This document shows positions 1-54,346 of a stretch of DNA of 54,346 nucleotides, one piece after another. This DNA comes from Verrucomicrobiota bacterium (GTDB lineage: Bacteria; Verrucomicrobiota; Verrucomicrobiia; Limisphaerales; UBA8199). Made by a program: the position numbers and the translations under genes. Location: contig JARKQH010000079.1 of the NCBI GenBank assembly GCA_029974925.1, forward strand, positions 1-54,346, given 5' to 3'. Below the pieces are notes generated by a model. The model did not search any database. It saw only the letters and a list, made by a program, of their open reading frames with translations, and was not told where the DNA came from. Position 1 is the first letter of the stretch; the number at the start of each line of letters is the position of its first letter.

Positions 1-435
1 GCGGAAGGGGCTTTTGGCTTGGATCGGCAGACGTGCAGGCATGCCGCATATAGACCATATATCTATAACAAATGCAAGCAAAAAATGCAGCCCCACCACA
101 CTTTCTTCCGCTTCTTCACCTCCTTATCCGCCGATCAGGGCCACCAATAAACCCTTTCGCGTACTGCATAATTCTTATAGTTGTATAAGCAAAAAACAGT
201 CCACAGTCAAGCTCTTAATCAGGCGATTTCAGTTCGCAACCCGGCGTCTTGTAATTCTTTGGAGACCAGAGCCTTCTCAACAGAAGGCTGTTGTCGAAGG
301 GTGATAGCGCAGGACCGCCCCTCCCAACAGAAAGCCAAGGCCATTGTTCATTGTTCGCGACGTTGACCGGAAGGAACCGCGTTCGCCGCCCTCCCAGCAC
401 TCTTATCGTCTGTCCTACACGCCACACACACCAAT
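1..435. other. Left edge, no gene recognised
   Basis: No convincing coding region is visible. The open frames here give low-complexity or composition-driven peptides without domain character. The stretch is clearly richer in A and T than the rest of the window. A loose direct repeat, approximately CTCAACAGAAGGC and CCCAACAGAAAGCC, lies near 277 and 322, but it is too weak to name. Confidence 0.5.
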
Positions 436-466
436 AAAAAAAGCCGGTCGTGAGGACAGGCCTTTT
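436..466 (-). terminator. Candidate intrinsic terminator of the PEP-CTERM gene
   Basis: Read on the minus strand, an AAAAGGCCTGTC arm and a GACCGGCTTTTTTT arm can pair around a five-base loop, with one bulge and one mismatch. The 3' arm runs into seven T residues. It begins 22 bases past the stop codon of the PEP-CTERM gene, which is where a rho-independent terminator would be expected. Seen by hand pairing only. Confidence 0.45.
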
Positions 467-488
467 CGGAGAATTCAGGGAAAACCAC

Positions 489-1067
489 TCAACGGCTCCT
501 GCGAACTCGACGGAGTGTGCTGGCAGCGAATGGCAGCAGCAGCAAGCACCCTGCAATTATCGTGGATGGCTCAGGTACTACTACATCAAGACCCACGTAC
601 AACTTGCTAGGAGTCGAGGCGCTTGTGGAAAAAGTCAACGTTTTGATCGCGAGGACATCTGGGTTTACGTCAGTGGTGTAACCGAAAAAACCTGTACTCG
701 TTACAGTATAGTTTGCGGTGGTAAGCAAACCGGAACTACCAATGAACGCAAAAGTCAAGGCCGTGCCCTCAGGGAAAAAGCCTCCGACTCCGGTTGGCAA
801 ACCAAGGTTGGGGTCGGCAATAAACTGCAACATGATGTTCCCTTTGGCAGTCTTGACAGTGTAGCCGTAATCTGTTGCCGAACCAGGGTCGGTGTAGGTC
901 TGTCCGCCCACAAACTGGGGACTGGTATTAGTCCAGAAACTCCCCGGCACCATCTTGGGCAAAAACGACTCCTCGGTGAAACACATCGCCGCCTTTGCCT
1001 GAGCGACGCTACCCGCCACGACTATTGCCAACGCCACATTTAGAAGCCACCTGTTGACAGTCTTCAT
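489..1067 (-). CDS. PEP-CTERM sorting-domain protein
   Basis: A 192-residue exported protein of unknown specific role. The N-terminus (MKTVNRWLLNV, then a hydrophobic run ending near AQAKAA) is a signal peptide. The C-terminus has the PEP-CTERM tripartite tail: VPEPST, a hydrophobic segment (IIAGCLLLLPFAA), and an arginine-rich end (RRVRRSR). Proteins with this tail are thought to be processed by an exosortase and placed at the cell surface or in the extracellular matrix. The frame is open upstream to 1172, but the start at 1067 is preferred because it places the signal peptide at the N-terminus and follows an AGAAAAAGG stretch. The middle is rich in G, T and S and has no recognised domain. 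Its base composition is more AT-rich than its neighbours. No exosortase gene is present in this window. Confidence 0.85.
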   Translation of the reverse strand: MKTVNRWLLNVALAIVVAGSVAQAKAAMCFTEESFLPKMVPGSFWTNTSPQFVGGQTYTDPGSATDYGYTVKTAKGNIMLQFIADPNLGLPTGVGGFFPEGTALTFAFIGSSGLLTTANYTVTSTGFFGYTTDVNPDVLAIKTLTFSTSASTPSKLYVGLDVVVPEPSTIIAGCLLLLPFAASTLRRVRRSR

Positions 1068-1625
1068 AACCTTTTTCTGGGTTTCTGATTGTTGTTTACA
1101 GTATGAATTTAACACCTTGCGCAGGGGGGCATCTATCCAACTTTGGGACATTTTAGTACGCTTTTCGGACATGGGTTTTTAGACCGTTGCAGAAGGCTGG
1201 CTCCGGGTTTCCGCGGGTCCAAAAAGGTGCGGATAGGCTTGGTTTGCGGGCAGCCGCCGGTGGGCTAGCTTTGATATCTGGCTGGGGTTGCTGTTGGACA
1301 GCCCCGGTTTCAGGGCTGGCAGCGGGGAACATGTTGAAAATTATAATCCTACTACTGAAGCTCCCCCGAAAGGGTGGACAGGGGCGGAAGTCTTTGTTGG
1401 GCTGGGTTTTCGGGGACTGCGTTTCAAAGGCAACCCGGCATTGAATAACCCGGCGCCCGATGCCGGCGACGCCGCTTGTACCCCCCTTCATGGCGGCCAA
1501 GGAGTGGTTGTTGGGCCGTCGCGGGGTCCGGCGGTTCCGGTCGGGGACGGGGGAGCGCAAGCCACCGCTAATTTTTCGCAAGCCGCCGAAAGCGGGGCCG
1601 CGGCGATTTTCCTAGTCTGCGGGGC
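1068..1625. other. Intergenic gap between divergent genes
   Basis: The two flanking genes point away from each other, so promoters for both must lie here, but I could not pick convincing -35/-10 pairs. Several open frames cross the gap on both strands. Their translations are dominated by proline, glycine and arginine and have no recognisable domain or ribosome binding site, so I call no gene. Confidence 0.5.
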
Positions 1626-2441
1626 ATGAAGATTCATTCAAAACTCATACCGTCGCTGCTCGCGGGCGCCGCGCTGGCCTCGGTCAGCCAGGCTGACGAG
1701 CGGCGATTCACTTACACCTACGAACCGGAAACCCTGCCCCAAGGCGCCATGGAAGTCGAAAGCTGGGTGACCCTGCGCACGGGGCGGAGCCGGGAGGCCG
1801 GACGGGAAAAATTCAACCGGTGGGACCTGCGGCAGGAGCTGGAAATCGGTGTCACCGACCGCTACACGGTTTCGTTTTACCTGAATGAGACCGCCCAAAA
1901 CTATGTGGACCCGGGCACGGGTGAGGGGGTCTCGGAATTCGAGTGGAAAGGGGTGTCCATCGCGAACATTTACAATCTGGTCAACCCGGCGAATCACGCG
2001 GTCGGGGTGAGTGTTTACCTGGAGGGGACGTATTCCGGCGAAGAGGCCGAGCTCGAGCAGAAGCTCATTTTCGGGCAGCGGCACGGCGATTGGAAATGGG
2101 CGGTGAATCTGATTCACGAGACGGAATGGGAGGACAACCTGGAGGAGGTGGAGGGCGCCTTTGGCGCGAGCGCGGGCCTGGCGTATGATTTTGCGAAGAA
2201 CTGGTCGGTGGGTCTGGAGGCCCGCGGCGAAGCGCTCCTGCCGGAGTACGGGGACGTGGAGAGCTGGGCAATCCACGTGGGCCCCGTGATCAGTTACCGG
2301 CAGGAGAAGTGGTGGGCGGCGCTTACGGTCATGCCCCAGGTGGTGGGCTGGAACGACCGCGAGACCGATGGCAGCGACAACCTGGACCTGGCTCACAACG
2401 AGCGGCTGAACCTCCGCCTGTTGTTCGGGTTCAATTTCTAG
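1626..2441 (+). CDS. Outer-membrane beta-barrel protein
   Basis: A 271-residue protein of the kind usually annotated as a DUF6662-like or generic outer-membrane barrel. It has a signal peptide (MKIHSKLIPSLLAGAALASVSQA) and then many short alternating strands such as FTYTYEPE, YTVSFYLNET and AVGVSVYLEG. It ends in the phenylalanine (LLFGFNF) typical of proteins inserted by the Bam machinery. The phrase LPQGAMEVESW near residue 39 is a familiar opening of this barrel type. Its cargo is unknown. The cytochrome gene starts one base after its stop, so the two are probably co-transcribed, which suggests a role in redox or metal handling at the envelope. That role is inference. Confidence 0.75.
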   Translation: MKIHSKLIPSLLAGAALASVSQADERRFTYTYEPETLPQGAMEVESWVTLRTGRSREAGREKFNRWDLRQELEIGVTDRYTVSFYLNETAQNYVDPGTGEGVSEFEWKGVSIANIYNLVNPANHAVGVSVYLEGTYSGEEAELEQKLIFGQRHGDWKWAVNLIHETEWEDNLEEVEGAFGASAGLAYDFAKNWSVGLEARGEALLPEYGDVESWAIHVGPVISYRQEKWWAALTVMPQVVGWNDRETDGSDNLDLAHNERLNLRLLFGFNF

Positions 2442-2442
2442 C

Positions 2443-2835
2443 ATGTTGGGCCGTTGGACAAGGCTGGCCTGTCTGGCGCCGGTGCTCGCGTTCACCGCGG
2501 GAGCCGGCGCCGGCGATTTGCCGCTCCAGGATCAATCCGCCGCCCGAAAACTTTACGTGGCGAAGTGCGCGAAATGCCACAAGTTTTACGAGCCGAAGAA
2601 TTATTCAAACGAGGAGTGGCGCAAGTGGATGGAGTCAATGAGCCGCAAATCCCGGCTGAAGCCCGCCCAGGCCGAGCTGCTGAATCGGTACCTGGACGAA
2701 TACCGTCGAGGGGTCAGTCCTATAATTTTAGCGCCGCCGCTGTCTGCCAGGGACGGCCCGCCCGCGTCCCAGGCTCGGGCTGAAACTCGAAGGGGGCGGT
2801 CGAACACGTCCTTGCTGACGCTCTTGCCGCCCTGA
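2443..2835 (+). CDS. Small c-type cytochrome with a repeat-derived C-terminus
   Basis: The first ~90 residues form a small periplasmic monohaem cytochrome: a signal peptide (ending near AGAGAGD), then CAKCH as the single haem-attachment motif at about residue 42, followed by a charged helical segment (NEEWRKWMESMSRK, LNRYLDEYRR). From about residue 90 the frame reads through a 25-bp dispersed repeat (2710..2734) and continues as a proline/arginine-rich tail of about 40 residues that does not look like protein-family sequence. The original stop was probably removed or bypassed when the repeat arrived. No obvious distal methionine ligand can be assigned. The gene follows the barrel gene by one base and is likely in the same operon. 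Confidence 0.65.
   Translation: MLGRWTRLACLAPVLAFTAGAGAGDLPLQDQSAARKLYVAKCAKCHKFYEPKNYSNEEWRKWMESMSRKSRLKPAQAELLNRYLDEYRRGVSPIILAPPLSARDGPPASQARAETRRGRSNTSLLTLLPP
2710..2734 (+). repeat. Dispersed 25-bp repeat, copy 1
   Basis: The core starts GGGGTCAGTCC and ends AATTTTAGCGC. It matches the copy at 22883..22907 perfectly, and the match extends three further bases (CGA) on the 5' side. It matches the copy at 53321..53345 with one difference. Here the repeat lies in a frame with no stop and is translated within the cytochrome gene. Confidence 0.85.
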
Positions 2836-2878
2836 CTGAGGGGGCGCCATGAGGGATTGGCGGGCGCCTTGCCCTCAG
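2836..2878 (+). repeat. Imperfect inverted repeat just after the cytochrome stop
   Basis: The arms CTGAGGG-GGCGCC and GGCGCC-TTG-CCCTCAG pair over 13 bases with a three-base bulge. The hairpin begins at the base after the stop codon. There is no T tract, so it may be a factor-independent RNA end stabiliser or part of the repeat element rather than a classical terminator. Confidence 0.45.
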
Positions 2879-2919
2879 GGGGCCGTCGAGCTAGGATTCT
2901 TGCGAGATTGCATCCAGAC

Positions 2920-3975
2920 ATGAAAGCGATTCCCCTCCGCCTGCTTTGCGCGGGCCTCCTCATCGCCGCCGCCAGCCTGCGCGCCGCCGAAGCGGCGGCC
3001 AGCTCGGATTCCAAGAGCCCGGCGGACGACCTGCCGCCCTGGATTGCGCAGGTGACCCGGTTTGGCGAGCGGGCCGACTGGTCCCGGGATGGGAAGAAGA
3101 TTCTCTTCCTGGAGAAGACCTACGGGGACGTATTTGAGGTGGACCTCGAGACACGCGTCATCCGGCCGTTGACGCATCACTATTATCACCTCGGCTACAC
3201 CCGTGCCCTCTACCTGTCCAACGGCGACATTCTGCTGTCCGGGCCGGAGGCTTTTGATCCCCGGCATCCGCACGAGAGCCGGGTGCAATGTTTCCTTTAC
3301 GTGTTGGACCCGCGGCTGAACAAGCCGCCGGTGCCGCTGCACACCAAATGCAGCGAGGGGCCGGCGGTGTCCCGCCGCCGCCTGCATATCGCCTGGACGC
3401 AGGTCAGCGCCCAGTACCCCGGGGAGATGCCCCCGGACACTTCGCGCATCCTCGAAGCCGATATTGTGTATGAAAATGGCGTGCCCCGGCTGGGCGACAC
3501 CCGGACGGTTCTGGACAGCCGCGACCTGCCCTTCAAGTGCACGCTGGAAACGCAGAATTTCCGCCCGCCGGACGAGCGCGAATTGACGTTCAGCGCCTAC
3601 GGCTATCAGAACACGGAGGTGTGCGGGATTGATTTAACAACCAGGAAGGTCGTCAACTACTCCAACGCTCCCGGCCAGTACGACGAGCCGGAGGGCATCT
3701 TCCCCGACGGCCGCCATACCCTGGTCGAGTGCGACCGCCAGAATCGCCGGGGCCCCGGCCACGTGGACCTCTGGAAACTCGCGCTGGACGGCAGCGGCCA
3801 ACTCGAGCGCCTGACCTTCTTCAGTGACTATCCCGGTTACAAAGCCTCGAATGGCGTGATTAGCGATGACGGGCGCTTCCTTGCCTTTCAAATGGCCAGG
3901 GCCAATGAACCCGCCGGCGTCGGCCACGGCATCTTTGTGCTGGACCTGGCCCGCGCCCGCGCGGCGGGGAAGTAG
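2920..3975 (+). CDS. Exported TolB/WD40-like beta-propeller protein
   Basis: A 351-residue protein starting MKAIPLRLLCAGLL, a signal peptide ending near LRAAEAA. The body repeats a TolB-type pattern: GERADWSRDGKKILFLEKTY, then YLSNGDILLSG, GIFPDGRHTLVECD and GVISDDGRFLAFQMA. This fits a six- or seven-bladed propeller of the PD40/WD40-like class. Related propellers include oligogalacturonate lyases, but the histidine metal site of that family cannot be assigned by eye, so the activity is left open. The start at 2920 is chosen over an upstream ATG at 2857 because it puts the signal peptide first. It is convergent with the serine hydrolase gene. Confidence 0.65.
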   Translation: MKAIPLRLLCAGLLIAAASLRAAEAAASSDSKSPADDLPPWIAQVTRFGERADWSRDGKKILFLEKTYGDVFEVDLETRVIRPLTHHYYHLGYTRALYLSNGDILLSGPEAFDPRHPHESRVQCFLYVLDPRLNKPPVPLHTKCSEGPAVSRRRLHIAWTQVSAQYPGEMPPDTSRILEADIVYENGVPRLGDTRTVLDSRDLPFKCTLETQNFRPPDERELTFSAYGYQNTEVCGIDLTTRKVVNYSNAPGQYDEPEGIFPDGRHTLVECDRQNRRGPGHVDLWKLALDGSGQLERLTFFSDYPGYKASNGVISDDGRFLAFQMARANEPAGVGHGIFVLDLARARAAGK

Positions 3976-3980
3976 TTCAG

Positions 3981-4020
3981 GAAGCCGGTTGCCGTGGGGT
4001 CTGGATTGCGGGCCGGCTTC
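3981..4020. terminator. Inverted repeat between convergent genes
   Basis: GAAGCCGG (3981-3988) and CCGGCTTC (4013-4020) form a perfect eight-base inverted repeat with a 24-base spacer. It sits exactly between two converging stop codons, and the right arm overlaps the stop of the serine hydrolase. There is no T run, so it is at best a weak bidirectional terminator. Confidence 0.35.
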
Positions 4021-5212
4021 AGCGCGAAGACTCCCGTGTCGCCGCCGGCCCGCCGCCGACGGCGTCGGCCACTTTCGCCAGAAAGGCGTTCCACACCGTT
4101 TCGGGCGCCTTGCCGTCGAGCCCCAGCCGCACGATGACCATGTTCCATTCCGGAATCACGAAGCACTTGTTGTTGTTGTGACCGGAGCCGGCAAACGTGC
4201 CCGCCGGGGCCGCGGGCCAGAGCAGCGTGCCATCGGCCGTTCTCCCGTTCACCCACCAGTTGAAGCCATAGCATCCCCGGCCATCAATCTCGCTCTCGGG
4301 ATGCCCCCACGGCAGCGACGCCGGCACCTGCACCCGGGTTGCCTGCTCGACCCATTCGCGGCTGAGGAGTTGCCGGCCGTTCCAATTGCCTTTATTCAGG
4401 AACAGCAGCCCGAACCGGGCGGCCTGGCGGGCCGAGATTTCCATCTGCCGGCCGTGGTTTCCTGACCCGCCATTGACCCGCAGCCCATCCACTTCCCCCC
4501 AGTTGCCCCAGCGCCATTGGGCGGGGTCCATGCCGATCGGGTCGGCAATCCGCCGCTTGAACAGCTCCTCCATTGGCTCGCGGGCAATCCGCGTCAGCAC
4601 CCGGCCAAACTGGTTCATCGCCGAGTCCCAATAGGCGTAACGGCTTCCCGGCGCGAACAGCGGCTCCGGCCCCGGGGTGAAGGGCGTCCGGCTTGGACCG
4701 TGCCGATAGGTTCCCTGCGGTTCGTCGCCCGCCGCGCGATAGCCCGAGGTCATCGTTGTGAAATGCCGCAGGGTGAGATGCGGATACCCTTCGACCAGCT
4801 CCGGAACATGGTCCTTGGCCGGCGTGTCCAGCGTGCACTTGCCGTCATCAATCAGCAGGCCGAGCACCGTGCTGGTGAAGCACTTGGTGAACGACCACAC
4901 GCCGTGCACCTTGTCAATGTTGTCGCCCTTCCAGATGATCAGGCCATTCCGGACGATGACCAGCTCGCGCACGCCATCCTTGCCGATGGTTCTTCCAAGG
5001 AGCGCCACCGCCTCTTCCAGTTTCGCCGGGTCAACCCCCTGCGATTGCGGGGTGGCTTCCTCCCAGTCCTTGCCGGGGAAGACCATGGCCCGCCCGGCCG
5101 GCTCCGCGCCGCCCTCGCGCGCGACTCGCGGCGCCTCCGCGGCGCAAGCCGTCTGGAAGCTCGCGGCCAACGCCACGCCGACTGATAGAATCTGCATTGT
5201 GTGCGTCCTCAT
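4019..5212 (-). CDS. Secreted serine hydrolase, beta-lactamase class C fold
   Basis: A 397-residue protein of the penicillin-binding-protein-like serine hydrolase family. A signal peptide (MRTHTMQILSVGVALAASFQ) is followed by the nucleophile motif S-F-T-K (WSFTKCF, serine near residue 107 of the preferred start). The YAYWDSAMN segment probably supplies the Tyr/Asn element, and a C-terminal strand near GTFAGSGHNNN takes the place of the KTG box. Family members act as esterases, amidases or peptidases; the substrate cannot be read from sequence. The start at 5212 is chosen because GGTGAG lies just upstream; ATG at 5236 and 5197 are alternatives. It lies downstream of the nucleoside hydrolase gene on the same strand. 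Confidence 0.8.
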   Translation of the reverse strand: MRTHTMQILSVGVALAASFQTACAAEAPRVAREGGAEPAGRAMVFPGKDWEEATPQSQGVDPAKLEEAVALLGRTIGKDGVRELVIVRNGLIIWKGDNIDKVHGVWSFTKCFTSTVLGLLIDDGKCTLDTPAKDHVPELVEGYPHLTLRHFTTMTSGYRAAGDEPQGTYRHGPSRTPFTPGPEPLFAPGSRYAYWDSAMNQFGRVLTRIAREPMEELFKRRIADPIGMDPAQWRWGNWGEVDGLRVNGGSGNHGRQMEISARQAARFGLLFLNKGNWNGRQLLSREWVEQATRVQVPASLPWGHPESEIDGRGCYGFNWWVNGRTADGTLLWPAAPAGTFAGSGHNNNKCFVIPEWNMVIVRLGLDGKAPETVWNAFLAKVADAVGGGPAATRESSR

Positions 5213-5383
5213 ATACTCACCGTTGCGCGGGTGCAACCGGTCCCCGCAGCCCGGGCGAGCCGGCCGGAGAGCATCCGGCGAACAACCGCATCCTCCGCCG
5301 ACCCCCGGTGGCTGGCAGGCCCGCGAAGGAGGGGCAGCAACCGCCGCGCCGGGGTCGGGCGATGCGTGACGCCAGTCATGCCG

Positions 5384-6511
5384 TCAGGGTTCCGGTTGGC
5401 GCATCAGGTTTTGCCTCAGGTAACGGTCCATGATGCGCTTGACCAGTTCGTCCTTGTCCACGGTCACCCCAATCTGGCAATTCGGCGGGGCGCCCTCGAC
5501 CAGCTCGGTCAGCCCCGCGTCGGTGACCCGGACGTGGGCGGGCCGGGAGGTGAACAGCTCCGGCCACAACACCATGCCGAGGGGCACGACATCGAAGAGG
5601 GTGGGGTCGGGGCGGGCGTAACTTTCGTAACGCCATAGGATGTAAAGGCCGCAGAGCGCATCGGTGAGGGGCGATTTGCGATAAAGCAGGCGCATCCGGT
5701 CCGCCTCGCCCAGCTTGACCATCGTGGTGGTGTCGAGCCCGGCGAGTTCGAGTTTCGCGCCGCTGGCCATCAAGGCCCGGGCGGCCTGTACGTCGGCGCG
5801 GACGTTCCACTCCGGCTCGGGTTTCGTCCCCGGTCCGCCGTAACCCATGGTAAAGCTGCCGAACATCGAGACGACCCGCTTGGCCAGCTTGAGGGCCTCG
5901 GGGTCCTGTTTCATCACGTCCTCGAGGTTGCACACCGGCCCGACGGTAAAGAGGATGACCTCGTTGGGATGTTGGCGCAGGCTCTGAATAATGAACGCTG
6001 CGGCGTTGGTCGAGGCGGGTTTCCAACGCTCGAACCCGTGGCCCCAGATGAATTGGTGCGATTCCCCGGCGATGCCGGTGTGCTGCCCCACAATGCCCGG
6101 AGTGGGCCGGCCCACCACAATCGGAATTTTCTCCTCCAAGCCAAGCTCGTACAGCAGCCGCCCGGCCACCCGCGCGCGGCCCCAAGTGTGGCCGTGGTCC
6201 ATGACCAGGCCCAGTACCTCGAACTCGGGACTGGTGAGCAGCAGGGCCACGGCGTAGGCGTCGTCCACGTCGCCGGCAAGGTCGCAATCGAAAAGGACCT
6301 TCTGTTTGGAAGCGGCGAGAGCGGGGAAGCCGAGGGCGAGGCAAAGAAGCGTCGCAAGCACGAAGGAGGCCGGACGTGGAACCCATGAGCGGCAAGGGGT
6401 CCGCAGCCGCGTCCCGGCAGAGCGTCGCCTGCCCGGGCTGGCTGCAACCGTGACGCGCTTTCCCGATGCCGCCACGGACGAGTGTAGGTTCAGTGGTTTG
6501 AGGTTTGTCAT
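5384..6511 (-). CDS. Nucleoside hydrolase-like protein
   Basis: A 375-residue protein of the inosine-uridine preferring nucleoside hydrolase fold. The calcium-binding N-terminal motif appears as DCDLAGDVDDAYA, where classic enzymes have DTDxGxDDA. Other family features are GPVCNLEDVMK (compare GPLTNLA) and a late acidic/histidine region near DALCGLYILW. The changed motif suggests a family member acting on something other than ordinary nucleosides. The hydrophobic signal core (SFVLATLLCLALG) only begins near residue 47, so the annotated N-terminus is unusually long and the true start is uncertain; no better in-frame start was found. The DNA just upstream is cytochrome pseudogene debris. Confidence 0.75.
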   Translation of the reverse strand: MTNLKPLNLHSSVAASGKRVTVAASPGRRRSAGTRLRTPCRSWVPRPASFVLATLLCLALGFPALAASKQKVLFDCDLAGDVDDAYAVALLLTSPEFEVLGLVMDHGHTWGRARVAGRLLYELGLEEKIPIVVGRPTPGIVGQHTGIAGESHQFIWGHGFERWKPASTNAAAFIIQSLRQHPNEVILFTVGPVCNLEDVMKQDPEALKLAKRVVSMFGSFTMGYGGPGTKPEPEWNVRADVQAARALMASGAKLELAGLDTTTMVKLGEADRMRLLYRKSPLTDALCGLYILWRYESYARPDPTLFDVVPLGMVLWPELFTSRPAHVRVTDAGLTELVEGAPPNCQIGVTVDKDELVKRIMDRYLRQNLMRQPEP

Positions 6512-6589
6512 GGTGCGGTAAGGGTTGCGGTTTGGCCGGCAAAGAAGCGCGAGGGCTCCCGCACGGCCTGAGCCGGGGTGCGGTGCGCG

Positions 6590-6773
6590 GGCAAAGCAGG
6601 GTCGTGCGGCCATGGGAGGCGACGCAGCGGACATCGCGATGCGCGGCAGTTCTCCACGTGGTGTGGGCGAATTCAATCTCGTGACACTTGACGCAGGCTT
6701 CGGCGACTGCGCCCGTATAATGTAGATACCGCCCGTCGGCACCGTCAACGCCGCAGCAGCGCAGCAGCACTTT
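6590..6773 (-). pseudogene. Remnant of a multihaem c-type cytochrome gene
   Basis: On the minus strand, one frame encodes a short stretch that looks like the middle of a multihaem cytochrome: DGADGRYLHYTGAVAEA, CVKCHEIEFAHTTW, then TAAHRDVRCVASHG. The first haem motif CVKCH (6681..6695) is intact. The second reads CVASH, one base change (TGC to TCC) from CxxCH. There is no start codon or signal peptide close by, and the frame degrades to arginine/proline-rich sequence on the 3' side, before the nucleoside hydrolase start. I read it as a decayed gene fragment. It could also be a chance resemblance, but two correctly spaced motifs with flanking family-like sequence make that less likely. Confidence 0.5.
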
Positions 6774-6783
6774 GTGGGAGGGC

Positions 6784-7171
6784 CGACGTCTCGTCGCCCC
6801 TGCTCCCATGCGCTCGAAACCAGCCCGCCTTCTTGGAGCACGCCGTTTGGAAACGGACCACGTTGGGGGGGAGCGGAGACGAGACGTCCCTGCTCCGAGA
6901 GGGTTTGCTGGTTTCGGGCGTCGGAGGTGTGGAGACGGGACGTCTCCAACCCCGAAGTCATTGAGGGTCGGGATGGGGGCTGGGACGTCTCGTCCCAGAA
7001 AAAGTGTTGGGTTGCGAGGGGATGTCACGGCGACGAGACGTCGCCGGCCCTGGCTGTAGCTGTCAATTTCGCGACACTAACGGGGACAGTGGAACGCGTC
7101 CCGACCAATCCGCTGGCGGGGACGGGGCGAAGTGGGACGAAGGGCCGTGCGACGGGGACGAGACGTCCCCG
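6784..7171. repeat. Cluster of six covarying short hairpins
   Basis: Six short inverted repeats share a core stem ending GACG or CGACG and a three-base loop (AGA, GGA or the complement TCT): 6784-6796 (CGACG/CGTCG), 6875-6891 (GGAGACG/CGTCCCT, extended by GAGC/GCTC on the outside), 6930-6948 (TGGAGACG/CGTCTCCA), 6980-6998 (CTGGGACG/CGTCCCAG), 7029-7045 (GGCGACG/CGTCGCC) and 7153-7171 (CGGGGACG/CGTCCCCG). The outer stem bases differ between copies, but in four of the six both sides change together so that pairing is kept, while the sequence between copies is unrelated. The cluster sits in the intergenic region upstream of the GH106 gene. I found no copy elsewhere in the window. Confidence 0.8.
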
Positions 7172-7297
7172 CCCCGTTGGGGTGTGCTGCGGCCGCGCGG
7201 CTTGACAGCGCCGAATCCCTTTGTTTCCCTCCGCTAGAACCTGAATTTGAGACAACGTGCCTGCAGGTGTATGGCTCAATTCTTGTGTAAAAAAATC

Positions 7298-10200
7298 ATG
7301 AAAACCTCCTTATCTCTCCTTCTGGCCAGCAGCCTCCTCGCCGGCGTCTGCGGCGCCAAGGCGGACTGGCTCGACGCCGGCTTTGCCAATCCGCCGGCCT
7401 CGACCCAGCCCTGGTGTTACTGGTACTGGATCAGCGACAACATCTCGCGGGAAGGCATCACGCGCGATCTTGAGGCCATGAAGCGCGTCGGCATCGGCCA
7501 GGCTTTCATCGGTAACATCTACTTGGAGGATGTGAAAATCGGGGACGTCAAGGCGCTGACCGACGAATGGTGGGGCATGGTCGAGCATGCCGTGAAAGAA
7601 GGCGGCCGGCTGGGGGTCGAGGTCGGCCTGTTCAATTGCCCGGGCTGGAGCCAGTCGGGTGGACCTTGGATCAAGCCGGAGCAGGCCATGCGCTACGTGG
7701 CTTTTAGCGAATTGCGGGTCACCGGCCCGGCCCGATTCGAGCAAAAATTGCCCGCTCCCGGCGAGCATTTCCAGGACATTGCCGTCCTGGCCTTTCCCGC
7801 CCCCCGCGAGGAGGGAACGGTGATTGCCTCGAAAGCCCCGCGCCTGACCTGCAGCCCGGCCCTCGACCAGGCCGGGCGCCTGGTGGACGGGGACCGCTCC
7901 ACCGAGGTCATGTTCCCGGCCGGCGCGGGCCGGCAACAAGGCGGGGTCACGGTCGAATTGGAACTGGCCGAACCCTTCACCGCGCGCTCGCTGGTGCTGG
8001 TGCCGGTGCGGACGGATTTCAGCGCGCGGTGCGAGCTCCAGGCCGCGGATGCCGGCGGCGCGTTCCGCAAGGTGCGCGATTTCGTGGTTGACCGTTCCAA
8101 CAACAACATCTCGGTGGGATTCATCCCCCACGCCCCGGTGGCCATCTCTTTCCCCAAACAAACCAGCACCCGTTTCCGGCTGGTTTTTTCCGCCCTGCGC
8201 GGCCAGCCCGGTTTGGCGGAAATCGAGCTGCGTTCGGGCCCGCGAATCGAGCGGTACCTCGAAAAACAGTTGGCCAAAATGCATCCCACGCCCCTGCCCA
8301 TGTGGGATGCCTATCTCTGGCCCCAAACCGCTCCGCTCGAGGCCGACGACCTGGCGGTCGCACCCGGCGCGGTCCAGGACCTGACCCGCCGCTTGCAGCC
8401 CGACGGCACTTTGCGGTGGGATGTCCCGCCCGGGGATTGGATTGTGGTGCGTAGCGGGATGCTGCCAACGGGCATCAAGAACGCGCCGGCTTCGCCCGAA
8501 GGACAGGGCCTGGAGGTGGACAAGATGAACGCTACCGCCGTCCAGGCGCACTTTGACGCTTACATCGGCAGACTCCTCAAGAACCTCTCCCGCGACGACC
8601 GCAAGGCTTTCACCCGCGTCATTGCCGACAGCTACGAAATGGGCTCCCAAAACTGGACCGACGGTCTCGCCGCGAAATTCAAAAAGCAGTACGGCTACGA
8701 TCCCCTGCCTTACCTGCCGGCGCTCACGGGCCGGGTGGTGGGCGGCGCCGACCAATCCGACCGGTTCCTGTGGGATTTGCGGCGGCTGGTGGCCGACGAG
8801 ATTTCCTACGGTTACGTGGGGGGGCTGCGGAAAGCCTGCAACCGGCAGGGACTCAAGCTCTGGCTTGAGAACTACGGCCACTGGGGCTTTCCGGGGGAGT
8901 TTTTGCAATACGGGGGGCAGAGCGACGAAGTGAGCGGGGAATTTTGGGCGACCGGCGACCTCGGCAGCATCGAACTGCGCGCCGCCTCCTCGGCGGCCCA
9001 TATCTACGGCAAACCCCGCGTTTCGGCCGAGGCCTTCACCAGCGTCCAGAAATTTGAAAGCACGCCCTGGTCGCTGAAGAAGCGCGGGGACTGGGCCCTC
9101 ACCGAGGGCATCAACCACTGGGTTCTGCACGTGTACATTCATCAGCCGTGGGAAGACCGGCTGCCCGGGGTCAACGCCTGGTTCAGCACCGAGTTCAACC
9201 GCCATAACACCTGGTTTGAGCAAGGCCGCGAGTGGATCAACTATTATCGCCGCTGCCATTTCCTCCTCCAGCAGGGGAAGCATGTGGCCGACATCGCCTA
9301 TTTCATCGGCGAGGACACCCCCAAAATGACGGGCGTCCGGCAGCCGCCGCTGCCGCCGGGCTACGATTTTGATTATCTCAACGCCGAAGTGATCCTCGAG
9401 CGCCTCAAAGTCCGCAATCATCGCTTCGTTCTTCCCGACGGGATGTCCTACCGGCTCCTGGTTCTCCCGCAGCTCGACACGATGCGGCCCGAGCTGCTCC
9501 GGAAAATCCGCGACCTGGTGGCCGACGGCGGCGCGATCCTGGGCGCCCCTCCCGCCCGTTCGCCCAGCCTCCAAAACCATCCCCAATGCGATCAGCGCGT
9601 CCGGGAACTCGCCGCCGAGCTTTGGGCCGGCTGTGACGGCGTGTCCAGCCGGGAAGCCCGCTTCGGCAAAGGCCGGGTCTTCCGCTACTCGGAACTGCCG
9701 CCGGCGCTGGCCGCGCTCGGGATTCCGCCGGATTTTTCGGGCGCCGACCCCAAACAAATTCTGTGGACGCACCGCTCGACCGGCGAGGCCGAGATTTACT
9801 TTGTCTCCAACCAGAGTGAGCAGGCGGTGACTCTCGCCCCGGTTTTCCGCGTCAAAGACAAGGCGCCCGAGCTGTGGGATGCGGTGCTGGCCCGGCGCCG
9901 CGTCACCGCCGTGTTCGACCGCACCGAAACCGGCACGTGCGTTCCGCTTCAACTGGAGCCCCGCGGTTCGGTCTTCGTGGTGTTTCGCGAACCGCCCGGA
10001 CGCAACCCGCCGATTGTCGCGGTGCGGATGGACGACCAAATCATCCTGCAAGCCACGCCTCCTCCCCCGAGTCTCGAAGCGGCGGCTGCCGGCCCGGAAA
10101 CACCGGGCACCTTCACCATGACGGGATGGGTCAAGCCCGCCATGGAAATCGGCCTTCCGCCGGAGGCCGATTCCGGCGTCCAACTCCGTCAGGTGCGCAA

Positions 10201-11260
10201 CGAGCTGGTCACGGCGTTTCATGGCGATAGCCGGTTTCCCGAGGGCGGTTGCGCGGGAGCGGGGATTTCCGTCGGGCGCAACGGCGTGGTCGTGTATGAG
10301 CACACCGCCAATTACTACGCGCCCCTGCTGACTTACGCCGGCCCGGTGGAGGACTGGACCCATCTGGCCGTGGTGTACGACGCCGGCCAGCCCAGCCTCT
10401 ATCTCAACGGAAAACTCGTCCGCAAAGGCCTGCGCAGCCGGTTCAAAGTCCATTCCGGCTTGAGTGTCGAACCGTCAGGCAACGCGGGATTCCGAGGCGA
10501 GTTTTCCGGCCTGACGAACCTGCCGCGGGCGCTGGCCCCGGCCGAAATCACCGCCCTGGCGACCGCCAAACCGGCCATGACGGAAGGCTGGGCCGTGACC
10601 CCCATCCAAATCTCCCGTCAACGAACCGGCCTCGAAATCGAAGTTTTCTCTCCCAGCCGCTACACCCTCGAATGGAAGAACGGCCGCAAGAACACCATCC
10701 ATGCGGCGGACTTGCCGCCCTCTCAGGATCTTGGCGGCCCCTGGCAGGTGCATTTCCCATCCAACCGCGATGTGCCGCCCCGCATTACTTTGGCGCGGCT
10801 GGTTTCGCTTGCCGAGCATCCCGACCCGGCCATCCAGCACTTCGCCGGCACCGCCCGCTACACCTGCGGCTTTGAAGTGCCAGCCGACCGGCTGCGGGAA
10901 GGCCGGCGCCTGTGGCTCGACCTCGGCCGGGTTGAGAGCGTGGCGGAAGTCTTCGTCAATGGCCGGCCCCAAGGCATCTACTGGAAACCGCCCTATCACG
11001 TGGACATTACGTCAGCGGCTCGCGCCGGAACCAACGCCCTCGAAGTTCGGGTGACCGGCACCTGGCGCAACCGCCTGCTCGGGGATGTCAAATACCCCAA
11101 TGGCTTTCCCCGCCCGGGCGCCGCCTCGCCCGCCCCGTTGGAGTTCAAGCCGTTCCTCACCGCCGACCTGAAGTTGCGGGCCAGCGAGCCGCTCGCGCCC
11201 TCGGGGCTCCTGGGGCCCGTCCGCCTCCACTCCAGCCGGCGCAGCCTGCTGCCCTATTGA
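7298..11260 (+). CDS. GH106-type alpha-L-rhamnosidase, multidomain
   Basis: A 1320-residue exported enzyme whose N-terminal two-thirds match GH106 alpha-L-rhamnosidases (FANPPASTQPWCYWYWISDN, LEAMKRVGIGQAFIGN, GLFNCPGWSQSGGPWI). Family members remove terminal rhamnose from pectic and glycan side chains by inversion. A LamG/concanavalin-like insert lies near residues 935-1090 (FTMTGWVKPAMEIG, DWTHLAVVYDAGQPSLYLNG). A C-terminal galactose-binding-like domain follows near 1180-1290 (WLDLGRVESVAEVFVNG). The signal peptide (MKTSLSLLLASSLLAGVCG) fixes the start at 7298 rather than 7247. It is followed on the same strand by a small unknown gene and an AraC regulator. A TTGACA at 7202 may be a promoter -35 element, but no good -10 accompanies it. 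Confidence 0.85.
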   Translation: MKTSLSLLLASSLLAGVCGAKADWLDAGFANPPASTQPWCYWYWISDNISREGITRDLEAMKRVGIGQAFIGNIYLEDVKIGDVKALTDEWWGMVEHAVKEGGRLGVEVGLFNCPGWSQSGGPWIKPEQAMRYVAFSELRVTGPARFEQKLPAPGEHFQDIAVLAFPAPREEGTVIASKAPRLTCSPALDQAGRLVDGDRSTEVMFPAGAGRQQGGVTVELELAEPFTARSLVLVPVRTDFSARCELQAADAGGAFRKVRDFVVDRSNNNISVGFIPHAPVAISFPKQTSTRFRLVFSALRGQPGLAEIELRSGPRIERYLEKQLAKMHPTPLPMWDAYLWPQTAPLEADDLAVAPGAVQDLTRRLQPDGTLRWDVPPGDWIVVRSGMLPTGIKNAPASPEGQGLEVDKMNATAVQAHFDAYIGRLLKNLSRDDRKAFTRVIADSYEMGSQNWTDGLAAKFKKQYGYDPLPYLPALTGRVVGGADQSDRFLWDLRRLVADEISYGYVGGLRKACNRQGLKLWLENYGHWGFPGEFLQYGGQSDEVSGEFWATGDLGSIELRAASSAAHIYGKPRVSAEAFTSVQKFESTPWSLKKRGDWALTEGINHWVLHVYIHQPWEDRLPGVNAWFSTEFNRHNTWFEQGREWINYYRRCHFLLQQGKHVADIAYFIGEDTPKMTGVRQPPLPPGYDFDYLNAEVILERLKVRNHRFVLPDGMSYRLLVLPQLDTMRPELLRKIRDLVADGGAILGAPPARSPSLQNHPQCDQRVRELAAELWAGCDGVSSREARFGKGRVFRYSELPPALAALGIPPDFSGADPKQILWTHRSTGEAEIYFVSNQSEQAVTLAPVFRVKDKAPELWDAVLARRRVTAVFDRTETGTCVPLQLEPRGSVFVVFREPPGRNPPIVAVRMDDQIILQATPPPPSLEAAAAGPETPGTFTMTGWVKPAMEIGLPPEADSGVQLRQVRNELVTAFHGDSRFPEGGCAGAGISVGRNGVVVYEHTANYYAPLLTYAGPVEDWTHLAVVYDAGQPSLYLNGKLVRKGLRSRFKVHSGLSVEPSGNAGFRGEFSGLTNLPRALAPAEITALATAKPAMTEGWAVTPIQISRQRTGLEIEVFSPSRYTLEWKNGRKNTIHAADLPPSQDLGGPWQVHFPSNRDVPPRITLARLVSLAEHPDPAIQHFAGTARYTCGFEVPADRLREGRRLWLDLGRVESVAEVFVNGRPQGIYWKPPYHVDITSAARAGTNALEVRVTGTWRNRLLGDVKYPNGFPRPGAASPAPLEFKPFLTADLKLRASEPLAPSGLLGPVRLHSSRRSLLPY

Positions 11261-11360
11261 CAATAAGCTGTGAACAGCGTGTGAGTATCTGTTAATAACA
11301 AAACCTTGAAGCGGCCGCCGTCGGGTCGGAGAATCCGTCTCCAAACTCGACACCGGCCCC

Positions 11361-11603
11361 ATGCGCGTTCTCTTATTCGACAGCAGCTCCCGGCGCTATT
11401 ACCATTCAGCCGGCCGCTGGACTTCCGACCCGGCTCAAGCCCTGGACTTCGGCGGCACTGTGCAGGCCGCCCACACCGCCTTTCATCAGCGCCTTCAATC
11501 TTTCGAGATCATTCTCGCCTTTGACGACGCCCACATGAGCGACCTGCGCGTCCCGCTCACGCTCACTCCCTCCAGCCCCGGCCCCGCCACGGCGGATGTC
11601 TGA
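11361..11603 (+). CDS. Small protein of unknown function
   Basis: An 80-residue protein. It starts MRVLLFDSSSRRYYHSAG and has an ordered alpha/beta look, with a hydrophobic strand, a W-x-x-DP-x-x-A helix start and a second strand (FEIILAFDD), before a proline/threonine-rich tail. Codon use resembles the neighbouring genes, and it sits in the gap between the GH106 enzyme and the AraC regulator on the same strand. I do not recognise a family. The amino-acid pattern is more protein-like than the shadow frames around it, so I list it with moderate confidence. Confidence 0.5.
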   Translation: MRVLLFDSSSRRYYHSAGRWTSDPAQALDFGGTVQAAHTAFHQRLQSFEIILAFDDAHMSDLRVPLTLTPSSPGPATADV

Positions 11604-11710
11604 TCCCCTCCCTCCCGCCGCGGCGCCGGAGGCCGGCCCCGGCCGGCCTTGACATTCAGCGGAAACGAAAGCCCTTTCCCCGACGCCGGCGCGCACCGGG
11701 GCGCGCGGCC

Positions 11711-11739
11711 TTGCAGCCGGGCCGGCCGTTATATATCCT
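11711..11739 (+). promoter_or_regulatory. Candidate promoter of the AraC regulator gene
   Basis: TTGCAG at 11711-11716 and TATCCT at 11734-11739 are separated by 17 bases, 29 bases before the ATG at 11769. The region around the -10 (TTATATATCC) is locally AT-rich in very GC-rich DNA. Motif match only; no start site is known. Confidence 0.3.
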
Positions 11740-11768
11740 TCTTATTAGTTGTTTTCCGAAGTCTAAAC

Positions 11769-12770
11769 ATGACCGGGCGCTCGACCAAAATCCAGCGGGA
11801 GGGACCGGCGCGCGCGCGCCGGGCCGGCGCCGGCGCTTTTTCCGAGGCCGGAGTCTGGCGCGAGGTCGGCTCGGGCTGGCACAAGCTGTGGGCGCGTTAC
11901 CGCGAGGAGGGCGTGAGTTTCGAGTGGCACGAGTTTGCGCTGACACGGGAGTTCGACTGGTCGGGCAGTTTTCACCCCGGCAGCACGGAAATCTGCCTGA
12001 ACCTCGAGGGCCGGGGTTGGGTGGCCTCGACGGAGGCGCGGGTGGAATTCGGGCCCGGCACCGGCGGTTTTTATTACCAGGGCAGCCTTCCGTTGCGAGC
12101 GGGGCGGCAGCCCGGGCAGCGGCATCGTTTTCTGACCATTGAGTATTCGCCGAGCTTCCTCCAGGAACGCTTGGGGCGGGACGCCGGCCAGCTTCACGAG
12201 GTAACCCGCAACGCGGTGGCGGGGGACGGCCGGTCGGGCGTGGGGCCGCTTTCCCTGCTGACCGAGCGCCATCACCAGGTCATTGCCAGTTTGCGGCACC
12301 CGCCCGTTTACGCCCCCGCGCAGCGAGCCTGGTTCGAGGCCAAAGCGCTCGAGCTGGCCGCCTGGTTCTTATACCAGCCGCCCGCCGGCCAGGAACTGTT
12401 CTGTCATCGGCAGGAGCGCCTGGCGCAGGAACGGGTGGACCGGGTGGTGGCCCTGCTGAAGCAGCACCTGGCCGAACCGTTGTCGCTCGAAGAACTGGGC
12501 AAACGCGTCGGGTGCAGCCCGTTTTATCTGAGCCGCACTTTTTCGAAATTGACGGGCACCACCCTCCCGCTCTATTTACGCCGCCTCCGCATGGAACGCG
12601 CGGCCGAGCTGCTCCGCAGCGGCCAGTGCAATGTCACCGAAGCCGCGCTCGAGGTGGGGTACTCGAGCCTGAGCCACTTCAGCCAGGCCTTCCATGAAGC
12701 CTTCGGCTGCTGTCCGGGCCTTTACCCGCTGAAGACACCGACGCAGCAGGCGCCCCGTGGGCCGCGCTAG
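11769..12770 (+). CDS. AraC-family transcriptional regulator
   Basis: A 333-residue regulator. The C-terminal ~100 residues form the double helix-turn-helix of the AraC/XylS family: LSLEELGKRVGCSPFYLSRT as the first and VTEAALEVGYSSLSHFSQAF as the second, ending in the typical FG-x-x-P position (FGCCPGLYP). The N-terminal ~230 residues should form the effector or dimer domain and match no named sensor that I recognise. The start at 11769 is chosen because upstream codons read low-complexity sequence and a promoter-like site overlaps them. Its place between the rhamnosidase and the permease suggests it responds to a sugar or glycan product, but that is inference. Confidence 0.9.
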   Translation: MTGRSTKIQREGPARARRAGAGAFSEAGVWREVGSGWHKLWARYREEGVSFEWHEFALTREFDWSGSFHPGSTEICLNLEGRGWVASTEARVEFGPGTGGFYYQGSLPLRAGRQPGQRHRFLTIEYSPSFLQERLGRDAGQLHEVTRNAVAGDGRSGVGPLSLLTERHHQVIASLRHPPVYAPAQRAWFEAKALELAAWFLYQPPAGQELFCHRQERLAQERVDRVVALLKQHLAEPLSLEELGKRVGCSPFYLSRTFSKLTGTTLPLYLRRLRMERAAELLRSGQCNVTEAALEVGYSSLSHFSQAFHEAFGCCPGLYPLKTPTQQAPRGPR

Positions 12771-12839
12771 AGCTTCGGGCGGCGGGGTGGGTCTGCGCGC
12801 AGCCTTGCTCTCGGCGGTTGCTTTGATACAAAGCACGGC

Positions 12840-14246
12840 GTGAACCACGACACGCCGGCCCCCCAACCCCACCTCATCCGCCGTTTTGGATTGTTCCAGG
12901 CCACCGCGCTGAACATGTCAAATATGATCGGCATCGGGCCGTTTATTACCATCCCGGCGCTGATGTCGGCGGTGAACGGCGGCGGCCCGCAATGCATGCT
13001 GGGCTGGGTGGTGGCCCTGCTAATCACGCTGCCCGACGGGTTGATCTGGGCCGAGCTGGGCGCGGCCATGCCCCGGGCGGGCGGGACCTACACGTATTTG
13101 CGAGAGGGGTTTGGCCCCCACACCTGGGGCCGGCTGATGGCGTTTCTATTCATCTGGCAGTTCATCCTCAGTGGTCCGATGGAGATCGGGTCGGGGTTCA
13201 TCGGGTTGAAGCAGTATCTCAGTTTTCTGTGGGGCGACGCCTCCCCTGCGACGCTGCATTGGGTGATCCTGGGGCTCGGCCTGCTCCTGCTGGTTCTGCT
13301 CTACCGCCAGATCGGCTCGATCGGCAAAATCACCGTCAGCCTTTGGGCCGGCACGATGTTGACCGTTGCCGCGGTCATCTTCAGCGGCGCCGGCCATTTC
13401 GACGCCAAAATCGCCTTCGATTTCCCGCCGGGCGCGTTCGATTTTTCGCTGGGCTTCGTGATGGGGCTCGGGGCTGCCGCCCGCATCGGCGTCTATGATT
13501 ACCTCGGTTACTACGACATCTGTTACATTGGCGAAGAGGTTCGCGACCCGGGCCGGGTCATCCCCCGTTCCATCCTTCTCAGCCTGGTGGCCGTGGCTGC
13601 GATTTACCTGGCGATGAACCTCGCCATCATTGGCGTGGTTCCCTGGCGCACCTTCACCCCCGTGCCGGACTCCGGTCCGGCCCCCATCGCCTCCATTTTC
13701 ATGGAAAAAATCTGGGGCAAAGGCACCGCGACGGTTTTCACGGTGATGATCCTCTGGACGGCGTTCGCTTCCATTTTCGCGCTGACGCTGGGCTACTCGC
13801 GCGTCCCGTACGCCGCCGCTCGCGACGGCTATTTCTTCTCGGTTTTCTCGCGCCTGCATCCCACCAAGCATTTTCCGCACGTCTCGCTCGTGTTTATCGT
13901 CGTTCTCTCCCTGATTTTCAGCTTTGTCAGCCTCACCACGTTGATTGATGCGCTCATCACCATGCGCATTCTGGTTCAATTCGTCGGGCAGGCCGGCGCG
14001 GTCATCCTGTTGCGGCGGCTGCAGCCCGACCGGGCGCTGCCTTTCAAGATGTGGCTTTATCCGCTGCCGGCCTTGCTGGCGCTGGCGGGGTGGATGTTCC
14101 TGTTTTGGACCACGGACACCCCGCTCAAGCTTGGGTCCTTTGTCGCCCTGGCCCTGGGGGTGGCGCTGTTCCTCATTTGGAGCTGGCGCACCCGCCGCTG
14201 GCCCTTCGCCCAGCCCGGCCCCGCCGCCTCGACACCACGCCCTTGA
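12840..14246 (+). CDS. APC-family amino acid/polyamine permease
   Basis: A 468-residue inner-membrane transporter with about 12 hydrophobic segments. It opens with the family hallmark NMSNMIGIGPFITIP on the first membrane segment and continues with WAELGAAMPRAGGTYTYLRE, the conserved second-segment motif of amino acid-polyamine-organocation permeases. The start is GTG at 12840; the next in-frame ATG lies inside the first membrane segment and would cut it. The substrate is not readable: neighbours are carbohydrate genes, yet this superfamily mainly carries amino acids and amines. It lies 69 bases after the AraC gene on the same strand and may be regulated by it. Confidence 0.9.
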   Translation: MNHDTPAPQPHLIRRFGLFQATALNMSNMIGIGPFITIPALMSAVNGGGPQCMLGWVVALLITLPDGLIWAELGAAMPRAGGTYTYLREGFGPHTWGRLMAFLFIWQFILSGPMEIGSGFIGLKQYLSFLWGDASPATLHWVILGLGLLLLVLLYRQIGSIGKITVSLWAGTMLTVAAVIFSGAGHFDAKIAFDFPPGAFDFSLGFVMGLGAAARIGVYDYLGYYDICYIGEEVRDPGRVIPRSILLSLVAVAAIYLAMNLAIIGVVPWRTFTPVPDSGPAPIASIFMEKIWGKGTATVFTVMILWTAFASIFALTLGYSRVPYAAARDGYFFSVFSRLHPTKHFPHVSLVFIVVLSLIFSFVSLTTLIDALITMRILVQFVGQAGAVILLRRLQPDRALPFKMWLYPLPALLALAGWMFLFWTTDTPLKLGSFVALALGVALFLIWSWRTRRWPFAQPGPAASTPRP

Positions 14247-14381
14247 ACCGGTTTGGCAGCCATGGCAGGCTGAGACTGTCGGGAGCATCCGCGCGGGCTC
14301 GGCCGAGGGCTGCGGGGATTGGCGCGGGCTCCGGGAACTGATCAAGCCGGTGATGGCGCCGGCCGTTTTAAACCCATTCGC

Positions 14382-15125
14382 ATGACTGTTGGTTTGCCGC
14401 CGAACCTGCCCACGCCCAAGGCCGGCGTGCGGCTGGTGTTGTTTGATGTTGACGGGACGCTGATCCGGACCGGCGGCGTCGGGGTGCGGGCTTTCGGCAA
14501 GGTTTTTTCGACTGAATTCGGCCAACTGGACGGCTTCGAAAAGCTGAAATTCGCCGGCCGGACCGACCGCAGCCTGGTGCGCGAGTTCTTCGGATTTCAC
14601 AACATCCCGCCCACCCCGGAGAACTTTCGCCGCTTTTTTGACCGTTACGTCTTTTGGCTGGACCACCTGTTGCAGGAGGCGCGAATCGAGATTTGTGCCG
14701 GCGTGCGCGAGTTCATTCGCGGGCTTCAGGACCTGCCGCAGCCGCCCCTGCTGGGCTTGCTCACGGGCAACATCCGGCTGGGGGCGGAGATCAAGCTGCG
14801 GCGGGCGGGCCTGTGGGAGGTGTTCACCACGGGCGCGTTCGCCGACGATGCCGAGGACCGGGGGGAGATCGCGGCGGTGGCGCGCGAGCGGGGCAGCCGG
14901 CTGCTGGGGGAACCGTTGCGGGGCGACCAGGTGCTGGTGGTCGGGGATACCGCGCTGGACATTCGTTGCGCGCGGGCCATCAACGCCCGGGTTCTGGCCG
15001 TGGCCACCGGCGGGGCCACTTTGGAAGAGTTGCGACAGCACCACCCGGATTGGGCGGTGGCCAACCTCACTCAAATCCAGCCCGCGACCGTTGTCCAGGC
15101 CGCGGCTGAAGTTCCGGCCGCCTGA
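14382..15125 (+). CDS. HAD-superfamily hydrolase, phosphoglycolate phosphatase-like
   Basis: A 247-residue cytoplasmic phosphatase. Motif I is FDVDGTLI, with the nucleophile and acid aspartates at residues 22 and 24. Motif II appears as LLTGN, and motif IV as VVGDTALDIRCA. A helical cap (residues ~35-110) places it in the Gph/PgmB-like subgroup. The substrate could be 2-phosphoglycolate or a sugar phosphate. The start at 14382 is used; an upstream ATG at 14319 would add a poorly conserved 21-residue leader. It is convergent with the FmdB gene. Confidence 0.85.
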   Translation: MTVGLPPNLPTPKAGVRLVLFDVDGTLIRTGGVGVRAFGKVFSTEFGQLDGFEKLKFAGRTDRSLVREFFGFHNIPPTPENFRRFFDRYVFWLDHLLQEARIEICAGVREFIRGLQDLPQPPLLGLLTGNIRLGAEIKLRRAGLWEVFTTGAFADDAEDRGEIAAVARERGSRLLGEPLRGDQVLVVGDTALDIRCARAINARVLAVATGGATLEELRQHHPDWAVANLTQIQPATVVQAAAEVPAA

Positions 15126-15219
15126 AAATTCTTCAACCCGGTCTGGGAAAGGGGGACGCGGTTTTTATTACGGCCGTGTTGCCGCAAGACCGCGGACGAG
15201 CCGGCTATCGGGGAAGAGA

Positions 15220-15456
15220 TTAGTGACGATGCGGTCCGCCTCCGCAGCAGCAGCCGCAGCCGCCGCCATTGCCCATGCCGCACGCCGGGGCGTCGCCGCC
15301 CCCCGAATTTGCCGTTGTGGAGGCGAACACCGACAGCTTCTTGGACAGCCGGGTCGAGCCGCAATGGGGGCAGGGAGTGCCCTCCCAATGGCTGCTGCGC
15401 ACCAGCACTTCGCTGTCTTTCTCGCATTGCTCACAATGAAACTCGTAAATCGGCAT
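15220..15456 (-). CDS. FmdB-family zinc ribbon protein
   Basis: A 78-residue protein with the FmdB/CxxC_CXXC_SSSS architecture: MPIYEFHCEQC gives the first cysteine pair (C8, C11) and CPHC the second (C29, C32), together forming a small zinc ribbon. The SKKLSVF segment after the ribbon is also typical. The C-terminal third is glycine-, cysteine- and histidine-rich (GGGCGCCCGGG), common in PVC members and perhaps metal-binding. Function is unsettled; the name comes from a regulator of formamidase genes. It lies downstream of the pectin operon on the same strand, 79 bases away, and is probably independent. Confidence 0.85.
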   Translation of the reverse strand: MPIYEFHCEQCEKDSEVLVRSSHWEGTPCPHCGSTRLSKKLSVFASTTANSGGGDAPACGMGNGGGCGCCCGGGPHRH

Positions 15457-15535
15457 GGGGGAACGATAGCGCAGCGCGCGAAAATCTCAAGCCGGGTCTG
15501 GACGCCAAGAGACAAGGGGGCGGCCGCCGGAGGGC

Positions 15536-18112
15536 TTATTCGCGGAGGATTCGGCAATTCACCAGTTTGACATCCCCTTCCGTGACCGAATCGTCCCGGC
15601 TGATGCCGCGAAAGACCGAGTCGTGAATGCGGACGCCGCGGATTTCGGCGCCGCGATAGCCGCGGATGTCGAGCACGCGTTGGGCCCGCTGCACGTCCAG
15701 GCGCTCGACCACCACGTTGCGAACCACCGGCCGGTGGACGCCATTGGTGCCTTCCTCATACAGAAAATCAATCTGCAGGACGGCATCCCGCACGCTGCCA
15801 ACCCGGACATCCCGGACAAAGATGTTCTCGACCACGCCCCCGCGCACGGCGTTGGACTTGAACCGGAGGACGCGGTCGAGATTCGTGCTGTTCATCCAGC
15901 AATTCTCGACGAACACATTCCGGCACCCGCCGGAGATTTCGCTGCCCATCGTGACCCCGCCATGCCCGTCCTTCATCGTGCAGCCGCGCACGATGACGTT
16001 CTCGGTGGGCAGGCCGAGCCGGCGGCCGTCGTTGTTCCGGCCGGACTTGATGGCGATGCAGTCGTCGCCGGTGTCGAACACGGTGTTTTCGATCAGCACA
16101 TCCCGGCAGCATTCGGGGTTGCAGCCGTCGTTGTTGGGACCGTGGGTTTGAATATCGAGGCCGCGCACAATGACATTCGTGCAAAACAGCGGGTGGACTT
16201 CCCACATGGGCGAGCGGCGAATGCGCACGCCTTCGATCAGCACATTGCGGCACCGGTACGGCTGGATGAAGGACGGCCGCAAAAAGTCGCCCCGTCCAAA
16301 AACCCGCTGGTCCACCGGCGCGTTGTTCGCCACCAACCGGGCGAGCCGGGCCCGGGCGGCGTTTTGGTTGTTCGTCGCGCCGGTCCGGCCTTTCCAGCTC
16401 CACCAGTTGTCGTCGCCGGCCTGGCCGTCCAGGACTCCCTTGCCGGTGATCGCAATGTCGTGCTGCTCGAAGGCATAGATCAGCGGCGAATAGTTCCAAC
16501 AGTCCATCCCTTCAAACCGGGTCCGGACGGCCGGCAGATAGGCCTCGGCGTTCGTGGTGAATTTCAGCGTCGCCCCTTCTTCCAGATGCAGATTGACCCG
16601 GCTGAGCAAATGAACCGGGCCGGTCAGATACTCGCCGGGCGGGACGACGACCCGGCCGCCGCCGGCTTTGGCCGCCGCGTCAATGGCCCGGGCGATGGCC
16701 TGGGTGCAATCGGTCTGCCCGCCGGCTGCCGCGCCGAAATCCGCAATCGAGAACTCGCGCCGCGGGATCGTAGGCGGCCGGATGCGGGCCAGAATCCGCG
16801 GCAGTCCCGCCCAGCCTTCGCCAATGGACGGTGCGACGGGGCCTTTTCCTGCAAGGTCCGGCGAAGCCGTCATCGGCAAGCCGAGCAGTTTTTGCACTTC
16901 GATCCCGGCGAGGATGAACGGCCCCACGCCTTTGAGGTCATTCTCGACCACCGGCTCGCGCAGGTAATACTCGTAGGAACCGTCCCGTCCGTAACCCAGC
17001 CCGGCCACCGCGCAGCATTGCGTCAGCGAGATGCGCCCCCCCTCTTCCCGGCGGATCAGCCGCTCAATCAACCCCGAATAACCCCGGAGAATCACCGGCA
17101 CGTATTCGCGCGAGAGGTAACCCTGGTTCACCGCCTTGGCCAGGGAATAGACAAACATGGCGCTGGCGCTGGCCTCGAGGTAGTTGCCCGGGCGTGTCCC
17201 CTGGTCCAGCACCTGCCACCACAAACCGCTGGCTGCGTCCTGGTGTTTGCGGATGCCCTCCGCAGTCTTCCGTATCAACCGGACGATCTCCGCGCGGCCG
17301 GGGTGTCGGGCGGGCAAATAGTCCAGCACATCCACCTGCGCCATGGCAAACCAGCCAAGGCCGCGCCCCCAGAAGTTGGAGGAGGTCCCGGACGCCGGAT
17401 TGGCCCACTCCTGCGCGCGTTTCTCGTCCCAGCCGTGATAGAACAAACCGCTCTTGGGATCGTAAAGATGCTGGTCAATAAGCTGGAATTGCCGCACCAC
17501 GTCGTCGTAATCCTCCGGCGGGCCGCGGAAGAGTTTCGTGTACTCGGCGTAGAAGGGCGCGCCCATGAAAAGCCCGTCCAGCCACATCTGCCAGGGATAC
17601 CGCTGTTTGTGCCAGAAACCTCCATCGCTGGTTCGCGGCTGCACCCGAAGTTGCTGCCGCAGCAAGTCCGCGCAGCGGCGGTACCGTTCCTCCCCCGTGA
17701 GCTGATACAGGGCCAGCACCGTCCGCCCTGGCGCCACGTTGTCTATGTTATACTCCTCGAGCTTGTAACCCTGAATCGTTCCGTCCGCGGCAATGAACGA
17801 GCCGATGGCATCCTTCGCAAACTCGACGTAGTCCGGCCGGGGCACCTTTTCGTTCAGCCGGAGCAGCGACAGGGTGAAAAGGCCGGCCGTGTAATCCCAC
17901 TTGACCTTCCGCTCGGGCCGCCAGGCCAGCCGGTCTCCGCGCCGGGACGTTTCCGAATCGGCCATTCGGACCGACCACTGCAAGGGGGTGGCCCCGTCAA
18001 ACCGGGCCGATTTTGCCGCGGGCGTTTGGTTGACAGTTCGGCATCCGCTCAGGGCGCCGAGCCCGAGCAGGGCCAGCGCCGCCAGGGTCCAGGGGAGTCG
18101 TCTTGGTCTCAT
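15536..18112 (-). CDS. GH105-GH28 fusion lipoprotein (rhamnogalacturonyl hydrolase + polygalacturonase)
   Basis: An 858-residue lipoprotein carrying two pectinase domains. The N-terminus has a lipobox (LGALSGC). Residues ~35-410 are a six-hairpin GH105 domain: WDYTAGLF, a GGFWHKQRYPWQMWLDGLFM block, GRGLGWFAMAQVD and NYLEASASAMFVYSLAKAV. This family releases unsaturated galacturonate from the non-reducing end of lyase products. Residues ~445-858 are a right-handed beta-helix GH28 domain with its full signature: NNDGCNP, DTGDDCIAIKSG, GHGG and RFKSN (the RxK position). GH28 members hydrolyse polygalacturonate or rhamnogalacturonate. Both active sites look complete. It is the last gene of the seven-gene run, and its partners upstream are a lyase and rhamnosidases. 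Confidence 0.9.
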   Translation of the reverse strand: MRPRRLPWTLAALALLGLGALSGCRTVNQTPAAKSARFDGATPLQWSVRMADSETSRRGDRLAWRPERKVKWDYTAGLFTLSLLRLNEKVPRPDYVEFAKDAIGSFIAADGTIQGYKLEEYNIDNVAPGRTVLALYQLTGEERYRRCADLLRQQLRVQPRTSDGGFWHKQRYPWQMWLDGLFMGAPFYAEYTKLFRGPPEDYDDVVRQFQLIDQHLYDPKSGLFYHGWDEKRAQEWANPASGTSSNFWGRGLGWFAMAQVDVLDYLPARHPGRAEIVRLIRKTAEGIRKHQDAASGLWWQVLDQGTRPGNYLEASASAMFVYSLAKAVNQGYLSREYVPVILRGYSGLIERLIRREEGGRISLTQCCAVAGLGYGRDGSYEYYLREPVVENDLKGVGPFILAGIEVQKLLGLPMTASPDLAGKGPVAPSIGEGWAGLPRILARIRPPTIPRREFSIADFGAAAGGQTDCTQAIARAIDAAAKAGGGRVVVPPGEYLTGPVHLLSRVNLHLEEGATLKFTTNAEAYLPAVRTRFEGMDCWNYSPLIYAFEQHDIAITGKGVLDGQAGDDNWWSWKGRTGATNNQNAARARLARLVANNAPVDQRVFGRGDFLRPSFIQPYRCRNVLIEGVRIRRSPMWEVHPLFCTNVIVRGLDIQTHGPNNDGCNPECCRDVLIENTVFDTGDDCIAIKSGRNNDGRRLGLPTENVIVRGCTMKDGHGGVTMGSEISGGCRNVFVENCWMNSTNLDRVLRFKSNAVRGGVVENIFVRDVRVGSVRDAVLQIDFLYEEGTNGVHRPVVRNVVVERLDVQRAQRVLDIRGYRGAEIRGVRIHDSVFRGISRDDSVTEGDVKLVNCRILRE

Positions 18113-18230
18113 AAAGATATTGTGCGGGAGGAGGTCGCGGGTCCGCGAAACGGAGTCTGTCGCCTTTTCGCAAAGTTGACCCTTTTGCTCATGTTGCGGA
18201 GAAGATGCCTGGACGGGTTGCCGTTGGCCA

Positions 18231-19445
18231 TCACCGGCTGGTTATGGACACTTCGACCGGAGCGGACAAGCCCCGAGCGAAGTTCGCCAGGTGGCTTTCC
18301 CACGCGGCGCTGTTGGTGAGGAGCCCCGCCTTGTCCCAGCAAAAGCCCGCCCAGTAGGTGAGCTTCAGGTCGTCGCGGGACCGGGCCAGGAGGAGATAAT
18401 TCAGCTCGTCTTCGGCTTCACCGCTGACTTGGGCGGGCGGGGCGGCGATGGCCAGGCCTTGCATGCCCGCGTTTTTGGCCATTTTCTCCCAGACCCGCAG
18501 CAGCCCCGCCTCCGCGGAAAAATTCTTCACCGCGCCGGCGGTCTTCTTGATGCCCAAGCCAACCACCAGCGGGCGACCCGGGGCCTCTCCCTCCCACTGG
18601 TAGGAACTGGTGAACTGGTCCAACTGGCTGCCCGCGTCCAGCGAGATGCGCTTGACTTCCCGCAGCTTGCGTCCGTTGACCTCGAACGGCTCATACTCGA
18701 GCTCGAACAGGACCCGAATAGGGCCGTTGGCCAGCACCCGGGAATGGACGAAATTTCGCGAGGTCCACAAGCGGCCGGCCTCCCAAATCCCGCTGCCGCC
18801 GCAGCCCCGGCTGGGGCCGGCCGAATAGAAATCCGCTCCCTCGCCGTGATCGGCGTGGTAGTCGTCGGTCAGGTACCAGTCGTTGATCACCAGGCGCGTT
18901 GTGCGCTTGGACCAGATATCCACCGTGCTGCTGGTCAGCGGCTCGCCGGCCCACGTCTCGAGCGCCTTCCCATACATCCGATGCGCAATCCGGTCGTTTT
19001 CCCAGGCAAAGTCGTCGAATCGTTCGCGGACAAACCGGCCGTAAGCCTGAAACTGGTCTTTGGTGTAAACCTGCTTCGGCCCCGTCACCAGCGTGAAGGT
19101 TTTGGTTTCACTGGCCGCAAAATCCGCCTGGAAAATCACCACATCGGGTTTCCGATACGCGTCTCCGTCCGTGTCAACCGCCTGGCAGAGGATTGCCTGT
19201 CCTCGGGCGTCTCTAACGTGAACGGTGCGCAGGTCGGCGGCCCCCAGCCCGGCAAGCTGCGCGGCAGTCAGTTCCAGCGTTTGCCGCGACCGGGAAATCG
19301 GCAGGGGATTCACCGCTTTGACGGCCAGCTCGGCGGCGCCACCGGTTTGAACGCCAAGCAAAAGGAGCCCCACCCAGCGGGGCCAATCCTGCGTGAGCCG
19401 CCGGCATGCCGGTACTGTGGGAGCGAGGACAAAAGGTGGTTTCAT
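18231..19445 (-). CDS. DUF4861-family exported protein
   Basis: A 404-residue protein matching my recollection of DUF4861 (strand-rich; EDELNYLLLARS, YWAGFCWDKAG near the C-terminus; FDDFAWENDRIAHRMYG in the middle). DUF4861 proteins recur in pectin and other polyuronate loci but have no agreed activity that I can state. The N-terminus has a basic leader and a hydrophobic core (WVGLLLLGVQTGGAAELAV), so it is exported. It starts three bases after the stop of the isomerase-like gene, and the GH105-GH28 gene follows 118 bases on, so it belongs to the operon. The acidic/histidine segment DDYHADHGEGADFY could bind metal or a substrate; that is inference. Confidence 0.7.
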   Translation of the reverse strand: MKPPFVLAPTVPACRRLTQDWPRWVGLLLLGVQTGGAAELAVKAVNPLPISRSRQTLELTAAQLAGLGAADLRTVHVRDARGQAILCQAVDTDGDAYRKPDVVIFQADFAASETKTFTLVTGPKQVYTKDQFQAYGRFVRERFDDFAWENDRIAHRMYGKALETWAGEPLTSSTVDIWSKRTTRLVINDWYLTDDYHADHGEGADFYSAGPSRGCGGSGIWEAGRLWTSRNFVHSRVLANGPIRVLFELEYEPFEVNGRKLREVKRISLDAGSQLDQFTSSYQWEGEAPGRPLVVGLGIKKTAGAVKNFSAEAGLLRVWEKMAKNAGMQGLAIAAPPAQVSGEAEDELNYLLLARSRDDLKLTYWAGFCWDKAGLLTNSAAWESHLANFARGLSAPVEVSITSR

Positions 19446-19448
19446 GTT

Positions 19449-20390
19449 TCAGCTCTCCTGGAAGATTTTCTTGAGATAAGCGGTGTTGGCGCCAAAGTTG
19501 CGGCGGACGTTGCGCGGGTCGGCGGCGTCGCGCGATCGCTCAACCACCAGCCAGCCGGACCAGCCCAAGGCCTCGAGCGTTTTTCGCACTTCCGGCAGGT
19601 TGATCTTCGGGTCTTTCTCGAGCCAGACGCCGTCTTCGTTGGTGCAATGAATCTGGGCGATACGGTCCCGGCCCAGGGTGCGAAGCTCGGCCGGCAGGTC
19701 GCGGCCGTATTTGACGGCGTTGGCGAAGTTGAAATAGCTCTTGATGGACGGCGAGCCTACCTCGTCCAGCAGTTGCGCCTCCTCGGCGGCTGGCAGCGAA
19801 GTTTCCACGCCGATGACCACGCCCGCCTCGGCGGCGATTCGTCCGGCCAGCTTCAGTCGTTCCAGCACCGGCATTCTCAGCTCGGGCTGCTGCCTCAGGT
19901 CCGACCGGACGCCGAGCGGCAGAAACCCCACCTTGACCCCCATGGCCTTCATCGTGTCCACGCAATCCTGGAGCATGCGGGCGACGGTGGGCCGCTCGGC
20001 GAACGATTGCGCGAAGAAACCGGTCATTGCCAGCGAGCAGATCTCCAGGTTCAGCTCCCGAGCCTGCGCGAGGAATTGCTCGCGCACCTCGGGTTTGGCC
20101 AGTTGATTGTCGAACGTCTCGCGGTCGCCCAGCCCGCCCATGTCCACCTCCACCCCGTCGGCGCCAACTTCTTTTGCCAGGGGCAATGCCCCGAGTTTCT
20201 GCCGCTTCAGCATCATGATGTCGCTGACGCCGATTTTGTAACGCAGCGTGGAGCGGGGGGGCGCCGGCTCGGCGCCGGCCCGGCGGGACCCAACCCACGG
20301 CCCGCACGATAACGCCAGCGCGCCGGCCATCGCGGTTCTCAGAAACGCCCGGCGCGAGGCGCTTTGCGGAAAGAGGGATGATGGGTTCAT
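19449..20390 (-). CDS. Tat-exported sugar isomerase/epimerase-like TIM barrel
   Basis: A 313-residue protein of the xylose isomerase-like (AP endonuclease 2) TIM-barrel superfamily. The N-terminus has a twin-arginine signal ([17 protein letters not shown]), so it acts outside the cytoplasm. Barrel features include [44 protein letters not shown] and a C-terminal GWLVVERS. Such proteins are frequent in Planctomycetes and Verrucomicrobia sugar loci, usually without a proven reaction. It overlaps the end of the GH95 gene by four bases (ATGA type) and is followed three bases later by the DUF4861 gene, indicating translational coupling. Confidence 0.8.
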
Positions 20391-22744
20391 GGTTTCGGCG
20401 GGAATTGAGGCTTGAGGTCTGGGCCAAGCACCAGTGTTTGCCCGCTTTTCGGAGTCAGCGCCAGTTCATGGCCGGCGCAGCGAATTTTCACCGGACGGCC
20501 AAGGTCGGAGCGCACGAGGGCCTTCGAGAGCCGCCCGTCCTTCCATTCCAAATCCACCTGGAAGCCGTCGCGGGCGCGCAGGCCTGAAATCGAGCCGTCT
20601 CTCCAAGCGCCGGGCAGCGCAGGCAGCAAATCCAAAATGCGAGCCGGAACCTTCGAGCCGGTGTCAGCCGTGAGGTGGCTTTGGAGCAGCATTTCCGCCA
20701 CCGCGGCGCAGGCGCCAAAATTCCCGTCAATCTGAAAAGGGCCGCAGAGGTCGAAGAGGTTCGGCAGGGTGCGGCGCTGCAACAGGCCCTGAAACTGCTT
20801 GAACGCCTGTTCGCCGTCGCCGGTTCGCGCCCGCAAGGCCATGCGCCAGGCAAAACTCCAGCCCGTGCTCCCGTCCCCCCGCCACTCCAGGAGGCGCCGC
20901 GCGGCGTCGTAAATCCGCGGGTTGCCCGGGTTGATCTCCCAGCCCGGATAAAGCGCGAACAACGGCGACATGTGGCGGTGATTGTTGTTCGGAGCATCCC
21001 AGTCCTCGAGCCACTCCTGCAACTGGCCGTGCCGGCCGATTTGATTCGGCGGCAGTTTGCCCCGCACCTCCGCCAGTTGCCGGGCGAACTTCTCATCCAC
21101 GCCGAGGATGGCCGCCGCCTCGAGGGTGTAGGTCAGCAGCGCCCGAATCAGTTGGTTGTCCATCGTGGGACCGGGGGCAAACAGCGGCCGGCCGGGCGGC
21201 GGCTGCTCGGGAGAATGCGAGGGGCAGGTCACCAGCCAGCCGGTGGCGGGGTCCGGCACCAGGAAATCCACAAAGAACAGCGAGGCGGCTTTCATGGCCG
21301 GATAAGCCCGCTTGCGGAGGAAAGCGCGGTCCCCCGTGAAGAGGTAATGCTCCCAAAGGTGATGGCACAGCCACGCGCCGCCCGTGGGCCAGAAGCCGTC
21401 AATGTTGTTGATCGGCGCCGCCCCGCGCCAAAGGTCAGTGTTGTGATGAACCACCCACCCGCGCGCGCCGTATTGTTTCCTGGCCGCCCGGGCGCCGCTG
21501 ATCGTGAGGTCGTCAATCAGGTCAAACAAGGGCTCGTGGCACTCGCTCAGGTTGCACACCTCCGCCGGCCAGTAGTTCATCTCGCAATTTATGTTCAGCG
21601 TGTATTTGCTTTCCCAGGGCGGGTTGAGTTCCTCGTTCCACACTCCCTGCAGGTTGGCGGGCTGGCTGCCCGGCCGGCTGCTCGCTATCAGCAGGTACCG
21701 CCCATACTGAAAATGCAGCGCCGCCAGGCCGGGGTCCGCGGCCAATCCCTCCTGTTTGAGGCGGGCCAGGCGCTCATCCACCGGCATTCCCGCTGCGGAG
21801 GGGCCGCCCAATTCCAGCCTGACGCGGCTCATCAAACGCTGGTGATCGGCCAGGTGAGCCGCGCGAAGAGCCGCATACTCTCTTCCTGCGAGCCGTTTCA
21901 GGTCCAAGGCGCATCGCTCCGCCGGGTCGCCGCTAATGTCCTGAAAGGTGCGAAAGCTGGTTCGCGCCACCAACACCACCGTGACGGCGTCCGCCTTCTC
22001 CACTTCGAGAACGTCCTGACGGTTGGTGCAGGCTCCGCCAGCGGCCAGGACTCGCACCCGGGCTTCGAACTTGAGCCCGTCGGTTCCCAGTTGGCCCTTC
22101 AAAGCGAGCGTGTCCGGGCCCAGCGCCCGGCTCACCATGTTGGTATGCGGGCTGTCCAGACGCAGCGAAAAATCAATCCGGCCGGGTTCCGAAGCCGTCA
22201 GCCTCATGATCAAGGCGCGATCGGGATAACTGGCAAACACCTCCCGCCGGTACTGCACGCCTCCCACCCGATACAGTGTGCTGGCCATGGCTGTTTCAAG
22301 GTCCAGTTCCCGCCGGTATTCGCTGACGTTGTCGTGCCCGGGAAATTCCAAACGCAAATCGCCAAACGGCTGGTAAGGCATCTGCCGGACCGGGTCGCTG
22401 ATGGCCTTTTCGCGCGCCAGTTTGCCCGCCGCGTCGGCCTGCCCGGAAAACACCAGCCGCCGAATTTCATTCAAATGCTCGCCCGCGCCCGCGCGAACGT
22501 AATCGTGCGGTTTTCCTTTCCACAGGGTGTCCTCATTGAACTGGATGCGTTCGGACGCCGTCCCCCCAAAGACCATGGCCCCCATGTGCCCGTTGCCGAC
22601 CGGCAGGGCCTCGGTCCAGGTCCGCGCGGGCTGGCCATACCACAGCTTCAAGTCCGCCGCGTGCGCCAGGCTAAACGCAATCAGACCGGCCAGCAGTCCG
22701 GCCGGGCGCGCGGCCGCTGCCGCCGCTGTCCGGGAGAATCGCAT
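20387..22744 (-). CDS. GH95 alpha-L-fucosidase/alpha-L-galactosidase
   Basis: A 785-residue exported enzyme, the usual length for GH95. It opens [20 protein letters not shown] and [10 protein letters not shown], the family's N-terminal signature. The active-site blocks are present: [12 protein letters not shown] near residue 385 (the asparagines that help position the catalytic water), CPSHSPEQP with the acid glutamate, and [18 protein letters not shown] near 675. GH95 enzymes invert alpha-1,2-L-fucose or alpha-L-galactose; the latter occurs in rhamnogalacturonan II, which suits the neighbours, but sequence alone does not decide. Signal peptide: an alanine-rich leader then [13 protein letters not shown]. 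Downstream overlap with the isomerase gene is four bases. Confidence 0.9.
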
Positions 22745-22882
22745 ATCACTTTGTTCTCAAACTCGTCAGGCTCCGGGCCCGTTGGCGAAACCACCCGCTG
22801 CCCGGACCAGGCTGCATCGCCCTGCCGCAAGTCAGCCGATGGCGGCGGAGCGGGGGGCGGGGGTGACGTAACTTTTTTCACC

Positions 22883-22907
22883 GCGCTAAAATTATAGGAC
22901 TGACCCC
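22883..22907 (-). repeat. Dispersed 25-bp repeat, copy 2
   Basis: Identical over 25 bases (28 with the CGA upstream) to copy 1 at 2710..2734, here on the minus strand. It overlaps the end of the pectate lyase gene: the reading frame enters the repeat as GGG-TCA-GTC-CTA-TAA, so the repeat provides the stop codon and the last few residues of the enzyme. Confidence 0.9.
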
Positions 22908-24592
22908 TCGTAAAGGAACTGTTCGATGTTGGTGTAGCCATCGTGGTTCAGGTCGCCAGTGGCATCCGCGGGATCGGCCGGGTTCAGACCGTGCCGTGTC
23001 TCCCACTCGTCCGGCAGGCCGTCGCTGTCGGAGTCCTTGTAGGGGACGCCCCGGTATTCGGGGTAGCCCCCCACTTGCGAGGGATGGGTGATGATGCCCA
23101 GCGGCACCAGGCGGATCAGCTCGTTGATTGTCTGAGGCGAATAGCCGACTTTCCCGAGGTCGGACGCCAAATCGGGGCCGGGTTTCGCGGTGACCCGGCC
23201 GGTTTTGACGGCTTCAATGATGCGCTGGTCCACCGCATCGCGCCGGGGGAGGGTGGCGCCGGCGTTTTCGAGTACGGTTTCAAAGGCCGCTTCGGCCGAT
23301 TGGATTTTGAGCGGCGCATGGGGGAAGGGCGAGTTGACCCGAATCCTGGCCAGCACCTCGGGCAGGGACCCGCGCGCGTCCGGTTGCACGCCGCCATCCC
23401 AGTTGTCGCGGGTGACCCGTTCGTTGCCCTCCACCACGTTCCCCGCCACGAAGGCTTTTCCGAAGTTGTCCACGACCGTCTTGCTGCGCTCCGACTCCGG
23501 CTTCAACAGCCGCCAGGAAACCGGGGCGTCCTTCGGCGTGGCCGGCCCGGGCTTCAGGTAGTTGTTGAGGATGTTGAAACAACTGCGGTGGTCTCCGCCA
23601 TCCACGGTCCGATGCACCCAGTTGAACAGGACGTTGTTGACGAAGGTGAAGTCGCCGTACATGCCGACGCTGGGGTTGCGGCCGGTGTTGCAGGCCCAGA
23701 GGTTGTGGTGGAAGGTGCTGTTCAAGCCGCCGAGGGTGCTGCCAAAGGCGTGGTGATAGGTGTTCAGGCCCTCGCTAAAAATCGAGTTTTGAATGGTGAT
23801 GTTGACCGTCGGCAGCTTGAGGGCCGGGGTGGACGGGTCGTTGTCATGATCGTACATGTGGCGGTACATGGACAGGTTTTCGTCCAATCCCCAACTGGCG
23901 GAAACATGGTCAATCATGATGTTGCCCACCGGGTTCCCGCCGAGGGAATCGTTGCGATCCCCCACCCAGGTTTCGCCCCGGCGAAAACGCATGTGCCGGA
24001 TGATGACGTCGTGCGTTTCCAGCTCGACAGTGTTGCCGGCGATGCAGACGCCATCGCCCGGGGCGGAACTGCCGCAAATGGTGATGTAGGGGGCGCGGAT
24101 GCGGATGCGGTCCTGGAGTTTGATGATGCCGGCCACGTTGAAGACCACCACCCGCGGTCCGCCAGCCTCGCACGCTTCGCGGAAACTCCCGGGACCGCTG
24201 TCATTCAGGTTGGTCACCACGATGACCCGGCCGCCCCGCCCGCCAAAGGAGTACATGCCTCCGCCCCACGCGCCGGGAAAGGCGGGAATTTTTGCCTGAG
24301 GCAAATCCTCCGGCTTTGCGGCCCCGGGAAGGTACGGCTTGCCCTTGGCCGCCCATTCCTGAATCACCGGCAGGGCCCTGGCAAACGCCTCGTCGGAGCG
24401 GCGGTCCGCCGCCGCCTGGCGGGCGGCCGCCTCCCGCGCGATGTCTGGAGCGACATTGGGATATTGCGCCTGGAGGGAGGGAATGATCCCGAGCCCAAGC
24501 CAGAGGATGGCGAGGAGAGCGCCGGCATGGCATGAGCGGGCGCGCCCCAGCCGGCCGTGGCGCCCGAACCTGGAATTGTCAATCGAACTCAT
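22892..24592 (-). CDS. PL1-like pectate lyase with calcium-binding tail
   Basis: A 566-residue secreted lyase. After the signal peptide (ending near SLQAQ) and a helical linker, the right-handed beta-helix begins at AFPGAWGGGMYSFGGRGG and VVTNLNDSGPGSFREA, the standard opening of PL1 pectate lyases. It continues through IRHMRFRRGETW and MIDHVSASWG (the DH/W block near the calcium site). These enzymes cleave polygalacturonate by beta-elimination, leaving unsaturated ends for the GH105 domain of this operon. The C-terminus is a thrombospondin/dockerin-like calcium loop pair (DSDSDGLPDEWETRHGLNP, DLNHDGYTNIEQFL). The last residues and stop come from a dispersed repeat. It overlaps the DUF3826 gene by four bases at its start. 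Confidence 0.88.
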   Translation of the reverse strand: MSSIDNSRFGRHGRLGRARSCHAGALLAILWLGLGIIPSLQAQYPNVAPDIAREAAARQAAADRRSDEAFARALPVIQEWAAKGKPYLPGAAKPEDLPQAKIPAFPGAWGGGMYSFGGRGGRVIVVTNLNDSGPGSFREACEAGGPRVVVFNVAGIIKLQDRIRIRAPYITICGSSAPGDGVCIAGNTVELETHDVIIRHMRFRRGETWVGDRNDSLGGNPVGNIMIDHVSASWGLDENLSMYRHMYDHDNDPSTPALKLPTVNITIQNSIFSEGLNTYHHAFGSTLGGLNSTFHHNLWACNTGRNPSVGMYGDFTFVNNVLFNWVHRTVDGGDHRSCFNILNNYLKPGPATPKDAPVSWRLLKPESERSKTVVDNFGKAFVAGNVVEGNERVTRDNWDGGVQPDARGSLPEVLARIRVNSPFPHAPLKIQSAEAAFETVLENAGATLPRRDAVDQRIIEAVKTGRVTAKPGPDLASDLGKVGYSPQTINELIRLVPLGIITHPSQVGGYPEYRGVPYKDSDSDGLPDEWETRHGLNPADPADATGDLNHDGYTNIEQFLYEGSVL

Positions 24593-25260
24593 TGCGTCTG
24601 AGCCTGCTTTTTCAGGTTTTCCGCCCCTTTCCGGGCGTCATAACCCGCCCGGGAAAGGTAATTGTTGATTTTGCCTTTGTATTTGTTGAACACGGCGTGT
24701 TTTTCCTCCGAGGTGCCCTCGTCCATCGCGATTTCCCGGGCTTCGAGCAGCCAATCCCAAATCTGCTTTTTCTCACTCTCCGTAAGAGTGGGATGCATTT
24801 TGAGGTAAACGTTGTAAGTGAGCGGCGCCACGCCGTAAGTCATCCCATCCTTCACCTGGTCCACCTGCGCCCTGGTCAAATCCTTCGCCAGTTCCGACAA
24901 GAATGTCGCGTGCAATGTCTCGAGGCGGGGGCGGATTTGCTCTTTGGCTTTTTGGACCGCCAGTTTGGCGGCGGCTTTATCGGCGCCGGCCGCCTGGGCC
25001 GCCGCGCGGGCCTGGGCGTCCCGAATGTCATGGAGTTCGCGGAGACTGAAATACTGCCGGGCGATGGTGTCCCGCACCCGGGCAGCGGTGTCGGCGTCGG
25101 GGAGGTTCAACGCCGCCACAATTCTGCCGGCACGCTCTTCGATGGTTTTGCGGTAGGCAGCCTCCTTTTCGGCCGTCGTGCCGGGCGCGGCGGCCTGGCC
25201 CGCCGCGGCGGTCATCAAGCCCATCGTGAGCCAGCAAACACACTCGGCAGCTTTTCTCAT
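24589..25260 (-). CDS. DUF3826-family exported protein
   Basis: A 223-residue helical protein recognised as DUF3826 from its C-terminal NKYKGKINNYLSRAGYDARK signature and the MTYGVAPLTYNVYLKMHP segment. The family is found almost only in pectin-degradation loci, and its role is unknown. The signal peptide is MRKAAECVCWLTMGLMTAAAGQA. The start at 25260 is preferred to the upstream ATG at 25347, which would bury the signal. The central AARAAAQAAGADKAAAKLAV stretch is alanine/lysine-rich and likely a long helix. Its stop overlaps the lyase start by four bases, so the two are translationally coupled. Confidence 0.85.
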   Translation of the reverse strand: MRKAAECVCWLTMGLMTAAAGQAAAPGTTAEKEAAYRKTIEERAGRIVAALNLPDADTAARVRDTIARQYFSLRELHDIRDAQARAAAQAAGADKAAAKLAVQKAKEQIRPRLETLHATFLSELAKDLTRAQVDQVKDGMTYGVAPLTYNVYLKMHPTLTESEKKQIWDWLLEAREIAMDEGTSEEKHAVFNKYKGKINNYLSRAGYDARKGAENLKKQAQTQ

Positions 25261-25426
25261 GGTGATGCGCGCGTTGGGCCGCCCGCTGGCGCCTTCAACG
25301 AGCGCGCGGGCGGACCGATTCCACTCATGCCGAAGCAACTTAGTCATGCCGGGCCGCGGGAGCCATGTTTATTCGACTCGAAACCCTGCAAAAATGGAGC
25401 GTCGCGATGGTGGCGGTAATCCCTCC

Positions 25427-28400
25427 TCAGTGGCTGGTGAAATGATAAGTGCCGCCGCCGACCCGGTAAACCGCGCGGCCCGGTTCCATGCGGAGGAATT
25501 CAACCGCCCTGCCCAGGCGAGCGCGTTTGCCGTGGCCGCCCACGGCCTGGGGTGAGCTGGCCGGCACGTAAAGGGTGGCCGTGGTGTTGGGCGGCACCGT
25601 GATGCGCCAGTCGAACTTTTCTCCACGCCTGCGCCACTCGCTGCGAATGAGTCCGTAGGGCGAGCGATGCGAAGCTTTGACATGCGACAGGTCCCCGACC
25701 GGGCACGGTTTCATGATAATGTGTTTGAAGCCGGGCTGGTCCGGGTCGGCGGCAATGCCCGCGAGGTATTCATGGAGCCAGATGACCAAATCCCCCAGCA
25801 GCATGACATGATTCCCCGAATTCATCGTGGGGTCCGCCGTGTTCCCGTTCCATAACTCCCAGATGGTGGTGGCGCCCTGCCTCACCATGTAACCCCACCC
25901 GGGATAATCCTCCTGCGTGGCAATCCGGTAAGCCAGGTCCGCGCGGCCATGGTCCGAGAGCACTCGCATGAGATGCTGTCCGCCAATCAGTCCCGTGCCG
26001 ACATGACCCCGGCTCTCATTTTCAATCTTGTCCACCAGCCGCCGGAACACCGCCGGCCGGTGTTCCTCCGCCACCAGCCCGAATGCCAGCGGCAAAATGC
26101 ACGCCGTCTGCGAGCCGTTATCGTAGTAACCTTTGGCCGGGTCGAAAAACCGATGGTTAAAGGCGGTTTTGAGCTCGCGCGCCCAATCGGCGAACCGGGC
26201 GGCATCGCTTTGCCGGCCGAGCAGGCGGGCATATCGCTCCATCAGCGTGAGGTCATGGTAGAAGTAGGCGGTGGCCAACAGGCCCTTGTCGGTCTGGCGC
26301 GCCGGGTCTTTCGAGTGGATGAGCCGGAGGTCTTCCGGCGGCACGCACCAGTCGCCGTAGCTGTCTTTGGCAATGATGCCGTTGGTGAAAAACTGCCGCA
26401 TGTAGTCCAGCCACCGCCCGGCGCTGTCGAACCGGGCGGCGAGGGTGTCCCGGTCGGCGTATTGCCGATGCAACACGGCCGGCGCGATGATCAGCGTGCT
26501 GGGCCAGGTCACGTTGTCGGAATAAATCGGCCAATAGGCCGGCGCCACGTCCGGCACACTGCCACTGGCCCGTTGCGCGTCGCTGATGTCCTGGAGCCAC
26601 TTGGGGTAAAGCGCCGAAATGTCGAACACGTATGTCTCTCCGCGGCACTCCTCGGAGCGGTCGCCGAGCCAGCCCTGGCGTTCGTCCCGCTGCGGGCAAT
26701 CGGTGGGGATGCTTCGGTAATTGCCGCGGATGCCCCACGTTGCGTTCCGGTAAATGCGGTTGAGCAACGGGTTCGAGCACGAGAACTCGCCCGCCCGTGG
26801 CAAATCGTCGTTCACCACGCGGCCTTCCAGCGCGCTGAGCGTTGGCTTGCCGGGGTAGCCGGTGACTTCGACGAAGCGGAACCCGTGATAGGTGAACCGC
26901 GGTTCGTAAATTTCAAGGCCGGTTCCCTTGAGCGTATAAAAATCAGTCGCGCGCGCGCCGCGCAGGTTGGCCATGTAGAGCATGCCATCCTCGCGGAGGG
27001 TCTCGGCATGACGCAGCCGCACCTGGGTCCCGGCCGGCCCCTGAACCCGCAACCGGCACCAGCCCACCAGGTTCTGGCCCATGTCGAAAATATAGGTCCC
27101 CGGCCGCGGTTCCGTCATTTTGACGGGTTTCAAGGTCCCGGTCACGCGAATGGGCGGCTGCATCTGGGCCGCCAGGATGCCGGGTGGAGCTGAAACCACG
27201 CGGGCGGGTTCCCAGCCCCGTTCGGGGTAGCCGGGCCGGTTCCACCCCGGCATTTCCTTGCGGGCGTCGTAGTCCTCGCCATCGAATTCTCCGTTGGCCA
27301 AAATGGGCCCATCGGTGGTCAGCTTCCAAGTCTCATCGCTCACCACTTCGCTGAGCGTTCCGTCCGTATGCTCGAGTCGCAACTGGAGCAGGAGTTTCGG
27401 CCAGCCGAAGTTCACGGTCCCGGCGTAAACCCGGCTGCGGTCGGAGCAAAAGCGTCCCCCGCCCAGCACCACCCCCAAGGCATTGGGGCCCGTCTGCAGC
27501 AACGACGTCACCTCGTGGGTGACATAGAACACGCGCTGGTCGTATTGAGACAATGCGGGGGATAGGACCTCGTCCCCGACCTTTCTGCCGTTGAGATAAA
27601 GCTCTGACAGGCCAAGACCCGAGTAACTCACGGTGGCGCGGCGGACCGGTTTCTGCACAACGAACTCCTTTCGCAACCACCGGGCGGGAAGCCGCCGGTC
27701 TTCCGCCGTGCGCGGTTTGTCCCAAGGCTCCATTCCCACCGGCCCCAGGACCGTGGCCGGCCGCCACTGGGAATCGTCAAAGCCGGCGGTGTTCCAATCC
27801 GGCTCGAGGTGGCTCGAGACTTTCCATTTCTCATCGGTTGGAATGACCAGCGGGTCGCCGGCGTCAAACTCGATGGTCAGCAGGCCAGTCACCCCGGCCG
27901 GACCCTGCCGGCCATCGTGCCGGCCAACCAGTCCAAAGAGGCAGGTCCGGCCGGGCTCGAGGCGGGAGGTGATGTCGTTCCATTTCACCGTCCGGTAATT
28001 ATTGCGAGCGCCCAGGTCGAAAACATCGAGGAACCCGCGGCATTCGTTGTCGCCGGTGTATTGGAAGACGGCGCGGGTGACCTGGCGATGGGCCGGCAGG
28101 GTGACCACCCGGCGGAACCAATTGGTTGCGGGCTGCCCGGGTGTTCCGCGCTCCGCGCTCCAAATCCAGGAGGTCCCCTCGAGGTAATTGGTTTTATCCT
28201 CACCATCCAGCCCGATCCAGCGCCCGTGCCAGTCCGCCGGCGACAGCAGGCCCATGGTCCAGCGCCCCGGTTTGCTCCACGGTGACGCCTTTCCCGCTTT
28301 GTCCCAGACCCGCACTTGCCAAAAGCACTGCGCATGGGAACCGAGTTCCTTGCCCTGGTAACGAACGTGGATGGACTGGTCCGAAACCACCTTGCCGCTG

Positions 28401-28666
28401 TCCCACAAATCCGGCTGCCGCGCCTCGAGGGCGGCGGGACTGCTGGCCACCATCACCTGCCAGGCGGTCTGGACTTCATCCCGCTGGCGGGATTCCAAAA
28501 CCCAGCTCAGCCGCGGTTGCCGGACGTCAATGCCCTCCGGGTCGGTCAGTTGCTCACAGCGCAGGCCACTCACCGTCAACCCACTGGCTGGCGCCGCCAC
28601 CGCCATCAACCAAAACACCGTTGCCGCCGGGCCAGCCACAAGCCTTGGATTCAACATGGAAGTCAT
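25427..28666 (-). CDS. GH78 alpha-L-rhamnosidase
   Basis: A 1079-residue exported rhamnosidase with the complete GH78 layout: an N-terminal Ig-like domain (LRCEQLTDPEGIDVRQPRLS), beta-sandwich domains (SYSGLGLSELYLNGRKVGDE), then the (alpha/alpha)6 barrel. The catalytic block DCPQRDERQGWLGD lies near residue 659 and GATTIWELWNG near 934; together these hold the acid and base carboxylates of the inverting mechanism. The C-terminal beta domain (PCPVGDLSHVKASH) is present. It is the first gene of the minus-strand pectin run and diverges from the GH127 gene across 136 bases. A second ATG nine bases downstream is an alternative start. Confidence 0.92.
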   Translation of the reverse strand: MTSMLNPRLVAGPAATVFWLMAVAAPASGLTVSGLRCEQLTDPEGIDVRQPRLSWVLESRQRDEVQTAWQVMVASSPAALEARQPDLWDSGKVVSDQSIHVRYQGKELGSHAQCFWQVRVWDKAGKASPWSKPGRWTMGLLSPADWHGRWIGLDGEDKTNYLEGTSWIWSAERGTPGQPATNWFRRVVTLPAHRQVTRAVFQYTGDNECRGFLDVFDLGARNNYRTVKWNDITSRLEPGRTCLFGLVGRHDGRQGPAGVTGLLTIEFDAGDPLVIPTDEKWKVSSHLEPDWNTAGFDDSQWRPATVLGPVGMEPWDKPRTAEDRRLPARWLRKEFVVQKPVRRATVSYSGLGLSELYLNGRKVGDEVLSPALSQYDQRVFYVTHEVTSLLQTGPNALGVVLGGGRFCSDRSRVYAGTVNFGWPKLLLQLRLEHTDGTLSEVVSDETWKLTTDGPILANGEFDGEDYDARKEMPGWNRPGYPERGWEPARVVSAPPGILAAQMQPPIRVTGTLKPVKMTEPRPGTYIFDMGQNLVGWCRLRVQGPAGTQVRLRHAETLREDGMLYMANLRGARATDFYTLKGTGLEIYEPRFTYHGFRFVEVTGYPGKPTLSALEGRVVNDDLPRAGEFSCSNPLLNRIYRNATWGIRGNYRSIPTDCPQRDERQGWLGDRSEECRGETYVFDISALYPKWLQDISDAQRASGSVPDVAPAYWPIYSDNVTWPSTLIIAPAVLHRQYADRDTLAARFDSAGRWLDYMRQFFTNGIIAKDSYGDWCVPPEDLRLIHSKDPARQTDKGLLATAYFYHDLTLMERYARLLGRQSDAARFADWARELKTAFNHRFFDPAKGYYDNGSQTACILPLAFGLVAEEHRPAVFRRLVDKIENESRGHVGTGLIGGQHLMRVLSDHGRADLAYRIATQEDYPGWGYMVRQGATTIWELWNGNTADPTMNSGNHVMLLGDLVIWLHEYLAGIAADPDQPGFKHIIMKPCPVGDLSHVKASHRSPYGLIRSEWRRRGEKFDWRITVPPNTTATLYVPASSPQAVGGHGKRARLGRAVEFLRMEPGRAVYRVGGGTYHFTSH

Positions 28667-28802
28667 ACCGGGACTTTGGCACGCGGGACCGCATCACCTG
28701 AATGTTCGACTGCGCCAAAAGCTTGTCTTTTTTGTGCCCGCGCCGCGGCGGGGCATTTTTGATTTGGCAACCGGCGGATGCACGCGGAAGATTCGCGTCA
28801 CC
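28667..28802. promoter_or_regulatory. Divergent intergenic region with a GC-rich dyad
   Basis: This 136-base gap separates two divergent glycosidase genes and must carry both promoters, although no clean sigma-70 boxes are visible. At 28735-28755 there is an imperfect dyad: TGCCC and GGGCA flank a perfect GCCGCGGC palindrome (28742-28749). It could be an operator for a shared regulator. A palindrome of this kind is also easy to find by chance in GC-rich DNA. Confidence 0.3.
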
Positions 28803-30848
28803 ATGACCGACGGATTTCTAACGTGCGGTGTCCGCCTGGGCCTGGGCTGGCTCGCCCTGGCGGGCGGGCTGGTTTTTGCGGCGGCGCCGGTGGTTGAGAA
28901 TCGGGCGAGCCCGTCGGCCGTGGTGCAGGCCGTCGGGCTGGACGAGGCGCGTTGGACGGAAGGTTTTTGGGCCCAACGCTTCGAAGTTTGCCGGCGGGTG
29001 ATGCTGCCCGGCTTGGGCCGGCTGATGGAGGGCACCAATTACACGCAGTTTTTCCGGAATTTTGAAATCGCGGCCGGGCTGGCCGAGGGGCGGCACCGGG
29101 GAGCGCCATTCAACGACGGGGATTTCTACAAGCTCATGGAGGCAGCCAGCGCGGTCTATGCCGTGACCGGGGACCCTGATCTTGACCGGAACCTGGACCG
29201 GGCTATCGAGGTGGTGGCGCGGGCGCAGCGGGCGGATGGCTACCTGCACACGCCTGTGCTGATTGCGGCGCGCAACGGCGACACCCATGCCGTGCCGTTC
29301 CGTGACCGGAACAACTTTGAAGTGTACAACCTGGGGCACTTACTGACCGCCGCCTGTCTCCATCACCGCGCCACCGGCAAAACCAACCTGCTCGCGGTCG
29401 CCCGCCGCGCGGCGGATTTCCTCGAACGGGCCTTTGCCGAGCCGACGCCCGAGCTGGCCCGCCATGCGGTTTGCCCCTCCCATTACATGGGGATGATTGA
29501 ACTCTACCGCGAAACCCGGGAACCGCGCTACCTTGCCCTCGCGAAAAAGTTCATTGCCCTGCGCGACCTGGTGGCCTCGCGGGGCGAAGGCGGCGACGAC
29601 AACCAGGACCGGGTTCCCTTCCTGGACCAAACCGAAGCCGTCGGGCACGCGGTCCGCGCCAACTACCTGTTCGCGGGCGCGGCGGACCTCTTCACGGAAA
29701 CGGGCGACCCGGCGGTCTGGCAGATGCTCTTGCGAGTGTGGACCAACGTGGTGGAGCGGAAGCTTCATGTTACCGGCGGGTGTGGCGCCTTGTACGACGG
29801 TGCTTCGCCATACGGCTCGCGGGACCAAAAGGTCATCACCCGCACCCACCAGGCCTACGGACATGACTACGAACTGCCCAACGCGACCGCGCACAACGAA
29901 ACCTGCGCCGCCATCGGCAACGTGCTCTGGAACTGGCGCATGTTCCTGGCTTCGGGCGAGGCGCGGTTCCTGGACATCGTCGAGACGGTTTTGCACAACG
30001 GCTTCCTTTCCGGCGCCAGTCTGGACGGCACCAACTTCTTTTATACCAACCCGCTGCGGGTCACCGATCCCATGCCGGTTGACCTTCGCTGGTCCAGAAC
30101 CCGCCAGCCTTTCATCAGCTCATTCTGCTGCCCGCCCAACCTGGCACGAACGCTGGCTGAGGCCGCCGGGTTCGCCTATGGCAAGTCCAGCAACACGATT
30201 TGGGTGGCCCTTTACGGGGGCAGCAGCCTGACCACCACGCTGGACGGTCCCGGCCGGGTCCGGCTCGTGCAGGAAACCGAATATCCCTGGAGCGGGCGTA
30301 TCCGGCTGAAGGTTCTCGAGGCCGGCTCGAGCCCCTTTGCGCTCAAACTCCGCATTCCCGGCTGGGCCGCCAACGCCACCGTCCGGGTCAATCTCGGCCC
30401 CGTTCAAAACACCTCGGCCCCCGGCACCTTCTTCGAGCTGCAGCGCCGGTGGACCGCGGGCGATGTCGTGGACCTTGACCTGCCCCTGTTCGCCCAACGG
30501 CTCGAGGCCAACCCGCTGGTCGAGGAACTCGTCGGCCAGACCGCCGTCCGCCGCGGGCCGATCGTGTATTGTCTCGAAGGCCTCGACCTGCCGGAGGGCG
30601 TGCGCCTTTCCGAGGTCTGCCTGCCCGACGAAGCCGAACTGCGGGCCCGATTCGATGGCCGCCTGCTCGGCGGCGTGGTGGTGCTCGACACCGCCCTGGT
30701 GGCGCGCAAGGCCGCGCCGTGGACCGGCGCGCTTTACCGCGAGTTGGAGCCGGCCCGGCTTGAGCCGGTGAAGACACAACTCATTCCGTATTTCGCCTGG
30801 GCCAACCGTGGAAAAACCGAGATGACCGTCTGGCTGCCCCGGCGCTGA
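28803..30848 (+). CDS. GH127-family (DUF1680) beta-L-arabinofuranosidase-like protein
   Basis: A 681-residue exported protein of the GH127/DUF1680 family. Residues ~45-430 form the barrel: EGFWAQRFEVCRRVMLPGLG, GDFYKLMEAASAVYAVTGDP, VTGGCGALYDGASP. The zinc-cysteine site of HypBA1 is recognisable as NETCAAIGN near residue 364 and SFCCPPNLARTLAE near 441. Aligning by hand to HypBA1, the position of its acid/base Glu322 reads glutamine here (HQAYG), so the activity may differ. The family removes beta-L-arabinofuranose from side chains of pectin or glycoproteins. The start at 28803 (MTDGFLTCG, then a signal peptide) is preferred; upstream codons are not protein-like. The sialidase fusion follows 33 bases later. 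Confidence 0.85.
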   Translation: MTDGFLTCGVRLGLGWLALAGGLVFAAAPVVENRASPSAVVQAVGLDEARWTEGFWAQRFEVCRRVMLPGLGRLMEGTNYTQFFRNFEIAAGLAEGRHRGAPFNDGDFYKLMEAASAVYAVTGDPDLDRNLDRAIEVVARAQRADGYLHTPVLIAARNGDTHAVPFRDRNNFEVYNLGHLLTAACLHHRATGKTNLLAVARRAADFLERAFAEPTPELARHAVCPSHYMGMIELYRETREPRYLALAKKFIALRDLVASRGEGGDDNQDRVPFLDQTEAVGHAVRANYLFAGAADLFTETGDPAVWQMLLRVWTNVVERKLHVTGGCGALYDGASPYGSRDQKVITRTHQAYGHDYELPNATAHNETCAAIGNVLWNWRMFLASGEARFLDIVETVLHNGFLSGASLDGTNFFYTNPLRVTDPMPVDLRWSRTRQPFISSFCCPPNLARTLAEAAGFAYGKSSNTIWVALYGGSSLTTTLDGPGRVRLVQETEYPWSGRIRLKVLEAGSSPFALKLRIPGWAANATVRVNLGPVQNTSAPGTFFELQRRWTAGDVVDLDLPLFAQRLEANPLVEELVGQTAVRRGPIVYCLEGLDLPEGVRLSEVCLPDEAELRARFDGRLLGGVVVLDTALVARKAAPWTGALYRELEPARLEPVKTQLIPYFAWANRGKTEMTVWLPRR

Positions 30849-30881
30849 ACGATCGCCCGGGCAGTCCGGACACCAGACACT

Positions 30882-33800
30882 ATGAACCGAACCCGATTCG
30901 CAATCCTGGCCGCCGCCATCCTGACGGCAGCGCCGCTGCGGGCCGGCGAACCCGGCCTGGTGATGACCGAGTTTCTATACGAAACCGCCCCCTTTCCGTC
31001 CTGTCACGCCTCCACGGTCGTCGAGACGTCCGAAGGTCTGGCCGCCGCCTTCTTTGGCGGAACCCACGAGCGGCACCCGGATGTCTGCATCTGGGTCTGC
31101 AGGCAGGTCAACGGCCAATGGACGCCGCCCCAGCAGGTGGCCACGGGCCTGGGATTTGACACCAATCGTTATCCGACATGGAACCCCGTTCTCTTTCAGC
31201 CCCGCCAGGGGCCCCTGCTGCTTTTCTACAAAGTCGGGCCCAGCCCGAGCGCCTGGTGGGGCATGGTCATGACCTCGACCGATGCCGGCAGAACCTGGTC
31301 CGCCCCCCGGCGATTGCCGGACGGCATTCTCGGTCCCATCAAGAACAAACCCGTCCAGTTGGCCAATGGCGACATCCTTTCGCCCAGCAGCACCGAGGGC
31401 GAGGCCGGGTGGCGCATCCACTTCGAGCGGAGCACGGACGGAGGACAAACCTGGGCCAGCACCGGGCCGATCCCCGCCCTGGGCTCGATCCAAGCCATTC
31501 AACCGAGCATCCTCGTTCATCCTGGAGGCCGACTCCAGGCCCTCGGCCGCACTCGCGAGGGCAGAATTTTCCAAACGTGGTCGCTGGACAACGGCCAGAC
31601 CTGGGAGCCGTTGACGCTGACCGAACTGCCGAACCCGAACTCGGGCACGGATGCGGTGACCCTCAGCGATGGCCGGCACCTGCTGGTGTACAACCACAAT
31701 CCGCTCCGCAGCGGGCGGAAGCCGCTCAATGTCGCGCTCTCGGACGACGGCCGGACCTGGCACGGGGCGCTGGTGCTGGAGGATGATTTCAGCAAGCGCG
31801 ATGGCTTCGCTTATCCCTCGGTGATTCAGACCCGCGATGGCCTGGTGCATGTCGTTTACACGTGGGACCGCAAACGAATCAAACACGCGGTCATTGACCC
31901 GCGCCGGCTCCAAACCCGGCCGATCGTGGACGGCGCCTGGCCGGGCGAGACCAACTCGATTGGGATCGAACTGGCCAGCATCCCCGCAGGCGCCTTTGTC
32001 ATGGGCAATCCGGCCGGCGATTGGGATGAGCAGAACACCCATGAGGTTGTCATCCCGGCGCCGTTCAAGCTCTCGATGGATGAAGTGACCCTGGCGCAAT
32101 ACCAGCAGTTCCGGCCCCAGCACCGTTGCTCGCTCCAGGGCAAGGCCACCGGCGTGAGTTGGTATGACGCCGTCGCCTTTTGTGACTGGCTCTCGAAACG
32201 CGAAGGCAAACCTTACCGCCTCCCCACCGAGGCGGAGTGGGAATATGCCTGCCGGGCCTCCACGCGCTCCCCCTTCTGGTCCGGCGACCAGCCCCCGCCG
32301 GACCGGACGCCCAATCCGTGGAACCTGCGCGGCACCCACGATGCCGTCATGGAATGGTGCGCCGACTGGCACGCCCCTTACCCCTTGGGCTCCCGAACGA
32401 ACCCCGTCGGCCCCGCCGGCGGCCTGGTCAAGGTCGTGCGCGGGGACAAACCGGATGACGACAGCCGGCTTAAAGACGAACCCGGACGCCAGGCGGCCGA
32501 CTATCGCGGCAGCGCCAATCGCGCCGGGCTGCCGCCGGCTTTCGGCGTGGCCAAAACGCAGGTCGGCATTGCCCAAGCGGAAGCGGGGGAAGACGCCTCT
32601 GCCTCGCCAGCCACGCCACCGGGCTGGCATCACGTCGGCTTCCGTGTCGTTCAGGCCCCCCCGCCCGCCACGCCCCCTTCGGTGGAACCGGCTCCCTTCG
32701 CCCGGCAATTGGTCAAACGCCCTCCGCCGCGTCCCGTCCTCCGCCAGGCGCCCGACCAGCCTTATTTCCGGAAGCGGTACCTGCTGCCCATCCCGCCCGA
32801 CAACAGCCCGCCCCGCGCCCGGGCTGCCGCCGGCTTGCACCCCGCCATTCGCGGCCATAACCACAGTCCCGCGCTCGAGGTTTGTCCGAATGGCGATTTG
32901 CTGCTCATTCTCTACACCTCCAATTTTGAATACGAACCCGGGGTGTCGTTGCTCGGCGCCCGGCTGCGATTCGGGGCGGAGGAATGGGATTTTCCGGAAC
33001 CCCTCTTTGACACCCCGGATGTGAACGACCACGGCCCCCTGCTCTTCACGGATTGGAAAAACCACGGCAAGCTGTGGCTGTTCTGGGGCTGGCCCAAAAT
33101 GCGGGCCGGCGCGTATCCGTTTCAATGGATGACCAGCGAGGACAGCGGGGCCACGTGGAGCGAGGTGCGGTTTCCGCAGTTCACCACCCCAATCGGCCCG
33201 CATTCCCGCCAGCCCATTAACAGCGCCTTCCGGGACAAACGCGGCACGTTGTTCGTGGCCAGCGACGCGCGCAAAACCGACTCGGTTTTGTGGGCCACCC
33301 GCGACCACGGCCGCACCTGGCAGGATACCGGCGGGCGCACCGCCGGCCGCCATACCACCTTTGCCCTGTTGCGCAACGGCGCAATTCTGGGGATGGGCGG
33401 CAAGTCCACCGACATCGAAGGCTATATGCCCCAGGCGGTTTCCCGCGACGGCGGCAGGACCTGGGTGGTCAGCAAGACGCCTTTCCCCGCCCAGGGAGTG
33501 AACCAGCGGCCCAGTCTGCTGCGATTAAGCAGCGGACGTCTGCTGTTCGCCGCCGATTTCCAGCGGCGCGGAAACGTCGCTCCCGAAGGCGTCACCGACC
33601 GGGGTTGTTACGTGGCGGTCTCCGACGATGACGGTGCCACGTGGCGATTCAAGAAACTGCCCGGGACCCAGCCGCACGAGAAACCCGAATACCAGGCCGA
33701 CCCCGACACGCTGGGATACACCGTGCTGCGTCAGGCGCCCAACGGCATGATTCATCTGGTGACCACCATGAACACCCCCTGCCTCCATTTCGAGTTCAAT

Positions 33801-34259
33801 GAAGCCTGGGTGCTGTCCGGGCAGGAGGAGACGGCCCAAAACGTCATGGCCTCCACGGCCGTCACGGCCGGCCGGCTCCGGTCGTTCACTGAGAAATGGC
33901 CGGGCGGCCGCCTCAAGGCCCGGTGGAGCGGCACGGTGGCGGACGACGGGCGGTTTTTGCTGGAGGGGCGGGAAGAATGGTTCTTCCAGGATGGCAGCCC
34001 CAATTATGTGGCGGCCTACCACTTGGGCCGGAAAACCGGTCTCGAAAGCTTCTGGCGCGCTCCCGGCCAACTGGCCTGGCAACGCCAGCATGGACCCGAC
34101 GGAGAGTGCGTCTGGACCCAGTATTGGGACAACGGCCGGAAGAAGGCGGAATCCGTGTGGCGCGATTCCAAGGCCGATGGCCCGGCGCGGCTGTGGGATC
34201 GGGAAGGCAACCTGGTCTCCGAGGCCGCTTTTGAAGCGGGCGCCCTGAAGGAGCCTTAA
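30882..34259 (+). CDS. Sialidase-SUMF1-like-sialidase-MORN-like fusion protein
   Basis: A 1125-residue exported protein with four parts. Residues ~25-345 are a BNR-type sialidase/neuraminidase propeller with Asp-boxes such as STDAGRTW and STDGGQTW. Residues ~355-590 are a SUMF1/formylglycine-generating-enzyme-like domain (IELASIPAGAFVMG, GVSWYDAVAFCDWLSKREGK, YRLPTEAEWEYACR, GFRVV); the paired active-site cysteines expected before GFR are absent, so oxidase activity is unlikely. Residues ~630-980 are a second BNR propeller (SEDSGATW, TRDHGRTW, SRDGGRTW, SDDDGATW). The tail (~1000-1122) contains MORN-like repeats (WSGTVADDGRFLLEGREEW, YWDNGRKKAESVWRDSKADG). The frame is uninterrupted throughout, so a sequencing-frame artefact is not needed to explain it. 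Its stop codon overlaps that of the convergent GH78 gene. Confidence 0.85.
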   Translation: MNRTRFAILAAAILTAAPLRAGEPGLVMTEFLYETAPFPSCHASTVVETSEGLAAAFFGGTHERHPDVCIWVCRQVNGQWTPPQQVATGLGFDTNRYPTWNPVLFQPRQGPLLLFYKVGPSPSAWWGMVMTSTDAGRTWSAPRRLPDGILGPIKNKPVQLANGDILSPSSTEGEAGWRIHFERSTDGGQTWASTGPIPALGSIQAIQPSILVHPGGRLQALGRTREGRIFQTWSLDNGQTWEPLTLTELPNPNSGTDAVTLSDGRHLLVYNHNPLRSGRKPLNVALSDDGRTWHGALVLEDDFSKRDGFAYPSVIQTRDGLVHVVYTWDRKRIKHAVIDPRRLQTRPIVDGAWPGETNSIGIELASIPAGAFVMGNPAGDWDEQNTHEVVIPAPFKLSMDEVTLAQYQQFRPQHRCSLQGKATGVSWYDAVAFCDWLSKREGKPYRLPTEAEWEYACRASTRSPFWSGDQPPPDRTPNPWNLRGTHDAVMEWCADWHAPYPLGSRTNPVGPAGGLVKVVRGDKPDDDSRLKDEPGRQAADYRGSANRAGLPPAFGVAKTQVGIAQAEAGEDASASPATPPGWHHVGFRVVQAPPPATPPSVEPAPFARQLVKRPPPRPVLRQAPDQPYFRKRYLLPIPPDNSPPRARAAAGLHPAIRGHNHSPALEVCPNGDLLLILYTSNFEYEPGVSLLGARLRFGAEEWDFPEPLFDTPDVNDHGPLLFTDWKNHGKLWLFWGWPKMRAGAYPFQWMTSEDSGATWSEVRFPQFTTPIGPHSRQPINSAFRDKRGTLFVASDARKTDSVLWATRDHGRTWQDTGGRTAGRHTTFALLRNGAILGMGGKSTDIEGYMPQAVSRDGGRTWVVSKTPFPAQGVNQRPSLLRLSSGRLLFAADFQRRGNVAPEGVTDRGCYVAVSDDDGATWRFKKLPGTQPHEKPEYQADPDTLGYTVLRQAPNGMIHLVTTMNTPCLHFEFNEAWVLSGQEETAQNVMASTAVTAGRLRSFTEKWPGGRLKARWSGTVADDGRFLLEGREEWFFQDGSPNYVAAYHLGRKTGLESFWRAPGQLAWQRQHGPDGECVWTQYWDNGRKKAESVWRDSKADGPARLWDREGNLVSEAAFEAGALKEP

Positions 34260-36955
34260 AGGCGGGATTGAAAGACGTGTTCGCCGGAGCCGGCTTGAAA
34301 CGGCCCGGCCGGGGTCCCCGCCACGCCTTGGCCGGGGAGTTGGATCGTCGCGGACGTATTGGGTGGGATTTTGACGCGCAACTGAAAGCGATCTCCCTCG
34401 AGCTGCCATTCGCTCTCGATCCGCCCGTGCAACGAATGGTAGGCCGCTTTCACCCAGCGCAACTCCCGCACCGGCTGCGGCCGGATGAGGATTTTTTTGA
34501 AGCCCGGGCCCGCCGGGTCGGGGGCAATTCCCGCCAGGTCGTGATAAAACCACTCGGTGACATGTCCCAGCATGAAATGGTTGTGGGAAGTGGTCAGGTT
34601 TGCATCCCAGGACTCGGTCAGGCTCGTCGCCCCTTGTTTCAGCATCCAGGCGTAGCCCGGTCTGGCCTCCTGCGTGAGCATCCGGTAAATCACGTCGGAA
34701 CGCCCGCCCTCCGCCAGGGCACGCAGCACGAATCGGAAGCCAATGTCTCCGGCCGACGTGGCATAACCGCGGGATTCCAAATCCCGCACCAGGGCGGCCA
34801 GCACCGCGGGCCGATGGGTTTCTTCTACAATTCCCATCGCCAGCGGCAGGGCGTTGGCGCATTGCGAGCCGGAGGCGTATTGTCCGCGAGCGGCGTCGAA
34901 GAACCGCTGATTATACCGGGCGCGAATCACCCCGGCCTTGTCGGCGAACTGCCTGGCGTCCTCCGGAAGGCCGACGACTTGCGCGATGCGGGACAGGGTC
35001 AGCGCATCGTGGAAGTAAAAGGCCGAAGCGGTCACCTCGGGGGGCGTTAACTGCGCCTTGCCGGGTTTGTTGGGGCCCAGGTCGAACCAGTCCCCGAGCC
35101 CGTCCTGCAGCCCGTGGTCTGCCGCGCGCGACTCCAGCCAGGCGAAATAGCGTTTCATGGCGGGGTAATGCCGTTTCAACAGGGCAACATCGCCACAGAA
35201 CAGATATTGCTGCCAGGGCACCAGGATGAAGGCCGCGCCCCATTCCGCCGCGGCGCGGAAGGGGCCCTGAAAGCGGGTGTACTCCGGCGCAATGTTCGGG
35301 ACCAGACCGTCCTCCAATTGCGCCTCCGCCATGTCGTTCATGCCCTTGGTGAACATCCGTGCCAGGTCGAATTCGTAGCGAATCGCCGGCCCGTTCAGGT
35401 GGTACTGCTCGAGCCACCCCAGCTTTTCCCGGTGGGGACAATCCGTCAGCACCGAGACCATGTTCGCCCGCTGGGCCCACCGCACCAGGTCGCGAATCCG
35501 GTTGAGCAGCGGGTCCGAGCAACTGAACTCTCCGGCCGGCGCCGCCGAGGCATGGACGATCACCCCCTCGAGGCTTTCGAGGCGCGGGAGGGGCGCCCCC
35601 GGCTGGGGCGGGGTGAGCCGCGCCTCGAGGTACCGGCAGCCGACATAGTAAAACTGGGGAAACCAGGATTCGGTCTCGTCAGTCGCCTTGGTGTATTCCC
35701 ACCACGAAATGCCGCGGTTGGTCGAGCCCATCGTCGAGCGCTGAATCGAGCCGTCCGGGTTCACCACCTCGGCGGGCACCAGTGTCACCTTGCTTCCGCG
35801 CGGACCGCTCACGCGCAGGCGCGGCATATAACTGGCGTTTTGGCCCAGATCATAGACTGAAACGCCGGTGCCGGGAAAATCGCGCACGGCGGCGGGCGCC
35901 CGGCTTTCGATGGCCCGAATGGGTTCCACTCCCGCGGTGAATCCCCGCAGCGTCCCGGCGGGCCGCACGACCGCCACCGCTGGTTTCCAATCCGCGTCCC
36001 CGAACCCCGGCCGGCTCCACCCGGCAGGGTTCAAACGGGCATCATAATCCTCCCCACCATAGATGCTGTTGTAAGTGACCGGGCCGGGATGCACCCGCCA
36101 CGACTCGTCCGTGCCGACCGTCTCCACGGACCCATCAACGTATTCCAGCCGCAGATGCAGCATGGCCCGGAGGGGTCCAAAGGAGCCGGTAAACTTCGCG
36201 AACCGGTGGCGCCGCACAACGTGATACATCCCGTTGCCCAGCGCCAGCCCGACCGCGTTGAGGCCGGGACGCAATTGCGCCGCCACCTCGTGCGTGTCGT
36301 ACAGAACGGTATCGTCGTAATCCGTCCACCCCGGCGCCAACAGGTCCTCGCCGACCTTGGCCCCGTTCAGGAACATCTCGTATTGGCCGAGGCCGCTCAC
36401 GTGCGCCACCGCCCGGGCCAGGTTGGTTCGCACAACAAATTCCTTGCGCAACAGGAGCGCCTCGGTGGCGGCCGGGGCGCAAATCCATTTCCCCCGCCAA
36501 TCCTCCGGACTCAGCAATCCCATGGTCCAGCGGGCCGGCGCGCTCCACGGCGACGCCTCGTTCGCCGCGTCCCAGGCGCGCACTTTCCAAAACACCTGTT
36601 GGGACGAGCTCAGCGCCCGGCCGGCATACTCGACATGAACTGACTGGGCGGAGTCCACCTTGCCGCTGTCCCACAAGTCGCCGGTGTTTTGTTCGAGCAA
36701 CGCCGGGGAGGAGGCGGCCAGGATTTGGTAGGCGGATTGCCGCTGGTTTTTGTCGGGGCTGGAGAGGGTCCAGAACAGGCGCGGGCGCGGCACATCAATG
36801 CCGGCCGGATCGCGTCCGTATTCGCAGCGCAAATCAGTGGGCGCCAGCGCCGCCTGCAGCGGCAGCGTCCAGGCCAGCCCGGCAACGGCTCCGGCCAGCA
36901 GGGCTTTGCCGCGCAGAGGGGCGGCGGTTGAGGGCCGGAGGCGGGGGAGTTGCAC
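34256..36955 (-). CDS. GH78 alpha-L-rhamnosidase, second copy
   Basis: An enzyme of about 899 residues, a second GH78 only distantly like the first. Blocks: LRCEYGRDPAGIDVPRPRLF at the N-terminal domain, YEMFLNGAKVGEDLLAPGWT, the catalytic TDCPHREKLGWLEQYH near residue 508, and QGATSLTESWDA near 777 with the second carboxylate. The DCPHREK form differs from DCPQRDER in the other copy and marks a different GH78 subgroup. I prefer GTG at 36955: it lies four bases after the mutarotase stop and places the signal peptide (LLAGAVAGLAWTLPLQA) properly. ATG at 37003 would overlap the mutarotase by 44 bases. It is the last gene of the rhamnose operon. Confidence 0.9.
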   Translation of the reverse strand: MQLPRLRPSTAAPLRGKALLAGAVAGLAWTLPLQAALAPTDLRCEYGRDPAGIDVPRPRLFWTLSSPDKNQRQSAYQILAASSPALLEQNTGDLWDSGKVDSAQSVHVEYAGRALSSSQQVFWKVRAWDAANEASPWSAPARWTMGLLSPEDWRGKWICAPAATEALLLRKEFVVRTNLARAVAHVSGLGQYEMFLNGAKVGEDLLAPGWTDYDDTVLYDTHEVAAQLRPGLNAVGLALGNGMYHVVRRHRFAKFTGSFGPLRAMLHLRLEYVDGSVETVGTDESWRVHPGPVTYNSIYGGEDYDARLNPAGWSRPGFGDADWKPAVAVVRPAGTLRGFTAGVEPIRAIESRAPAAVRDFPGTGVSVYDLGQNASYMPRLRVSGPRGSKVTLVPAEVVNPDGSIQRSTMGSTNRGISWWEYTKATDETESWFPQFYYVGCRYLEARLTPPQPGAPLPRLESLEGVIVHASAAPAGEFSCSDPLLNRIRDLVRWAQRANMVSVLTDCPHREKLGWLEQYHLNGPAIRYEFDLARMFTKGMNDMAEAQLEDGLVPNIAPEYTRFQGPFRAAAEWGAAFILVPWQQYLFCGDVALLKRHYPAMKRYFAWLESRAADHGLQDGLGDWFDLGPNKPGKAQLTPPEVTASAFYFHDALTLSRIAQVVGLPEDARQFADKAGVIRARYNQRFFDAARGQYASGSQCANALPLAMGIVEETHRPAVLAALVRDLESRGYATSAGDIGFRFVLRALAEGGRSDVIYRMLTQEARPGYAWMLKQGATSLTESWDANLTTSHNHFMLGHVTEWFYHDLAGIAPDPAGPGFKKILIRPQPVRELRWVKAAYHSLHGRIESEWQLEGDRFQLRVKIPPNTSATIQLPGQGVAGTPAGPFQAGSGEHVFQSRL

Positions 36956-36959
36956 GGGA

Positions 36960-37298
36960 TCAATCCAGGTGAAAGACTTCCTCCATTGCGGCCCACCATT
37001 CACCCGGCTGGCGGTTCGGGAGCGGCGCCTGGCAGGGCATGCAGAACGACCACCATTTTTGCGTGGTCGGATCGGCGGCCATCTTCTTCATGTCCGCGGC
37101 AAAATCCTGCCCGACATATTCAAAATAACTGAAGAGGTAGGGTTTCCCATCCTCGAGCGTTTTCAGATAGATGGAATAGTTCCGGAGGTTGCACTCGCGA
37201 ATCATCCGGAGCACGTCCGGCCACGCGGCGGCGTGCAGCCGCTTGTATTCCTCGACCTTCTCCGGTTTCAAACCAATGACCATTCCGTATCGTTGCAT
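36960..37298 (-). CDS. rhaM: L-rhamnose mutarotase
   Basis: A 112-residue cytoplasmic enzyme that interconverts the alpha and beta anomers of L-rhamnose for the isomerase. It is recognised along its whole length: MVIGLKPEKVEEYKRLHAAA, RNYSIYLK, LFSYFEYVGQDFAADMKKMA, and the C-terminal GEWWAAMEEVFHLD. The conserved histidine (RLHAAAWP), tyrosine and tryptophan pair (KWWSF) are all present. The frame stays open far upstream, through the RhaT gene, and would suggest a longer protein; the family length and the ATG at 37298 fix the true start. It begins 11 bases after RhaT stops and ends four bases before the GTG of the rhamnosidase. Confidence 0.95.
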   Translation of the reverse strand: MQRYGMVIGLKPEKVEEYKRLHAAAWPDVLRMIRECNLRNYSIYLKTLEDGKPYLFSYFEYVGQDFAADMKKMAADPTTQKWWSFCMPCQAPLPNRQPGEWWAAMEEVFHLD

Positions 37299-37309
37299 AA
37301 GGGGTGGAG

Positions 37310-38377
37310 TTATTTCGCGGCCAGATCGCCGACATAATTTCCGTAAGTGAGAAGCAAAACCGCCGTGACGAGCACCGCCAGCGCCGCCGCAATCGTCCCC
37401 CGCGTCAGGGGGCGGCACTGCCGCCATTCCCGGAGCACCAGGCCCACCACGTTGCTGAACAGCACCAGCATGATCATGTGAATCGCCCAACTCGTGAATT
37501 TGTAGGTGCCCATGCGGACGTGCCCGAGATTGTAAAAGAAGAACTGGCCGTACCAGAGACAACCGGTGAGGATGGCCATCGCCCAGTTCCACGTCAGCGC
37601 CCCCGCCGGCGCGCCGGGGGCCGCCCGGGTCAGCTCCCCGGCCGTCCGCTGACGCCAGTGCAGATACAGGCAGTAGATCGCCGTGGTCAGAAACGCGCCG
37701 GAGTTCGAGAAAATGTAAACGATGTTGCCCCGCCACATCCCCGCGCCCCGGGCGCTGGCCGCGTCGGCAATGGGCTCCCCGGCCTCGAGCGCGAAGCCAT
37801 AGACCGCCGACAACAGGCCGGCCAGCAGCGACAAAGCCAGGCCTTTGGACAGCGAGAACTGCCCGCGTTCATCCCGCGCGGTGAGGTCCACTTCCTTGAG
37901 CCGGCCCGCCCCGCCGGCCAGGGCGATGCCCACCGTTCCAACCACGATCCCAAAGATCACCCAGCCGGCCCCTGGCTTGGAAAGCGTCGAGCCCAGCGTG
38001 CCCCGCACCAAAGGCGGAATCAGCGTTCCCAGCACGCTGGACAGCCCCACGGCGATGGCATAGGTAAGCGAGAATCCGATGTAGCGGATCGAGATGCCAA
38101 AGGCGGTTCCCCCGATGCCGTAAGCCGCCCCGAGGAGGAACGAATGGAGCATCGCTTCCCGCGGCGCCTCCCGCAGGACCAGCAGCCAATCGGGGATGGT
38201 CAGCATCGCCCCGAGAATCGGCAAAAGAAACCAGCAGAACGATGCCTGCGTCAGCCAATAGGTTTGCCAGGACCAGCCGCGCACCTGTTTCTGCGGCGTG
38301 TAACAGGTGGCGGCGAAGAATGCGCCAATCCCGTGCAACCCGACGCCGAGCAGGGGGTTTGATGCCAGGGGGTTCAT
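37310..38377 (-). CDS. rhaT: L-rhamnose/proton symporter
   Basis: A 355-residue inner-membrane protein with about ten membrane segments that fits RhaT of the DMT superfamily. Landmarks are GIGAFFAATCYTPQKQVRGW near the N-terminus, AYGIGGTAFGISIRYIGFSL in the middle, the short hydrophilic loop LKEVDLTARDERGQFSLSKG, and TGCLWYGQFFFYNLGHVRMG. It would import the rhamnose released outside by the GH78 and GH106 enzymes. Directly downstream is the mutarotase; 16 bases upstream is the URO-D-like gene. Rhamnose isomerase, kinase and aldolase genes are not in the window. Confidence 0.93.
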   Translation of the reverse strand: MNPLASNPLLGVGLHGIGAFFAATCYTPQKQVRGWSWQTYWLTQASFCWFLLPILGAMLTIPDWLLVLREAPREAMLHSFLLGAAYGIGGTAFGISIRYIGFSLTYAIAVGLSSVLGTLIPPLVRGTLGSTLSKPGAGWVIFGIVVGTVGIALAGGAGRLKEVDLTARDERGQFSLSKGLALSLLAGLLSAVYGFALEAGEPIADAASARGAGMWRGNIVYIFSNSGAFLTTAIYCLYLHWRQRTAGELTRAAPGAPAGALTWNWAMAILTGCLWYGQFFFYNLGHVRMGTYKFTSWAIHMIMLVLFSNVVGLVLREWRQCRPLTRGTIAAALAVLVTAVLLLTYGNYVGDLAAK

Positions 38378-38393
38378 GCGCGCGCGCCGGGGC

Positions 38394-39596
38394 TCAAACC
38401 GTCTCGGTGAACTCGCCGAGCTGCAGCGGATACCGGCCGTGCTCGCGGACCAGGTTCACAATGTAATCGTAAGTCTGCCCGGAAACGGCGCTGCTGACCG
38501 AGTGATCCGATTGAAAGATGAAGCCGCCGCCGCGCGCCGCGTTGAGCTTGCGCAGCACCTCGCGCCGGATGGCCTCGAGGTCGCCCGTCTCCCACACCCG
38601 AATGTCGCTGTTGCCGCAGAGGCTGATCCGGTGACCGAACCGGCGTCGCAAATCCAGCGCATCCATGCCCGCTTTGGCTTCCAAGGGGTTGTAGGCTTCA
38701 ACTCCCATTTCGATGAAGTCGGCAAAGATGGCGTTCACGTTGCCGCACCCGTGGTAGATGACCGGCAGACCGTGCTCGTGCGCCGCCCCCACCATTTGGA
38801 CCACCCAGGGCTTGAAGTATTGACGCCAGTAGGCGGGGGACATGAAGGTGGCTTTCTTGTAGGCCACGTCCCCCCAGATGACGAAACCATCCAACAGCCC
38901 GTGGGCGGCTTCGAGTTCCGCCCGCGCCATCTCGAGGTAATAGGCCCCGATCCGGTTGATGACGGCGCCCATGCGCTCGGGGGCTTCGCCCATCCAAAGC
39001 ATGGCATGGGTCTGGCCGATCAGGCGCGTCAGGCATTCGCTGGCCTCGATCATGCTGCCGTAAACGGGAAAATCCGGCCGCAGCGACCGCACGGTGTCCA
39101 GCCACGGCGGCGAATTGCGTTCGAAACCGTCGCCCACCCCCGCAATCTGGTTGTCTCCGGCCGAAAAGAACCGGCGCGGGTCCCGGGGCGAGTCGAACTC
39201 GGCGCGTTCCAGCTTTTCCAGGGTGTCAATTTCCCACGAGCGCATCTCCGGCATGGGAAACTCCAAATGCTTGTGCATCACCGCGCCAAAGCCGGTCTTG
39301 ACCACCACTTCCTCCGGCGTCTCCTTCAGCGTCTCGAACGGCCGGATCCACGGGTCCATGTTCGGCACGGTCACAATCCAATCCAGGTCGTAATGGTAGT
39401 AGGGATTGGCGTCCTCCGCCAGACCGAGCTCGCGGCGCCAGCGCCGGACGAAACCGCCCCAGAAAAAATCGCTGATGGGCACGCGGTCCGGTTCCTCATG
39501 CCGCAACGCCTGGTTCAGTCGCTCCAGCTTCCGCCGCGCGCCCGGGCGGCGCTCGGCCGCCGGGCCGGACTTGCCGAAGGTGTCGAACATGCTCAT
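38394..39596 (-). CDS. Uroporphyrinogen decarboxylase-family (URO-D-like) protein
   Basis: A 400-residue protein of the URO-D/methyltransferase TIM-barrel superfamily: LNQALRHEEPDRVPISDFFW at the N-terminus, GLLDGFVIWGDVAYKKATFM, GLPVIYHGCGNVNAIFADFI and a C-terminal GGGFIFQSDHSV. True haem-pathway HemE enzymes are about 350 residues and carry conserved substrate residues that I cannot match here. The HGCGN segment resembles the metal-binding His/Cys region of MtaA/CmuA-type methyltransferases. Such URO-D-like proteins often sit in Verrucomicrobia and Planctomycetes sugar loci with no known function. It is the first gene of the rhamnose operon. A role in demethylating methylated sugars is a guess. 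Confidence 0.85.
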   Translation of the reverse strand: MSMFDTFGKSGPAAERRPGARRKLERLNQALRHEEPDRVPISDFFWGGFVRRWRRELGLAEDANPYYHYDLDWIVTVPNMDPWIRPFETLKETPEEVVVKTGFGAVMHKHLEFPMPEMRSWEIDTLEKLERAEFDSPRDPRRFFSAGDNQIAGVGDGFERNSPPWLDTVRSLRPDFPVYGSMIEASECLTRLIGQTHAMLWMGEAPERMGAVINRIGAYYLEMARAELEAAHGLLDGFVIWGDVAYKKATFMSPAYWRQYFKPWVVQMVGAAHEHGLPVIYHGCGNVNAIFADFIEMGVEAYNPLEAKAGMDALDLRRRFGHRISLCGNSDIRVWETGDLEAIRREVLRKLNAARGGGFIFQSDHSVSSAVSGQTYDYIVNLVREHGRYPLQLGEFTETV

Positions 39597-39913
39597 GCAG
39601 TTGAACTGGCCGGCGCTTCACCCACCACCGGCTTGACACCGCCGCTTGTAACATGCCCCCTGCCGCCAAGTCCATGACCAGATTGGCGGTTTTGCATGCA
39701 CAAAAGATTCGGCAAGCACGATGGTGCTGCGCCAGGCCGCACCATCCCCATGCCTCGCAGCGCCTCGTGGAACCGTGCGGTGTCGCCGCCTGCCCGCCCG
39801 CCCGGCTTCAGGAATGCCCGGTTTTCGAGGTTGACCGCCGCGCCGGACCCAACCCGGCGGCTTCGGGAATTCGCAGGCTTGCGTTGAGGGTGGGTTGGGC
39901 CTAAAAGGGTCGC
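39597..39913. other. Divergent intergenic gap, nothing recognised
   Basis: This 317-base stretch separates the divergent URO-D-like and oxidoreductase genes and presumably holds both promoters. Short open frames exist on both strands but translate to arginine/proline-rich sequence without family character. No convincing promoter boxes or hairpins were found. Confidence 0.5.
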
Positions 39914-41251
39914 ATGAATCGCCGGAATTTCTTGAAGCTGGGCGCCGCGGGTGTCGCGGGCATAACGCTGGGCGGCTACGCGGCCGAGTTTGCGGATCCG
40001 AAGAAACGCGTGGGCCTGATCGGGAGTGGGTGGTATGGCAAGGTGGACCTGCTGCGATTGATTCAGGTTGCGCCGGTGGAGGTGGTGTCCATCTGCGATG
40101 TGGACAAGCGCATGCTGGCGGGGGCGGCGGAGATCATTGCCTCGCGCCAGGCGTCCAAGCGCCCGCCGCGGACCTACACCGACTACCGGGAGATGCTCAA
40201 GGAGCGCGACCTGGACCTGGTCCTGATTGCGACGCCGGACCACTGGCACGCCCTGACGGCGATTGCGGCGATGGAGGCCGGCGCCGATTTGTATCTGCAG
40301 AAGCCCATCAGCGCGGACATTGCCGAGGGGCAGGCGATTTTGGCCACGGCCCGGCGGTTGAAGCGGGTCGTGCAGGTGGGCACGCAGCGGCGCAGCACCC
40401 CGCATCTGATCGAGGCGCGGGACAACATCGTGAAGGAGGGCAAACTCGGGAAGATCGGCCTGGTCGAGATTTACTGCTATTACCACATGCGCACGCGCGA
40501 CAATCCGCCGGACACCGACCCGCCGGAGTATCTGGACTGGGAGATGTACACCGGCCCGGCGCCGATGCGGCCGTACAACCGGCTGATCCATCCCCGCGGC
40601 TGGCGCAGCTTCATGGAGTATGGCAACGGCATCGTGGGCGACATGTGCATTCACATGCTCGACACGGTGCGATGGCTGCTGGATTTGGGCTGGCCGGTGC
40701 GGGTCAGTTCCTCGGGCGGCATCCAGGTTCACACCACCAGCAAAGCCAACATCGCGGACACCCAGATTGCCACCTTCGACTTCGGTCAACTCCAGGTGGT
40801 GTGGCAGCACCGCACCTGGGGCGAAACGCCGGACCCGAAATACCCGTGGGGCCTGACGATTTATGGCGAGAACGGAACGCTCAAGGCCAGTGTGATGAGT
40901 TACGATTTCATTCCGCGCGGCGGGGGCCAACCGGTGCACCGGGATGTCACTTACGAGCTCGAACAGTTTCCGGAAGACAAGACCGAGAAGGACATCGAAA
41001 AGCATGTGGCGCCCGCGGTCCGGTATCACATGAAGGACTTGCTGGCGGCCATCGCCACCCGCGGCAAACCGGTGGCGGACATCGAACAGGGCCATATTTC
41101 CACCGCCTCCTGCATCCTGGCCAACCTTTCCATGAAGCTGGGCCGCTCCCTCGCCTGGGACGCGCAAAAGGGCGAAATCATCGGCGACGCCGAGGCCAAC
41201 CGGCTGTTGCGGCGGCCTTACCGCGCGCCGTGGAAGCACCCGGCGGCCTGA
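39914..41251 (+). CDS. Tat-exported Gfo/Idh/MocA-family oxidoreductase
   Basis: A 445-residue NAD(P)-dependent oxidoreductase. The N-terminus is a twin-arginine signal (NRRNFLKLGAAGVAGITLGG). The Rossmann fold follows (RVGLIGSGWYGKVDLLRL), and the family's EKP motif reads QKP (LYLQKPIS), with the catalytic lysine kept. The GDMCIHMLDTVRWLL segment holds the typical GD-x-x-x-H-x-x-D. Exported members of this family in Verrucomicrobia and Planctomycetes usually bind their cofactor before Tat export and act on sugars or sugar derivatives in the periplasm; the substrate is unknown. It stands alone on the plus strand, divergent from the rhamnose operon and convergent with the membrane-protein gene. 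Confidence 0.9.
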   Translation: MNRRNFLKLGAAGVAGITLGGYAAEFADPKKRVGLIGSGWYGKVDLLRLIQVAPVEVVSICDVDKRMLAGAAEIIASRQASKRPPRTYTDYREMLKERDLDLVLIATPDHWHALTAIAAMEAGADLYLQKPISADIAEGQAILATARRLKRVVQVGTQRRSTPHLIEARDNIVKEGKLGKIGLVEIYCYYHMRTRDNPPDTDPPEYLDWEMYTGPAPMRPYNRLIHPRGWRSFMEYGNGIVGDMCIHMLDTVRWLLDLGWPVRVSSSGGIQVHTTSKANIADTQIATFDFGQLQVVWQHRTWGETPDPKYPWGLTIYGENGTLKASVMSYDFIPRGGGQPVHRDVTYELEQFPEDKTEKDIEKHVAPAVRYHMKDLLAAIATRGKPVADIEQGHISTASCILANLSMKLGRSLAWDAQKGEIIGDAEANRLLRRPYRAPWKHPAA

Positions 41252-41348
41252 GCAGCGCGGAACCGGGGAGCCAGCCTGTCGGCCGGGCGGCTTTGCCAGA
41301 CCGCGGTGGCGAATCGCCTGCCGGGGCCGGGCGGAATGCCGGGGCGGT

Positions 41349-42089
41349 CTATTTGGCGCCGAGCTGCGAGGCGATTTGATCCGCGGTGGCGGGTGTGGCC
41401 GTCAGGTAAAGCTGCTGCAGCACCGCACCGGGCTCGCCGGCGATTTCGCGCGCCGCGCCGGAGGGGGAACCGGGCCGGGGAACGATGACCATCCGAATGC
41501 GTCCCTGGCGCAGCCCCGCCAGCCAGTGGGTGGTGCCCCACGGGTCGAACACAAACAGGCCGGGGCCTTTCGGGGGCGGCGGGGACAGCAATGACTCGAC
41601 ATCCGGCGGCACTCCGGTGAATGAAACGTAGGCTGCCGGCGACGGGACATTCGCTGTGGCTTGCTGAAAGGCCGCCAGGGGCAGGTGCCCGCCCAACGCG
41701 GCCTTGCCGGTGACCGCCAGCCGCCGCACTTCCACCTTGAGCCCCGGAAAACCCCGCAGCACGCGCCCGAACGTGCCCGCGTAGGTGGCCACCGTGTCCT
41801 CGTCGAAAACCTGTTCGGGCGGAAACAGCAGCAGCACCACCCCTTGCCGGTCGCCGGCTTCCCGCAAGACCTGTTGCGCCAGGAAATAGGCGACCGCCGC
41901 CTGGCCCCGATCCGGCGCCTTGGGTCCCGGCGTAAAGAGGGTGGAGCGGGCCTGGAAGATCAGGCAGGCCAAGGCGCCGACGCAGCCCCCCACAATCATC
42001 AGGCGGCCCGCCAGCTCCGAGCGGCGCCGGACGGCGAAACCCGCCGCCCCGATGAGCAGCGCCAGAATCAGCAACAGCGAGTAGGGCAT
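41349..42089 (-). CDS. Hypothetical membrane-anchored protein
   Basis: A 246-residue protein with two N-terminal membrane segments (YSLLLILALLIGAAGFAV and a second near MIVGGCVGALACLIF) followed by an exterior domain of about 190 residues. That domain has alternating strands and helices (GVVLLLFPPEQVF, GLFVFDPWGTTHWLAG, IRMVIVPRPG), somewhat like a periplasmic-binding or Rossmann-like fold. I recognise no family. It starts 30 bases after the pseudopilin gene on the same strand, so the two are likely co-transcribed, which suggests an envelope or secretion role. Confidence 0.6.
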   Translation of the reverse strand: MPYSLLLILALLIGAAGFAVRRRSELAGRLMIVGGCVGALACLIFQARSTLFTPGPKAPDRGQAAVAYFLAQQVLREAGDRQGVVLLLFPPEQVFDEDTVATYAGTFGRVLRGFPGLKVEVRRLAVTGKAALGGHLPLAAFQQATANVPSPAAYVSFTGVPPDVESLLSPPPPKGPGLFVFDPWGTTHWLAGLRQGRIRMVIVPRPGSPSGAAREIAGEPGAVLQQLYLTATPATADQIASQLGAK

Positions 42090-42119
42090 GGCGTGCCGGG
42101 GCGGGAGCAGGGGTTTCCG

Positions 42120-42812
42120 TTACTTGTTGACGTAGAAGTCGTTCGTGGTGGCGGCCCGGACGGCTTCGATGTGGGTGTCGAGGAAGACGACATTGGCGCG
42201 GCCGCGCTTCGGATTCTTGATGTTGTAGTAGTTAAAGATGGTGCTGTACTCATTGCCGCCGCTGTGGCGGTAGCACACGTTGGCATAAGTGCTGGTGTCC
42301 GGGTAGGCGCAGGCATCCCAACCGTCCGTCTCCGCGAACATCAACGTCCGCGCCGGCTGCGGCACGTGCCGGAGGCCGATCAGCGGCTGGGTGGTGCCCG
42401 CGTTGATGGTGTAGTTCTGGGCGTAGGTGAGGAACCCCCAGAATCCGCCACGGGGCGAGGAAGGGCAGAGGAAGACCTTGTTGGTTGCCAGTTGAGTGGT
42501 TTTGCGCCCCAGGTACGGCTGCAAGGTCCGGTACCAGATGCTCGAGAAAGCCGGGTCCCAGCCGATGGGCAGCACCTTGTGATCGTCATCATACATCACC
42601 GTCGCCACGATCAACTGGCGCAGGTTGTTGGCGCAGGCCGTGCGGTTGCCTTTGTCCTTGGCCGTCGCGAGGGCGGGCAGGAGCATGCTGGCCAGGATGG
42701 CGATGATGGCGATGACGACCAGCAGTTCGATCAGGGTGAAAGCTGCGCCGGAGCGGGCCATGCCGTGAGCCTGCGTCTGCGGTCCCTGCGGATGGACGAG
42801 CGGGTTGTTCAT
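42120..42812 (-). CDS. Type II secretion-like pseudopilin (DUF1559-like)
   Basis: A 230-residue protein with a prepilin-type leader: a short basic N-terminus, then [20 protein letters not shown], the methylated hydrophobic helix of type IV pilins and pseudopilins. The body resembles the PVC-type prepilin proteins, with a disordered-helix transition ([20 protein letters not shown]) and a late [14 protein letters not shown] in place of the usual ADGH box. These are abundant in Verrucomicrobia and Planctomycetes; their assembly partners are rarely known. The start at 42812 ([10 protein letters not shown]) is preferred; MARSGAAF, 17 residues later, is an alternative that gives a more normal leader length. 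Confidence 0.85.
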
Positions 42813-43066
42813 AAGCGTGATGTCAAAGGCACCCCGCGCCGTGCCGGGGCGGGCTTGCCTGTCTTCTGCCTCCATCATAACTCACCCGGGCGGCTGGCGC
42901 ACAAGACGGTTTCATTGACGCATTTGCGTCATGGGGGTTTTTCGGGTCAACCGTTGTCGCGGAGCCGGTGCCCCTCCGAAAAGGGCTCGACGAAGCGCCG
43001 TCGCCCTCCACAATACCTTTCAACGCAACGCAACGGAATCGGCACGTATCAAATTGACCTGACCTT

Positions 43067-43849
43067 ATGAACCCGAGTGACCCAACCGGGAACGGAAGCA
43101 AGGGGCGGCAGGGATTCAAAGTGGGCTTTCTGCTGGCGGCAGCTTTGGTAATCGGCGTGTTGCTGGCGCTGGCGCTGATTGAGCGGCCGGCGCCGGAATC
43201 GGCCCCCGGGTCCCCACCGCAAGCAGCCATCGAAATTGACGTCACCGCCGTCCGTCCGGCGGCCGAAAGCGGCGACGCCGAGGCGCAGTGGAAGTTGGGC
43301 CTGGCCTGCGCCCGGGGCCAGGGAGTCCCGCAAAATTATGCCGAGGCCGCCCAATGGTATCGCCGCGCGGCTGAGCAGGGCCATGCCGCCGCCCAGGCGG
43401 CTCTGGGCGAGCTTTACGAGGCCGGCCAGGGGGTGCCGTATGACGAAGCCGAGGCGGCGCGCTGGTATCGCCGGGCCGCCGAGCAGGGGCATGCGGGCGG
43501 CCAATACTCGCTGGCGGTCCTGTATGTGCTGGGCCGGGGGGTGCCGCGGGACCTGGCGCAGGCGCTTCAATGGTATCGCCGCGCGGCCGACCAGGGCAAT
43601 GCCCAGGCCCAATACCACCTGGGCACGCGCCATCGCGACGGCGACGGCCTCCCCCTCGACTTGGTCGAGGCGCATAAATGGCTGAGTCTGGCGGCCGCGC
43701 AGGGGCTGCCCGACGCCGCCCGGGCGCGGGACGAATTGAAACGAAAGATGACTCGCGAGCAAATCGCCGAAAGCCGGCGGCGCGTCGAGGCTTTCTCCCC
43801 GGCCGCGCCCCCTCGCGAATCGCCCGGCGGGGTGCCCAAGCCGCAATAG
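43067..43849 (+). CDS. Membrane-anchored Sel1-repeat protein
   Basis: A 260-residue protein with one N-terminal membrane helix (VGFLLAAALVIGVLLALALI) and four tandem 36-residue Sel1-like repeats between about residues 69 and 213. Each repeat fits the AQ-x-x-LG ... G-x-GVP-x-x-x-x-x-A-x-x-WYRRAAEQG pattern. Sel1 repeats build a solenoid that mediates protein-protein contacts. The first three repeats are nearly regular at the DNA level too (GGTATCGCCG recurs), consistent with recent internal duplication. The C-terminal ~45 residues are charged and proline-rich. No operon partner is evident. Confidence 0.85.
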   Translation: MNPSDPTGNGSKGRQGFKVGFLLAAALVIGVLLALALIERPAPESAPGSPPQAAIEIDVTAVRPAAESGDAEAQWKLGLACARGQGVPQNYAEAAQWYRRAAEQGHAAAQAALGELYEAGQGVPYDEAEAARWYRRAAEQGHAGGQYSLAVLYVLGRGVPRDLAQALQWYRRAADQGNAQAQYHLGTRHRDGDGLPLDLVEAHKWLSLAAAQGLPDAARARDELKRKMTREQIAESRRRVEAFSPAAPPRESPGGVPKPQ

Positions 43850-44180
43850 GGCTCGAAAACAACGCGGTGATGGGATTGGCCGCGAGGGTTCCGGCTTGTT
43901 CCGGGCTGTTCTGATTGCAGCCACTCCCTCCCTCCGCGCCATCCCGGCCTCAGGAACGAGCCGCCGGCTCAATCAGCCGGCCCCGCCGGAACCCGGCCGG
44001 CGGCAGCGAGCGAAGCCGGTGCAGAAATCAGGCCAAGGACGGGGTCGGGGTATTTCAACCTTGACTTTGGTTGGGGCACTTGGGCGGCTGGTCTAATAAT
44101 TATACCACTCCAACCCGCTTGTTGGCCGCAGCGGCGCGGCGTACGGTTACGCTGACATAACAAGCACTTGCCAGCAACCT
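43850..44180. other. Intergenic gap with a hairpin and a possible promoter
   Basis: A perfect GCCGGCT/AGCCGGC hairpin with a five-base loop lies at 43963-43981 and might end the Sel1 transcript, though no T run follows. TTGGGG at 44071 and TAATAA at 44094 have a 17-base spacing and could be a promoter for the LamG gene; the -35 is poor. No coding region was seen. Confidence 0.35.
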
Positions 44181-47100
44181 ATGAAAAAGATTCTTGCCCT
44201 TGGCGCCTTCCTCGGCCTGCTCAGCCTGTCGGTTCAGGCGGGTACCGTCGCCTACTATGAATTCAACGGCACCGGCCTCGCGCCGGTGGGCAGCACCATC
44301 ACCGATTCCACCGGCAACCACCACGGAACGGTGGCGGGCGGGGACCTGGAGTACGGCATGGACCCGCTGGCGGGCAGTTACTTGCGGTTTGATTCCAACT
44401 CGGTGGACCGGGTGGAGATAGCGGGGGCGCCGGACCTGGTTTTTCATACCGACGGAGCGTACACCATTGAGGTGGTCTTTCGCACCCGGATGCTGACCTC
44501 GGCCGTGGGCGCGCTGGTGTCCAAGGGCGCGGATGTGTCCAACCCGGATTCCCAGTGGTGGTTGCGGTATCGGGACGGCGCGCGGGCGACGGGACTGATC
44601 GAAGGGACGGACAACACCACGGAAGACTCGGCCACCACCGCTTCGGGCATTCCGCTCAACGACGGCAACTGGCATCACGTGGCGCTGGTGTTCAATGGCA
44701 CCGTGAGCCCCAAACGGCTCGAGATTTACCTGGATGGGGTGCTGAGCGGGTCGGATGCTTCGGTGGGCACGGCAGGGGTCGTGGGGGGCGCGGATAGCGA
44801 CCCGGTGGTGATTGGCGAGTTTGCCTCGCTGGCCGTCAGCCGCAGCTTCGCCGGCGACATTGCCGCCATCCGGCTCTCAGACACCGCCCTTGCACCGGCG
44901 GAATTTCTCCAGGTGCTGGCCACCTATATCGCGGATGTCACACCCACCAACGGCGCCAGTTTTCTTCCTCCCACCACCGTCGCGGGTTTTGTCGTGCATT
45001 CCCCGACCATCGGCGTGACCCCCTCGGGCATTCAGGTCAAGCTTAACGGCACGGACATTTCCGGCCAATTGACCATCACCGGCTCGAACGCGGAACGGAC
45101 GGTGACCCTGCCAGCCTTGGAAGCCAACCAGTATTATCGGATGGAAATCACGGTGACGGACCAGGCGAGCAACGTCATTCGCGAGACCGTCGAGTTCAAC
45201 ACGTTCGTCAACAACCTCCTGTTCATCGAAGGGGAGGATTACAATTTCAGCGGCGGCCAGTTTATTGACAACGTGATTCTCTCGAGTGTGCCGGGCCCAA
45301 ACAATTACCTGGACCGTTGGGGGATCGAGGGGATTGACTATCATCAGACCAACAGCCCGACGACGGATCAATACCGCATCGGCGACCAGGTGGGGACGGT
45401 CATCAGCGGGGACGTGCTGCGGCAGGCTTATATTGACGCCCAAGCGTCCGACCCCGGCGTGGCCGACTATGTGGCCCGGGATTTTGCCAACTCCGAGTGG
45501 GTAAATTACACCCGCACCTTCCCGGCGGGCAGCTACCGCGTCTATGCGCGGGTGGCCAAGACGGGCACCGTGCCGATGGTCATGAGCCTGGACGAAGTGA
45601 CCAGCGGCAGCACCGGCTACAGCCAGACCCTCGCCCCCATCGGCGTGTTTCGCGGACCGCCCACCCCGGCGATGACCACCTTCGCGTTCCTCCCGCTGAC
45701 CGACGCCCTTGGACAGGAGGTTGCCGTTTCCCTGAGCGGTGTCACCACGCTGCGGTTGACCATGGTTTCCGGCACCGCCGGAATGTATGTGAACTACCTC
45801 CTGTTTGTGCCGGTGAGCGGAACGCAGAAGCCTTTCGTGGCGGCCCTCTCGCCCGCCGCGGGCGCGGGGAATGAACCGGCCTCGCCGCCGATCCTGATCT
45901 CGATTCGGAACGCGGTGACGCAGGTCAACCCGAGCCAGCTTGAACTCAAGCTGGACGGCGCGGCAGTCACTGCGGTGGTGACTCCGACCGCCGCGGGGGT
46001 GGATTTGAGCTATCAGCCGTCCGTGCTGAGCACCGGGTGGCACACGCTGACGCTGGTTTTCCAGGACAGCGCCGCCAACACCGTCAGCAACCAGTGGCAA
46101 TTCCTGGTCGCCAACCAGGCGGTGCGCGGTTATTGGAAATTCGATGAACAACCGGCGGGCAGCGTGGCCAGCACCAACGCGGGCGCGATGCTGGATGCCA
46201 GCGGCAACACCCGTCACGGCACCGCCACCAGCGGCTCGATGAACTATGTGACCGGCAGTTTCAATTACGGAAACACCCGGGCGCTGCAGTTCTCGGGTGA
46301 CCCGGACCGGGTGATTGTGCCGGACCCGTCGGGGAGCCTGAATTTCACCGGGTCTTTCACCTTCGAGGCGCTGGTCCGCACGCTTAACACGACTACCACG
46401 TCGGCGGCCATCCTGGCCAAGAACGGGACGGGCGACGGCGAGGGCGAGTATTGGTGGCGGCTGCCCGGCGGCGCCGGCGGCACGCAGCGGGTGGGCGCCA
46501 ACAATTATTTTCTCGCGGGCACCAACGCCCTGAACGATGGCGCGTGGCACCACGTCGCCGTGGTTTACGACCAGGCGGCCGGGGAACTCCGGCTCTACGC
46601 CGATTACGCGCTCGACGGTGTGCTGGGCGGGGTGGTCTTTGACAAACCGGTGGGCCGCCCCGCCGATTTGCAGATCGGCGCGTTCATCGGCACCGTCACC
46701 AGCGAGTTCGAGGGCGACATTGATTTCATTCGCATCAGCGACGGCGCGCTGGCGCCGGGCCAGTTCATTCAAACCACGGTGGCGTTGCAGCCGATCCTCA
46801 AGTCCGTCCTCCCGGCCGATGGCGCGCGGAATGTGGCGCCGCGGCCCTTGATCCGGGCCGAATACCAGAATCGGGACACCGCGGTGGTTTTGAGCAGCCT
46901 GAAACTGTTTGTGGATGGCAACGATGTCACAGCCGGGGCGACCCGGACGTCGGACGGATTGACGACGGTCATCAGCTACACGCCTTCCGCCGCCTTGGCG
47001 CTTGGCCCGCATGCGGTTCAGGTCACGTTCAACGACACGGCGGCGCCGGCCAACTCGTGGACCAACTCGTGGAGTTTCAGCGTGGTGGGTTCGGTGCCGG

Positions 47101-47981
47101 TGCTGGGCTTTTACCAGTTCAACGAAAAGGCCCCGGGCAACACGGTGGACAACACCGCGGGGGCCATTCTGGACGCCAGCGGCTACGCGCGTCATGCCAC
47201 AGCCACGGGCGCGCTGGCCTACGTCAGCGGCAGCCTCGATTACGGCAACAGCTCCGCCCTCCAGTTCCTGGTGGGGGGCGGGCCCGTCGTGATTCCCGAC
47301 GCGGCGGGGGTGTTCAATTGGACGGGAACGCAAAGTGTCACGCTCGAGGCGGTGATTCGCACGGTGACCATCGGCGAGAACAGCGTCGGGGCCCTCCTGG
47401 CCAAGCAGGGCGCCACCCCGGGCGAATGGTGGTGGCGGATCAACGCGACCGGCAAACAGCAATTCTGGGTCAACAACGGCACCGGGTCGCGTTCGGCCAG
47501 CGGCAATGCCGTCTTGAACGATGGCAACTGGCATCATGTGGCCGCCGTGTTTGACGGCGTGGCCCAGCAGGTGCGCGTCTATGTGGATTACACTCTGGAC
47601 GGCTTCGGGGCGGCGGCCTACGCCTCGCCCGGCCTCGTCGGCAACAGCAAGGACGTGTGGATCGGCGCGTTCCAAAACATGGACCGCGAATTCGCGGGCG
47701 ACATTGACCTGGTGCGCATCTCCGGCGAGGCGCTGGACCCGAGCTGGTTTGTGCCGCTGGGCGGGCTGGCGGCGCCGGTCAGGATTGTCCACACGGTCGT
47801 GCAAGGCGGTTCGATCTCCTTCAGCTTTGCCACCGAGGCCGGCCGGTCCTACGTGGTCGAGGCGGCCGGCAGCCTCGGGGGCGCGTGGGCGGACCTCGAG
47901 ACGGTGAACGGAGACGGAACGGTGAAGACCGTCACCTATCCGGCGAGCCTGGCACAGCGGTACTTCCGCGTGCGCAACTAA
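44181..47981 (+). CDS. Large secreted triple-LamG protein with a CBM6-like module
   Basis: A 1266-residue secreted or surface protein. After the signal peptide ([20 protein letters not shown]) come LamG 1 (~25-250; [23 protein letters not shown]), an Ig-like segment, a carbohydrate-binding-like module (~348-550; [34 protein letters not shown]), another Ig-like segment, LamG 2 (~649-865), an Ig-like segment, LamG 3 (~974-1195) and a short C-terminal domain ([18 protein letters not shown] ... RYFRVRN) common on Verrucomicrobia exported proteins. No catalytic module is visible, so it probably binds glycan. It heads the sialic-acid locus; the pseudopilin gene starts 20 bases after it. LamG 3 is closely similar to the LamG module of the downstream sialidase. 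Confidence 0.88.
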
Positions 47982-48000
47982 TCCCGCGAACCTCAAGCTC

Positions 48001-48816
48001 ATGACAGCATCAATGAAACGGCGCAACGGATTTACCCTGATTGAACTGCTGGTGGTCATTGCCATCATTGCCATTCTGGCGGCGATGCTCCTGCCGGCGT
48101 TGAACCGCGCGAAGACCAAGGCCACGGGCATTGCCTGCCTGAACAATCTCAAGCAGCTTGGTTTGGGATGGTACATGTACGCGCAGGACAACCAGGACCG
48201 TGTGGCGCCCAACAAGCCGAACCAGGCCGGCGCCGCCGGGCTGCAAACTTCCTGGGTGTCGGGGTTCCTGAACATGTTCAACACCACCGACAACACCAAC
48301 ACCTGGCTGATCGAACAGAGCCTGATCTTCCCTTACTGCAAAAACATCCAGGCGTTCCGGTGCCCGGGCGATCAATCCGTCTCGGTGCACGGGGGTGTCT
48401 CCCACAAGCGGGTGCGCACCGTCGCCATGAATTCGTGGCTATCGGAAGGCCGGCTGTCCCAATCCCCGGGCTACAAGGTCATCAAGAAAATGTCGGACAT
48501 GACCACCCTCGGCCCGGCCATGACGTGGGTCATGATGGACGAGCGCGAGGACAGCATTGATGACTGTTATTTTGCGGTCAACATGACCGGCTATCCGAAC
48601 CAGCCGCGCACCATCGTCTGGGTCAACTACCCGGCGAGTTACCACGGCCAGTCCGCCGGCCTGGCCTTCGCCGACGGTCACTCCGAAATCCGCCGCTGGC
48701 GCGACAACCGCACCATGCCGCCGCTGGTGCCGGGCAAGCCTTTGCCGCTCAACATTTCCTCGCCCAACAACGAGGACTTGATCTGGTTGCAACAGCGAAC
48801 GACGGTGCCGGAATGA
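48001..48816 (+). CDS. Pseudopilin overlapping the sialidase gene
   Basis: A 271-residue prepilin-like protein: [17 protein letters not shown] with the cleavage site after the glycine, then [19 protein letters not shown] and the [19 protein letters not shown] block typical of the PVC pseudopilins. The C-terminal [16 protein letters not shown] is the H-x9-DG-like end box of this family. Family members are thought to assemble in a type II secretion-like pseudopilus or on the surface. The stop overlaps the start of the LamG-sialidase gene in an ATGA arrangement, which implies coupled translation and a shared pathway. An in-frame ATG at 48013 is an alternative start. Confidence 0.9.
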
Positions 48817-51194
48817 AGTCGCTGCCACCCGAAGGCGTTTGGCGAGAAGTCATGTCGGAAATCCGCGGGCGCGGGAGGCGCGCGCCCGGCGCCGGGTGGT
48901 TGCCAGGCTTGCTCCTGGGGGCGCTGGTGGCATGGCCGGCGCCGGCTTCGGCCGCCGTGCTGGCACACTGGCAGTTCAATGAGAAGGCGCCCGGGGCCGC
49001 CGCCAGTTCCGCCACCAACGCCATCCTGGACGCCAGCGGCAACGCGCGGCATTTGACCGCCGCCGGCAGCCCGCTGCCGCAGTACGTCAGCGGCGCGCCC
49101 GCCTACGGCTCGACCTCAGCCTTGCAGTTCACCGCCGGCACCGACCGGCTCCACACCGCCCAGACCGCCCCCTTCAATTTCGGGCTCGAGGACAGCTTTA
49201 CCCTCGAGGCGGTGGTGAGAACCGCGCCCGGCGCGACGTTCACCGGCAACATCGTTGGCCGCGACTGGGGTTCCTTGCTCCCCTCCTGGTGGTTCCGGCT
49301 CGAATCCGGCCGTCCGCGTTTTCTTATCGCCCAGGACGGCGGCCCTGAACCCAACGTGACCGCCAGCGCAGCCGTCAACGACGGCGAATGGCATCATGTG
49401 GCCGCCGTGCGCGACGCGGCCGCGAAAAAATTGCGGGTGTATGTGGATTATCTGCTGGCGGGCGAGGTGACCGACACGCTGACGGCTCCTCCCACCAACG
49501 GGCAAAGCCTGGTGGTGGGCGCATTCAACAACGGGCAGCGCCAGTTCGAGGGCGCCATGGATTTCGTGCGCATCAGCTCGGGCGCGCTGGCGCCGTCCGA
49601 ATTCATTCCCGCGGCCCTCTCGATTGTCGAGCTCGAGCCGGCTCCCGGCGCCACCTTCGCTTCCGCGACCCAGGGCTTGCGCTTTGTGGTGCTTTCAGAC
49701 CTGGGGGTGGCCCCGGCCGGCATCCATCTGATGTTGAACGGCAGCAATCGCACGCCTGAATTGCAGATCACCGGCACCGCCAGCCGCCGGGAGGTCGCTT
49801 TCCCCGGCCTCGAGCCCGACTCCAATTATTCGGCGCTCATCACCGTCGCGGACCAGGCGGGCAATCAAGTGAGCCGCTCCTTCCAGTTTGACACCTACGA
49901 GGGACACAAGGTGGTGGTGTACGCGCGCGGCGATTCCGGCTACCATACCTACCGGATTCCGGCGCTGCTGACGACGCGGGCGGGGACGTTGCTCGCGTTC
50001 GCCGAGGCGCGCAAGAACAGCGCGAGCGACGCGGGCGACATAGACCTGGTGGTCAAGCGCAGCAGCGACCTGGGCCGAACCTGGTCGGCCATGCAGATTA
50101 TCTGGTCGGACGGCGACAACACCATCGGCAATCCCTGCCCGGTGGTGGACCAAACCACGGGCCGGATTTGGCTGCCCTTCTGCCGCAACAACGACCGGGT
50201 GTTTGTCACTTCAAGCGCCGACGACGGACTGACGTGGGCGCCGCCCGTTGAAATCACGTCAACCGTCAAGCTTGCGAATTGGAGCTGGTACGCCACCGGC
50301 CCGGGCGTGGGCATCCAACTGGAACAAGGTTCGCACCGCGGCCGGCTGGTGATTCCCTGCGACCACACCGCCCGCGACACGAACAATACCACCTGGTGGA
50401 ACTCGCATGTCATCTTCAGCGACGACCATGGCGCCACGTGGCAGTTGGGCGGAATCATCGGGCCCAAGATGAACGAATGCCAGGTGGTGGAGCTGGCCGA
50501 TGGGCGCCTGATGATGAACATGCGAAACTCGGATTCGACCCAGGATTACCGCGCCCTCGCGACCAGCGGGGACGGCGGCATCACCTGGTCGGAGGTCCGC
50601 CACGATCCCACGCTGATCGAGCCGATTTGCCAGGCCAGTTTCCTGCGGTACACCCGCGCCACCGAGTTTACAAAAAACCGGCTGATCTTTTCCAACCCCG
50701 CAAGCACCTCGAGCCGGATTGCGATGACCGTGCGGCTCAGTTATGACGAGGGAGAGACCTGGCCGGTGGCCAAAGTCTTGCACGCGGCCGCGGCGGCTTA
50801 TTCCTGCCTGGCGGTCCTGCCTGACTGGACCTTGGGGTGTCTGTATGAAGCGGGAGCCTCGAGTCCTTACGAGACGATCACCTTCGCCCGCTTCAGCCTT
50901 GCGTGGCTGACCGACGGGGCGGACCGTCCCCACCGGCGGGTGCTGCACTGGCGGCGGGAGGGCGCGGGACTTCTGTTGCGATGGCCGGCCGCATTCGACG
51001 GGGTTGTGCTCGAATCCACCAGCGGTCTCGAAACGCCGGCCTGGATGACGGTCGCCGCCGCGACCTCGCTGGTGGATGACTATCGTCAGGTTGTTTTGAA
51101 TGCCGCGGCCGGCCGCCAGTTTTTCCGGCTGAAGTGGACGAACGGGCTTGCACCCGGCTCCCGACCGGCGGCAGCCTCTGGCGCGGGCCCTTAA
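48813..51194 (+). CDS. LamG-containing GH33-type sialidase
   Basis: A 793-residue secreted sialidase. The N-terminal leader is long (signal core [18 protein letters not shown] begins near residue 30). A LamG domain occupies ~45-270 ([40 protein letters not shown]), followed by an Ig-like linker. The propeller starts near residue 375 with the sialidase arginine motif YRIPALL and carries Asp-boxes [24 protein letters not shown] and SGDGGITW. The [12 protein letters not shown] stretch fits the early aspartate region. This family releases terminal sialic acid. The C-terminus repeats the [20 protein letters not shown] module seen on other exported proteins here. It overlaps the pseudopilin gene by four bases, and the lyase gene follows 11 bases later. 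Confidence 0.9.
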
Positions 51195-51205
51195 GAACAG
51201 GATTT

Positions 51206-52147
51206 ATGAAACCCAGACTCAGCGGCCTCATTGCCGCGCCTTTTACCGCCATGCTTCCGGATGGCGCTCTTAATCTCGACGCGATTCAGCGTCAGGCCGA
51301 TGCCCTGGTGGCCAGCCGCGTCAGCGGCGCCTTCATTTGCGGCACGACCGGCGAAGGCCTGTCGCTCACGAATGCCGAACGCCGCCAGGTGGCCGAGCGA
51401 TGGGTCGCGGCCGCCGCCGGGCGCCTGCAGGTCATTGTCCATGTGGCGCATAGCAGCGTGGACGAAAGCCGCGAGCTGGCCGCGCATGCCCAGCAGATCG
51501 GGGCGGACGCCTGCGCCACCGTCGGCCCGACGTTTTTCCGCCCGGCGAGCGTCGAGCGGCTGGTCGAGTATTGCGCCCGCGTGGCCTCGGGCGCTCCCAA
51601 CCTCCCGTTCTATTACTATCACATGCCGGTGATGACGGGCGTGAACCTCCCCATGCCGGAGTTCCTCAAGACCGCCAGCCGCCAGATACCCAACCTGGCG
51701 GGCATCAAGTTCACCGATGAGAACCTGATGAGCTACAGCCAGTGCCTCAACTTCGAGGATGGCCGCTTTAACATTCTGTTCGGGCGGGACGAAATTCTGC
51801 TGGCGGCCCTGGCCCTGGGCGCGACCGGGGCGGTGGGGAGCACCTACAATTACATGGCGCCCCTGTATCATCGCATCATGGAAGCGTTCGCAAGGGGGGA
51901 CCTCGAGACCGCCCGCCGCCACCAGATGCTGTCCATCCAAATCATCGCGGTGATGGCGCGGCACGGTGGACTCCCGGCCGGCAAAGCGATGATGAGCCTG
52001 GTGGGCATTGATTGCGGGCCCGTGCGGCCGCCGCTGCAGAACCTCACGCGCAGCCAATTCGAGGTCCTGCGCCAGGAACTGGAACAGGTGGGGTTCCCAC
52101 AAAGGGTTGGCGCGCTCGAACCCGTGGCCGGGGCGGCGGGACGCTGA
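51206..52147 (+). CDS. nanA: N-acetylneuraminate lyase (DHDPS family)
   Basis: A 313-residue class I aldolase of the DHDPS/NanA family. GTTGEG at residues 46-51 binds the carboxylate, YYYHMPVMTG supplies the tyrosine near 137, and the Schiff-base lysine is K168 in GIKFTDENL. The YYYH-P-x-x-TG and GIKFTDE forms point to sialic-acid lyase rather than dihydrodipicolinate synthase. It would split free sialic acid into an N-acetylhexosamine and pyruvate in the cytoplasm. An AGGA sequence precedes the ATG at 51206, and the longer frame back to 51134 overlaps the sialidase gene. It sits between two sialidase genes, which supports the assignment. No transporter for sialic acid is next to it. Confidence 0.88.
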   Translation: MKPRLSGLIAAPFTAMLPDGALNLDAIQRQADALVASRVSGAFICGTTGEGLSLTNAERRQVAERWVAAAAGRLQVIVHVAHSSVDESRELAAHAQQIGADACATVGPTFFRPASVERLVEYCARVASGAPNLPFYYYHMPVMTGVNLPMPEFLKTASRQIPNLAGIKFTDENLMSYSQCLNFEDGRFNILFGRDEILLAALALGATGAVGSTYNYMAPLYHRIMEAFARGDLETARRHQMLSIQIIAVMARHGGLPAGKAMMSLVGIDCGPVRPPLQNLTRSQFEVLRQELEQVGFPQRVGALEPVAGAAGR

Positions 52148-52173
52148 CCTTTCACCATCCCCCACCGCACACC

Positions 52174-53334
52174 ATGATCACCAGGAATTCGCCGCTACGG
52201 GCGGCAGCGTGGAAAATCCTCCTCCTCAGCGCGTGCGCCCTCGGCCTGGCGGCGGGGCGGGGCGCCGCGGCGCCGGCGGGTTTGGAACAATCTGATTTGT
52301 TCGTGGCCGGCACAGACGGCTATCACACCTATCGTATTCCAGTGCTTCTGGCCACCCCGGCGGGGACGGTGCTGGCCTTCTGCGAGGGACGCAGGCGCAG
52401 TGCCAGCGACACCGGCCAGATAGACCTGCTGCTGCGCCGTTCGACCGACGGCGGCCGGACCTGGAGCGAGCCGCAGGTCGTTTGGAGCGATGGAAACAAC
52501 GTTTGCGGCAACCCGGCGCCGGTCGCCGACCAGGCCAGCGGCCAGGTCTGGCTGCTGATGACGTGGAACCTCGGCTCGGATCACGAACGCGAAATCATGG
52601 CCGGCACCAGCAAGGATACCCGCCGCGTGTTCGTCACCCGGAGTGCCGATAACGGCCGGTCCTGGTCGCCCCCGCGGGAGATTACCGCCTCGGTCAAGCG
52701 CCCGCACTGGCGGTGGTATGCCACTGGCCCCGCCAACGGCATCCAACTCACCCGCGGTGCGCACGCCGGCCGCCTGGTCGTGCCCGCGAACCATTCCGAC
52801 CATTCCGATACGAACCATCACCCCTATCGCGCCCACGTCATCTACTCCGACGACCGCGGCCAGACCTGGAAACTGGGGGGGATTGAGGAGGAAAAGACCA
52901 ACGAATCCACGCTGGTCGAGCTGGCCGACGGCACCTTGCTCCACAACATGCGCTCCTATCACAACAAGAACCGGCGCGCCCTTGCCACCAGCCGCGACGG
53001 CGGCCTCACCTGGTCGCCCGTCAAACTCGACCCGGTTCTCCTCGAGCCGGTTTGCCAGGCCAGTCTCCTGCGGGCCACCTGGCCCGGACCCGGCCAGCGG
53101 GGTCTCATCCTGTTTTCCAATCCCGCCAGCCTCAAACGGATGAACCTGACCCTGCGCTTCAGCTACGACGAGGCGAAGACCTGGCCGGAAAGCGTCACCC
53201 TCCACGCCGGTCCCGCGGCCTACTCGGGCCTGGCGTGCCTGCCCGACGGCACCATTCTCTGCGCCTACGAGTGCGGCGAAGCAAGCCCCTACGAAAAAAT
53301 CCGCCTCGCCCGCCTCCCGCGGGGTCAGTCCTAG
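52174..53334 (+). CDS. Exo-alpha-sialidase (GH33-type)
   Basis: A 386-residue exported single-domain sialidase. The signal peptide is MITRNSPLRAAAWKILLLSA, then an alanine-rich end. The propeller starts with YHTYRIPVLL (arginine motif) and has Asp-boxes STDGGRTW, SADNGRSW, SDDRGQTW and SRDGGLTW; a fifth is degenerate (SYDEAKTW). The TGQIDLLLRRS segment matches [12 protein letters not shown] of the LamG-sialidase, so the two are paralogues, here without LamG. The start at 52174 is preferred because the signal peptide follows; the frame is open further upstream through the lyase end. The last codons and the stop lie inside the third copy of the dispersed repeat. Confidence 0.9.
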   Translation: MITRNSPLRAAAWKILLLSACALGLAAGRGAAAPAGLEQSDLFVAGTDGYHTYRIPVLLATPAGTVLAFCEGRRRSASDTGQIDLLLRRSTDGGRTWSEPQVVWSDGNNVCGNPAPVADQASGQVWLLMTWNLGSDHEREIMAGTSKDTRRVFVTRSADNGRSWSPPREITASVKRPHWRWYATGPANGIQLTRGAHAGRLVVPANHSDHSDTNHHPYRAHVIYSDDRGQTWKLGGIEEEKTNESTLVELADGTLLHNMRSYHNKNRRALATSRDGGLTWSPVKLDPVLLEPVCQASLLRATWPGPGQRGLILFSNPASLKRMNLTLRFSYDEAKTWPESVTLHAGPAAYSGLACLPDGTILCAYECGEASPYEKIRLARLPRGQS

Positions 53335-53345
53335 AATTTTAGCGC
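53321..53345 (+). repeat. Dispersed 25-bp repeat, copy 3
   Basis: Matches copies 1 and 2 over 25 bases except for one T-to-G change (CCTAGAATT here). The sialidase frame enters it as GGT-CAG-TCC-TAG, so the changed base creates the stop codon. Again the repeat has the coding orientation and sits at the end of the gene. Confidence 0.88.
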
Positions 53346-53501
53346 GGTCCCCCTCCCCCGGCGCCTTACCCCGCGCCCCAAGTGAAGCTCCGAGTTGGCC
53401 GCCCCGGCCTTTGCGTGATCGGCGGGCGGTCTGGTTTTCCGCAAGTTCCCTGCGCGCTTTCTCACCTTCCCACCTCCGGCCAATTGCCCTAGGATGCGCG
53501 C

Positions 53502-54346
53502 ATGCGATATCGCGCGCTTAAATCCGAGATGTTTGTTGAGCACCGCGCAAACCTTGCGCGGCTGCTTCCGCCCAATTCGCTGGTCGTTCTCAACGCCAAC
53601 GACATCCCGCCCACCAATGCCGACGGCACCCTGCCGTTTCGCCAGAACTCCGACCTGTTTTACCTCTGCGGGGTGGACCAGGAGGAAACCATCCTGTTGC
53701 TCTACCCCGATGCGCACGAGGAGAACATGCGGGAAATCCTGTTCCTGCGGGAAACCAACGATCTGATTGCGACCTGGGAGGGGCACAAGCTGACCAAAGC
53801 CGAGGCGGCCGGTCTTTCGGGAATCAAGCGGGTCGAGTGGTTGTCGGAATTTCCGGCCCTGTTCCATCGCCTCATGTGCGAATGCGAGCACGTGTTTCTC
53901 AACACCAACGAACACAAGCGCGCGGTGATCGAGGTCGAATCCCGCGACGCCCGTTTCATCCGTCAAACCCAGGCCCGCTATCCCCTCCACCACTACTGCC
54001 GCCTGGCGCCCCTGCTCCACCGCCTCCGGGCGGTCAAAACCGAGCTCGAGGTCGAGGTGATCCGGCAGGCTTGCGCCATTACCAAGGCCGGCTTCCTGCG
54101 CGCCTGCCGCAAAGTCAAACCCGGCGTCAAAGAGCTCGAGCTGGAGGCCGAATTCGCCCGGGAATTCATCCGGCGGGGGGCGACCTTTGCTTACAACCCC
54201 ATCATCGCCAGCGGCCCCAACGCCTGCGTTCTGCACTACATCCAGAACGACCAGACCTGCCGCGCCGGCCAGCTTCTGCTCCTCGACGTCGCCGCCGCCT
54301 ACGCCAACTACAATTCGGACCTGACCCGGACGCTGCCGGTGTCCGG
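53502..54346 (+). CDS. Xaa-Pro aminopeptidase (M24 family), 5' part
   Basis: The first 281 residues of an aminopeptidase P-like enzyme, cut by the window edge. The N-terminal AMP_N domain is seen from FVEHRANLARLLPPNSLVVL to about residue 160 (FRQNSDLFYLCGVDQEETIL is its conserved core). The M24 pita-bread domain follows: LRAVKTELEVEVIRQACAIT, YNPIIASGPNACVLHYIQND with a conserved histidine, and LLLDVAAAYANYNSDLTRTL carrying the first two metal-binding aspartates. The remaining metal ligands lie beyond the edge. The enzyme removes an N-terminal residue preceding proline in the cytoplasm. An AGGA sequence lies upstream of the ATG at 53502. It is probably unrelated to the sialic-acid locus. Confidence 0.9.
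   Translation, partial: MRYRALKSEMFVEHRANLARLLPPNSLVVLNANDIPPTNADGTLPFRQNSDLFYLCGVDQEETILLLYPDAHEENMREILFLRETNDLIATWEGHKLTKAEAAGLSGIKRVEWLSEFPALFHRLMCECEHVFLNTNEHKRAVIEVESRDARFIRQTQARYPLHHYCRLAPLLHRLRAVKTELEVEVIRQACAITKAGFLRACRKVKPGVKELELEAEFAREFIRRGATFAYNPIIASGPNACVLHYIQNDQTCRAGQLLLLDVAAAYANYNSDLTRTLPVS

Follow-up and report, generated by a model that had tools for sequence, protein, structure and literature searches.

The six short hairpins that lie upstream of a GH106 gene in the 54-kb window (the whole stretch of DNA that was analysed, to which all coordinates refer) are very probably a partly decayed cluster of a REP/BIME family whose tag is a variant GGGG and not the textbook GTAG. In the genome that the window comes from, this family is present in high copy number, is divided into subfamilies, carries its tag on most copies and forms alternating arrays; its distribution among other genomes is patchy, and close relatives of the hairpins bracket RAYT (REP-associated Y1 transposase) genes elsewhere. 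Judged from these sequence features, the likely engine of its spread is a RAYT.

Six hairpins in a divergent intergenic region

The six hairpins share a GACG-NNN-CGTC core and occupy positions 6780-7171 (Table 1), within the intergenic region between a nucleoside hydrolase gene on the minus strand and the divergently oriented GH106 gene on the plus strand. Cores of the form GACG[A/G]GACGTC were located at 6785 (-), 6878 (+), 6934 (+), 6984 (-), 7032 (+) and 7157 (+), against an expectation from shuffled sequence of 0.92 for the whole 54 kb, and a count of 7 was reached in no shuffle. Four of the six (hairpins 3 to 6) have a perfect 8-bp stem closed by a 3-base loop, and hairpins 1 and 2 are imperfect. 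The region 6780-7171 contains four hairpins of at least 7 bp, compared with 0.053 on average and never more than 2 among 1000 dinucleotide shuffles, and the remainder of the window contains only three perfect 8-bp hairpins with a 3-base loop, similar to the shuffled mean of 1.9. Hairpins 3, 4 and 5 make up a single B-A-C run (subtypes are defined below) with the spacers found at other loci, and hairpins 1, 2 and 6 are divergent copies. Next to the array, the minus strand has a sigma-70-like promoter match at 6719-6748 that precedes the nucleoside hydrolase gene (one found, 0.1 expected).

The initial annotation had described six stem-loops with a GACG core upstream of the GH106 gene; all six are present at that place, and their density is not reproduced by shuffled sequence. 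It had also noted a loop that stays AGA, GGA or TCT. A TCT loop is an AGA loop on the opposite strand, so copies stand in both orientations, and the B-type loop is TCC. The GAGC/GCTC extension reported for one copy is found in hairpin 2 as part of a longer, imperfect pairing. Outer stem bases that change on both sides were likewise correctly seen, the arms differing jointly as CTGG/CCAG, TGGA/TCCA, CGGC/GCCG and CGGG/CCCG; what this covariation amounts to genome-wide is considered below.

Table 1. Hairpins and conserved spacers of the array in the window
Feature	Position	Strand	Description
Hairpin 1, degenerate C-like	6780..6800	+	TCT loop on +; CGACG/CGTCG with one C.C mismatch, then GGG/CCC; GGAG-like tag 5'
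Hairpin 2, imperfect	6870..6896	-	GGAGCGG/CTGCTCC extension with A.C mismatch and one G.T pair; tag GGAG on the TCT strand
Hairpin 3, B-type	6930..6948	-	TGGAGACG-TCC-CGTCTCCA on -; tag GGGG
Spacer, tag to tag, B to A hairpin	6949..6979	no strand	CCCCGAAGTCATTGAGGGTCGGGATGGGG; recurs in other arrays of the same genome
Hairpin 4, A-type	6980..6998	+	CTGGGACG-TCT-CGTCCCAG; tag GGGG
Second conserved spacer	6999..7027	no strand	contains GGGTTGCGAGGGG; elsewhere between A and C hairpins
Hairpin 5, C-type	7028..7046	-	CGGCGACG-TCT-CGTCGCCG on -
Hairpin 6	7153..7171	-	CGGGGACG-TCT-CGTCCCCG on -; tag GGGG

A tagged, high-copy repeat family in the same genome

The sequence GACGAGACGTC occurs in 232 copies in the window's own genome (G000) and the exact A-type sequence GGGACGAGACGTCCC in 122, with reversed controls of 0 in both cases. 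The copy number is probably underestimated because many of the examined loci sit at contig ends. Three subtypes are distinguished by their stems, namely A (CTGGGACG), B (TGGAGACG) and C (GGCGACG). At other loci of this genome, A hairpins alternate with B or C hairpins in inverted orientation; with their conserved spacers, at intervals of ~50/49 bp, they build up tandem units of 99 bp, and tandem periods of 30 bp and 33 bp also occur. Arrays like that of the window recur at dozens of loci. On the strand that carries the TCT loop, an unpaired GGGG stands 5' of the stem, 0-3 nt away, in 137 of 149 distinct copies. High copy number with dispersal, an unpaired 5' tag, and inverted pairs or alternating arrays, by which REP/BIME elements are broadly recognized, are therefore all found, together with an intergenic location at the window locus; a GTAG or GTGG tag, as in the GTAG-REP superfamily, is not found in this genome, the tag being GGGG. 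In one contig (L013, G000:C10), a block of ~570 bp (TTCAAAACCCTGAAAGGGTTTCAGACAGTAGCCGGGGG...) is repeated at 395-970 and 1400-1950 between hairpin arrays and represents a further dispersed repeat, within which a short tandem of CGCGGATTT with a period of 9 lies at 1834-1858.

Among the 149 distinct copies, the inner four base pairs are invariant since they were fixed by the search pattern. Further out, paired columns exceeded the shuffled values at pair 5 (135 versus 51), pair 7 (140 versus 72) and pair 8 (112 versus 64). The covariation of the stems is real, but it mostly reflects three fixed subfamilies and less so independent compensatory changes. Five distinct copies (L016, L017, L018, L019 and L021) are hybrids that join a B left arm to a C right arm (TGGA..GCCG) and have broken outer stems. 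Such hybrids suggest recombination at the shared core, and their mismatched stems indicate that pairing is not strictly required once a copy has become established. Outer stems vary between genomes as well, with CCGGACG and GCGGGCG in G210, GGGGACG in G203 and several variants in Akkermansiaceae.

Related hairpins and RAYT genes in other genomes

Amplification is patchy: high in the window's genome, clear in G210 (78 copies of GACGAGACGTC versus 3 in the control), slight in G203 (13 versus 3) and at background in the remaining 12 genomes of its taxonomic family. A scan of the collection with the 15-mer returned mostly scattered chance matches in G+C-rich genomes, and tagged or clustered copies came mainly from Verrucomicrobiota records and from one Acidobacteria MAG. 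Tags in the relatives include GGAG, GTAG and TAAGGGG. In G203 (L179, L183, L187 and L234), a partner hairpin, GGCGACG-GCC-CGTCGCC, stands ~46 bp from the GGGGACG hairpins, forming fixed pairs. Outside Verrucomicrobiota, Acidobacteria BP6.bin107 (G302) holds 44 copies of GGACGTCTCGTCC, a related family, including clusters with long stems (GCGGACG, CTGCGGGACG and GCGCCGGACG; for example L113 3035-3120 and L130 1477-1560). The loci examined in G018 and G256 were not counted as family members; their stems are mostly of 4-6 bp, and they have the appearance of coding sequence that matched by chance.

In two Akkermansiaceae MAGs (L251 and L252), a 203-aa RAYT gene lies between TAAGGGG-tagged hairpins with a GGACGTCTCGTCC core, partly arranged as inverted pairs. 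The encoded proteins score 64 bits (L251) and 72 bits (L252) with model NF047646, for which the cut-off is 80, and the L252 protein matches TnpArep (PDB 4er8, E 4e-5). Within the window's own order, 127 of 286 genomes encode relatives of the Akkermansiaceae RAYT. At most of the RAYT loci examined in this order, the gene is flanked on either side, within ~250 bp, by inverted hairpins that commonly carry a GGAG or GTAG tag, and the gene itself contains almost no hairpins. One such gene (G074:C294) is bracketed by hairpins that include AGGCGACG-TCT-CGTCGCCT, the C type of the window; a RAYT of G210 (G210:C275) has three or more tagged hairpins of the window family per side, and one of G203 (G203:C180) has a pair of such hairpins ~90-140 bp upstream. 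A RAYT flanked by hairpins of the same core, the arrangement by which a REPtron is recognized, was found at L251, L252, L268 and L223. A second RAYT of G210 (G210:C272, L246) lies amid a different hairpin family, AAGCGGCGGGACGCCGCTT, so that each G210 RAYT seems to own a separate hairpin.

The Akkermansiaceae RAYT query gave no match in the window's genome at E 1e-6. NF047646 matched three genes there, C391 (73 bits, intact and below the 80-bit cut-off), C30 (54.8 bits) and C104 (41 bits, with a stop); PF01797 alone missed C391, which was found by way of a G210 protein and NF047646. Only C391 has hairpins of the window family nearby, in the form of an A-B pair ~400 bp upstream, and we estimate the chance that this proximity is accidental at roughly 10%, given an estimated ~70 array loci and three candidate genes, so that C391 is no more than a candidate for the cognate enzyme. 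C391 is flanked on both sides by a different hairpin family (TTGGAGTGCGGCGC). At this locus (L245, G000:C391, 1068-2400), several TTTGGAGTGCGGCGC(N4)GCGCCGC hairpins stand on both sides of the RAYT-like gene, and this family is probably its closer partner. C30 and C104, the two PF01797 matches, were rejected as partners of the hairpins, there being no such hairpins around either.

Proposed origin and alternative explanations

Each REP unit consists of an invariant head (GACG-TCT/TCC-CGTC), a subfamily-specific outer stem and an unpaired GGGG tag on the 5' side. We propose that a Y1-type HUH transposase (RAYT or TnpA-REP) would recognize the hairpin and its tag in single-stranded DNA and spread copies to intergenic sites, where 99-bp tandem arrays could then grow through slippage or unequal recombination. 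Under this scheme, covariation of the stems would result from the separate amplification of REP subfamilies that differ in their stems, with the head and tag that the enzyme reads staying fixed. No pair of filled and empty sites was seen for an insertion.

The tandem periods of 99, 30 and 33 bp, and the hybrids whose subtype changes at the core, could also be produced if, in this genome, the repeat had been amplified only passively, by replication slippage and recombination of palindromic satellite-like DNA and without the action of a transposase, and the lack of a certain cognate RAYT there would agree with this. We regard such a purely passive origin as unlikely, as slippage leaves the dispersal to many contigs and the conserved 5' tag unexplained and hairpins with the same core bracket RAYTs in other genomes; passive slippage and recombination may well account for tandem growth after dispersal. 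Another possibility is that selection for binding maintains the hairpins as DNA targets of a host protein (a nucleoid, gyrase-like or chromosome-organizing factor) or of a regulator of GH106. A head and tag that stay constant beside a variable stem could serve for binding, IHF, gyrase and Pol I are among the proteins reported to bind REPs (PMC6006769), and the array of the window does lie between divergent genes. However, the same arrays stand at dozens of loci across the genome, the repeat does not rise above background in the other 12 members of its taxonomic family, unlike the sites of a conserved regulator, and relatives of the hairpins bracket transposase genes, so that we consider this origin quite improbable. 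A secondary host-protein role may exist beside the REP origin, and the copies in front of GH106 are probably there without a function dedicated to that gene, their neighborhood being incidental.

Strong, G+C-rich, intergenic hairpins would also be expected of structured RNA or of transcription terminators or attenuators. This explanation we judge very improbable: no terminator (a hairpin followed by a T-run) was called inside 6780-7171, the orientation of the hairpins alternates within each array, the region lies between divergent genes, and Rfam 15 gave nothing above the gathering cut-off, the only match (MIR949, 24.8 bits against 100) being at chance level. The initial annotation had offered a REP-like family in mid-diversification, a protein-binding array and structured RNA as readings. 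The first is upheld by a high-copy, dispersed and tagged repeat that is structured into subfamilies and has relatives around RAYT genes; structured RNA gains no support, given the alternating orientation, the Rfam result and the absence of a terminator call, and neither does a protein-binding array dedicated to GH106, since such arrays recur elsewhere.

Returning to the REP/BIME reading, the GTAG-, GGAG- and GGGG-type tags in neighboring genomes suggest drift of one guide sequence. We therefore entertain, tentatively and with somewhat more doubt than conviction, the idea that Verrucomicrobiota, and possibly Acidobacteriota too, harbor a large RAYT/REP radiation that has been little described, with a guide tag that shifted from GTAG to GGAG, GGGG and TAAGGGG, a CG-TCT-CG head that remained fixed and a stem that was free to change; the element described here would then run without an adjacent RAYT of its own, being served in trans by C391 or orphaned. 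The rules of RAYT/REP systems derive mostly from GTAG elements of Proteobacteria. Such a radiation, if real, would form a natural series for the study of tag-transposase co-evolution, and the relatives within the order, whose RAYT genes have neighboring hairpins with GTAG-, GGAG- and GGGG-type tags, would permit a direct sequence-to-specificity test of tag reading. A practical warning is that, in these genomes, a gene is not necessarily regulated by the hairpin cluster beside it.

Comparison with known REP systems

REPs have been sorted into GTAG- and CGTC-tagged groups, and GTAG repeats have been reported in Opitutus terrae (PMC3733652). Most RAYT subclasses have GT[AG]G tags and class 3 has CnGA feet, and the strings GGAG and GGGA are absent from the text of that report (PMC6006769). 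The GGGG tag fits neither scheme. The present family resembles the GTAG REP/BIME elements and RAYTs (TnpA-REP) of E. coli and Pseudomonas (PMC3733652, PMC6006769) in being a short hairpin with an unpaired 5' tag, present in hundreds of copies as inverted pairs and alternating arrays, with subfamilies that differ in the stem and relatives that bracket RAYT genes. It differs from them in its tag (GGGG, with GGAG or TAAGGGG in relatives, versus GTAG or GTGG), in its invariant CG-TCT-CG head and in that its cognate RAYT in the same genome is at most the candidate C391.

The CGTC-tagged REPs are also palindromic, share the letters CGTC and form a group without a known transposase, but their CGTC is an unpaired terminal tag, next to a stem of 8-9 bp with AT in the first two pairs and a loop of 4-5 bases (PMC3733652). 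Membership of that group was rejected, as the window hairpins have CGTC within the paired stem, adjoining a 3-base loop, and GGGG as their 5' tag. Another parallel is offered by the class 3 Y1 proteins of Solibacter and Planctomycetes (PMC6006769): there, too, a Y1 transposase from environmental phyla is flanked by atypical hairpins that are of the non-GTAG kind and occur in high copy; the foot of those hairpins is CnGA, whereas here it is GGGG or GGAG and the proteins score best with the RAYT model NF047646. Finally, many copies in Akkermansiaceae are paired closely, in inverted orientation at a distance of 21-25 bp and with the tags outward, as are the REPINs (inverted REP pairs) of Pseudomonas (PMC3116915), whereas the window's genome has chains with 50/49-bp spacing and a 99-bp period in place of isolated pairs.
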